In this document: piece by piece, positions 1-64,000 of the stretch
Position numbering within the stretch: position 1 is the stretch's first letter
Layout of the letters: each line of letters starts with the position of its first letter
DNA from: Adineta ricciae
Taxonomy: Eukaryota > Rotifera > Eurotatoria > Adinetida > Adinetidae
NCBI GenBank assembly: GCA_905250025.1
Contig: CAJNOJ010000035.1
Span: 124,001-188,000, forward strand
DNA: 64,000 nucleotides
Direction of reading: 5' to 3'
Position numbers and translations under genes: made by a program
Notes under the pieces: generated by a model
The model's input: only the letters and a program-made list of their open reading frames with translations
The model's database searches: none
Told to the model about the DNA's origin: nothing

Positions 1-1712
1 ATGTAAATATAGGAATCAACGTAAGCAGCAGCAAATCGCGAGCGATCATGTAAAAGATTTTGTAATTTAGTCCATTCACATGTACGTGCTGAAAAACGAT
101 AACATGATTTATACTCTTCAGATGACGAACGGCGTGTGCCAAGTACGTATAAGTAATTATTTACAGTTATTGCACTGAATGGATACTAAATAAGAAGAAA
201 AATAGAGATTTCAATGCCTTCCGATGGTGTCCTGAAGGAAACAATGGGAGTGGTTGTACGTTGGGTGAACTCCTACTGTTCTATTGTGTCGTAGCTTCTG
301 AGATTCCTGATCCGAGAACGTCCCTCCGATTTGTGATACAACTAATGGAGGTCTTTGACTGATGATCTACTTAATAATATTAGAACGTGACATTTTCTTC
401 CTATAAAATTCTTTTAAAACTAATGAACACCGCAAGTGCACATAGATTATCATCTTGGTAAAAGTCAAGATGGGCTGGTCTTGTTCAATTCTTTTTTTAA
501 CGTTGGAATAATACAGAAAAGGGCACGACAGATACGAGTGAACAACTCAGACTAACTCAAGAAACTTACAGGATAATTTTCTTCGAGTGGCGCTTGACAA
601 AGCGTTTCCCATTTCTCTGCAACAGTATTCAAAGTAAACAATTCAACTTCTCCGACAGCCACAAGGACGGGTTCATTTCGTATTTGACACTGTTTATCAT
701 TCAATAACGGCTGTCGGTTGGGTAACGCATAGTAACAAAGAGCATTCTGCACCAAGATCCTTGATTGTTCATTACATTTAATCAATTCATGATCTCGCAC
801 AGAATCACATAATTGTTCTGGCGTCATTAGCATAAAGCGTATCAGTTGAAATAAATCAGCAGCATATCGATCTCTTTCGGCTCGATTGGCTTCAATCCAT
901 GCACACGTCATTACAAAGAGATCATGTTCATTACAATTATGCATTTCTAACGTATCGCGTGATAATTCGTCGGATATCTGCTCGTAGGTCAACTGTTCGA
1001 ACTGATCTGGAGCTTGAATCATCAAGAGAACGAAATTTCTTGAGATGAATGTTTTGATAACGAATAGAACATTATCGAGTGAGTAGAAATCAGATATTTT
1101 GTAAATATCGATGCAATTTTTAATTGAACACGATTCGATGAGAAATTGACAACATAAATTGATCGCATCGAAGATTTGCAGATGTGTTGCAGCATGTAAT
1201 AATTCATCAATATTGTCAAATGTGATTAACAACGAACCGGAATAACAGAAATCTATCATTGCTTCAATTCCATTCGATGAACGTTCAAAATCTTTCAGTT
1301 CAACATGATCTGATTGACTTTCGCACATGTTACCTGAAACAAACAGTAAGTTTTTTTCCTGAAGAACTGCAAACATTCTTTCGACAAACCATTGAACATA
1401 GTTTTGAAGTAATCTGATGTTGCCATTAACAAGAATTTATGACAACGGAATTGTTTATTATTTACATCAATGCGAAAATCACACAGTTCAGGTTTATTAC
1501 GCATTGCCGAGAATTTCTCCAGAAGTTTCGTCGCATAATTTGATGCTGATATGAGACCTATCGGTGCAGATGTTGCGTCATCGAATGCAATCATATCATC
1601 ATCGAAATGTCCATCAAAAATCTACAATGACAATGGAAATCAGTCAACCGTATGGATGCCTAGCGAAACAAATGTTATTTACTCGACATTGTTCAGAACT
1701 TTGATGATGCAT
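1..1712 (-). CDS. BTB-BACK-kelch protein (KLHL family), 3' part beyond left edge
   Basis: Kelch-like proteins are substrate adaptors of cullin-3 ubiquitin ligases. Reading the minus strand, exon 1 (1712-1683) gives a short leader starting MHHQSSEQCR. Exon 2 (1621-1390) carries the first half of a BTB fold (LCDFRIDVNNKQFRCHKFLL). Exon 3 (1333-570) completes BTB (NMCESQSDHVELKD) and holds the BACK domain. Exon 4 (185-1) reads a kelch blade (AITVNNYLYVLGT, then W and Y at expected spacing) and continues out of the window. Introns are 61, 56 and 384 bp. Exons 1-3 sum to 1026 nt, in frame. The last intron is unusually long for this window. Which KLHL member this is cannot be told from one kelch blade; the short first exon is the least certain part. 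Confidence 0.85.
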
Positions 1713-2666
1713 TCAATTCAATTTGAGTCAACTAAACATGAAATTTTAATCGTAGGTGTTTTCAATGAACATTCTTCGTATTATCTGTAAAAAAAACAGA
1801 AGCAGAAGGGAAAATCGTTTACTTATTGATTCTATTTTGTCAAACAGAACGAGTAGGATGGTTAATCTTTGACCAATACAGGTTGAGAATCAGTTTTGAA
1901 CGAAAAGTGTTGGCAAATGGATTTCTAAGAACAAATAGATTTTTTTTTCGTAAACAAGTGAAAACAAACAACTGATCAGACAACATATTAGCTTTGGAAT
2001 CGTTCTCGCAGCGTCCTCTGTCGCCTTTGTTCTCATCAAGATGCTTGTCGCTTTAGGTTAACTATTAAAAAAACTGATGAAGACATACGTGGAATTCTTC
2101 AATCAAATATCGACATTCTATAATTATAATTCTCGACTTATGTCTCAATAATCTCGAATTTAACAATATCATTATCGAATGAACATATACGATCGAAATG
2201 AGTCAGTTATCTGTATCTGTAAAACTCAATTTTCGTAATAGTAGAGAAATGAAAACCTTCCGAGATTGAGAATCAAAGGATTTGACTGGAAATGCAACGT
2301 ATCGACAGATTCGATGGCAAACTATTTTATAACCTAATCTATTTTAAATGTCGCGATTTACATATTCTATAGTTGATATCAATTCGAAAGATGGAAGAAT
2401 TCTTAAGAATACTGCTAAATTGTGCTAAGTTTTAGTAAAGCCTCTCTGTTGCGCAGATATTTAGCTTCTATGCCGATCTGTTTCTGTGTTATCTATCAAA
2501 TAAGAAAACACTTCGTGTCTGTCTGCGTATACTTAACCCTGATTGGCTGTTTCATTTACGAATAGGTATTTAGCAAAGAAAAGAAAAACAACAAGACTGC
2601 CAACTCGACTTGATTCTCCTTTTATTCACTTGTCTCGAATACTTCACTCATTTTCTTTCAGTAAAG
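1713..2666. other. intergenic, divergent promoter region
   Basis: This lies between the divergent BTB-kelch and delta-COP genes. No coding signature is seen. A pyrimidine-rich tract ending in CAG just before the delta-COP ATG at 2667 may be the acceptor of a 5' UTR intron. Confidence 0.5.
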
Positions 2667-4734
2667 ATGGTCTTACTCGCTGCATCTATTTGTACGAAAG
2701 CTGGCAAACGTATGTTGAATATCTATTTGCTTTCTTCTGTTGAGTTTCTTGTTTAGCACTTGTCTCACGACAATTCGTGGAAATGACACGATCGCGTATC
2801 GAAGGTTTACTTGCTGCGTTTCCAAAATTAATCGGCGCAGGTAAACAACATACGTTCGTGGAAACCGATACTGTTCGTTACGTCTATCAACCATTCGACA
2901 AACTCTACATGGTTTTATTAACAACAAAAGCGAGCAATATCTTAGAGGATTTGGAAACATTAAGATTGTTTTCTCGTGTGGTATGAAGAATTGCATGGTT
3001 TTCTTATTGCGATGTGATCATACGTGATGGTTTCTTTTAGATTCCGGAGTATTGTAAAACGGTAGATGAAAAAGAAGTGTTTCAACATGCATTCGAGTTA
3101 TTATCTGCTTTCGATGAAATAGTGGCATTGGGCTACAAGGAAAATGTGAATTTAGCGCAAATTCGTACATTTACAGAAATGGATTCTCATGATGAACGCG
3201 TTCATGACGCAATGAGAAAGGTTTTTTTCCCGAAAAGTATTGTTTTCCTTTCCTTAATTGCAAATCATGTGTTCTAGACTCAAGAACAAGAAGCCAAGGA
3301 TCGAATGAAACAGAAGGCGAAAGAATTTGAATTGCAACGACGTGCTCAACAACGTCTCGGCGGACCAAAAACATACGGAAGTTCAACTGGCATATCATCA
3401 AACATGTATAGTAGCTCATCCAATGAATCAAAACCTGATATCACACCCACGCCAGTGACATACCCAAGTAGTGCACCGTAAGTGCAATTTGCTGAACAAG
3501 ATGTGATTTTCTTTTTGAAAATCGTAGAACCACGATTCGTTCGGGTACAACTGGAGGTGGTGGAAGAGGTATGGTATTGGGTAAAAAGGGCAAAAATGTT
3601 GAAGAATTTGTGAATCAATTGAAATCCGAGGGAGAAGTGGTGGCAAATACAGTACCCGTAACAGCAGGTGCTGGTGGGACAACAGGGAAAGCAAAAACAC
3701 AGAGTATCTCGATCGCTGACTCACAGAAGGGAGAGTAAGCTGATCTACACATCTTCACGAGCAGTTACAATATTTCTCTTCGACTATGTTTAGTGTTCAT
3801 CTGAAACAAGAAGAGAAGTTAACGGTCCGATGTGGTCGTAATGGTGGCGTAGAAAATCTCGAAGTACAGGGCATGATTATGTTACGTGTCAAATCAGAGG
3901 ATTATGGCCGTATTACTGTGGCTGTTGACAACAAAGAATCGCGTGGTGTTCAATTACAAGTAAATATAGTTTTTCTAACTAACTATAAATAGCAAATTGG
4001 CCTTCGTACGCAGACTCACCCGAATATTGATAAGAAGTTATTTACAAACGAGTCGTTGATTGGCTTGAAAAATTCCGATCGACCCTTTCCTGCGAATCAA
4101 GAAGTGGGTGTACTCAAATGGCGTTATACATCAACTGATGATAGTGAAATTCCATTAACAAGTAGGAAAATTTATATTTTCCTTCGAAAATTCATTCACC
4201 TTTCATTCTCTTCTAGTTAATTGCTGGCCAAACGAAACACCGAATGGTGGATGCGATGTGAATATTGAATACGAATTACAAAATAAGAACCTAATTTTAA
4301 AAGATGTTCAAATTAGCGTTCCATTGCCGTAAGTAATCTCCTTCAGATAAATTCTCAAATATGGATTATGTTTCGTTCAGGGGTGGTGGACAAACACCAG
4401 TTATTGATAAAATCGATGGTGATTATCAATTCGATAGTCGAAAAACAACATTAATTTGGACATTGCCCGTCATCGATCAATCGAATTCGGAAGGTTCCTT
4501 AGAATTTTCTGTTCGTGGCAAAGCAAGCGACTTCTTTCCAATTCAAGTTGATTTCGTTTCCGAAACACCATTTTGTAACATCAAAGTAAGTCCATTGATT
4601 TTTCTTCATCTGAATCAATCATCGCTTGTCTACTCATTTCTCAGATTGCTGGCGTCCGATCTGTTGTTAACCGGGAATCCGTTCCGTATTCAAGCGAAAC
4701 AAATCTCCTCGTCGACAAATATGAATATGTTTAA
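2667..4734 (+). CDS. ARCN1: coatomer subunit delta (delta-COP, archain)
   Basis: Delta-COP is part of the F-subcomplex of COPI, which coats Golgi-derived retrograde vesicles. Ten exons (2667-2709, 2757-2980, 3041-3220, 3278-3477, 3528-3734, 3794-3959, 3993-4161, 4217-4328, 4381-4585, 4645-4734) join into 531 codons, close to the usual animal length of about 510. The N-terminus begins [14 protein letters not shown] and continues with the longin-like domain ([41 protein letters not shown]), all typical of the family. The C-terminal half is the mu-homology domain ([16 protein letters not shown], then NIDKKLF), ending in VDKYEYV. Introns are 32-60 bp. The start is fixed by the conserved MVLLAA opening. 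A polyadenylation hexamer follows the stop at 4763. Confidence 0.97.
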
Positions 4735-4762
4735 TCCAAGAACAACGTGGGTATCTTATTAG

Positions 4763-4768
4763 AATAAA
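4763..4768 (+). promoter_or_regulatory. polyadenylation signal of delta-COP
   Basis: AATAAA 29 bp after the delta-COP stop codon, followed by T-rich sequence. Confidence 0.6.
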
Positions 4769-4854
4769 ACAGAACGGTCGATTTTTTTTGTTGTGTTTTT
4801 ATTGGCAATTGAGAATAAAAAAAAACAGTTTTATTTAAAAAAATAAGCAAAAAG

Positions 4855-4927
4855 TGGAGAAGTTGGGCATCGATCCCAATACCTCTCGCATGCTAAGCGA
4901 GCGCTCTACCATATGAGCTACATCCCC
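4855..4927 (-). tRNA. tRNA-Ala (anticodon AGC)
   Basis: The minus strand folds as a 73-nt cloverleaf: acceptor GGGGATG paired with CTTCTCC, D-arm GCTC/GAGC, anticodon stem CTCGC/GCGAG with loop TTAGCAT (anticodon AGC), and T-arm TTGGG/CCCAA with loop ATCGATG. The G3:U70 wobble, the main identity element for alanyl-tRNA synthetase, is present, and the discriminator base is A. No intron is seen and CCA is not encoded, as expected for a nuclear tRNA. Position 6:67 is a T:T mismatch. A T-rich run lies just downstream on the minus strand (4833-4854), suitable as a Pol III terminator. Confidence 0.95.
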
Positions 4928-5570
4928 ATGTCGGAGACATGCTTCCAACCGTGTACGATCGTTGTCATCAATTGATTCAATTTGTAAAGCGAAACTTCCA
5001 CCACATACAATACTGTTCTCAATCGATTCACGTTTACTTAGAAATCCTCCTCTTTATTCTCGATTCACGCACAATTGCTTGAGAAAAACATTGTGTAGAT
5101 AAATGCCTCCGAATATTGAGCAGGCGTATTTTTTCCTCGTCACTATTGAAATATGAATAAGAGAGATAAATTGCCGAGAACAACGTGTTATAAGCACATT
5201 GAATATCAATCGAACAGGAATAACAAGAAAACACGGATTTTTATTGCTTGACCTTACATGTATTTCGTTAATGTGGACATTGGCATTCACGTTTGGGGGA
5301 CAGGATAACAAACTCATCTGTCATATAATGAATAACAGTGTTGTTTATAGTCAATTATCAATTTTTTTTTCTATAGTTCTCGCTCTCCCTGTCTCTCTTG
5401 AATCTATTTAGAGAACGAACGGAGTATTTAAAATCACCGATTTATACGAGCCGACTTCCGTAATTTGCAGTTTCTACTTTTTTTTGTTTCTTCTATTTCA
5501 AAATAAAATCTCTCGTCGACTCAATTCCATTCTTCATTTCATCAATTGGTACCCGAATAATACGTTGAAC
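4928..5570. other. intergenic between tRNA-Ala and the GPGW precursor
   Basis: No convincing coding sequence. Short open stretches on both strands lack family signatures. The right part should contain the promoter of the peptide gene starting at 5571. Confidence 0.4.
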
Positions 5571-5892
5571 ATGAAGGTGTGCTTCTTCTTCGCCATAACT
5601 CTACTCATCTGCCAATACTTCATCAGTCAAATTACAGTTGATGCACGTCCAGCAATCGTAAAGAAATTCTCTTGGTCTTTTCCAATTCATGATGAACAGC
5701 AAGATGAAACGTACCAGGAACTAGTCAAACGAAAAGGTCCTGGTAAGTGTAGTTCTACTCTTCCTTTTCTTTGAATATCTCCATTATGATTTTACTCTTG
5801 TAGGCTGGGGAAAACGTAGTGATGTGATACTAGAAGACCATCCTAATGCTGCACATGAAAATTCTGCTCGTTTATGGTTCGAAGATAAATGA
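5571..5892 (+). CDS. secreted neuropeptide precursor with a KGPGW-amide type peptide
   Basis: This is an 86-residue preprohormone in two exons (5571-5742 and 5804-5892; 61 bp intron, 261 coding nt). Residues 1-25 are a hydrophobic signal sequence (MKVCFFFAITLLICQYF). A spacer with KK and KR sites follows. Then comes KR-KGPGW-GKR: dibasic cleavage would free KGPGW, with the glycine supplying a C-terminal amide (KGPGW-NH2, or GPGW-NH2 if the lysine is trimmed). The tail ends ARLWFEDK. The intron falls inside the GPG motif. PGW-amide endings are known from molluscan APGWamide and from arthropod AKH/RPCH peptides, but the single copy in the middle of the precursor does not match either layout. 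The precursor architecture is seen directly; hormone function is inferred. Confidence 0.75.
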
Positions 5893-5933
5893 ACGCTATG
5901 TTTTTTTCATGTTCATTTATAGATAAAAAACAA

Positions 5934-5939
5934 AATAAA
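5934..5939 (+). promoter_or_regulatory. polyadenylation signal of the GPGW precursor gene
   Basis: AATAAA about 40 bp after the stop codon of the peptide gene. Confidence 0.55.
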
Positions 5940-6105
5940 TACATATTTATTTTACAACAACACCAACAGAAAAAAAAAACAAACATGAATACTTCAAAAC
6001 TGAATGTTGATTCAAATCGATTTATTCTTTTTTCGACAGAAATCTATATTTGGATGTGAACGAACACTAAGAATATCGTTTTGTTATTTATTGATTTCGA
6101 GATCG

Positions 6106-6537
6106 TCATAAGCTATTCAGAAATCGTCGTCGACGGCGGCGTCGTCGGAATAAATCCTTTTGTTCGTAAAGATACGGTGGAATAGAGCGTGCAGTCCTTC
6201 GTTCATGAGATATAAGTCGAGGGCTTGAATAGAACTTATCCGCAATAGAATTCCCCACAGATGACAAATCGTTAGTTGATCCTAACGGCGACTGATAATC
6301 GTTACACAGTAACAGCCAAGCCGTTTTGTCTGTATAAGTAATCATGTATGAATATGGGATTGAACAATCGATCTTTTTATCATCGGAAGACCGGTCTTCT
6401 TCGATACTTCGTTTTCCAGGATTGGGATAATTCATCAGCGCTGATGGGTAATCTTTTTTCATAATGTACCATTGACCAGCTATACCGTGTGAACTAAGCA
6501 TAACACCAAGTAAGAACAAAGGAATAACGTTATTCAT
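6106..6537 (-). CDS. secreted neuropeptide-like precursor with an amidated Q...NP peptide
   Basis: This is a single-exon 143-residue protein. Residues 1-21 form a signal peptide (MNNVIPLFLLGVMLSSHGIAG). Directly after the likely cleavage site is a 21-residue peptide starting QWYIMKKDYPSAL and ending NYPNP, followed by GKR. This predicts N-terminal pyroglutamate and C-terminal proline-amide. The rest has an acidic spacer with KK, two cysteines 21 residues apart, an RR site, and a run of eight arginines before FLNSL at the C-terminus. Signal, Q-peptide, GKR and a two-cysteine tail resembles the layout of GnRH/corazonin or luqin-type precursors, but the peptide matches no family I recognise. The ATG at 6537 was chosen over one six codons upstream because it starts the signal core. 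The gene is tail-to-tail with the GPGW precursor. Confidence 0.65.
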   Translation of the reverse strand: MNNVIPLFLLGVMLSSHGIAGQWYIMKKDYPSALMNYPNPGKRSIEEDRSSDDKKIDCSIPYSYMITYTDKTAWLLLCNDYQSPLGSTNDLSSVGNSIADKFYSSPRLISHERRTARSIPPYLYEQKDLFRRRRRRRRFLNSL

Positions 6538-7148
6538 TTTGTTGTGATAGAGCAAAATTTTGATCTGAAATAAAAAGTATTTGTTGGGCTGCAGTAGTCA
6601 ACGATTCATAGGGGTTTAAATAGTGAATGTCGAAGAAGGCGGCATTTTTTTTGCAAATGGGACGCCTTGTAATAACAGAAAAAGTATGACTGTAAAGAAC
6701 AGTCTGGATTAATCAAAATGAAGGAAACTCGTTTTTCCGACAAGATATCTTACTCACCCTTCTCAGAGAAACAAACAATGGTTAGTGGTAGTTATGAAAA
6801 ACGATGACTAAAAGACCAATATTAGTTTCCTTTCTCGTTTTTTTTTCTATATTCAATAGCGTGATAAGGAATTTCTTGATGACAATATGAACAAATGATT
6901 CATTCGAACTCATTAGTTGCTGAAAGAGAAAGTACAAAACTCGCCTGTTAACGATATTCATCAATAAATGTAGGGTTTTACACAAAATCTCCTCCTACAC
7001 ATTGTTAAGATTATTGTTTCGACTACAGCTGACTATAATGCATGTTCTACTTACGATTGAATGATTTCGATCAAAGGAGATGTTAACTGAAATTGAGAAT
7101 CTGTGCCTATTTTGCTAGTTTATATACTCTAGGATCAAAGAAAGGGAG

Positions 7149-7165
7149 GGAGAGAGAGAGAGAGA
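7149..7165. repeat. GA microsatellite
   Basis: Uninterrupted GA dinucleotides in a purine-rich stretch; a shorter GA run lies at 7256-7266. Confidence 0.8.
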
Positions 7166-8616
7166 AAGCGAAAGAAAAAGAATAATGGATTGCTCAATGT
7201 CCTGAAACAGTCGAAGAGGTACTTTGACCGACAACCCCCTCATACACAAAAAGCGAGAGAGAGAGAATTCGATGCATAATAGATGAGCACAGATAGAACA
7301 AAGCTTTTGTATTCATTGTTATTTCAATAACGCCTCGTTCCTAATAAAATCATTAACCGTGTTAATCTGCCTTGGCTTCTCTCCCGATCATTAACATCAT
7401 CATCGTTTCCTATTGCGTTTTTCTTTCTCGGGAAAAATTCATTTGCTCACGAATCTCAAAGCCATCGATCATTTCCAAGAAAAACCAATAACGATAAGAC
7501 GTATTTTAATAAATAAAGAAAAACAAAGAAAGTTTATCGAATTTGCTCGATTAGTTACACATGAGAAATCTCCGCGTAGGATGAGACAGTGAGTGTTCGT
7601 GAGGGCGGATATCTTCTCTCCATTCATCAACCCTCGATCATGATCCGACCAAGTTTTGTTTATATTTCGCTCGTGATCCATGAAATTTAGCTAATAATAC
7701 TTGTGATTATACTTCAGTCTGTCTCTTCAAACCTTGACGTCGCAACTGCATACATGATAAACACTTCACATAGCATTCAATTGTCCTTGTTAACAAAACA
7801 TCATTTGAATAACTAATTAGTCCTGTTCGAAGAGTGGAGGTAGATGAAGCAATATATTATCCTTGGTGCTCGTCTATCTCATATATATACACATGATTAT
7901 TCAGTTAAACGAACAAGCCGACTCTGCATATTCGATATAATCGAAATTGATTATTAAATAGTAAAAATGGTTTTTTTATGACAAATATTTCTATACTCTT
8001 GTTCGGCATCGATCTACAATCAAAGCATCAAGCTTGTTCGTTGCACGCAAAAAGATCAATTCTCCATCTTATATTTTCGTATGATTCATTCCCCTTTAAG
8101 ATACATATTTATTATTCATGTATATATTTTCTCTCAATCAAAACATCTGCCTGAAGGATATTATAATCATGCCAATTTTAATAGAGAGAAGTATGTTTTT
8201 CTTGGCGCTAGAAATCTTCTCCACCTGGTCTTGCTTTTTCGAGTATTAGAAACTGTGTGAGCGTTATTTATTGATGTCAAATGGTTACGAATGGGATGAA
8301 ACATCCATTTTTAACTTGTAATTCTCTGACCTAATGACAGCGTTGAACACTGTCAAAGCCATGGAAGAGAATAGAAGAAAATTCTGCACCTTTTTTTTCT
8401 TTCTTCTCTTTTTTTTTCTTTTGAAGCCATTCTTGTTAACTTCTTTTCTTTTTTTTCATTACTGCCACAGCCGACAGATTGTTCATTCTTTGCTTTTCCT
8501 CATGACTAAATGATTTGAAAATGAACTCCTAAGTAACAGAAACGAGCAGCAAAACACAAAACACCTAGGAATGAAATACCGAACTGCAAAGCTGCCTGTT
8601 CGCCGCATTTCTTTCC

Positions 8617-8643
8617 TTCTTTCTTTCTTTCTTTCTTTCTTCT
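8617..8643. repeat. CTTT tetranucleotide repeat
   Basis: About six tandem CTTT units within a pyrimidine-rich tract. Confidence 0.8.
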
Positions 8644-9061
8644 TTTTCTCAGTTCTATTGATTTGAGATTATACTTTTGCATCTCCACTGTAACAGCTGA
8701 CACGTACGCATTCGATCATTACGAGAGGTGATGGTAGTTGTCGTAGTCGAGCGAAAAGCAAAAGAGAGAAATATATTCAATATGTACATGCTTACTGGTA
8801 TCGAGACAGTTAAATGATTCAACCTACTCGAACTCACTCTTTCTCCTTTTTCCTCTTCATTTGAACAGTCGACGACGACATAGGTAAGATGAATTGAATC
8901 TTCTGTTATTTAATGTTGTATAACCAACTTTATTAGTTCCTTCAATCACGTCTCGATGCAAATTCAGAGTAAAATAACACTGAATGAAGAAAAAAAAAGA
9001 CGTGAAAGACAAGAACACACATTAGCTTAACAGCAACATTTTTACTCATTCTTTTTCTTTT

Positions 9062-9067
<6 letters not shown>

Positions 9068-9093
<26 letters not shown>
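9068..9093. repeat. CT microsatellite
   Basis: Thirteen tandem CT units just upstream of kinesin light chain, possibly in its 5' UTR or first intron. Confidence 0.85.
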
Positions 9094-9097
<4 letters not shown>

Positions 9098-9226
9098 CTT
9101 CCTCACGTTTGGCAACAGGTAAAGAAAAATACAGTACCATTGCACGTCTTATGTTTCCTCAATTACACTATCAATTAGCTTCACTACAAGATGCTTTAAC
9201 CTCGAAAGAATTTTTCCTTTTTTTAG

Positions 9227-11351
<2,125 letters not shown>

Positions 11352-11410
11352 ATTTCTAGTAGAAATGAAGTTTTACACTAGTCACATATTTGCGCTTGTC
11401 CTATAAAAAT

Positions 11411-11431
11411 TATATATATATATATATATAT
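11411..11431. repeat. TA dinucleotide repeat
   Basis: About ten TA units in the KLC 3' UTR region. Confidence 0.8.
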
Positions 11432-11578
11432 TGTGTATTTTCCAACAGTATTATAGTAGATTGTTATCTTTTTGTTTTCGATCTTATCGGGTGCTGCTGC
11501 TTCATTAAACTGAAATCAAACTGTTTTTTTTTCTCGTTTTCTTTGGAAATTTTTCGCAAGAATTTGTATGCATAGGCA

Positions 11579-11584
11579 AATAAA
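11579..11584 (+). promoter_or_regulatory. polyadenylation signal of kinesin light chain
   Basis: AATAAA 228 bp after the KLC stop codon. Confidence 0.5.
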
Positions 11585-11917
11585 GTAAAACTTGACTTTC
11601 GCTAACCGAATTGACTAACCCATGAATGAATAATTGGCTCGCTGTGCTTTTATATTTTGAATAAAAGAAAAAAATGTACACAAAAGGATCACTTCTATAT
11701 GTGTAGAAGAGGTAAAAACATACAAAATTGGTCAGACTACTAACGGTATGGAACAATTGAGAGAAATAAAAACAACCAACAATGCACGATTATTTAGTCC
11801 ATCATGCACGAATAAAGAGAAAATGCCCATCGTTAAATATATGCATACATATACGTAGTAAACATTGAAGAGATTAAAAAGAGAAAGAAAAACAATAAAA
11901 ATAGCAATAAACCAATG

Positions 11918-14592
11918 TTACGTTGCATTATGAAGGAGACCATCAAGAACACGTAAACCGTTTTGAGTTAATGTACCCATATTTTGATGATAACCACCCA
12001 AGTTATCGCGTGCTACGGTTGTCACTGTAGTATTCGAATAATTTCCATGAGTAGGACGGCGCTGTTGATAATGTCCATTGTAGTTTATGTACGATGAGTT
12101 CGATGCTCCACCTCCTTGCTGTTGATTGTGATTCATGATCGTTGCAGAGTGATAACGAGGCTTGTTTCGATTATCAGCGGCTGAATTGGGTCGTAGAGTA
12201 TTTGTCTAGACAAAGCGAAGATGAAGTCAAATAAATACATGAGAGAAGTTTACGAACAAATTTAGTATTCATTCTCGATTGTGCACCAGCGCTCTTATCA
12301 CTTGGTCCACCACGTTCGTCAGTGAAAATTACTGTTGGACGGCGAATGTAATAATTGTTAGTATTACTACTATTGGTTTGTTTTGCTGGCGGTATTGGAG
12401 TTGGAGCTGAACCAGAGCGGAATCCGCGGTTAGCTCCGATCTTCTCACGTGTTAAACCACCCATAGTCGATTTCTAAACGAGAGTTCTTCGTTCGACAGT
12501 TCTCACTGAGAAAAACGATTATATTCTCTACCGGATATAACATTGACGAACCGGCCGCTGTATTTCGTTGTTTACTACTGATCAATCTGGGTTGTGAGGC
12601 ATTATAACTGTTCGATCGACCGACAAGTCCTATGCAAAGAAAGCAACAATTAGCAATGCACAAGTGTTGTCTACGAACCAGAATAAGATGTAGTGGAAGT
12701 GCTCTTCATATGTTGTGATTGTCCATTGGATTGATCATGCGTTGTCGTTGGTGTACATTCATCATCGACGACATCTTGAACATAACGATTATTATTATCC
12801 ACAGAATAGTTTGAATAAGCTCCTCCGAGATTTGCTGCAGATGTTGAGTTTACTGTTGATTGCTTGTAAGCGTCGTATTCCGATTTATCGATGTAAGCAC
12901 TGGCACCGTAACGTTGCTGTTGATCCATTGACGTATCGCGCGGTCGCGCAACTTCAGAATTCGAGGAAGACATATTCGAGTTGATCTTTGCTGAAACTTT
13001 ACGTAGTTGAATTAACTAAAGATTCAAATGAAAATATCCTTCTTTCATTCGAAAACGAACCAAATGAATTACTTCATATAGTTTCTTTCGATATTCATCG
13101 ACAGTCAATTGTATATCGTCACTCAATTGTGGAACTACATCATAACCTTTTGTCATTTCTTCACTTGGATTATGAAATCTAATGTAAAAGAAGAAATATG
13201 ATGACAGAAAGGAGTCTGTACAAATGACGTACGAAGCTACATAGGAATGGCGAACTCCTTCTTCTGCTGTTATACGTTTATCAGGATTAAAATGCAGAAG
13301 ACGTCGAAGAAGATCTTGAGCTTCATCACTAGCATTAGGAATCAATTGATCAAGTGATTTCTTTTGACTAAAATGAAAACATCTTCTTCAACTTAATTAG
13401 ATTGTTTCTTTTTAACGGTAATTCTACCCAGATGATGCTCGTTCTAACACACTTGGTCCATAATGAGATGCAATACTAGCAATGTCTGAATGGCTGGGCG
13501 TTGGAATATATTGAAGAATACGTTCCAATTGATTGAACGTTGATGTTCCTTGAAACAAAGGTTTTCCCAGCAATATCTCCCCAAGTATACAACCTAATCA
13601 ATACCTTAAAAATAAGTATATGATATAGATCCTAACTCACCGATAGACCACATATCAACTCCTTTGGTGTATCTAACCATTAATGTATCAATAAGTGTGA
13701 AATACATGATTAGAAGAAAAAAAACATTTACTTTGTCGAAGCAAGTAAAATTTCCGGTGCTCGATACCATCTTGTTGCTGTAAACATAGGATTCACGAGA
13801 AAAAAAAACATGACGATCATTTTTAGTGAAATGAACTTACCAACATATTCTGTCAAAGCTGGATGTTGTGGATCCTCATAAATATAATTCAATGATCGAG
13901 CAAGACCAAAGTCACATATTTTAACGCGGCATTGTTGATTAATTAAAACATTTGACGGCTGAAAAGAACGTGATGTTTATAGAATCAGGATTAGTCTCTT
14001 CTTCTTCTCTACTTTCATATCACGATGAATCACATTGGCAGAATGGAGATATTTCATTGCTTTTAATAACTGATACATTACATATCGTTTATGTGTATCT
14101 TTAAGGATGTTTCCTTTGCGAATAACGTTATGCAAATCCGCCTCTGAAAATCGAATTCATCAGAAAGATAAAATGAAAAATCAAAACGATGTTTTTACCC
14201 ATAAATTCAAAAACAAGATAGATATCTCGGTCGTTATCAGCACGTAAGACATTTTGTAATCGAATAACATTAGGATGTTCACCAAATTCACGTAGGAAAA
14301 CAATTTCACGATAGGTTCTCTAGAATCAGAATTACAAAGTCTTCCAATCAATACCGTTGTTTCGGTCACTGACTTGAGCATCCGTTTGATTTCGAAATGC
14401 ATCGAAAATTTTCTTCAACGCGACGACTTCTTTACTTCGTTTATCAGTTGCTTTCCATACGATGCCATATGCTCCTTTTCCGAGACGTTTTTGAATTTCG
14501 TAGTAGCGTAAAATATGCGTATCAACTCCTGCAAAACAGAGAGTTCATCAGCATGTTCAAACATATCAAAAGCTTCTTTTACCGTCTGTCAT
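11918..14592 (-). CDS. MAPK15: MAP kinase 15 (ERK7/ERK8)
   Basis: ERK7 is an atypical MAP kinase that autoactivates and acts in ciliogenesis, autophagy and secretion. The gene has many exons. Exon 1 (14592-14583) encodes only MTDG, and exon 2 (14528-14374) gives [18 protein letters not shown] with the ATP-binding lysine in [13 protein letters not shown]. Further exons show HRDMKPSNVL (catalytic loop), CDFGLARSL (DFG), a TEY activation motif ([14 protein letters not shown]) and [32 protein letters not shown] and the segment after the kinase domain ([21 protein letters not shown]) match ERK7/8 rather than ERK1/2. The long low-complexity C-terminal tail, rich in S, N, Q and Y, ends with [20 protein letters not shown], which resembles the human MAPK15 C-terminus. 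HRDM replaces the HRDQ of the human protein. Confidence 0.93.
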
Positions 14593-14978
14593 TTTGTAAA
14601 TAAATGATATATCATAGACGTATTGAAAAGATTCGTTTTGTTCTCTTCTTTGGAATTTATTTCATCCATGGAAAGAAAGACACGATCAGATGGTTACATG
14701 ACAACCGTCTCTAGATTGTTTGTGTAACATTCCCATCGGATAGAGGTCACTCGATGACAATCAAAATCAAGTTCTACCGCTCTCTAGCCAAAGCTCTTCG
14801 ATTTCTCATAGTAAATCTCGTCTAGGCAGCGATCTTTTTTCCTATTCTCTTGTTAAAAAGAGACTCATGCATCTTAGTACGAATTTGATTCATTCTCGAC
14901 TAAAGGTCAACATACGTGAGGATCATTCATTTAATGCCAGTATAAAAAGAAGAGAAGAAAACAATCACATGTCGAAAG
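14593..14978. other. divergent promoter between MAPK15 and the KCNQ-like gene
   Basis: Noncoding 386 bp between two divergent start codons. No specific element identified beyond A/T-rich tracts. Confidence 0.4.
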
Positions 14979-16605
14979 ATGAGTATTCGACGTAAGAGTA
15001 CACTTTCCCCTGCTTCACGTCCATCGGCAATTTCGATTTATTCAGCAACATTAGATTTGAACGATGAATATACTAATGATGGATTCTCTCGATACTGCCC
15101 CCTCTTCCGTATTCATAAAGCGGATGTCTATCACGTTCTCGAGAGACAAGAAGGCAGACGTACACTCATCTATCACTTATTTGTTTTTGCTTTAACATTA
15201 ATCTCCCTGGTTTTTGGTTCAATCTCAACCATTGTCGAATGGCGAACAAAATTAAACACACCCTTGTACTATGGTGAACTGATTCTTTGCATATTCTTCA
15301 CCTACGAGCTTGTATTACGCATATGGGCAGCAGGTTGTCTTGCTATGTATAGAACATGGGTAGGTCGTTTGGTATTTGTCACTCAACCGGTAATTGTGCT
15401 CGATATATTGACACTTTGTGGTTTCGGATACTTGTTGGCCACTGGTTTAACGACAGGTGAATTTTCTCGCTTTGCATTAGATTACTTGCCGCCACTACAG
15501 ATGATTCGCTTCTTACGTGTTGATCGTCAATTGACGTCGTGGCGAATTCTAAAGGAAATCTGTTTAAAACATCGTCAAGAACTAACGGTTACCATTGTTA
15601 TTGGTTTCATGTTTCTAATCATCGGTGCCTATCTTGTTTTTATCTCTGAAAAGCCAATGGATGCCAGTTCATACACAGGACAATATAAGTCCATGGCCGA
15701 TTCCATGTGGTTCTCAATCATAACAGTTAAGATTCTTCTGAAAGAGAATCGAATTGATGATTTGTTCGTTTTAGATGACAACCATTGGATTCGGTGATAT
15801 CTATCCTACAACGTTCATTGCTAAAATGATAACAACAACAATTTGCTATCTCGGTGTTGCGTTTTGGTGTCTACCAGCGGGCATAATTGGCAGTGTACGT
15901 GCTCGATTGTACTTGTCTTCTATTGATTATCGTTTCTTTTTGAATATAAAGGGTTTGGCGATCAAAGTTCAGGAGCAAAAGCGTGATGAAGCATTGAACC
16001 GCCTCGTACCAGCCGCTGCAAGTCTTATACGGAATTGGTGGCGATTTCGATGTTCTCAACAAGGTGATCGTTTCGTTGCCACATGGAAAATCTACACATT
16101 AATGCAGCGACGTGTCAATGAACTCATATCACCAAGCTCCGCGCCACCATTCCATCGATACACATCTAGTCAAACACGCGAAAAGAACCCGTTCCGAAGT
16201 AATCCACTAACAACACCGAATTCAAGTCAAATTCGTCGAAAATCAATCACCTCGATCGAAGATCTACCAAAACGTTATGTAACAGCAATAAAAATCCTTC
16301 GATTGCTCAAGTATTCTTCCTCACGTAAGAAGTTTCAACAAGCCAAACAGCCCATTGACTTGAAAGAAGTGGTCACTGAAAACACTCAAATGAATAATCG
16401 TCTATCAATCATGCTCAACGATATTCACCGACGTCTTGACTTGACATTAGGCACTACTAAGCCCGCTTCATATCTCCCCGACGAACAAAAACGTCAATTA
16501 AGTTTAAGTGCACGAATTGAAACCATCGAACAACTAACTAACAGATTCGAATCAAAATTAGATTATTTAGAACAACTAGCGTTAACTTTGAAAGTAAATC
16601 AGTGA
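14979..16605 (+). CDS. KCNQ (Kv7)-like voltage-gated potassium channel subunit
   Basis: Exons 14979-15725, 15775-15894 and 15952-16605 give 506 residues. S1-S3 are recognisable, with ELVLRIWAAGC and WVGRLVFVTQPVIVLDIL closely resembling KCNQ. S6 reads WCLPAGIIGS-GLAIKVQEQKRD, the family hallmark, followed by a calmodulin-binding helix A (AAASLIRNWWRF) and a C-terminal coiled coil for tetramerisation (LSARIETIEQLTNRFESKLDYLEQ). Two features are odd. The selectivity filter is TTIGFGD rather than TTIGYGD. In S4 (LDYLPPLQMIRFLRVDRQ) the first two arginines of KCNQ1 align with D and P. Both introns lie in the pore/S6 region. Length is somewhat shorter than vertebrate KCNQ (about 650-870), mainly in the C-terminal linker. 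Potassium permeation is likely; voltage sensitivity is doubtful. Confidence 0.9.
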
Positions 16606-16695
16606 AATGCTTTTTTTGTATCTGCTAATATTCTTCAAATACACGTGAGATTTTTCAAACAGGCGCCATTCAGTTTCTCATTGACAGTACTTGAA

Positions 16696-17139
16696 ATGAT
16701 CACTAACGATGATGAATTAATGGAAAAACGTCTTGAACTAAGACAAAAACTGAAAAGTCAGTTATTAACCTTGCCATCGTCGTCTCACGTTTTCAATTCA
16801 TTGAATACTTTCATACCAAACTCAAGAGATCTCGACTTTCTCGAACATCAAGGTCTAGACTGTGTTATGAACTATCTGAGAAACAATATCTATCCGACAG
16901 AATTGACTCAACAAATGCCACAAATTTGTTTCAACTGTGGCGTAGACTCAACGGTCAATTGGTGGTATTCACTTGTCGACGATCAGCAGATGATTTGTCT
17001 ATGCGATCATTGTGAACAAATTCGAATGAGAAATTTTATTAGAGAACAGCACCGTCAGTCGATGAAGTCCGCATTTTTACAAGCGAAAGAACGTGAACGT
17101 CATTTGGAAATAAATTATCACCAACGAAAGAACCTATAA
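16696..17139 (+). CDS. small p66/GATAD2-type zinc-finger protein
   Basis: This is a single-exon 147-residue protein starting 90 bp after the KCNQ-like stop, on the same strand. The C-terminal half is a GATA-type zinc finger of the p66 (GATAD2A/B) class: CFNCGVDSTVNWWYSL, about 17 residues, then CLCDHCEQ, followed by a basic helix with EQHRQSMKSAFLQAKERERH. The last segment matches the post-finger helix of p66, a subunit of the NuRD chromatin remodelling complex. The N-terminal half has a charged helix (LMEKRLELRQKLKSQLL) but no clear CR1 domain that binds MBD2, and p66 proteins are normally several times longer. It may be a reduced paralogue or a separate small nuclear factor. The first in-frame ATG is at 16696. 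Confidence 0.7.
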   Translation: MITNDDELMEKRLELRQKLKSQLLTLPSSSHVFNSLNTFIPNSRDLDFLEHQGLDCVMNYLRNNIYPTELTQQMPQICFNCGVDSTVNWWYSLVDDQQMICLCDHCEQIRMRNFIREQHRQSMKSAFLQAKERERHLEINYHQRKNL

Positions 17140-17168
17140 TCGAATACGAATCTAATTCACTGTTTTAA

Positions 17169-17956
17169 TTAATTCTCACAATATTTTATGAATGTATCGC
17201 CAATAAATTCCTAAAGGACAGAAAATACTTGCATTCGCTCATATACATGTGAATAGTACCTACCAGGGAAGTATTTGGATCACAGTTAATGCTCAAATGT
17301 GCCAAACGCTTTTTCTTCGTCGAATTGGGATGCAGTAATAAGTGATAATAGGCTTGACATGGATTGGCAGTCTGAATCAACGATTGACATGTTAAACATT
17401 GATATTGGATGGATACACTTCGACGATTTAAGTGTAAATGAAATATATCAACCGAATGAAAACTCGAATCACACAATTGACATTGATATGGCTGATTGAT
17501 ACTGTCGATTTCTATCGTTGCCGAACATGAGAAAAGTTCTCGGAGTAGAAAATAGAATTCTTTCTGTTTAAAATTTCGATTTGTTGTCGCATACATAGCG
17601 TATTTACATTTATATAAATATTCATCAGACAAACGTAATGCATTGGTTGATTGCCAATGATTAGGACTGATATTCAGCAATTCTAATGCGCCGGATTGAT
17701 AATGACGTTGTTGGAATAGACTTGGACGAAGTTCGATCGGTAAATTCGAGAATAGAGAACAACGCCGTCGTCGTTCACGAATTAATTGACAATTATTCTT
17801 AATACGTTCTAAACGTTCTCGATATGACGCTGAACTTCGTTTCGACGATTTTTTCGTTGAATTGATTTCATTTGTATTCGATGTGGGTAGTAAATTTTTA
17901 TAATGAGGTAAGAATGTTGATTGGTTTAAATCTAATTCCAAAACTATATCAGTCAT
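17169..17956 (-). CDS. uncharacterised C2H2-like zinc-finger protein
   Basis: Two exons (17956-17264 and 17210-17169; 53 bp intron) encode 244 residues. The N-terminal half is basic (STKKSSKRSSASYRERLERI, RERRRR), suggesting nuclear location or nucleic-acid binding. Around residues 155-215 there are two C2H2-like units: CQLCDSSFHSVDIFHLHLNRR, where the second zinc ligand is irregular, and CLTCQSLIQ...YYHLLLH. The final exon adds only EFIGDTFIKYCEN. I cannot assign a family or function. The stop lies 29 bp from the stop of the convergent p66-like gene, so their 3' UTRs must overlap. Confidence 0.65.
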
Positions 17957-18138
17957 TCGAGATAAGCAAATAACAGAACACAGAATTACCCATTTTTTTC
18001 TCTTTCTTCTGTTTACTTCGTTCGCCTATTCAGAATTCTATTGGCTAAGAGAATCACCCCAGTTACCGGAGGTCAACACGCTAAGTTAGTACTTTTCTTC
18101 GTTATCTATCTTGTACAGACAATGGAACTTAAAGGTAA

Positions 18139-19709
18139 TTGATCGATTTACAGGGAAAAAACGTCAATTTTTCTTTGTATTACGTAGAGAATGATGCTAA
18201 ATTATTTACGCCGGGTCCACTGACGACTAGCTTAACCGTGAAAAAAGCAATGTTGCATGATTTAGGTTCACGCGATACAGTGTTTCTGAATATCGTTGCG
18301 TATATTCGCGAGAAGCTACTTCATTTAGCAGGTGACTAAGCATTCCTCAAGCAAATTTTCACAATATCGTTTTCTCGATGGTTACAGATGCATCAGCAGA
18401 CGATTACACAGCTGTCCTTCTGCAAGGAAGCGGATCATATGCAGTCGAAGCAACGTTTTCAACATCCATTTCTCGACAAGATGCGAAGGTAATTGAATGC
18501 AATTTGATTTGGTATTTCTCACTCTTTTTGTCAGGTTTTAATTATCGAAAACGGTGCTTATGGTCAGCGAATGGTTAAAATTTGTCGAACACTGAATATT
18601 CCTCATGACGTTCTTTCATTTGGTGAAACTGAACGCGTTCAGGTTGATCAAGTTGCCGAGAAATTAAAATCCAATCGCTATACTCATGTTGCTATCATCC
18701 ATTGTGAGACAAGCTCGGGAATATTGAATCCTATCGATGAGATTGGTCAATTAGTTCACGATCATGGTGCTGAAAAAGGTTCGTTTGAATTTATTCTACC
18801 ATCAAGAAACAAGTTCGCTTCTTTAGGGTCTATTGTGTATATCGTGGATTCAATGAGCGCATTCGGTGCTGTGCCTGTTAGTCTTCGTAATGGGCATATC
18901 ACCTACATCATCAGTTCAGCGAACAAATGTATCGAAGGAGTACCTGGATTTTCGTTCGTTATCTCCAAAAAGCAACATTTACTTAAATGTCAAGGTGAGA
19001 TCAAGTACTACTGATATGATCGACTGTATCAAATAAAAATTTTCATTCAGGCCAAGCACGCAGCTTGGTACTTGATCTTTACGATCAATATGTGTACATG
19101 GAACAGAGTAAACAATTTCGTTTTACACGTATGTAACAGAATATAATTCGAATTTGATCAGTAAAGATAGGTTGGTGTCATTTATGTAGCTCCAACGCAT
19201 ACGATTCTTGCTTTTAAACGAGCTCTGGATGAGCTTGATGAAGAAGGTGGCGTGCAAGGACGAGGAAAACGGTAAGTATCATTGGCAATATTCTTTACTA
19301 ATCGTTTGCCATTTCTTCTCATATTAGATATGAAGAAAATAATAAACGCATCCGAGAACTCATGCGTGGTTTTGGCTTTGTTGAATTGATTAAACCGGAA
19401 TATCAGACTTATATCATCACTTCGTATTATTATCCACCTGCACCATTTAATTTCGAAAGTTTTTACCAGAAATTGAGCAAAAAAGGTAGAATTCTCTCTC
19501 TCTTTCTCCGTCGTATCAATAGATTGTGAATCGTTTCCGTTCCAGATCAATTAATTTATCCGGGAAAAACAACTGTAACAGATTGTTTTCGCATTGGAAA
19601 TATCGGTCGTCTATTTGTTAAAGATATGGAAATCTTAGCTGAATCAATCAAAGACGTTTGCCAAGAAATGGGTATCAATTTACCGTTAAACAATGATAAT
19701 AAGCAATAA
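18139..19709 (+). CDS. phnW: 2-aminoethylphosphonate-pyruvate transaminase
   Basis: This is a PLP-dependent class-V aminotransferase. It converts 2-aminoethylphosphonate and pyruvate to phosphonoacetaldehyde and alanine, the first step in breaking down C-P compounds. Eight exons (to 18331, 18388-18488, 18535-18778, 18827-18994, 19051-19128, 19190-19271, 19328-19485, 19546-19709) give [62 protein letters not shown], the PLP lysine in [63 protein letters not shown]. These motifs fit PhnW rather than alanine-glyoxylate transaminase. The 5' end is unresolved: the frame is open from 18139 but has no ATG before TPGPL, so a short upstream exon is missing. An ATG at 18122 could belong to it. PhnW is mainly bacterial; the seven introns show this copy is native to the animal genome. 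Confidence 0.9.
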
Positions 19710-20431
19710 CAAAGCTAATTAAATTATTCAAACACGTTTTCTAATGCATCTTAATCATTCATTTACTGTCACGTTTTGATTTGTGATGTGACAATGTTCA
19801 GTGGCAATAAACTACAAAATATTTCTCACATACAGTTACATCATTTCCAAGCCAACTACAAAGAAATCTAATACTCTGTTGATACAAGTTCCATTCGAGT
19901 TCGCACACGCACACATAAAGTCTATTAATATCTAAGAGAGAATCATAGTTCTTAATTAGACCAGTCTAAACCTGTGATCAGCTCAGTTGTCCCCATCGAG
20001 ATAAACTGCTATTCGAACTTTGACTTAAACAAGAAACTAGAAAGATTTACTTTCTAGTTAATACTTTGATGAGTAAAATATGATAACAGTGTTCGTATTA
20101 CTAGTTATTACTCGAGAAATAGAGTATTGATTAACAGTGGAGAAGAACCCGGCTTGATGCTGGGGCAGTCAAAATGACATTGAGAGATGCGAGTACATGA
20201 AAAACGGAAGTATATTGTTGGAGTAAACTAAACTCATGCAAAAAAAAGCTTCAGGAAGTGGGCTTCGATTCCTTTTTGATATTGCCTCGTTTCTCATTTG
20301 TGTAACTTTTATGTACGGACAACTTGGCCTAAACGAAGCAATTTATCACGGAAAGAAAAGCAGATGGTCTTCAAACTCTTTTGTTCTATTTGGTTGCACT
20401 TGTCTGTTACATAAAAAACAAACAATCTTCG
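19710..20431. other. 3' UTRs of convergent phnW and GPCR genes
   Basis: Noncoding. An AATAAA at 19806-19811 can serve phnW. Short open frames here show no family resemblance. Confidence 0.45.
19806..19811 (+). promoter_or_regulatory. polyadenylation signal of phnW
   Basis: AATAAA 97 bp after the phnW stop codon. Confidence 0.5.
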
Positions 20432-21890
20432 TTAAATATCAGTTTGTTTCATGTCAGGCAATTGGTTAACTTCATCACTGAACGACACACGTGCTTTTTC
20501 TCCAGATCCCGTGATGTTCGTCTTCAAATCGTGATTATTTTGAGGTGTCAGTGTTGTCATCGGTATGTCATTGCTTGCAGATTTTATTATCACAGAGGAT
20601 GCATGGATTGTAGTTTCGGCATTAACCGTTTTATATTCGATATTGTTAGTAACTACAACGCATTGTTTGCCAAGTAAGGGTGCTGCAATCGATTGTAAAC
20701 GTTCCTGTCGGCTATTGAATAATGATGCACAGAGTAATCGAGTAAAAGCATCACGAAATGCTCGTGACATACGACAATAGATAAAGAAGTTTATAGGGTA
20801 TGAAAGTAGAACAGCAAAATTCAGCAGTTGTACAGCAAAGTGAAGGAAGTTTTGCAGAAATGATGATTGAAACAATCTCAAAATAGCTGTAACTATGATA
20901 TAGATAGCCATAGGAATTTCCACAATTAAAAACAATGTTACGACAATGATCTAAAATAAATCATCAACAGTGATGGATGTATACTTTTTCAGTTATATCT
21001 ACGTACAAGCATGAATGTAACATTGGTTTGTTCTTGTGCTCGTGATTCATAGCTACGTCTTCGGATGAGTTTATCTCGATTTTGTTTCGCTTCTCTCATA
21101 CGCTCGACAAGTATAGCGTTGAATATAACAAGGATGGTACAAGGACCAACGTTGATTAATAATGCACGAATAAGTGAGTAGATAGAAAATAATGTTCGAT
21201 ATCGTTCATCTTCGGAATAGTCGCGCACACTGCACGCATTGAAAACTTTCTTCGGATCTAACAATGAACGAACTGGCACAGCATGAAATGTGCCCTCAAT
21301 AAACATCGGAATTGCTACAATTAATGCTAAAATATTGACACATGCAATTGCTTTTAGCGCCATAGGTACTGTACACCATTGTTTGGCCTTCTCTGAATGA
21401 CATACATAGATATATCGTTGAATGGCTAATACAACTGTCACCTAGAATAAATAGATCAAATAAACAAATTACGACGAGAACATCTTACCCAAATCGAACA
21501 CGTATGAAAAATAAATGGAAGCACATCGTGATTTATTCGATGGAACCATCCGTAATTGAATGGGATATAATCATTACATTGTCGAAATGTGAAAACGAAG
21601 ATATAAGCTGGAAACGGAAAAAGTCCTGTCAATGTATCATAAAGTGCAATTGCGAGAAGAAGAATATTCGTTGGTGAACGAAGATGTTTTTGTAATAAAA
21701 CAACAGCAATCAACGAATTCAAAACAGTCGATATAATAATAATCAACGGTGCACATACACCTTGAAGAATGACATAGTATGGCGGAGGACATTGACCAGG
21801 ATAGAATGGATACCAATGTAAATCATCTGGAAGTGTGATGACACCGTGCGTGTCCGTGGTTGATACTGTTTGATTGACTGAAAGTACCAT
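20432..21890 (-). CDS. peptide GPCR, sex-peptide/myoinhibitory-peptide receptor type
   Basis: This is a rhodopsin-class receptor of 451 residues in three exons (21890-21489, 21441-21007, 20950-20432; introns 47 and 56 bp). The N-terminus has an N-glycosylation site (NQT). TM1-TM3 follow: LIIIISTVLNSLIAVVLL, NILLLAIALYDTLTGLFPFP, then IWVTVVLAIQRYIYVCHSEKA, where QRYIYVC takes the place of DRY. TM5 region is RALLINVGPCTILVIFNAIL, TM6 IVVTLFLIVEIPMAIYIIV, and TM7 LLNFAVLLSYPINFFIYCRMSRAFRDAF. The QRYIYVCH, VGPC and LSYPINFFIYC motifs are characteristic of the insect sex peptide receptor and related protostome receptors that bind W(X)6W-amide or FMRFamide-like peptides. The cytoplasmic tail is about 110 residues with many S/T. 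ATG 21890 is the first in frame; an upstream exon is possible. Confidence 0.85.
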
Positions 21891-24800
21891 AGTATCAAAA
21901 TCGATGGGAAACAACAGACTTCGTGTGTAGTTGATGTTTGAAATGAAATCAAACCATTGTCTAAAAATAAAACATCCGAAAGATTTTACTCAATGTTCTG
22001 CTATTATCCTCGTCTTGGAGAAGTATTCCATGTTGTGAAAAGGAATTAATGCATGATCATTGAATAGACAAGGATTAGTGGGAGACAAAAAAGTCAGATG
22101 CTCATCAACGCATTAATTTCTTTCCTATAAATCCACGAACAATCAAAGGAATATCTTCCTTGACAGAATTTTTCAGGTCTGTTAGGATGAAAAGGAAGTG
22201 ATAATTAGCACATAAATCATATTACCTTTTTCTTTTAACATATTCATTCGCTTCCTCTCACTATGCGTAGATTCGGTGCACCTTTGCGGAAGGCTTTTCT
22301 CTCCTCTCCTCGTCGTATGTCGCCTGAACAAATAGAGATACATTTCATGTCGGCAAAACTCTTCAATAAACGTGCATATATAATCTAACAAATGAAATGA
22401 TTCGCTTCGTCCGATAAAAGAGACAATAAATTACTATATAGCGTATGAATTTCTTCGGTTTTTCTTTTTCTTATGTTTAAAGAATGTCAGACATGATCAA
22501 ATTGACGTGGCAATGGAGGAAAAACAGAGTAGGCGAGATGAGAAGAGGAATGCGAAAGAAAAGAAAAGATTGTTTCTTTTTTGAACATCGACTGAAAACG
22601 TGTGAAACTTCAAATGAATCTAATTTTCCGAAGAGATGTTCTTTTCTCTAGGTTAATTCAATTCACAACGTTCACAAGCTTTAATAACAATCATCTATCA
22701 ATACACAGTAAACTATCAACAATGTCTATCTAATAATAAAAGTCACAGAAAAGCAAGATTTCTATTGATGTTATCTATGTGTAATTCTATCATTTGATAC
22801 ATAAAAAAATAAGCTTGATAATTCGATTTCTCCTTCTATTCTTAACAATGCTTAATAATTTAGAAGAATAAATTATTCAAAAGATAAACCTACTCGTCAG
22901 TTTCTGTTTCGCACGTCACATTAGAGATGAGATACAATTATGTGTGTGTATGTATATAGATATACGTGAGAGGTTTGTTTAACATGCCCATTGGCGTCAA
23001 CATTATTGACGATTCAGAGCATTGAGTATCTGATAACACTTGTCATTTAAGTGACTATACACAATTGAAAAGAAATCATACTCGATACGGATGCATGCAT
23101 GAGACGAAAATATTCGATTATGACTGATGAAATCTAGAAGAAGGTTGCCGATGGAGTCTATTGATGGATGAGATAAACAATGTTTTCTATCAGTCATCAA
23201 TGCGTTACTTCAGAAGTAAATACACTAATGTTATCTTTTCCCATCAGAGATCTCATTAATATAATTAACAATCAAGCATTTCATTTACGAGCAACGTCAA
23301 GTATGTTAGGTAGCTCATTTATTCTCATTCGCTGTGCATCGACGTGTACGCTGATCTTCTTTCTACGTAGATCCACCATTGAACTAGAATTAGACATGAG
23401 AAGAGAAGAATTGCGAAGCTTGCTTTTGTGAAAAGAAAACTTCTACTGCGGAAGTATTATCTGAATATTATAGTCAATTCTATGTCGTAATTCTTTTTCG
23501 ATGTAAACAATCTCGTAATAGACTGATATTTCGAGCGGCAATCTTAGCGCTGAAAGATGTCGAAGGATAAAATGAGATAGCGATAGACAAACAGGAAAAA
23601 GAATATGTCAAAGATATTTACGTCATCTAAAAAGAAGTTCGACAAGTTGTCACCTTGAAAATTCAACGAGATTCGGGTTTTGCTCGTCAAAAGAACATAA
23701 CTAGATTGGGGTGTGAATGTTTGTTTTTTTACAGAGTCATAGAAGGTTAGTCCATAACATTCTGCTATTGTCATACTCTTTTGCTTTCTGTTTGTAGATA
23801 ATTAATGTCTATCAATGTCTAACATAGACTCATCGATAGAGAAATAATAAACAAAATTACAACCCAATAAGTGTTATCGCTTATTCAGCCTCTATCTGAT
23901 TTTCATTTACAGTGTATACAAATAGGTTAGAACAATCTTTACATTCCCTCGCTCAATGTGACTAATTGCTATGTAGGAAGTAAAAACAAGATGATTTTTA
24001 CTTGGTTTCATCAATATTTGTATCCATGCTGGAAACAGAATCTTCAGCCAATATTGGTTAGGAATAAACCTTCTCTAGTTCTCTTTTGTTCAGCTTTGTC
24101 TATGTCGATGTCATTCGTGATGGACTGAAACGAACAATCACTCGACTATTTTTTTTACAAAGAAGAATAGCGAAAACAGATTTGAACGTGACGGATGCAC
24201 TCAGAACTGTCAGAACGAAACAGTTTTTAAAAAGATTATGGCATTCAACGAGAAATTGACGAAACAGGAACAAAACGAGTCTTGGTCAACGTCAATAAAA
24301 CCTGTGGCTTCTCGTCTTACTCAATCAATCTAGTTGAATGCCGCACACCTACCTCGACATAATGCGTCCGAACGTGATTGTCTCGTATAGAAATATTCAT
24401 TAAACAAATCAAGACAGGAAGTCTAGCTCACGCCTTACTGATTCAGTAGAATACTTACATTAATTCGTCGTCCGTATACATGGTCTTTTCTCTTCTTTTG
24501 TATTCTGATTAAATACAAATATGTTCTTGTAGATAAGTTTTCATGTTTTCACATAGATTAGAAATCATCATAATAAGGAAGACAAAATAAAAGAACAAGG
24601 AATTATGGATTGTTGGTTTTCCATTCCCAGTTTATATTCTTAGTATGAAGATTATGTATGCAGAAGGAGCAAGATAGTGAAAAAAAGGCAATCTCGATTG
24701 TGATGAGGATATTTATGAATTTTTCGACTTCCTCTTCTGCACTTCTAATATTCACATGCTTACTATCATGAATATTATTGTCCAGAGAAGTATTCTTTAA

Positions 24801-25684
24801 AATCAGTCGTTTTGTATCGATATTTACAAAGTAGGGCAAAGAAGAAAAAGATTTAGTCATATGAATCTCGATTGATTGACGGAAAAAAACAACTTGAAAA
24901 GGAAAAGGATGTGTAATGATATCAGGAAGAACGACTGATTTTGTTTTAAGGACAATTTCTATAATATGAAATAAGAAACATACAAAAGGTCGAAGTGTTA
25001 ACTAGTACTGATTCATTTCGACGAAAACATCCGAGTTTATCTAAGAGACGTGATAAACACAACTGACATTGTCCTCGTTTTCCTAATGAGATAGAGTTTT
25101 AAGGCTTCGACAGATTACAGATCGAAAACATCATACCATAGATACTTAAATAATATCAACAAGTAAGTAAAAGTCCAAACTATTAGGAGTATTTCTCGAT
25201 GAGATTTCCTGTCTTTGTTGCTCCATAAATGATCAAATAGATGAGAAACAGAAAAGGTCTTCAGGCTTTTCTTCTCGCTTCCTCTCTTTCTCATCTATAA
25301 GCGAGCACGGAATCTATCCTTCTTTTCTCTTGCTATATCTCCCTAGCAGTTACATATGTATATGCTTTTTGCTTGGAAATGATCCTAACAATCGAAATTA
25401 AGACATGCGAATCGTAATCTCCATCTAACATCCATCATACTCGTTAGCGAAAGCAGTATTTGATGCTGAAATACTCGAGGCGAACTCTTAGATCTTCATC
25501 ATTTTTGTGTTCTGCAACGTCTGCCTATGACAAACATCAGATATCCCAAAAAAGAAGAAGACGAGTATTGTGACAAGTGAGAAATATACAAAATTTTTCT
25601 GTTTGACAACAATACGTGTTTATACTAGAACTGACTCGGCTATTTTATCTCTCTTCCACTCTTTCAATGACATGCTGCTACTAC

Positions 25685-25704
25685 TGTTGTTGTTGTTGTT
25701 GTTT
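25685..25704. repeat. GTT trinucleotide repeat
   Basis: Six tandem TGT/GTT units. Confidence 0.7.
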
Positions 25705-26802
25705 TTCCATTATAATAGGCTCGCGTTATGATACCGTTCGATGGTTTCTATTACTGTTTCTATCTTAAGCCTATCTAAATTAGTATTTCTATTAAAAGGA
25801 ATTCATCCATAGTTTTATACATTCAAGATCGTTTTCCTACTCTTTCCGGAAGATGATATGTCGAAAGGAGAGATGAGAAGATTAGAATAGAAATTAGCAC
25901 ACATTCTTCATTTTTTTGTCATTGTCTGGTATTTCGAAAACTCATCGAAATGAAGCAATTAGTAAGAAGAAGATCTATCAAAAAGAACTTGACGATGAGT
26001 GAATCTTGTCGTCTACTTCTCTCTTGATTATCTCCTAACAAGCCAATCATGCGTAGTTCGTCCGCTGATCGAGCTTGCTAATTGAAGTAAAATCCCAAAA
26101 GATAGAACAGTTCATTCATCTCAAGTGCATTCATTTTCCTATCTACTCATCGAAATTGTTTACAAATTCTTCTTCACTGATCACATAATCAGAAACAGAC
26201 AATGCCAACCATCGAGCAAAACAAAAGAAGCCAATCGATGAGGTTCGGTTAACTACTTCTTCGTTTACCAACGAATGACACATCGATTTTCTCCTCAATT
26301 TACCATTCTATTCCTATTTTTCTTGTACACAATTGATGAGCTTCGAGTTGCTACGAATGCACGTTCGATTCAATTTCTTTTCTTTTTTGTTCGGCCTGTG
26401 AAACTATCTGTCAGAAAGAATTTACTGTTTTGTCTATCATAACTCTATTTTCACATGGAATTTTCCAACTGCCACAAACAATCACACGATCGTTTTGCGC
26501 TAATAGTCATTAAAATTCAGCATATTATCAAAGACAACCAAATGTTTTTAGTTTTCTACAGAACTACTTCGCCAAAAATGTTCATGTCGTTGTTCGATCA
26601 TTAGTGAAACAGAATCGACGAAATGACAGTAATGAATTCCAAAGCGCTGACATCGTTTTAACTAAATATGAATTAGCATTTCATTAACAAAGAATTCCTT
26701 CAACAATAGTTCAATTCCCAACGTCTCATTGAATTAGACCGCAACGCGCATAGACAACAAATGACATTCTCTTCGTGGGCGCGATACTATACCGTTTGAT
26801 TG

Positions 26803-26831
26803 AATAATAATAATCATAATCATAATCATAT
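26803..26831. repeat. AAT / AATCAT short tandem repeat
   Basis: Tandem ATAATA followed by three to four AATCAT units in the gene-poor region. Confidence 0.7.
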
Positions 26832-27383
26832 AAATAAATTTCCTCATGGAATACTTAGAATAATATTTCCTAAATGTCAACTTAACAAACATGTCACCTG
26901 TTTTTCTATTTTGTAAATAACGTTAACCAATCAACATTTATGCTAATGTGACAAGTGTCACAACTGTTAGGTTAATTCACAGAAAGAGATAAATCATTCA
27001 CATAAGAAACAACAAGGCCAAATATGATTATCATGTAATGATCGTCATATGTTCTCTATATTACAAGAAACAATAATCATATCAGCAACTTCGAGATGGG
27101 CAATCTTTGCCAATGACAACATGAATAATAGAACCGTCATAACATATCGATCACATTAGTAACAATCATAAACTTCGCCGACTAGTGACTCATCTTTTTG
27201 TTTTCCGTTTGTGAACAAATAGTGTAGTGGATTCTTGTTCTATAGTAGACACCTGTCAACTTGATTCTCAATGGAATACTTTTGCACAAATTGTGATCGC
27301 GTGATATGAAATTGATTCTACTACTGAGTTTACGAACAAAAGGAAAGTGTCTCGATTTATTTGGAAGTAACAAACGTCTCTTT

Positions 27384-30300
27384 TCACACTAATGTTGTCA
27401 TCAAACGAGTCGAAGTCGATTTTCGTTCGCGTATTTTATGCAATAGGTCTTCATCTGAAAATTTCCAAGCATCCTATTTCAATTGAATTTCTCTTCCAAC
27501 AAACTTACTTCGTCGTTTACTTTCGTTAGGTTGCACGAGATATTTTGTGTCAACATCTTCACCACATGACGTACATTTTTTGCACTGGAGACCTTGTAAT
27601 TCCTTTGGAGTAGTCCATTCTCCCTATTACATAATTAGGTTGTACTTCTTCTCTTTGTCATTTCTTGTTTACTTACCATAAACGAATATTCTTTACAATA
27701 TGGACATCGAACATAACGATTGAATTGATTATCTAAAAAAACGAGAAGATTTGTTTCTTTTTTTCTTCAGTTTACTTCAATTGAAATCTACTTGGAGCTA
27801 GAGTTTTGAATAGATCTTCGAAATGATTCAAAATGAGCATGAGAACATTCCAAATCTGTTCAAATGGTTGATTGTTAATATCTGTTGCACAATAACAATT
27901 GATATATGTTTGATGGTCAGTATCGAGAATGAATCTATGAAAGTCCGAAATATCTTTGTGTTGAGAAAGCAGATCTTCGACTCACTTGATATCATGCTCA
28001 TCGTATTTTCCAAGTATAAAATTATTCCAATGTTCGACATAGGTGATATTCAGTTTGAAAATTGCCGAAACGGAATACCGATGAAAGAAACCTAGCGGTA
28101 ATGATCGACTTTGATAACATACGCTAACGGTGTATTTTGAGTCATGATAAAATGCGTTTCTTCGTTTATCCTGTTCGCTAAAATTGAGCACGGGTAAGCA
28201 GTAGGGCACAATAGCATAGTCAAACTTAAAATCATGTTTTCCTTCGGTATGAAGGAGACTTTTCAATTGCTTTTTACTCATTTTTGGATAGGCAATCAGT
28301 AGAAATCGCATTAAAATCATCCATACTTGATAGAACTCCTCTTTTTTATGCACTAGATTATGCCATAATGCGCGAACAAGATCAGAATGTAAACGACCGA
28401 ATTGATGATACTCTTTGATATGTGGTTGATGATTTGATTTCGATTGATCATTAAGATGTAATAATGATGTTAGAAGATCGCCCAGCCACAATGGTCGAAG
28501 GAAAACAACCCGATCCGATGTTCCAATTTGATTTAAGATGAGAATTTTTCCTTCGGCACACAATGACATTGCTATATCATCGATTAGATTCGAGAGACCA
28601 TGCTTAGTAGTAATATAATTAGTAAAATTTTCCCAGGAGACGTATGGAACAGCTAATTGATCAGCTAATGATTCGATCGAATGATTTGTATCGACCCAAA
28701 GTGACGGTAGCATTCGATCAACATGCGGGAAGATGTTTTGATGTGTCAGAAGACAATTTTGAATCGTTTGGTTAAGTTCGGCAAGTCCTTGACATGTCAA
28801 AGAACTAATCGGCTGACAAGATTCAATTTGTATCTTATTATCAAGAAGAGATGTATACACTTTTAAACGATAAGATAACGAGGCTGAAACGATTGAGAGT
28901 GAATTTATTCGTTGAATTTCGTCTCGAATCCGATTAAATCGATGTTGATGATAAAGTTTAAAAAATTGATTGATTTTATCTAAAGCTTGGTTTCTAAAAG
29001 CGGAATTGGGAGTTTTTTCAAGAAAGAAATTGTTTACTTTTCTTGTGTCGGTCGTTTATCGTAAAGATCGATGTGTGTAGCGACGGGTATGATTACCAAG
29101 CCATTGGTTTTCGTCACTTTTTCGCACAGAAATTGTAAGATTTGAAATAATGGTGCAAGAACTGAATGCGCACGAATATCAAAGGTAGAATCGAATATTT
29201 CTTCGATATTCATCGGTGTTGTTTGCTCGAATTGTACAGTATGGATACAAATCAGATAAATCGCATTTGTATCGATGACTGATGTCATATGTTCGTAATA
29301 TCTTGGTGAGCCGCTGAAATCGAAGATTGTGACCGGAAGAGTTTTGATCGGTTCAGGTGGAGCTGAAGACGGTTGAGAAACGGGTGCTACTGCAGATCGT
29401 TTTCGGAGTAGATTGGAAGATTTCTTTTGCTTGGGCGCATTGATTTCGGCTACTGGCAAAGATTCTTGGCGACTTCGCGTTTGAAAGCGAAACGGAAAAT
29501 GTAGAACTAAAGGACAAATAATGTACTTAGTTTTGTAGATATCTTCACTTACTATTCATCATTCTCTCTGGTTTTTTATCGAATACACATGGTAATAGTT
29601 CTTCCAAACAAAACGCCAATGATGATTTTCCTGTTTGTTGACTTCCGGTAATACAAATCTTGAAACCCTGTCGAATACTTTCATCGATCTGTTGCTCATC
29701 GTGATGATTACGAATGATTCGAAGCAAATTGTTCGTATTGATGTTATCCTTCGAAATAAGATCAATGGGATGTTTCAATGGATTATTATCGATTTTCAAT
29801 TCTCGATTTTTTAACGTATCCCGGTTGATTCGTCGGAGCACATCTTTCGGAATCATTTCAATTCCATTATTCGACAAATCAAGTTTAATAGATATCCAGA
29901 GCAGATAATCGTAGAATCTTGTCAATTGATTAAAAGACAAATCGATCGAAAATATCAGTGACGTTCGCTTATAAACATCTGGCAGTGAAGATAAATGTGT
30001 GAGGAAATTATGACTTAAGTTGACCACGTCAAGTGTATTGATAAGAAATAATTCTGTTGGAAATGTTGTCAGCTGGTTATACGAAAGATTAATATTTTTC
30101 AAATGTGTCAGTTGATGAAGATTTGATGGAAATCTAAGTAATTGATTGTGCGCTATGTGAATGTACTCGAGTTCTTTCAAATGACTAAAATCGATCGTAT
30201 CTAAGTTTTCCAACTGATTGTGATCGAGAATCATAGTTTTTAAGTTGATGAGGTTGATTACATCGTCATGGATTGTCTTGAGAAAGTTATGTTCACAATT

Positions 30301-30960
30301 GAATCGTATTAAATGTGTAAATCTACAGATAACAGCTGGAAATTGCTTGAATTGATTAAATGATATGTCGAGATCTTTCAAATGTATTAATTTCTCGAGC
30401 AAATCTGGAATTGTCGATAATTGATTATGTGAACAGTTCAATGTTTGCAAGATAGTCAGACAAGCGATGTCTAATGGTAAATCATCGAGATTATTTTCAC
30501 TGATGTCAAAATGTTCTAATGTCTGAATTGATAAGCAGATATTTCGAATCATTTCGATGTTGGTGCAACGTTCAGTCGTGGGGACACGAGAACGTAAACG
30601 CGAGATCGAACGAGGAAATGCATTTAGATTACCATCACTGTCCATCAAATGAATGGGAAATAAGTGTCGAAGACCGGATGTACCAGCTTGAACGAAGAGA
30701 GTTGGATCGGGTGGACGCGGTGGATCCGAAAAGCTATTCGTTATATTGTTCATTCGGTTATTCGTTCTTTTTATTCGTGTTTGCTGATTATTAGTGGAAA
30801 TACGTAACGATTTTGAGGGCAGAGCACGCTGTGCTGATTTCGATCGTGATACTCCCTGATAGAAGCGGATATTTCACTACTAAGCCTATGTTATATTCGT
30901 TGGACTTACTTTGCTGACGTTCGATGCACGATAACCTAACAACGATGGTACAACTGGCAT
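27384..30960 (-). CDS. Roco GTPase (LRR-ROC-COR) with C-terminal zinc-ribbon
   Basis: Roco proteins combine leucine-rich repeats with a Ras-like ROC GTPase and a COR dimerisation domain. Eight exons (30960-30910, 30855-29553, 29506-29038, 28993-27986, 27934-27792, 27732-27677, 27623-27509, 27454-27384) sum to 1071 codons. After a basic N-terminus starting MPVVPSLLGYRA there are roughly ten LRRs (e.g. LEHFDISENNLDDLPLDI, LKDLDISFNQFKQFP). The ROC P-loop is GSQQTGKSSL, with switch-II DFSGSPRYYEH in place of DxxG and THID as the base-recognition motif. The COR domain covers about residues 620-950. The C-terminus has paired cysteines (CPYC, CKKCTSC) suggesting a zinc ribbon, and no kinase domain. 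Architecture is closest to MFHAS1-type Roco proteins rather than LRRK. Confidence 0.88.
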
Positions 30961-31382
30961 TGTCTTTTCGTAAAAGAATGTAACAATGGAAAGAAAAAGC
31001 GTTGTTCGATTTTTCTTTCTTTTCCTGCCATGAAAGACACGTATCGGTAATTAGCATACGACTCGCGATTGATTTGCCTATGAAATACTCGGCAACAGTA
31101 ACTTGAAATTGCATTTCAATGGATTGAAAGTGAATAAGGCTTTAATTTCATTAAGAAAAAAACAGAAAAATAAATCAATATCGACTATGAATAGAACATG
31201 CTGCTGCAAGTCTCTCGTATGAAACATTCGATCGTCAATGAGTAGCATGTCTTGATACTTTCCGTTTTATTTATTATCTGTACAATATCATACACGAAGA
31301 ATAATTTGTTTTCTAAACTGAACAATGAACATTCCATGAACTTTAAAAAAACACAAACAACAAAAAAAGAAAAGAAAAAGAA
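30961..31382. other. intergenic between tandem Roco and SETDB1 genes
   Basis: Contains the 3' UTR of SETDB1 and the promoter of the Roco gene, both minus strand. No coding signal was supported. Confidence 0.4.
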
Positions 31383-33660
31383 TTAGAGTAAACGATGACG
31401 ACATTGCTCGGATCCACAACGACAATGTAAAACACGATTTTCTACTGTATCGACCTGAAACGAAAAACAAATGAAATACGAACTTTCGACTAATTACGAA
31501 TCTTACTTCATACGAATAATCCCATACAAGTTCTGTTCCTGCTCGAACGTGATGATTAGTAAAAAAAGCTACCCAAGGAAATCGCACATCCCATGATTCG
31601 ATGAAAACATTTTGAACGAACACATTTGGCGAGCACGAGTGGTTGTAAAAACGTGACACATTGCCTTTTAAATGTGCATCCATGACGAAAATACCTGGAT
31701 CATAATTGGCTTGTTGATATTCAAGAAAAGCTTTTGTCTTTTCAATCGGTAGACCTTCTTCATCATCTTCGCCTACTCCTTGAACTGTTGCATGACCATC
31801 TAGAATTCTCACATGTCATTCTCATTCTTTTCTCACTCGAATACAACTTACTTCCATTTTGATGGCTATCAGATGTTGCATTCGTATTATTTACATGATT
31901 GCCATTATTCATATTCATGATAGGTCTCGGTTTTCTTGGCGACGACGATGGATTTAAAGAAGCGACAAAATCCAATGCGGTAAAATACACATCACCCATA
32001 TTTTTCTGCACACCACGTCGATTTGCATCTTCATCATTGAGAATTTCACCTGCGTAGAAACTCAGGAATGTACCAGCTGGTAAATCGTATAATGTGCGCA
32101 CACCCCATCCCTTTTCTGCAGTATGATAAATTTGAAGGAGTGTATTTAAACCAAACTGAACGCATCGATTTGCACATCGAGAATCACATTTACATTTACC
32201 ATTGCATTCATAAATACCTATACGAACGGAAGAGATAAGTTTGTCCATTTCTTCAAGAGATATCTCATACCTGAATGTATTTTTTCTAGTAAGCGTCCAT
32301 GTTTGTAACCGTAGTTTCTTTTGGACAATGCCTCATACAAGTACAATCTCACTCGTTCAGGATCCTCATCTTCTTCATCATATAATTCCTTTAATTCAGC
32401 AATGACATCTTCATAATAATGCGAGTCAATGATCGCATCGTATGTTTTCTTCCAACAAGCACATTTTGTTGGATCTAGACAACCATCTGTGCACGAACAG
32501 CCTTGTAATGTACTTTTGTCAATAACGATATCGTTGGTTAAAGGTATTCGATCGGCAACATATTCGAATGTTTTCGGTAGTGATGAATCCATTTCATTGA
32601 CTAACATCAATGGAACTTTTTCGCGTTCATATGAATAATCATCGATCTGCACTAAGGGTTTTTCTGATACCATGAATTTTTGTGTTACACGACAACTCAT
32701 ATCGAATGAAAAGTGGCGAATGTTTAGTATTGAGTCCATTTGAAAGAGATAATTTTGTAATCGATCAGCGTCGGTGAACATCTGACCGCAAGGTGAGATG
32801 TAAACAATCGTGCCGAGATCGTTTCGTATTTGACGTTTCCAACCTTGATTCAATGGAGCAAGTAAAAAGTGACATTTGTTGTCAATTTTCGTTTCCTTCT
32901 CTACTGCCAAGCGTTTACAAGGCGGCTCGTAGGACGAGAGAGAATTAAACAGAGGTTGTAATCGTAACGAACCTCGATAGAGCCACTCGTGCTTGTTTAA
33001 GAACGGTATAAATACTCGAATAAGACTTCCTTCAACTTTGGAGATAAGAGCATCAACCCATTGGCCATTTAATTCAATATTAATATGATCTTTTGCCGAG
33101 ACATTCACAAGACGCCGTTTTGGATACGTTAACACGTAATTTTCTATGTAATGCTTTGTTCCTAGATCAACTTTAGCTAGATAATTCGACAAAGATTCAA
33201 GCAAGAGGTGTATTGCAATTGAGCGTAAGTAAAACGGTGAATCATTGTCAGCAAAAATTAAGTAACGTTGACTGTTAGTAGATGATGGTTGTTCAGCAAT
33301 GATACCGCGTAAGGGTTTGTCAATATACCGAGATGTATCTGCATCGCCACTTGGCATGCAGAGAACACGTGTACCTACATTAAGATTATCCGCAACTGTA
33401 TCATTCAGTGCCACACGCTCTGGTGGATATCGATAATGATCTTGAGAAGTTGCCTTGTGATGACAATTCGATAAGCGACATGTCTAAAGAATGAGAATAA
33501 GTGATTTTTTCGAGAGAGAAGAGACTTTGGTTGAAATATTCACCAGTATCTGAAGTTTATTCTCGCTTGTTTGTTGAGCAGTAACAAAATATGCCAACGT
33601 CCATCCATGTGAAGGATTATAGACGAGCACACGTTGGCCAACATCAATAGCCACAGGCAT
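31383..33660 (-). CDS. SETDB1: SETDB1-type histone H3K9 methyltransferase
   Basis: SETDB1/Eggless methylates H3K9 in heterochromatin and on transposons. Five exons (33660-33544, 33483-32271, 32217-31852, 31799-31507, 31454-31383) give 686 residues. Order of domains: Tudor repeats (VGQRVLVYNPS; NGQWVDALISKVEGSLIRVF, HEWLYRGSLRL); an MBD (GTIVYISPCGQMFTDADRLQNYL); pre-SET cysteines (CSCTDGCLDPTKCACW, CNGKCKCDSRCANRC); a SET domain split by an insert (GWGVRTLYDLPAGTFLSFYAGEI ... NVSRFYNHSCSPNVFVQNVF, FPWVAFF, AGTELVWDYSYE); and post-SET CRCGSEQCRHRLL. The bifurcated SET plus MBD is specific to SETDB1/2. The insert is only about 65 residues against several hundred in human, so the protein is about half the human length. 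It is transcribed divergently from the TIF1 gene. Confidence 0.95.
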
Positions 33661-33912
33661 TGAATGTGTTTTTTTTTCAAATAGAAGAATATTTTTCTTA
33701 AACGATACGATGACGAGAAGAACTTTATTATCGAATCGATTTATCGTTTATTACTCTAACAAAGACATAGATGGACACAAAGAGGACGAAGAATGAAATC
33801 TGATTGGTCTATCAATATCCACCAATGAACGAGAGTGATTGAACATAAACAATAGTTTTGTTGTTTCAAGCAGGAGAGAAGAAAACAACAACAAGCAAAA
33901 GAAGTGAACAGA
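33661..33912. promoter_or_regulatory. bidirectional promoter SETDB1 / TIF1
   Basis: 252 bp between two divergent start codons. It contains an ATTGG at 33803 and a CCAAT at 33832, the two orientations of an NF-Y box about 25 bp apart. NF-Y pairs are frequent in bidirectional promoters; that these act here is inferred. Confidence 0.55.
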
Positions 33913-36333
33913 ATGGCTCGTAATGAAGATCGACGAAATTCTCCATTTAATTCATTTCTTATCGATGATCCAGCACCTTCGAACCATCGAATTACAATAA
34001 CAAATGAGGAAGCGTCAACAATATGTGTTTCATGCCAACAAGATCTTCGATCACGTACATCGAAGATCTTAGCGTGTCTTCATTCTGTTTGTATTCAATG
34101 TTTAGAGAAATTGAAAGACGAGTCATCTGGCGGTAAACAAAAATTGAGAATAAATTGTAATAAATGACGAAGATCTGTTTATTCTAGGTACAATGTATAC
34201 ATGTCCAGCATGTAATCACAAAAGCCGAGGAGATACGATCTGTGATAACTTGTTTGCTGCGGATGAAAATGCTGCCAATGGATTATTTTCACATTGCAGC
34301 AATTGCGAGGAAGGAAATGTTGCCGACTGGTTCGTTGGAATATGAGTTTTGCACATTGAACGAGTTTTTATTTAGGTATTGCGATAATTGTGTTGATTGG
34401 TTATGTACTCAATGTAAAAATGCTCATGCCCGGGTTCGTCTAACCAAAGATCATACTGTTACACAGAAGAATACTGAAGAAGCAAAACAAATTCGAAAAA
34501 TGATGTCCAACGAAAGATTACTATGTCAAGTAAGTCGCCCACGGAAGTTTGTATGTTTCAGAATAATCATGACTAATATATTTAGATTCATAAAGAAGAG
34601 TTAGCTCGAAATTTTTGTCAGGACTGTCAAACACTGACATGGTAAGCACGGCTTTCTCGTTTTCATTGGATTGATTTCCTTTTGTTTCAGCGATGAATGT
34701 CAAATTACTCAACATAAGAATCATCGCTACTCATTCATTGACGAAGCGGTACAAAACCAAAAAAGCAATCTGCAGTCTTTAGTCAATAAAGTCCGTGATG
34801 TTCGACTTATGCTAAACAAAATTCAAGCAACTCGAAATCAACAAAAGTCAGAGATTGATCAAACCGAACAACGAGTCATTGATGATATAAAATTGTTTGG
34901 CTTAAACATGATTACAGAAGTAAGTAAAGCATGCAAACAATTAATTAACGATACAACAGCTGTATGCAATCAAGCACGAACGCAGTTCATAGAAAAGTGA
35001 GAACGCCTAATTTTCATGTTCTGACTTGAAGAATGACGCTGATTGCATTCGTACTCATTTCAGAAATACACGATTCGAACAATATTTACAAAACATGGAC
35101 CATTCTCTTGATTTCGTCAATGACGCTCTTACGACTGGTATACACACAAATTCTACTCTCATATTCGTCATCAATCTTTCCCTTCGCTGTTTACTTCGTA
35201 GGATCTAAAACGGCATTTTTGACTTGCAATCGTGTTATGTCGAAACGATTGGATCATTTATTACATCAAAATGCGATTTGGTCGAAAGCAGTCAATCCAT
35301 TTCAATTAACCTTTACACCGTATGATCCCAGAAATATCCGTTCGACAATTACTAGTCTCGGTGTACTAGTACAAAATGGCAAGAAGAAGGGTAATAACAG
35401 TCGACCGGGATCTTCCGAAGGTATGTATTTTCTTTGCTTATTTCACGATTTAATTCAAATGATTTGATTTAGAACAAATCAACGGAATCGAACAAAAGTA
35501 AATTGACTTTCACCAATTTCTGTTCATGCATATTCAACTTTGAAATTTAGAAAACTGAATAAATACTCAACTCAAGTATCAACGAATGAGAAAGCTGATA
35601 ACGATATGCAGCCCGCCATATTACTTGATACAAGTGATGATTATTGTGCCGTATGTCGCTGTGGTGGTGAACTTGTCTGTTGCGATGCATGTCCACGTGT
35701 TTATCATGTGGACTGTCATGTTCCGTCATTGAATGAAGTATCGATGAATGACAACTGGAAGTGTAGTCTCTGTTCCGAAGCGAATAACAATTCGAATACG
35801 GTCGCAAAACGAAAGCATGACGAAACAAATGAGAAATTATCAGCTGCAGAACAACACATCTGCGAAAAATTAGTTTTACAAATGTACACGCATCCATCAA
35901 GTGGACCTTTTCATAATCCTGTACCAGTCGATGTAAATTGTTTCTGTTGAAGTCAATTTTCTTATCCAATTTTTGTTTTTCAGTGTATTGGTTATCACAA
36001 AGTCATTGCACGACCAATTGATTTACGTACAATTAAAGAAAAGATAAATTCATATGCGAGTATGAACGATTTCCTCGCTGATGTACATCTAATGTTTCAA
36101 AATTGTGCTACATTTAATCGAGTTAGTAGACTTTTATAAAAAAACTTGTAGTCTGAGTTGAAAACTTTGCTTTTTCCTAGCCGGAATCTGAAATTGGTAA
36201 ATCAGGTCGTGCACTGAATAAATCATTCGAAGAATGGTTAGAAAAGTATGGTCTGCAAAGCCAAATACCAATGCCGGATCGAACAAACAAACGCAAGAAA
36301 ACATCCATACAAATGCTTGATCATGTGTCATAG
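33913..36333 (+). CDS. TIF1-family protein (TRIM24/28/33-like)
   Basis: TIF1 proteins are chromatin-reading TRIM E3 ligases and co-repressors. Eleven exons (33913-34132, 34188-34329, 34376-34529, 34586-34641, 34691-34996, 35064-35137, 35202-35420, 35473-35497, 35551-35932, 35984-36121, 36181-36333) sum to 622 codons. Domains: RING (CVSCQQDL, CLHSVCIQCL, CPACN); B-box 1 (CSNCEEGNVADWYCDNC, CTQC); B-box 2 (CQIHKEELARNFCQDCQ, CDEC, HKNH); coiled coil; PHD finger (CAVCRCGGELVCCDACPRVYH, WKCSLC); bromodomain (YHKVIARPIDLRTIKEKI, FLADVHLMFQNCATFN). The full RBCC-PHD-bromo order defines the family. The C-terminus is basic (NKRKKT). No HP1-binding PxVxL box was identified in the shortened middle region. 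An earlier in-frame GTG was ignored for ATG 33913. Of vertebrate members TRIM28 recruits SETDB1, the divergent neighbour here. Confidence 0.95.
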
Positions 36334-36368
36334 ATGGCAACTGAATCATCTTGCATGTAACAATGTGC

Positions 36369-36374
36369 AATAAA
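36369..36374 (+). promoter_or_regulatory. polyadenylation signal of the TIF1 gene
   Basis: AATAAA 36 bp after the stop codon. Confidence 0.55.
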
Positions 36375-36622
36375 TTCTATATTGTGTGTTTTATAAATTT
36401 ACCTTTCTGCTTGTGAATATAATAAATGAAGTAGATGTAGAGAGTGAATGAGAGAGAGAAAGGAGAAACAAACGTTTTCTTTTAAATACTGAATTCAATT
36501 CTCCAAAGCAGAAAACAAATACTCTTTGTTTTTTCAAACAATATGGTATTTAATAAAGCTATTTATATTTGTGTGCGAAGCATCAGTCATCGTTAGTCTA
36601 GAATTTGGTATTCTTGCGAATG

Positions 36623-39600
36623 TTAACCAGTTGACTCCATATTAATGACTTTAACATTAACGAATAGGGTTGCTGTAGTCGGACGATTGTGATGATCGAG
36701 CAAGCGAATGTGTCGGTAGCCTTCGAACAACAAGATTCGAGTTGGAGAAAAAGTTCATTCCAACTTACCTGGTTGCATCGAGAGAAATGGAATTGAATAT
36801 TGACAAAGATCGGTATTGTTCTTATCACTATCTCGTACAGAGAATCGCAGAAGACACAGCTCAGGAATTACAATCGAAAACTGCATTAGATGGTTCCATA
36901 TTGGATTCAAACCATTGTTGTGTACAGTGACTGTCTTCTGTTCGTTATGATCTTGAAAAAGAAACAGATAGTGGTTGAAAGAAGATACTTGTGATCTTAC
37001 CACAGCGAACACCAAATATTTTCACTTTCACAGACGGTGAAACAGGCGTCGTATCGCGTTGATTGCGCTTGGGTAAATGTTGTGCACTGATAATCTAAAA
37101 GGCATTGACAACAGTTTTATTGGACTTTCAGAAAGGAAAAATCACGAACGCAAAGTTCCAATTTGAGTGGACGTCGTTGTGCAAGTAAATAAGCAGAGAA
37201 GCAACTATTTGGACTGAACGTGGTATTCGCTAGAACGAAAATTCACATTCTTCTCATCCTTTCTCTACTTCTTTATTTTCCAAACTCACGATCTCGTAAA
37301 ATTGCCGGTTTGAGAACGTATCCACATTGCTTATTATCTGAAAATCGGCCATGATTCAGTGACATGGATATGTCATCTGTTTGAAAATTCAAGGCGACTA
37401 TCAACAAGAAAGGTATGGTGCGGGAAAGCGAGTAATAAACTGATCTACAAACCCATTTGGACGCCAGTATTCCAAAGCGAAACTGCTTCAACATTACTCG
37501 AATCTTGTCGATAAGCAGATGGATAAACTCGGGTGATTAAACGTTGGTTGTAATGAATTAACTCAAGCGCATGATGTTCAACAGAAGCTAAAGCTTTCTT
37601 TTCAGCTAATGATGATGATTGATAATGCTTATCTTGAATTGAAAAATAAAAGAGTTTTCTATTCATGTAGTCTCATCATTACTCACAATATTTCGAAAAT
37701 TTAAAGCCTTTGAATGTGGTGTTTTGACAAGCAACAAGACTAGCTAGTTCTATACAGACAGCCTAAGAAAAATGAAAGTGATTCTGTATTTAAAAAATAT
37801 ATTAAACGTCTTACAGAGATGTCCGGATCGAAAGATTCATCTTCATTGCTATAATCAACCGATAGATCATTCTTGGGTGACACACGTCCCTGCAACAATG
37901 CAAATAACCATCTGTTCTCAGAAAATCAGTCAATTTACACGAAGAATAATGCGTCCTTTGAGTTCTTCCGGTGAGGGCCATGTTGTATTCGCATTGGCTT
38001 CTTCGGCTGTGTAGATCGACGCTACAAATAATCAACGGCTAACAAAAAAAAAAGAAGTCAAGTTTGCTTCTTACATCCAAAAATATCAATTAAAAATCGT
38101 GCAACAATGATTTGCTGTTTATTTGAACAGTGATTCTCCAAATTGAGAAACAGTGGATATCTACAGAAACCGAGATTTAATGTATGGAAGAATGTTAGGA
38201 ATTCATGAACATACGGCGAAGCACAGAAAGCAAATTGTTTTATTTGATTGAGAATTTCGCGTAGACTAGCATCTTTAACCAATGTAAAGCCATGTCGAAT
38301 AACAGGATGTCCGTCAGGACCATCATGAAGATCCACTAGAAACAAAAAATGCCAGATTTGCTCGTACTTTTTTTTTGATTTCATTACATTCAACACATCG
38401 ACAGCCCCGCTGCAATACTTGAACATACGATTCGCCTGACGAGTCACCGACAACTTGATTCGCAGAAAGGTATCTAAATGAATTATTGACTAATGATCTC
38501 CCCATTTACGTTTGTTGGCTGGCCACCTACGTGTTATGTGATGTATTGATCCAATAGTCCGTTAATGGTTTGGTCATATCCTGATAGATAGTACCGCAAT
38601 GCTCCTGATTCATTAGTTGATATTCGTCGCTCAGTAACATTTCACGAAGGCCTAAGATTAACTTAATGATTATAAGTTCAATTATCGAGATGAAGGCGAG
38701 TTACCATCAACGCCCAGTTCGATACACTCTTTTCCTTCAGTTGATGGATCGAACTTTTTGATTAAATCAGCGACTTCGCTCGATGATAAGCTTTGCTAAA
38801 GTGTCAACAACAGATGAGAAAATCCGAAGAAAAAGTTGGTTCGCTATACTTTTTGTTCGTTCATTAAAAATTCTTTCACCTCTTCAATCGTCATATAATT
38901 GCAAGTGTTTGATCTTGCCGTCGGCGGGATGCCACTGAACGACGTAGCTGTCGTCCGAGGTCCGAATGCATTCATAAGTATAAACGATGAATCCATAACA
39001 GGAGTCACTGCAGAACAAATCATTGCGATTGTCGGATGACCGTTACAAGTGCAGAGATCGCAGGATTCGCTATAGCTAAAATAGAACTCCACCATCGTCA
39101 ACTATTCAATATCGAATCTGTCAAACGTACGTGTGAATAATATGCATCAATTCTGGTCGATACGTTAGCATTTGATAAAACGTAATGAATTCTTGCGCAC
39201 GAAGCTGTCCGCGAAGAATGGCGGCATTCAAACCAGCTTGCTATAGAATAGTTTTCACCATGTTTCAAGCAAAACTTTCATTGGAACTTACATTAAGATA
39301 TTGTTCGAACTCATCCGTTGTTAGACGCACATTCAATTGTTCCAATAGGCGGTAAACTTCAGCTTTACAAAGAAGATTGTTTCGATCGCGATCGGCCGTG
39401 TTGAAAAGCCCTTCGAGCCATCTGTTAGTTGTTAGCGAAAGATTAATACATTTTCGAAGAAATATCGAACCTACCTATTGGTAATTTTTGTGTAGGGCTT
39501 TCCAATACTTTCTTGAACCAACATTTCCAGACCGCGTACCCAAATGTTACGGGTTTCCGTGTCACTTGCGAGAAGATCTAGACTTTTTCGACCACGACTG

Positions 39601-39983
39601 TGTAAAATCGAAAAAGCTAAATCACTCTAGAAGAAAGAGTGGATCAATATCATTTGTCTTCGTTTGATTCCCTACCTGTTGTTCGCGCACTTTGCCCAAT
39701 TGAAGTAGTTTCAACCAGGTATCTGATCTAAGATCAGATCGTACTTGACAATCTTTCAACGGAACTATTTAAACAGCTAAAAACTAAACTAATACATGAA
39801 ATGAATCGATTTACATTCGTTCGCCGAGTTTTGAAAGCGTTTTTTCGATGTATTATACCATAGACTGTGCAGTTTCGGGGAAACATAGAAAAATCCTTCA
39901 GTTCGAGATCCATCCGAGTTGAATTTGATGAAAGATGCACCTTCTTGAAGTTTATTGAGAATATAACTCTTCGATTCGATCAT
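36623..39983 (-). CDS. phosphoinositide-specific phospholipase C, delta type
   Basis: PLC cleaves PIP2 to IP3 and diacylglycerol. Many small exons encode an N-terminal PH domain ([30 protein letters not shown]), an EF-hand region, the catalytic X box ([16 protein letters not shown] with the first catalytic histidine; [36 protein letters not shown] with the second histidine; [15 protein letters not shown]), an acidic X-Y linker ([14 protein letters not shown]), the Y box ([34 protein letters not shown]) and a C2 domain ending in [27 protein letters not shown]2 with a short linker and no SH2 or Ras-association domain indicates PLC-delta. The frame is open upstream of ATG 39983 to about 40088 without another ATG, so an N-terminal exon may be missing. 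Several apparent stops are short introns. Confidence 0.9.
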
Positions 39984-40425
39984 GGCAAAGTCAAATGCGT
40001 GATTATGACAAACGCTTGGATTAATATTTGCTAATTCAGATAGATAGAATCTAATTCTCGCATTTTTCTCTCGCACTAGTAGGCAGACTCATTTTTTTTC
40101 TCGACGCAAATTTGTCTTTTATCTTTGTTTGACTAAGACTAATATTGAATCAACTGAGACTATGTGAATGTGGAGAAAAAAGGTATGATTAAACATGTAT
40201 ACGATCCATTCTGTATAGAAAGACCGTTTTCAACATATCAATTATATTAGAAAAGATAATATTAACTTTGTCATCGATATCTGTTGACAGGTAAATTCAT
40301 GATTTTCCGGCTACAAGATGATTTCTTTAGCAGACACGCGTTACGAAGCACGAAATTCGCGCATTTATTCAAAGTCACAAAATCCAAACAGATTATTTTT
40401 TACTGTTCATCTATTACTATCTTCT

Positions 40426-40783
40426 ATGGGTTCAAGTTCAACAAAAACAAGTGCCAGTAAAGATTCCAACGTCGAAGCTCATGAACGATTCCAATTTCGA
40501 TTTACCGATTGTTCCTGTCAATGTGAGGCTAGTAAAAAACGCGCCGAAGATGTTTACAGAGAAAACGACATTCCGCAAGCGGCATTTCTTTCTGCACTTA
40601 TGACGCAGATAGGACAATCACAGTACGATTTACGTAAGCACTTTCAAAATGTTGATAAAGAGCTGGATAACGGAAGGAGAAACTTCAGGTTGTAATTGCG
40701 ACTGTGGTGAAGGTGTGAAAATGGGTTTTCTTTTCGGAAACACGCCACCGAACGTTCAACAGCCAATAGATAGCAACCATTAG
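40426..40783 (+). CDS. small cysteine-rich protein with N-myristoylation-type start, unknown family
   Basis: Exons 40426-40633 and 40677-40783 are joined across a 43 bp intron (GTAAGC...AAG) to give 104 residues. The ATG at 40426 gives MGSSSTKTSAS, which fits an N-myristoylation signal (glycine 2, serine/threonine 6). An in-frame ATG at 40318 would add 36 residues and remove that signal. The protein has two similar dense cysteine motifs: CSCQCEASKKR in exon 1 and CNCDCGEGVKMG in exon 2, separated by a helix with acidic and glutamine residues. The tail is TPPNVQQPIDSNH. I do not recognise the family. The paired CxCxC motifs suggest metal binding or palmitoylation at a membrane. Confidence 0.5.
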
Positions 40784-41427
40784 ACTCGAATATTGAACAA
40801 TGACAATAAATTAGAATATTTTACGTGCTGATATATTGGCACTAGTTGTAGTTAGCATGGCAATGAATGTGCTTCCGGTTTTTCTTCTCTTTGTCTGATT
40901 ACACACGTGCTCAACATAGGAGACCTCATCGGTACCATTTTGAAATAGACAGATGGTGTCATATGTGTATTCATGGAAGTTCAAAGATAATATTGAAATA
41001 TAATGAAATCAATGTATCTTTTCATTTTCTATTCATCAAGAAATGAGTCTAAATTTCTCAGACGATAGGAGTACTTTCGGACGTCGAGCACAAGAATGTT
41101 TCAGATTTTATCAATAACGAAGTCTGATCATCGGTGATGATATCATATTTGTTTGTCACATGCATAACTTTTGTCAACTAAACTCAGCTTGTTTGTATAA
41201 TAATCATTCAAAGAACTGTTTGACGAACACAAGTCATTCATTCATTAAAGAGATTTTAATACTTTACAGAGGAACTCTACGAAATCATTAGTTCACATCT
41301 AAAAAGGCTCATTATGACGATGGTGTTTAGTCAAATAGGACTAATATATTCTCAGTATTTGGCGTAGACTTTTTTGGAGGCGTTTTTAATGAATTTTATC
41401 ACACACAGTTGTCAATTGTTATTTTTA
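40784..41427. other. intergenic, convergent 3' ends
   Basis: 3' flanks of the cysteine-rich gene (plus) and the PGAM5-like gene (minus). Nothing coding is supported. Confidence 0.4.
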
Positions 41428-42549
41428 TTAGGTATGTTGTTCATTTGTCTCATCAGTATCGTCATCTTCGTTGTCACTATCGAAATTTGAATCAAATCTT
41501 TCACGTGTTGTTCTTATCTGTGAACAATACTGCTGAAAAATAGATAACATATACTGTTCTTCTTCTTTATTTCCAGGAATGAATCTGAGTACACGTGAAA
41601 ATTGATCAGTATATGAGCCGATAACACGTTCCTAGACAGAATGATTCATCATTACGCAAGTAAATATTTAGAGAAACAACATACGGGGATAATTGAATTT
41701 ATGATTGATGACCAAGTCTGTTCGTCAATAGTTCCCGTAGAGGTGATTTCATGCAATCGCATTTTTCTCGGATTTATATTATTAATAGTGATAGGTAATG
41801 ATTGATTCAATATTTGAAAAGGTGTTAAAACAATTTCTGGCAGAAGATTTCCCGGTTTATAAGATAAAACCGATACTGAACAATGTGGTGCCACATTACC
41901 CCAATGTCCTCGATCCCATGATGCACCGGACATCAGATATGTCACAATGCCACTGAGAAGATTTCCGTGCGAAAAAATCACATAATGCCTCGGCGCTCGA
42001 ATCGAATTTGATGATAAAGAAAAGAAAAGACGTTGAATTTTATGCCAACTTTCTCGACAGTGTTCAAGTGAATGAACTTCTCCCCAGCATTTATAGCGTT
42101 TAAAAATTCTATCAAAAGATTGCCCAAGTCGATGCATTTCTTCTAAGCGCCGGCTAGTGATTGTACCTGTTTGATAAGCTCGTTTATAACCTGAATGAAC
42201 TAGACAAGTGAAGAGTATTCGAGAGACAGATCGCGTCGATCTTTCCAATGTACGTGCAAGTGTATCTATCGTTTCAGCCGCAGCATATGCCTGTTAAACA
42301 CATGTGTCGATCTATGATAATCGAACTGGAAACTTAAAGTAAAGACCTGCTGTTTGCCAAGTTCGATGAGATTATTATCTTGACTATTTGTGGATAAGTA
42401 GATTCCATGTCGAATTAAAAAGAAATAATGACAATTTGCCGATGACGATGCTGTCGGTGGTGCGACGCATCTCGATAATGTATTGTTAATCAGTTTCTTT
42501 TTATTCAAAGAGAGCAATTTCGAATATAAATATGTACATTCAATGAAAA
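41428..42549 (-). CDS. PGAM5-like histidine phosphatase, 5' exon not resolved
   Basis: This is a histidine-phosphatase-fold protein. Exons 42549-42347, 42290-41685 and 41631-41428 are in frame with each other. The catalytic motif is FLIRHGIYLS, followed by ELGKQQAYAAAETI, a second-half motif HYVIFSHGNLLSGIVTYLM with the second catalytic histidine, and WGNVAPHCSVSVLSY. The arrangement is close to PGAM5, a mitochondrial Ser/Thr phosphatase in mitophagy and cell-death signalling, rather than to glycolytic phosphoglycerate mutase. The 41428 end carries a 60-residue acidic tail (FDSDNEDDTDETNEQHT). The frame is open upstream to an acceptor at 42550 with no ATG, so the first exon, possibly carrying the membrane anchor, is missing from this model. 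It lies just downstream of DAXX on the same strand. Confidence 0.75.
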
Positions 42550-42760
42550 CTGATTGACAAAAAAACTAGAAATTGTTTTTTTTGTATTGTCATAGTTACA
42601 CTATTCTCATTCTTCGTAGTTCATCGACATGAAACCAACATACTACTTCCGAGAATCCGTCCGATCGTGCCTCGGACTAGTTTATAGCTATATGTATATA
42701 CCGAAAAAGCAACAGCAAATATAACAAAATACATTTCGGTATGAAGAAGAACTTCAATGG

Positions 42761-44720
42761 TTAATCCAAGATAATTAATTCTGGAATTTGCTGCTTCGAT
42801 TTCTTTACAGTGGAGCAGTCATTGACTCGTGTTAACGGGCGTTTTCGAACAACATCGCTCGACGTAGTTGTATTGTTATTTGTTAATCTTTGTCTGTACA
42901 GTTTATAAATGATTTCATTTTCTGTTAGAGCTCCTTTACGTCGCGGCACCAAAGTCTGTACTTCATCACGTTCTTTGAGAATGCTCGGCGATGATCGCTC
43001 GTGTGTTGCTGGCTTTGGCGGTAATGAAGCTGTGGTCAAGATTGTGACCGTTCTATCGTCGAGTGAGATTTCTGAATTCGGCTCCGGCGCTAAATCAATT
43101 TCCATGATTTCACATTGACTCTCGGATGACTCTTCAGCATGAACGGCTGGTGGAGGATGTTCTTCACTCTCAGTTCCAGATTCGTTTTCAGTGGATTCGA
43201 TATTGATTTCCGCATCAGGATCTGGTGTGATTTGTGAGAATTCTTCGAAGATCTACAAGTGATCATCAGAGTTAAGTGGAATTTTTGATAGTAGTAGCTT
43301 TTACGTACTTGTTCGGTTTTTATTATTGCTTCACGCTCGTTTTTGAGTAAAACTTGTGTAATTTCAGCATTGTCCAATGCAGGATCATTTTGTTCGATAC
43401 TAAAAGCTAATCAAATGAGAAAAAGATTGGTTGTCGCTCGACTTCTCATACTTGAAATCTTCCGGAAGACGGCTACTCATAATATCATTAAAATCAGCCA
43501 TACGTCGATCTTTAATTTGTTTTCCGATGATTTTAAAAGATTTTTCGGCTAAAGTTTTTCGTGATTCTTCACTAGAAAATTCAAATGCACTGATCAATAT
43601 TGCATCAAGTCGAAATCTCTTACTTCAAATGCAGTTGATATTTTGTATTGGCGCTTTCGACTGTACTGAGAACATCACTGAACGATGGGAAATGCTTCGA
43701 TTGGTTAACCATATCTTCCAAATCTTTAGTAATCAATGGATGATCACTTGAAGCATCTAGTCATAAAAATACAATGAGGAATAGAAACGCTTTCAATCGT
43801 AATTCGAATCATTACTAGTCAGTACAATTGGTCGATGTAGAATTCGTTCAGTCGATGACGATTGTTTTTTCAGCTTAGCAAGTTTTTCATACATCTAAAT
43901 ATTGTATTTCTCAATGGGACCAAAGTGTTGCTCTTTTAATTTCCTACTTCGCATGCTTGTTTCTTCAGATTGGATTCGACAGTGTACAGATCACAATGAG
44001 CCATTTCTTCGAGTGACATGTCTTTTTCTTCCAATTCACGAATCATTCGAGAAATGCGAATTAGACGTCGTTCTAACTTCTTGATCTTTCGTTCGTGTGT
44101 TGAATCGATCGTTTCAGGTGGAATGTCAACCGTGAGAGAAATCTCAGGTTCTGATGAGATGATGCAACATTGATCAAGAAGATACTCCAGTGTTTCTTGA
44201 ATTTCTATCATCGAAAATCTATGTTCAATTTTTGACTGAGTTAGCTGTGTCGTTGTATCGTTCTCTGCGTTTGGTTCGGCAGACACTGTAGTAGACGATG
44301 AAACATTGGACGGCTGAAAGGTTGTTCTGAACATAAAAGCAAACCAAATTCGATGACAAATAAACTAAATCTCTAGCAGAGACGTACCTTGTTAGTTTGA
44401 TCGAATGTCGCTTCAATTGTTCATCGAAGGAAGCTAGTAGCGTAAAATATTTGGTTGATTTTTTATTCTCCACAAATGCATTTTGTATCTGATTCAAAGA
44501 TGTTGTAAATTCGTTCGAACACAAGTAGTCCAATGTTGCTGCATTGAAATGGCGTTGAAGTTTATTTCGAATAATATTAACTTCATTTTCACACGTTAAA
44601 ATATTGCTAATCGTCGAAAGAAACTAGATAGAACAGAACATACAACAGAATTCAGTTTTCCAAAACACTACAAACCTTTTCAAATTGAAGTGTGACAGTG
44701 TCAAACTTTATCGCTGTCAT
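42761..44720 (-). CDS. DAXX: DAXX-like histone H3.3 chaperone
   Basis: DAXX deposits H3.3 at heterochromatin with ATRX and binds SUMO. The N-terminal exon (MTAIKFDTVTLQFEKFLST) and the next (LASFDEQLKRHSIKLTR) fit the DAXX helical bundle. The histone-binding domain follows: KKLERRLIRISRMIRELEEKDMSLEEM, then YTVESNLKKQACEVYEKLAKLKK, SFSDVLSTVESANTKYQL, and EESRKTLAEKSFKIIGKQIKDRRMADFND, all in the human DAXX order. An acidic/serine-rich region comes next (NIESTENESGTESEEHPPP), then a basic segment. The last residues are IPELIILD, a SUMO-interacting motif at the extreme C-terminus just as in vertebrate DAXX. At least six exons with short introns. The overall similarity is moderate, but domain order plus the terminal SIM makes the assignment good. 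Confidence 0.8.
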
Positions 44721-44766
44721 CTACAATACACAAAAAATAGATACACTTGATTGTATTTCTATCGAT

Positions 44767-45617
44767 TTAAGTATCATCTTCCATAGCATCATTATTATCC
44801 TCCTCTGTGTCGCTTTCAATTCCGTATTCTCCAACTTTTTCAATAAATTCATCTATTGCTTCATCAGGAAATTCATGTTGTGCACGAAAGCCGAGTTTCA
44901 CAGTTTGGGTGGTGGCTTGCGTATCACCGGTTAAATCTTTTGCTTGCTCGAAGATTAAATAGCCTTCTTTAGGAAAATCTGTTCGAATTAATTTTTGAAC
45001 ATCACCGAAGAGTTTATGTTGATTCGTTGCCAACCGTGTTGATTCTTCGTTACGAATGGAAAGTGTTTCACTGAGTATCGCCCAGAAATCAACTGCGGAC
45101 ATTTCACCACCTGCACGTTTTAAACAAGCAACAATGATCATTAATAGAGCATATTTCGAATATTGACTAGAATTTGCTAATGGTCGACGTTCGAGTGGAC
45201 CTTGTTTTAATGCATTGACCAAGATATAGCCTAGACACAAAAAAAACAATAATGTTTCAAGATGAATTGTACTCTTCTGATGCTATATGTTAACTGACCG
45301 TCATGTTTTTCGTCCGAGACGAGCTTGTAACCGAATGTCTCATTCAAAGCTTTCACAACTTGTTTATGTACAGCAGGAAACACTTTTCTTCCATCGCAGC
45401 CCATTGGACGAAGTACTGTGTTGATCCAATCGAGTCGTTTGATAACCTGAGGTTTACAGCTATGAACTAGTATGTATTGAATCGATGCACTGATGATTGG
45501 TTTTAGATTAACATCATCATCGAAAGTCGTGTCATGATCCACAGGATCGTCCGAATCACTTACATTCATTGACATTTGCGAGGCCGCAACAGCCTGCGAG
45601 GATTTTTTCGGTGGCAT
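44767..45617 (-). CDS. NSMCE3: NSE3 / MAGE-domain subunit of the SMC5/6 complex
   Basis: NSE3 pairs with NSE1 and NSE4 in the SMC5/6 complex, which acts in DNA repair and restriction of foreign DNA. Two exons (45617-45299 and 45230-44767; 68 bp intron) give 260 residues. After a polar leader (MPPKKSSQAVAASQMSM) the MAGE homology domain begins, with KRLDWINTVLRPMGCDGRKVF, ALNETFGYKLV, then YILVNALKQGPLERRPLAN, ALLMIIVACLKRAGGEMSAVDFW and FPKEGYLIFEQ (winged helix 2). Invertebrates usually have one MAGE gene, the NSE3 orthologue, which supports this name. The C-terminus is acidic (EEDNNDAMEDDT). Its stop is 47 bp from the DAXX start on the same strand, and its start faces RPN3 at 342 bp. Confidence 0.88.
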
Positions 45618-45959
45618 GATAAACCTATCTTGAATTTGGATATAACCGTCACTTCAATTGTTCGTTATTTTATTTCACGAGACAGACGAAATTTATTCGC
45701 AGCTTGAAACGTACCAATCGATGAAGGAGTCAGAGATGGCATACCGTCTCAATCAAAACGTATGCTGACATCTTTTGATTATCATCAACGGTTGATGAGA
45801 TGCTATCAACCAATTAATCACAGTTGTTTATTTGTTCTGTCCAGTGACTCACAAATCTATCTTTTCGGACTTTCTTTTTCTTTTCTTTCAAATCAAAAGT
45901 TTTCTTTTTAAGATTTCAAGTTTTTTTAGAACTTTCTGAGATTTTCTAACTTGTTAATC
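45618..45959. promoter_or_regulatory. divergent promoter NSE3 / RPN3
   Basis: 342 bp between divergent start codons, with a CCAAT pentamer near 45810. No other element can be supported. Confidence 0.45.
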
Positions 45960-48020
45960 ATGGTCGAAATCAATGACGTGGAAATGAAAGAAGCGGATCA
46001 AGCAACGACGTCAAACACGACAGCGACATCCAAAGATGCCAATACATTAACATTAGATGGTGAGTTCAAATCAGACTTCCGTTTATCTTCATGTATTTCT
46101 TTTCACTAGACATTAAGGAACAAGTTCGAACAATTGAGAAAGCTGTGAATTCCAAGGAACCTCGATATATCCTGCGCGTTTTACGAGCGCTTGCTTCAAC
46201 ACGAAAGCGTCTAAATGAAGAGATCGTTCGCCGTTTAATATCGTTCTACTATGGATCAAATCCAAGTGAGAAAGAAAGTCTTCTCGGATTCGCTTACTCT
46301 GCTGCTCAAGTTTGTAACACTTCGTTAGAATAAACAAATCACTAAGGTTTCTGACTTTTCAGCCAATGGACGTTGACATGGAAAAACCAAGTACGCCTGC
46401 AGCGACTGGCGAAAAGCAAACAACATCTCGGCCACAAACTTCACGAACACGTGCAGTTGCAATACCAGAAGTTGATTTATACATACATTTAATTGTCCTT
46501 CTCTATCTAATTGATCGGAATGCATTGAAGCCAGTAGGAAATTTTTCATGTTAAAATTCCACTCTGTTTATACCTTTTCTTCTCTCACTCTCTCCTAGGC
46601 CTTAGACTGTGCCAAGCGACTTGTGGACAAAACTAGCGTTCTCAATCGTCGAACACTTGATCTTCTCGCTGCTAAATGTTACTTTTACTACGCACGCATA
46701 TTTGAATTGAACAACATGCTTGACACTATTCGACCGTACGTATCAGAATTGTTTTTCAATTTACACTAGTACATACCTTCCATCTGTAGATTTTTACACA
46801 GTCGATTACGTACAGCAACATTGCGCAATGATTTCGAAGGCACCGCCGTCTTAATCAATCTCTTGTTGCGAAATTATCTTCATTACAATTTGTACAGTCA
46901 AGCGCAAAAGCTTGTACTTAAATCCGTCTTTCCTGATCATGCATCGAATAATGAATGGGCAAGATATTTGTACTATCTCGGTAAGAATACTCATTGAAAA
47001 AAAAAGAACGATATCTATATGTTGCATCTAGGTCGTATACGTGCCATGCAATTGGAATACACCAAAGCTCATCAACACTTATTAACAGCGACACGTAAAG
47101 CACCGCAACAAACAGCAATTGGCTTTCGACAGGATGTAAGTGAATCAGATACCATCTATTTGGAAGATTTGCTCTGTCTGTTTAGGCTCACAAATTTCTG
47201 ATCACCGTCGAATTACTTTTGGGAGATATTCCTGATAAAGCAACGTTTGAAAATCCTCAGTTAAAACGCTCATTAGATCCGTACTATCAATTAACGTTAG
47301 GTATGCTTGGCTTTTGAATAACTGCTGAGAAATATCTCGTTTTTGTTTAGCTGTGCGTGCTGGAGATCTAGGTCGATTCAAAGAAGTTCTCGATGCATTT
47401 TCCGATCGTTTCCAACGAGAAAAAACTTGGTCACTTATAATTCGGTTAGTAACATTTTCCTCAAAAAGAAAAGAAAATCATTTCATTCTTCGAATATTCT
47501 AGGTTGAGACACAATGTCATCAAAACCGGCATTAAAATGATTAGTTTATCGTACGCAAAGATTTCATTTAGCGATGTTGCACGAAAGTTACAACTTGATT
47601 CGCCTGAAGATGCGGAATACATCGTTGCTAAAGTAAATGACACATTCAAATCGAAATGTTTGTTTGAGTCGAACCATTTAGGCAATTCGTGATGGCGTCA
47701 TCGAAGCAACAATCAATCACGAACAAGGTTATGTTCAATCGCGTGAAATAGTCGATGTTTACACGACACGCGAACCTATGAATGCGTTTCATCAACGTAT
47801 CGAATTCTGTCTTAAAGTTCATAATGAAGCCGTCAAAGCCATGCGTTATCCACCCAAGAAATACAATGAAGATTTAGAAACAGCTCAAGTATGTTGATTG
47901 GATTATGTTGCAAGAAGACGTTGACTGATTTGCTTTTTCGTTGAATAGGAACGCCGCGAACGTGAACAAGAAGAATTAGAATATGCCAAAGAAATGGCTG
48001 ATGATGAGGATGATTTTTAA
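45960..48020 (+). CDS. PSMD3: 26S proteasome non-ATPase subunit 3 (RPN3)
   Basis: RPN3 is a PCI-domain subunit of the 19S lid. About ten exons with short introns. The acidic start [14 protein letters not shown] is followed by the conserved helical repeats ([124 protein letters not shown]). The PCI module follows: [54 protein letters not shown]. It ends with an acidic tail EMADDEDDF, like other RPN3 proteins. An insert of about 25 polar residues ([17 protein letters not shown]) replaces a low-complexity loop seen in animal orthologues. The start at 45960 is the only ATG giving the conserved acidic leader. Confidence 0.95.
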
Positions 48021-48115
48021 AATCCATTCGTTGAAAACGAAATCAAGGGAATTTGAGACATTGTTGCGTATTTACATTTGTTACTTTTATTTTCTTCTTT
48101 CCCCTCTTTCATCTT

Positions 48116-48121
48116 AATAAA
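48116..48121 (+). promoter_or_regulatory. polyadenylation signal of RPN3
   Basis: AATAAA 96 bp after the stop codon. Confidence 0.55.
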
Positions 48122-48235
48122 ACAAGAATCAAGATTCTCAAAAGTTGATTATTCCTTAATAATTTCTATGCTTACTTCTGTTCTATTTCAGATGATGATT
48201 AGGCGGAAGAATTTCCTTCAGTATAAACTCTCAAG

Positions 48236-51393
<3,158 letters not shown>

Positions 51394-52150
51394 AATTAGT
51401 TAAAGATTTCTATTTTGTTCCTTTCGCACCCATATCAAGTATCAAAAAAACGAACACCTGGGGGCTGCTTTCGTTCTTTTATTGTTATCTTCATGTTGTT
51501 GTTATTTTCTCTCTCTCTCTTTCTCTCTATTCTTCAGCAATGTCTTCTCGTTGTTGGTGTATTTTCCTCGGAATCTTTTATTGATTGTACAGCGAGAATT
51601 CATTTTACAAATACACGTTTTTTTTTCTTAACTTGTACTTGAATGTTCCACTATGTTTATGATGATGATGGTGTTGACTCAATTGGCTACTATGTGTGAA
51701 AAAGAAAAGAAATATATATATATTACACATAATTCCTTCGGTTTTTTCTCTTTCTCTCTTTATTTGGATGTGTTTGTTGTTTAGACATTCTTTGTGGTTC
51801 ACACATTACTGAGTTTTGTTCGTTCTTTCTTCATTTTTCTTGCAACAAAAAAAACAAGTCATGGAGATTATGTTCATCAAAACCTCTCGTCTGTTTTCTT
51901 ATGTCCAATGGGCAGATATTAACATCAATGCAACCATGTTCTCGAAATTGAATGATGGATTATTCAGCCAGAAGGAGTTCGGCGAGGATTTTACTTTTAT
52001 TCTGTCATTCAAAACATTCGGTGGTAATTTACATAGAGAAGTTTCTATTCTTCACTGTAATGAACAAAACTACGTTCTAAGATATTGTCAAACAATGATT
52101 ATTATACAAAATACTACTGCAAAATTCACAAAGTCTCGTAGCGTACGAAG
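51394..52150. other. 3' UTR of PI4KB and overlapping 3' flank of the coiled-coil gene
   Basis: A plus-strand open frame of 146 codons lies in 51816-52256. It overlaps the last exon of the minus-strand coiled-coil gene and shows no family motif, so it is not called. CT-rich tracts occur near 51510-51530. Confidence 0.4.
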
Positions 52151-54113
52151 TTATCCATTGGTTTCGTTTGTACATGGTTGTCGTGTTTTCGCTTCGAGTT
52201 CAGCTAACTCTTCTTGTGTTGTATTGTGTTGTTTATTCAGTTCTGTCATTTGTTGAGCTAAGCGAAGACGTTCATGAAGAATCTTGGTCAGTAATGCTTC
52301 GTTCTAAAAGCAAAAACGGATGAAACTTGATGATCAAATGCGCGATTCTTTAAACCTTCGAATGTTGTGGAACTGTATTCGAACCATCCGGTTCGTTGCG
52401 AAGTGCGTTTATCGATGAATTCTGAGAAAGAAGACCTGATGCGAAAACATTGTACGATGTTGGAGGTTCGACTGGAGTGGTAACAGTCGAACGTTGTTTC
52501 GGCGCATTCGTTTCGTTATGAACTGAATGAAGATTGGTGTCTGAAATGAACTCAATTGCACAACGTAATTTCGAATGAACACTTTTACCATTAGTCATTT
52601 GTTGAGCCAGAGCAAGTAGCTCTTCTATTCCATTGTTTGGTTCTTTAGGTGCGATGTACGGTTTTTGTATGTTGTTCGTCCAATTCTGACACGATTGACC
52701 GTCGAGTTGATTTCGATCATGATGAAAACCGCAAGCTGAGAGATGCTCGAAGATGTTTTCGGTCGTAGGAAAGAATGAGCTCTTACGTTTTTTATTGGAT
52801 ATAATTTCGTGATTGACCAATTGACAAAGCGTTTGCATCATTGTTTGTAATGTTGTCATTTGATTCTCAATCTTTTGTTGGAAATCTAGTTGTGTTTTAA
52901 TAACAAGCGAAAGTTGATCTTTGAGTGTATTAAGTTCTTGTTTTCCTTTCGAAGTCGGAGTACACTGTAAGAAAATAATTATTCGAAATAGAATACGATT
53001 CAAGATATGTATGTACTTGTTTAACATGGCCCGCAAGTGTGAGAAGTGCGGTAGCTAGTGCAAAACTACATGTATTTGATGATAGATCGTTACGAGTTGG
53101 TTTATAACCTGTCATCGATTCTAAATCGTTTAATTCGATCGTTAGACGATCCAGTAACTGAAAGGAAATTATGCCTTTCATCTAGATTTCAATAAGTATG
53201 GTTTACTTTTCTTAATTGAATCGATGATGTATTCATATTCGATTCATGATCATTGGATTTCTCTGTATGAGCATTGAATGAAACCTTAGATATCGTTCGA
53301 ACGTCATTCGTATCTGAATAATGGCTATGTGAACGTATTATCGGATGTTTTTGATCATTTCTTTCATGCGAACGAGCATAACGAAAAGATTGATGTCCTA
53401 TTGGTTCTTCTTCTGTAGAGTTTGTTGATAGATTTTCTAGATTTATTCAAAGTATAGAACTATCGATTGACGAAAAATGTCTTCTACAAACCTTCCGTTT
53501 GATCGTGGTTGATGAACGTGTAGTTTTTCGCCGATGCGGGTCTAAGTACGATATTTTTAATTTAAGTTTAGATGGTTCGTAATTCATTTACTTACCTTAT
53601 CTTTTGGACGGAAGAAGTCTTACCATCGTATTTCTAGAAATGCAATCCTAACAATCTCAATTCACGTAATTTATTCGATCTTACAAGATGATTTTTCGAT
53701 ATCGTTCTATCTGAACCATTGGATTTCTGTATTAAATCATTAATCTAAATTCGAATAGTCATGAACGAATCTCAATTGATTTCACTTACATTTTGATTTT
53801 TTAAAAGTATGTCTCGTAACATTTCTAATTGACTTCTACTATTTTCACAATCATTCATTGCGAAGTTTCGTTGCTTCTCTTTGTCAATCAATTGATAACA
53901 TAATCGTCGTCGATTCTAGGAGAAAAACATCTTTCTTAAAGAAATACCTTTCACTGAACAATTACCAGTTCATCATCACTTATTCGATCAACATGTATTG
54001 ACTAAAATATCACGACAAGATCAAAAAAAGTAACAGAAAATTCAATTTCATCCTACATTACGATCATATGACTTTTTCAAAGTTGATTTTCGATGCATAA
54101 CTCCCTTCGACAT
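52151..54113 (-). CDS. coiled-coil protein, possibly SPICE1-like centriole protein
   Basis: A gene of at least nine small exons. The first (54113 down) encodes MSKGVMHRKSTLKKSYDR. The next carry IHVDRISDDEL and a basic/coiled segment (RRRLCYQLIDKEKQRNF, SRSQLEMLRDILLKNQN). A polar exon at about 53490-53205 follows, then a conserved-looking block LLDRLTIELNDLESMTGYKP, SSNTCSFALATALLTLAGHVKQ. Next come further coiled coil (LKDQLSLVIKTQLDFQQKIENQM), a second polar exon, and a last exon (52304-52151) with LLTKILHERLRLAQQMTELNKQ. The middle block resembles the segment of SPICE1 with VxxxELxxMExxTG followed by a leucine-rich helix. SPICE1 works in centriole duplication and spindle formation. This match is partial and from memory, so the name is tentative; coiled-coil nature is clear. 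Confidence 0.5.
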
Positions 54114-54325
54114 CGTTGTTGTCAACTGAACATGAGATGAACTTTGAACGAGATTGGACTGTGTTCAGTCTATTCCTATGGCAACTGACCTTCTCGATAA
54201 GTGACATCTATGCATGGAGATGATTGAAGAATAATAATTTCGCATTAGTTTATTGTGGAATGAGAAAAAAGGAACATTTTAGATTCATTATTACAAAAAA
54301 ACAACTGTTTTGTACATCATTCAGT

Positions 54326-54586
54326 TCATTGAAGATCAACGCCAAGTTTTTCTTGTTGTTTTAACTTGTCTTGTGCTTCGTTTTGCAATGTTTCTAACTA
54401 AAAGAAATTGACTTGTTGTGATTAAATATTCATAGAACATTAATGTAAACGTACCTTTTCTAATGTCAACGATTTCAACGGCATAATTTTCGGTTTGGAT
54501 ATGACGTATTTCAATTGTTCATCGAAATAGAGCAAACCTTGAGTAGGTAAATATTCATCGATACGTGACGATCGATTGTCAGACAT
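54326..54586 (-). CDS. BBIP1: BBSome-interacting protein 1 (BBIP1/BBS18)
   Basis: A 67-residue protein in two exons (54586-54455 and 54397-54326, 57 bp intron); too short for ordinary ORF calling. It reads MSDNRSSRIDEYLPTQG, a middle KYVISKPKIMPLKSLTLEKL, and a helical end ETLQNEAQDKLKQQEKLG. The PKxxPLKSLTLEKLE core is the signature of BBIP1, the smallest subunit of the BBSome, which moves membrane proteins in and out of cilia and is linked to tubulin acetylation. Length is slightly below the human 92 residues owing to a shorter N-terminus. It sits between two other minus-strand genes, 213 bp beyond the start of the coiled-coil gene and 109 bp from the stop of the SDR gene. Confidence 0.9.
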
Positions 54587-54694
54587 CTAGAATAGAAAAT
54601 ATATCGTCATGTCAATGTGCTAAGCAAAAGAAAATCATAAATATATATGTGAGTTTAAAATATTGTACTGTTTAAATAATGAAAAGACCATCCT

Positions 54695-55420
54695 CTACCA
54701 TGGATGTTCTTGACAATTTTCATCGAAATACTTTCCGGATGGACCGTCATCCGGTAGAGTTGCTAGGAAAACGGATGATTTTGCACCGATTTCAACGGAA
54801 TGACCTTTAAAACCTGTTAAATCTGTTGCTGTTAAACCGGGTGTACAAGAATTGACTTTAATATTCGTTTTCTCCAACTCCTGAGCCAATTGAATGGTTA
54901 GCATATTCAGCGATGCTTTCGATGCACTATAAGCCAAATGATAATAATGCGGTTGATTTGTTTCGTGGAAATAGAATGAACCGAGACCACTGGAAACATT
55001 CACGATTCGACCGGACGAAGATTTACGAAGTAAAGGTAAGAATGCTCTGGTCACTGCGAAAGCGCCGAAAAAGTTGACTTCGAAATTCTGTCGAATAGTG
55101 TCCAATGTAAGTGCGCTTGGTCGTGGTTCGTTACCGTACACTCCGCTATTGTTGATAAGAATGTCGAGATAACCATATTTGTTCGTCACTTCTTCAACTG
55201 CAGCGGCAATGCTCGATTGATCAGTGACATCAATTTGAATCAATGATACTGGAAGATTCTCCGCGACTAATTGCTCAACCGCTTGATTTCCTCGAGTTTC
55301 ATCACGAGAACCAAGAAGTACGTGAATACCCTTCGTTGCTAGCTGACGCGCAACTTGGAAGCCAATACCTTTATTAGCACCAGTAATTAATGCAAGTCGT
55401 CTTTTATCAGTTGTTGTCAT
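54695..55420 (-). CDS. short-chain dehydrogenase/reductase, carbonyl-reductase-like
   Basis: An intronless 241-residue classical SDR. The NADP(H)-binding motif is ITGANKGIGFQVARQL (TGxxxGIG), followed by LLGSRD with the arginine that favours NADPH, IDVTD, and NNSGVYG (NNAG-type motif). The catalytic triad residues are the serine in IVNVSSGLGSF and YSASK (Y and K). PGLTATDLTGF closes the cofactor loop. The pattern GANKGIG with PGLTATDLTG and a compact 240-residue length resembles bacterial and plant carbonyl-reductase-like SDRs. The absence of introns in a region where nearly every gene is split is unusual. The substrate cannot be predicted. It starts head-to-head with the RBX1 copy about 180 bp away. 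Confidence 0.9.
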   Translation of the reverse strand: MTTTDKRRLALITGANKGIGFQVARQLATKGIHVLLGSRDETRGNQAVEQLVAENLPVSLIQIDVTDQSSIAAAVEEVTNKYGYLDILINNSGVYGNEPRPSALTLDTIRQNFEVNFFGAFAVTRAFLPLLRKSSSGRIVNVSSGLGSFYFHETNQPHYYHLAYSASKASLNMLTIQLAQELEKTNIKVNSCTPGLTATDLTGFKGHSVEIGAKSSVFLATLPDDGPSGKYFDENCQEHPW

Positions 55421-55597
55421 GGAATGTTGTCTTTGTAGATTATTTAAATGAACGAAGAAGTCTTCTTGTTTTTGGTGATTTATTCCTGTCTATTCTTTTC
55501 TTCGACGCGTGCATTGATTGGTTTAAAATAAACGAATTAGAATTCATAGATATCTTTTTTTCTTGTTTGTGTTTATTTCTTTTTGTTTTTTTTCTCT

Positions 55598-56073
55598 CTT
55601 TCACTCTGAGAAACTCAAGTTCTCTTGTTTTCTCAAGAGCAAAACTTGGTCAATCAAACTTCGACGATTTCATCAGAAACAACGTCGATACTAACTGACA
55701 ATGTCGACAATCCGTCTAATCCTTCAGAAACGGACGCATCGACTGTGCAGCATAAACGTTTTGAAGTCAAAAAGTGGAATCCTGTAATTCTCTGGGCATG
55801 GGATATTCTCGTTGACAATTGTGCAATCATATCATGGATCTTTGTATTGACTGTCAAGCAAATCTAGCCACAACGACAACTGATAAAAGCACGGTCGCTT
55901 GGGGAGTATGCAACCATGTACGTCAGAGTCTAAACTGGGATGGTTACATCAAATCATGAGATTTTCTTCTTGATTAGGCATTTCATTTCCATTGTATCTC
56001 ACGTTGTCTGAAAACACGACATGTATGTCTACTAGATAATAGTGATTGGGAATTTCAAAACTATGGCTGTTGA
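55598..56073 (+). pseudogene. RBX1: RBX1/ROC1-like RING gene copy with a 10-nt deletion
   Basis: RBX1 is the RING subunit of cullin-RING ubiquitin ligases. The sequence encodes [19 protein letters not shown] and VDNCAI; then, one frame off, [19 protein letters not shown] and TVAWGVCNH. After a 60 bp intron (55918-55977) it reads [17 protein letters not shown] and DWEFQNYGC to the stop at 56073. Between CAI and IMDLC only 2 nt remain where the family has the four codons for CRNH. Thus 10 nt are missing near 55827, removing a zinc-ligand cysteine and shifting the frame. Two otherwise invariant positions also differ: ISRW is ISRC and VCPLD is VCLLD. No in-frame ATG precedes the conserved part in this exon. 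A functional copy is expected elsewhere in the genome. A sequencing deletion is possible, but the extra substitutions favour real decay. Confidence 0.8.
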
Positions 56074-56949
56074 ATCGTAATATATGATGATCTTTTGTTT
56101 TTCTCGAATAAATATCCTTTTATATAATTAGTTATGTTATATACTGAGAATCTCATTTTTTTAGATATAAATTTATACTGACAACGGCGACAACAAAAAA
56201 TCAAATTTGACATCTTTGAACTAATTTAGATATTATTTCGAATTACGATTATTAAGAGATCATTCTGCTCGACAGAAGACATGCTGATTCTTTTCTACGA
56301 TATTCGTAACCAGATGGTTATCTTTTGTAATTCTAGATGTCGCAAAACTCAATAGATCATTTCATTCTTTATCTTACGTGTACATACACTTTACTTACAC
56401 AGTTACCGTTTGTTTCTCGTATTACAACCATGTAAAATATTTCATAAGGAGAAAATAAGTCAGAAGGATTGAAGAGCGAGACAAAGCTATTGTTGTTACT
56501 TAGCGCGAAAATTCCTCTTTATATTTGTCGTTAAACATTATCTTAATGTTAATTGATGAATATGATTACTATTATCAATGAGAATCATCGTTATTTTCCT
56601 TTTTTCCTCTCTTTCCGTTCTTGAGCTAAGTTTTTTTTTTCTCTTTCCATTCTGACAATTTCTTTTCTTTTACATTGCATTAAATTGTTTTTTTCTCTTC
56701 TGTTACTGTATGTTTTAATGCGCAAGCGTTTCAACGACGTCTGTCGCCAACTATTACAATCATGGTTATTTTTTTTTTGTAGGGAACAGGACGAAGAGAC
56801 TAGTACATATCTGTATATTTTCTGTTAGCGTCGAATCGTTCTTTTCTCTCCCTTTCTCTCTCTTTCTCGCGACTCTGTTGACTTGTTTTCGAGAAAAAAA
56901 ATAGTACAAACAGTTTATCTCGTTTCAGATCGGGTGATCATCATACACC
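56074..56949. other. intergenic, upstream region of MADD
   Basis: T-rich noncoding sequence with pyrimidine tracts. A short run ending TTTCAG at 56930 precedes the MADD ATG and may be the acceptor of a 5' UTR intron. Confidence 0.45.
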
Positions 56950-59900
56950 ATGTGTGAACAAACCAAACGTTATTTTTCCCCACGTCTTGTTGACTATGTG
57001 ATCATAGTTGGTTGTCGTCATCCAAATAAATATAATCATGTCACACAAACACCTGAGTTACTTCGACGCTATCCATTGGAAGATCACAAGGATTTTGCCT
57101 TGCCGCCTGATGTGATCTTCTTCTGTCAACCGGAAGGATGTATAAATACGGGTCATCAACGAACAGCATTTCGTCAAATAACTTCATTTGTGTTTACATT
57201 AACGGAAAAAGATTCGAATCGTCAACGTTTTGGAATATGTGTGAACTTTTATCGACATTTCTCCCGGCGAACATGTTCAGTTCACAATCCAAATCAGCAA
57301 AAATCGGATGCAACTACTGAAGAGGGACAATCGTCAGTTTCAAATGATCAAAAAGAAGAAACGGACGAATCAGATCCGACCGAACGCAAACGTAAACGGC
57401 GTTTGAGAAACAATACATTGACATCTATTTGTCTAATCAGTCATCATCCATTTTTTACACGTTTTCGTGAATGCCTGGTGACACTGAAGGCAATTATCGA
57501 TGCCTGCAATGAAAGATCGTGTGCAAAACGCACAGGTGCATCTAAAGGCACATCTAGGTTAGTTGCTGAAAGACGCTTCCTACGTTTGTTTAATTGAATT
57601 TGTGATCTATCTTTCCAGAGAGACTGTTTGGGGTGTATTAACTGGTCAAGCATGTGAGTGTACATCTAATCTAGTCGGTCACGAAGTGCGCGAAATTGAA
57701 ACATGGATATTACGATTATTAAGCGCACCTGTATCTATTCCAGGAAAGACAAAGATTTTGGTATGAATCTAAATGATATATGTTCTCTTTTTAGTTAACT
57801 TGTTCACTTCATATTTAGATTGAAACATTACCCAACGAGCCACCAATGTTATTTGCTCTACCTGATCATACGCGATTTTCATTAGTTGATTTTCCGCTAC
57901 ATTTACCATTGGAATTGTTAGGCGTGGACTTATGTATACGAGTTCTAACGTTAATTATGCTAGAAAATAAGGTAATGCCCTGAGAATGAATACTTTATAT
58001 GAATAAGCAGAAAGTTTAAGAAAATATTGACATTAGACTCGTAAATGTATGAAATCGTTAAGCTAGTTGTCGTTTTTCCTATTCATTTAGGTCGTGTTTC
58101 AATCTCGTGATTATAATGCATTAACAATGAGTGTTTTGGCATTTGTTGCCTTATTATATCCACTTGAATATATGTTTCCTGTTATTCCGTTATTACCAAC
58201 ATGTATGACAGGAGCTGAACAGGTAAATGTGTACAATCAGAGTGCAATTCCACGAATAAAACCGTGCTCTTTTAGCTCTTATTAATTCCAACTCCATTTA
58301 TAATTGGTGTGCCAGCTAGTTTCTTCCCTTATAAAGGAATGAATCCACAACAGTTCGATGACATATGGATTGTAGATCTCGATGCAAATCAAGTGAGTTG
58401 ATTTGTGTTCTAGGTCGATTTCAAATGTTTTTCTCGCAGATCATTCAACCTCGACAAGCCGAGCCATTCTTCGACATTCCAGAATTTGAGTATAACATTT
58501 TAAGCAATCATTTAAAGCAAGCGTTAGGTAGTATGTCAATTGATCCCGAACCGGTTCAAAGTTTTGATGCTATGCTCAACGATAAATCATATTTAATGAC
58601 CGCGCAAAATTCTATTCCACTCTCATCGACATCCTACAATCCATTTATCTACGGAAATGATGTTGATTCTGTTGATATTGCAACACGGGTTGCGATGGTA
58701 CGATTTTTCAATTCACCAAACATATTGGGTAATTTCAATGAACATACGAGAACGTTACGTTTACATCCACGAGCGGTAGTCGCTTTTCAATACAGCAGTT
58801 TCGTTCGCTCGCGACCAGTTAAATCAGCATTCATCATTCGTTTAGCTAAAACTCAAGTAGGAATTTCGCGAGAAAGAACTTTTCATAGTAACGATTGGAT
58901 CATTATAGGCAGTCGAGTTTTTTGCTGAATGGTCATTATGTCCAGATAATGTCGCGTTCTTACGCGTACAAACGGGCGTTTATGATCCCGCACTCATTGG
59001 TGATAAACCGAAATGGTACAGTCGCAATCTCACGTCGATTCCATTCAATATTATCGAACAGAATAGCACTCTTGGAGACGCCGTTAGCGCATTTAACTCC
59101 AAAATAAATGCTGTTGAACATACGCCGACCGGTATGAAATGTGCAGAATCATAAATGTGTCATGTGTCTCCTTTGTTAATCTTAGACGAAAGTGGAAGTG
59201 ATTCTGAAGACGACAATAGCAACTCCGATTATTCGTCGTTGAGTGAATTTGTATCTGAAATGCGAAACAGCGAAATATGTGGTGAAATTCGAGGTAAAGT
59301 GAAGTTTTGTTTTCGAACAACTTTTGGTCTTGGAAACGCGATTCTAGTAGCCAAAATATATCCAGCAAACCAAGAAAAAACAGCCTGTGTTGAATATTCC
59401 ACAGTTTACAGTCCACCGGAAGAATTGCACATACCCGACGGATCAACGAATCACATGCCTAGTCCTGGCGCTAGCGGAAACGAATCAAGTCATTCGATCA
59501 GTGAATCGACAGTTAGTTCAAGTACCAATTCGCAGGTCAACTCTGGACTTAACTCACCCAGCGAAGAGATGAACGAAATTGTTCCTGATCTATCGAATAC
59601 ACCACATGATATTGATTCCAAATCAAGTTCGGCAACCATTACACCAGTAACGAAAACATTTCCAAAGTAAGGAGCATATCGTTTCGATGAAATGAGTAAG
59701 CTATATACTTTTTGATTCTCTTCAGACCACTCTTTGATTCGAAAGCATTGGCAAGTGGCGATAATTCTGCTCAATCATCATCTCCGGAAAATAGTACGAA
59801 GAATGTGACTACGCAAGGAAGCGTCAACCAACGCGTTAGCGTAACAATGACACGTGCAGATAGTCATGATTCGAATACAAGTGCAATAGCAACGAAAGCT

Positions 59901-62900
59901 GGACGAGCTCAGAAAGTAATTAAAGTCTTTAATCCACTCTGCTTATTTAGTACTCCGGGCATGATGTTTCTGGTCTATATCCGAGAGAGTTAATTATGGA
60001 AAGCAATAATGATGTCATAAATGACGAGTCAAAAGTTTCTGCTCTACTTTTTGTAATTATCTTTCTAGACGGATCCAGAAAACGCAGCTCCTTCGAATGC
60101 TTCGCTACTTCAACAGGTTGGTGAAGAAATCAATTCAACAGCTGCTGGTCGAGCTGTATCCAACATGGCCAAGATGGCTACGCATAAAATGTCGGAATTA
60201 CTCTGTAAGAATTTGCTTTTCAATCGACAATATAGCATTTCTTTGCTTTCATATAGCATCCTCATCTGAGAATCCTCGTCAGTCAACTACATCGATGCCT
60301 CGTGCAAATCGTCCTCCACCTTTTCCTTTTCCAAAGTCAACACGCAAAGTGGAAAAGCCCAATCTAGTCAAACATGCTGCCACAACATCGAATGCTTCCA
60401 TGCTTGCTCGACAACAGAGTGTAGAAACCAAGGCGAATACTCATAGTGAAAATCAACAGTTTTTAAAAGATATTGTCACGAATGTTCTCGATGGACAAGG
60501 TATTGGTTGGTTAAAAATCAATCGAGTCAAAAAACTAATGGAAGATGAAAACTATCGAAACTTTGTTCTCAGTCGTTTGAATATCAATCTCGACAAGAAA
60601 TATTCGGACGAAGACGATCATATCGATGATGTTGTACGTATACAAAGTAGCTGACCTTCGTAGAGATCAATGCATTGAGTATTTTGCTTTTCGTAGAAAA
60701 TTAGTCGAGCAGTTTTCAAAGGCATGACAAATATTTTACGAGCTGTTATACAAGGTCTGGAAGTTACGTTTGAAAACAACGGTCTGGGTGGAATGGCATC
60801 CACATTCCAATTACTTGAAATCGCACATACACATTACTGGATTAAAGATGCCAAAACTGATCTAAGTCCAATGTCTGAACGGAACAGTCCGCTCAGTGGT
60901 AGTCGAGAAAGTTTAGCATCGATTGATCCAAATGTTCCTTTGAATGCATCGACAATGCCACCACAGCAACAGCAACAAAACAATACCACAAGTCCTAATA
61001 CTAGTCTGGTTGCTCAACTGGGTAAAAAAGGAATCTGCTCTGGGGATTTTTTTGTACGCTACATTTTCAGGGAGTTTGTGGCGCGAATCCAAACTAGCGC
61101 TTGCACGTAGTTATGCAACAGCTACGCACGCAAGTATGACACCAGGAGGAAATGTTGAACTTCGTACTAACCCTAAGCATTCGTTCTCACCCCATGTACC
61201 GTTTCATTCAACACTAACAGTTAGTCCATCACTGACATCTGGTATAAATTCAAATACACGTTCGATGAGTATCGATCCAGCACCCGGTACATAGAGTGTG
61301 CTAAATGTTGTGCTCCTTGTCTTTGTCGTTCGTCTTTGTACTGCCAGTGCCTAGAATCTGTTTGCAAGAAATGTGAAGAACTAACGTACACTGATCATTG
61401 CTGTTTGTTTAGAACCCGTTGAAATGAATGGTGATGAATATCAAAATATTGATGTTGGAAAAGATGCAAAAGCTGTCAACAATGCACATGGAACTAACAG
61501 AAAACAATCAGGTAACTTTCATACCATTGCATTATTCCTATTCGTACCGCTTTCTGTAATAATAGAAAATCAAGTTCGACCGGATTCATTAACACTCACA
61601 AACGAAGTAAGCTGACTGTGCTTGAATGTCAACAAATTGAAACTGATGTTTTATTAGACCACATCGAAATCGCGCATGAACATTCCGCGTATCAATTCTA
61701 TTGTAACCGATGATGACAGTGGCACTGATTCTAGTTCATCAAGTCGACGCCAATCGAAGATAAATCATCATCACATACGTACGTCCAATCAGTGGACTGA
61801 TGATAAATTAAAGACCAAGCAAATATCGAACACATCCGGAGCAAAAAGTTCTTTTACCGCTGGATACAGGTACGATATCTTCTTGACTAAAATCTGACGA
61901 TGCGTAAAAATATGAAAGGATATTTACTGGGCTAATATTGTTCGTTGTTCTCATTTAGATTTCGCAACGGATCACTGAATCAAACAGCGGAAAACACTCC
62001 TATGAATGTTAGTGATAAACAATATCTCTTCGAAGTATTAATCGGTAGTACACGCAGTCATTTATGGGATCAAATGCAAGTCTGGGAAGATGTTTTTCTC
62101 GATGCCGTTGCCCAAGAACGTGACATCATTGGTCTCGATCAAGGACCAGCTGAAATGATGGAACGGTAATGAACTAACAAATTTTGCAGATGAAATGTTA
62201 CTTTCTGTATGTGACAGGTATTATTCGCTATCGAACGCGGATCGTAAGCGTCTAGAACTAGACGAAGATCGTCTGCTCGCGGTGATGCTTTATAATCTCG
62301 TTGCTTTTATGATCATGATGCGTGTTAGCAAAGAAGAAATCCGCCGTAAGATTCGTCGTGTTCTCGGCCGCTGTCATATTGGTTTAACGATGAGTCAACA
62401 AGTGAATGAACTATTAGACAATATCGCCTATTTAGTAAATACAAGTCACGATCAGATTTTCTTTCGAGCACCTATCTTCGTATTTAGAGTGGTAATGATG
62501 TTGATCTACGTCCTGCTGGCAGTCGACTCTTACAAAAGCAAAGTTTCACCGTACATTGGGGAACAGATAACACAGGAGATATGTTGTTCATGGAAGTGTG
62601 GGATGATTGTATTATCTTACGAAGTGTCCTTGGTGAAGTTTATGATCGATGTTGGTTCGAGAAGCTAGTCAATATGACATTTTGTCCAAAGACAAAAGTT
62701 CTGTGTTTATGGCGAAAAGCTGATGGAGAAACACAACTTAATAAGTTCTACACCAAACGCGTAAGTCAAAACAGAAAGCGCTAATAAATGGAGACTTTTC
62801 TAAATTGAATTTTGTTCCAGTGTCGAGATTTATACTTTTCAATTAAAGAAGCAATGGAAAAAGCAGCATCACGAATGAAAGGTTCATTACCAGGTACGTA

Positions 62901-63656
62901 GAAGCAGAATCCATTCCATCAGTAATTACCAACAATTGTTTTCTACAACAGGTCAAGAATTGGGCGGAGAATTTCCTATTAAAGATATGAATACAGGCGA
63001 AGGTGGTATTTTACAAGTCTGTCTTGAAGGAATCTGTTTGACATTCGAAAATGATAAAGTACAAATCATCAAAGTTAATTATCGATCAACTATGTTCGCA
63101 AATTTTCTTCTAGGAATTTATCGAATTGCCAAAGATTCGTAAGTGTACTACACAAAAAGGCGATATCTTTGTTCTTGAAGAATTCGGTATGTCACATTAT
63201 CAATAAAAAAATCTTTCACCTGCAACTTTTCATTCCTACAATAGACCCTAATACAAAACAAATCCTGATTAGAAAATACAAATCTCCAACGGTAAGTTTT
63301 CTCGTTCAATGTCGTATTTACTGTTGTCTTGTATCCATGTTGCTTGCGTCTTCTCTCTGTCCATGTCTAGGCGAGTAATATTCTACTTGCTTTTCATCGT
63401 GTTGTGTCCATTGTTGTTGAACGACGAAAACTAGCAGCGGCTAACAATGTATCCAATGGTATTAATCATCAACTTATCAATGGCTTAGGTATCAGCAATA
63501 GCCTTTTGTTTTGTTATATATTGCTTTGTTAAAAGATCCGTAAAACCACTTTAATTCATACGTTCTGTTTGTAAATTTTAGGCTGATCGTATTTGTTATG
63601 CCATTCTATGTGTTTTCTCATACTTGGCAGCTGGCAATGACCAACAGCAGTCATAG
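56950..63656 (+). CDS. MADD: MADD / Rab3 GDP-GTP exchange protein (DENN domain)
   Basis: MADD activates Rab3 and Rab27 for synaptic vesicle and secretory traffic, and interacts with TNF receptor 1. Some 20 exons. The N-terminal uDENN/DENN/dDENN module reads [44 protein letters not shown]-type [111 protein letters not shown]. Then long S/T-rich stretches surround [20 protein letters not shown] (conserved in MADD). The C-terminal part has [62 protein letters not shown]-type and [18 protein letters not shown] segments, ending [20 protein letters not shown] at 63656. This covers the whole protein. It is the largest gene in the window and ends near the right edge. Confidence 0.96.
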
Positions 63657-64000
63657 AAGATCTCATTTTCGATTCCATTGACAAATGCGTGATAAAAGCT
63701 GTTGATGTTTCTTCGAACCTTCTCTCTCTCTTTCTTTCTTTCTTTTCTGTAAGAATTTTTCTTATTTATACAACCCCATTGTCTTCCTTGTCTCGTCATT
63801 GAAATTCTGTTCTAGTCATATTTAGTTCACACGTATGTTAACAATACAGTGCAACAGAATGATGATGAATTAATATATTCGTGTGTGTATGTAACGTCGA
63901 TGTATTTGTATTCGTCTTTCTTCTACATTCGTTCTGGTTTTTTTTTCGCTCTTGCTTTCATTTTCTCATAGTAGACAAGATATTCGAAAAGAAAAAAAAA
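63657..64000. other. 3' flank of MADD to the right edge
   Basis: Probable 3' UTR with a CTTT/CT tract at 63720-63748. No further gene is seen; the window ends in an A-rich stretch. Confidence 0.4.

What the first reader, a model, noticed from the sequence alone, without database searches (positions are those of the whole stretch)
5571..5892. Candidate new neuropeptide: KGPGW-amide / GPGW-amide precursor
A signal peptide, a KR site, KGPGW, then GKR predict one short amidated peptide ending PGW-NH2. The ending recalls molluscan APGWamide, whose precursors are multi-copy, and arthropod RPCH/AKH (…SPGW-NH2), whose peptide sits directly after the signal peptide. This precursor has neither layout, so it may be a divergent or independent family. 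An intron within the GPG codons confirms it is a spliced gene rather than a chance frame.
Basis: partly seen in the sequence, partly recalled or inferred. Interest (0 to 1): 0.75.

Follow-up and report, generated by a model that had tools for sequence, protein, structure and literature searches.

The report
Bdelloid rotifer single-copy GW-amide neuropeptide precursor
A small gene of the rotifer Adineta ricciae encodes a hormone-like precursor for one very short peptide ending in Gly-Trp-amide; it belongs to an unnamed two-branch gene family seen so far only in bdelloid rotifers, and its likeness to the mollusc peptide APGWamide is probably a late coincidence.

Summary
Window 5571-5892 encodes an 86-aa precursor in two exons, with a 61-nt GT-AG intron splitting the Gly codon before Trp. 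The genome is Adineta ricciae, where the same protein is deposited as an unnamed product. Profile searches gave 40 related proteins; the 8 that carry species names are all bdelloid. They form two paralogue groups. In group A (this gene) the peptide is KR-K-[GxGW or similar]-GKR; in group B it reads QAG(W) in 17 of 17. GWGKR stands in 24 of 24 rows that show exon 2 in frame. The proline of GPGW is not conserved: A. vaga, A. steineri and one Rotaria have KGVGW, and Pro occurs in 3 of 18 group A rows. So the PGW likeness to APGWamide and RPCH is probably secondary. The APGW/RGWamide hallmarks (many copies, two C-terminal Cys, phase-0 intron) are absent.

A divergent copy with QAGW lies in a collinear block on another contig, beside the same tail-to-tail second peptide-like gene. 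Best reading: a bdelloid family of single-copy short GW-amide neuropeptides, probably acting through a W/F-amide-type GPCR. Peptide, expression and receptor are untested.

The parts
5571..5742 (+). exon 1: putative signal peptide, spacer with FSWSFPIH, KR, K-G-P and the first base of Gly
   Evidence: identical to P0001
5743..5803 (+). 61-nt GT-AG intron, phase 1 in the Gly codon before Trp
   Evidence: a 54-nt intron lies at the same place in the C18 paralogue
5804..5892 (+). exon 2: rest of Gly, Trp, amidation Gly, KR, C-terminal peptide SDVILEDHPNAAHENSARLWFEDK, stop
   Evidence: GWGKR 24 of 24 rows in frame; W[F/L][D/E] in the last 12 residues of 22 of 24 (not P0025, and P0040 whose frame runs on)
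5571..5645 (+). putative signal peptide, residues 1-25, cleavage inferred after V-D-A
   Evidence: read from the sequence; no predictor run
5667..5726 (+). second possible product FSWSFPIHDEQQDETYQELV, between KK and KR, not amidated
   Evidence: F[S/T]W..P in 18 of 18 group A rows
5727..5817 (+). processing core KR-K-GPGW-G-KR, interrupted by the intron
5934..5939 (+). AATAAA, poly(A)-signal-like
   Evidence: function not tested
6109..6537 (-). tail-to-tail neighbour: second peptide-like precursor (143 aa, ...GQWYIMKKDYPSALMNYPNPGKR..., then two Cys 19 residues apart)
   Evidence: copies beside the C24 and C18 GW genes
20433..21890 (-). three-exon class A GPCR, a candidate W/F-amide-type receptor, 14.5 kb away
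   Evidence: Pfam PF10324 E 5.5e-27, PF00001 E 2.2e-20; C18 copy at 411436-412998

Best explanation
The gene encodes a neuropeptide or peptide-hormone precursor of a bdelloid-rotifer family with one short GW-amide per precursor. The protein enters the secretory pathway. A prohormone convertase cuts at KRK and at the KR behind the amidation Gly, the basic residues are trimmed, and PAM-type enzymes turn the exposed Gly into an amide. This gives GPGW-NH2 (or KGPGW-NH2) in A. ricciae, GVGW-NH2 in A. vaga, A. steineri and a Rotaria, and pQAGW-NH2 from the paralogue. The peptide then acts on a G-protein-coupled receptor, most likely of the protostome W/F-amide type. Shown here: gene structure, conservation of the sites, paralogy. 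Inferred: secretion, cleavage, amidation, neuronal expression, receptor.
For: Gene and splice. Identical deposited protein and orthologues. 40 family rows in two groups. VKR before the peptide in 18 of 18 group A rows, a dibasic pair before Q in 16 of 17 group B rows (P0017 has RTR), GWGKR in 24 of 24 rows in frame. Both groups hold Adineta and Rotaria proteins. The C18 copy lies in a collinear block. The CDS is more alike than its surroundings between the C35 and C24 copies. The genome has matches over cut-off for the copper-monooxygenase domain of PAM-type enzymes (PF01082, best E 1.9e-41) and for the proprotein-convertase P domain (PF01483, best E 3.8e-17).
Against: No transcript, peptide or in situ data. 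No signal-peptide program run. The FSW..P segment of group A is as well kept as the peptide, so a non-amidated product could be the active one. PF01082 and PF01483 also occur in enzymes other than PAM and neuroendocrine convertases. No Pfam match for the A. ricciae proteins, so no independent family label supports a neuropeptide. In 16 of 35 rows with the peptide start the Trp is inferred, since the frame runs into the intron.
Confidence: 0.82

Rival explanations
1. It is the rotifer orthologue of the mollusc APGWamide / annelid RGWamide system, reduced to one copy, without the Cys pair, still using an RGWamide-type receptor.
For: Very short peptide ending in GW-amide, the core shared by these peptides (PMC3503879 section 13; PMC8557429 section 11). 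Two exact DNA patterns for GW-G-K-R/S and GW-G-R/S-R/S in one exon found no other precursor-like gene and no frame with more than one copy, so this would be the only candidate by that test.
Against: One copy in 13 of 13 spliced proteins; no Cys after GWGKR in 23 of 24 rows (the exception, P0040, runs far past the gene); phase-1 intron inside the peptide instead of phase 0 between two Cys. No named hit outside bdelloids. The patterns would miss KK or RK sites and motifs cut by an intron, so another precursor is not excluded.
Confidence: 0.25
2. It is a member of the AKH/RPCH/GnRH superfamily.
For: RPCH also ends in PGW-amide (recalled). A precursor with APGWamide copies and an AKH is claimed for the rotifer Brachionus plicatilis (PMC10730642, abstract and passages; its sequence was not seen).
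Against: The peptide is not right after the signal peptide (29 residues lie between), is not an 8-10-mer, and no Cys-bearing C-terminal peptide follows. PGW itself is not conserved. Li et al. found no AKH or AKH receptor in rotifers (PMC5024129, passages).
Confidence: 0.03
3. The main active product is the spacer peptide FSWxxPIH..., and the GW-amide is a by-product.
For: F[S/T]W..P in 18 of 18 group A rows, while the amidated peptide varies at one or two positions.
Against: The spacer is not kept in group B, whereas GW-GKR is kept in both groups.
Confidence: 0.12
4. A secreted non-signalling peptide, for example antimicrobial or structural.
For: Short, secreted-looking, no family label.
Against: Amidation and basic sites are the best-kept features, and a 4-5-residue product is small for such roles (general knowledge).
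Confidence: 0.05

Closest known systems
APGWamide / RGWamide precursors (molluscs; annelids, nemerteans, brachiopods)
   Same: secreted precursor, basic cleavage sites, very short peptide with amidated Gly-Trp
   Different: [quoted passage not shown] here one copy, no Cys, phase-1 intron in the peptide
AKH / RPCH precursors
   Same: some end in amidated Trp; A. ricciae shares PGW with RPCH (recalled)
   Different: the oyster AKH preprohormone is signal peptide, AKH, then a C-terminal part with a cystine bridge (PMC5024129, passages); here the peptide is in mid-precursor, 4-5 residues, no Cys
MIP / allatostatin-B (Wamide)
   Same: C-terminal Trp-amide; rotifers are reported to lack this system (PMC7270403, passage)
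   Different: MIPs have two Trp spaced 6-7 residues (PMC3890597, passage); here one Trp in the peptide
Deposited unnamed / hypothetical proteins of Adineta and Rotaria
   Same: these are this family: P0001, P0002, P0003, P0010, P0011, P0013, P0025, P0029
   Different: no function or family in the names shown

Membership tests
APGWamide/RGWamide | multiple peptide copies (most precursors) | tested here: not met
   one GWG per protein in 13 of 13 spliced members
APGWamide/RGWamide | two Cys near the C-terminus | tested here: not met
   0 Cys after GWGKR in 23 of 24 rows; P0040 has 5 in a frame that runs far past the gene
[quoted passage not shown]
   phase-1 intron in the Gly codon before Trp, in both A. 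ricciae paralogues
APGWamide/RGWamide | GW-amide C-terminus | tested here: met
   GWGKR in 24 of 24 rows in frame; amidation itself predicted, not measured
APGWamide/RGWamide | RGWamide-type receptor orthologue | not tested
   no reference receptor sequence in hand; an unclassified Srw/7tm_1 GPCR lies 14.5 kb away
AKH/RPCH | peptide directly after the signal peptide | tested here: not met
   29 residues lie between the inferred cleavage site and the tribasic site's Lys
AKH/RPCH | C-terminal part with cystine bridge | tested here: not met
   no Cys after the peptide in this gene
MIP/allatostatin-B | W-x6-7-W-amide peptides | tested here: not met
   one Trp in a 4-5-residue peptide
neuropeptide precursor (generic) | signal peptide | tested here: inconclusive
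   hydrophobic N-terminus read by eye; no predictor run
neuropeptide precursor (generic) | conserved basic sites and amidation Gly | tested here: met
   18 of 18 (VKR, group A), 16 of 17 (dibasic, group B), 24 of 24 (GWGKR)
neuropeptide precursor (generic) | detected peptide, neural expression, receptor | not testable with these tools
   needs mass spectrometry, in situ hybridisation, receptor assay

The most novel reading that the evidence does not exclude
The GW-amide gene and the W/F-amide-type GPCR 14.5 kb away (20433-21890, minus strand) are a ligand-receptor pair kept linked in both copies of an ancient duplicated block. The two copies diverged in parallel into a GVGW/GPGW-amide and a pQAGW-amide system, in the place of the MIP system reported missing in rotifers.
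Probability: 0.07. Interest if true: 0.7.

Novelty: new member of a known kind. Interest (0 to 1): 0.45.

Why it matters
An in-depth survey of gnathiferan neuropeptides is called the next frontier for comparing spiralian peptide systems, and one earlier study with three Rotaria species found very few precursors (PMC8557429, passage). This gives a small, testable family with members in several deposited bdelloid genomes, and a pair of paralogues whose peptides diverged (GxGW variable, QAGW fixed in the rows seen). It also warns that a PGW-amide ending alone does not show kinship with APGWamide or RPCH.

Tried and rejected
GPGWGKR as one DNA pattern: no match in the genome, because the intron breaks it. 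Pattern for GW-G-K-R/S: 11 matches against 9 for the control; 3 are this gene, its C24 copy and its C18 paralogue, the other 8 are five short frames, one MORN-like and two crotonase-like frames (names by eye). Pattern for GW-G-R/S-R/S: 19 matches against 16 for the control; no frame has more than one copy and none looked to me like a precursor of this kind. KK and RK sites were not searched. Pfam: none for the three A. ricciae proteins; in 22 aligned members six families with weak scattered hits (best 0.0043, in one member) taken as noise. Profile against PDB: 4 hits, best NDUFB10-type at E 0.12, taken as noise.

Literature, open-licence PubMed Central only: no paper holds GPGW-, KGPGW-, GVGW-, KGVGW-, GIGW- or QAGW-amide under the spellings tried. 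Searches on rotifer neuropeptides and GW-amides listed no paper on this family; most listed papers were not opened.

The receptor link: one search lists 75 Srw-like stretches (a lower bound) in 130 Mb, so one within 16 kb on either side by chance is roughly 2% for this class and more for all GPCRs, and it was noticed after the fact. Kept only as the novel case. The GPCR's best solved relatives are somatostatin and substance P receptors, not GPR139, which speaks against a firm class.

Full report
Observation. The gene is as described: ATG 5571, exon 1 to 5742, a 61-nt GT-AG intron, exon 2 5804-5892, 86 aa with KR-KGPGW-GKR. The identical protein is deposited for Adineta ricciae; its longest contig has 597,698 bases, the length of the window's contig C35. 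The assembly holds a near-identical second copy on C24. Over the 3.2 kb aligned the two are 94.9% identical. The CDS differs at 2 of 261 sites (one synonymous, one Ile to Val) against 41 of 1067 sites in the chosen surroundings; the neighbour gene (14 of 432) and the stretch 6538-7264 (55 of 722) were left out of the test (Fisher p = 0.0098).

Family. The first protein search returned 9 proteins, the profile of five sequences 22, the profile of 22 sequences 40. Eight of the 40 carry species names, all bdelloid: A. ricciae, A. vaga, A. steineri, Rotaria sp. Silwood1, Rotaria sp. Silwood2, Rotaria socialis. The other 32 carry no species name. The search needs shared 5-residue words and similar length, so more distant members could be missed, in monogonont rotifers too. 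A script sorted the 40 rows: 18 show the group A peptide, 17 the group B peptide, 5 exon 2 only.

Peptide. In group A the residue before Gly-Trp is V 6, A 4, P 3, I 3, L 2 of 18; three rows read LGPG or LGAG and one PGAG where the others read GxG. In group B it is QAG in 17 of 17. GWGKR stands in 24 of 24 rows that show exon 2 in frame; in 16 further rows the frame runs into the intron and Trp is inferred. A. vaga, A. steineri and Rotaria sp. Silwood2 all have valine, so the A. ricciae proline is probably derived and the likeness of GPGW to APGW secondary. In the alignment the Q of QAGW faces the first G of GVGW, which suggests that the KRK site is cut to leave a tetrapeptide; that is inference.

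Paralogue and block. The C18 gene has a 54-nt phase-1 intron at the same place and reads QAGW-GKR. A translated comparison of the window with 39.6 kb of C18 is collinear: adaptor-like gene (delta-COP by eye; Pfam Adap_comp_sub just under its cut-off), GW peptide gene, YPNP peptide gene, TPR gene (kinesin-light-chain-like by eye), potassium-channel gene (weak KCNQ match, under cut-off). The GPCR copy follows at C18:411436-412998. With Adineta and Rotaria in both groups, the duplication is older than their split and fits the bdelloid genome doubling (named in PMC5818035, passage).

Mechanism. Basic sites on both sides and the amidation Gly are the best evidence for processing to a short amidated peptide. 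The genome has domains of amidating and convertase-type enzymes. The spacer F[S/T]W..P is kept in 18 of 18 group A rows, so a second product is possible. Receptor: the published protostome W/F-amide receptor group includes RGWamide, MIP and proctolin receptors and is sister to deuterostome GPR139/142 (PMC8557429, passages). The GPCR in this window scores best with Pfam Srw, then 7tm_1. Among solved structures its best hit is somatostatin receptor 3 (E 3.7e-13), with GPR139 further down at 2.9e-8, so its class is not settled. Its likeness to sex-peptide/MIP receptors is from memory.

Comparison. The APGW/RGWamide hallmarks were read in PMC8557429 section 11 and tested: many copies, two Cys and the phase-0 intron are not met; the GW-amide end is met as a prediction; the receptor was not tested. 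AKH/RPCH and MIP layouts are not met. So the gene works like a short GW-amide neuropeptide, but membership of the APGW/RGWamide family is not shown.

Verdict. A real, conserved and probably undescribed bdelloid GW-amide peptide family; the title peptide KGPGW-amide is the A. ricciae version only. Not found in print, which cover open-licence PubMed Central papers alone.

Noticed in passing
window 6109-6537, minus strand: Tail-to-tail neighbour gene for a second peptide-like precursor: QWYIMKKDYPSALMNYPNP-GKR after a signal-like segment, then two Cys 19 residues apart. The C18 paralogue (37% identical) keeps YPNPGKR and CSIPY...WLLLC. No Pfam match for the window copy.
   Followed up: partly
window 20433-21890, minus strand: Three-exon class A GPCR (Pfam Srw and 7tm_1) with a collinear copy at C18:411436-412998; the next best matches in the genome are 23-28% identical.
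   Followed up: partly
window 4854-4927, minus strand: tRNA-Ala (anticodon AGC) upstream of the peptide gene.
   Followed up: no
window 9227-11351 and 14979-16605: TPR gene of kinesin-light-chain look and a potassium-channel-like gene, both in the collinear duplicated block.
   Followed up: no
L005 1-1021 (C18): On C18 the 3' end of another gene (not identified) lies just upstream of the QAGW gene; the adaptor-like gene that is next to the window's gene sits about 7 kb further out there.
   Followed up: no
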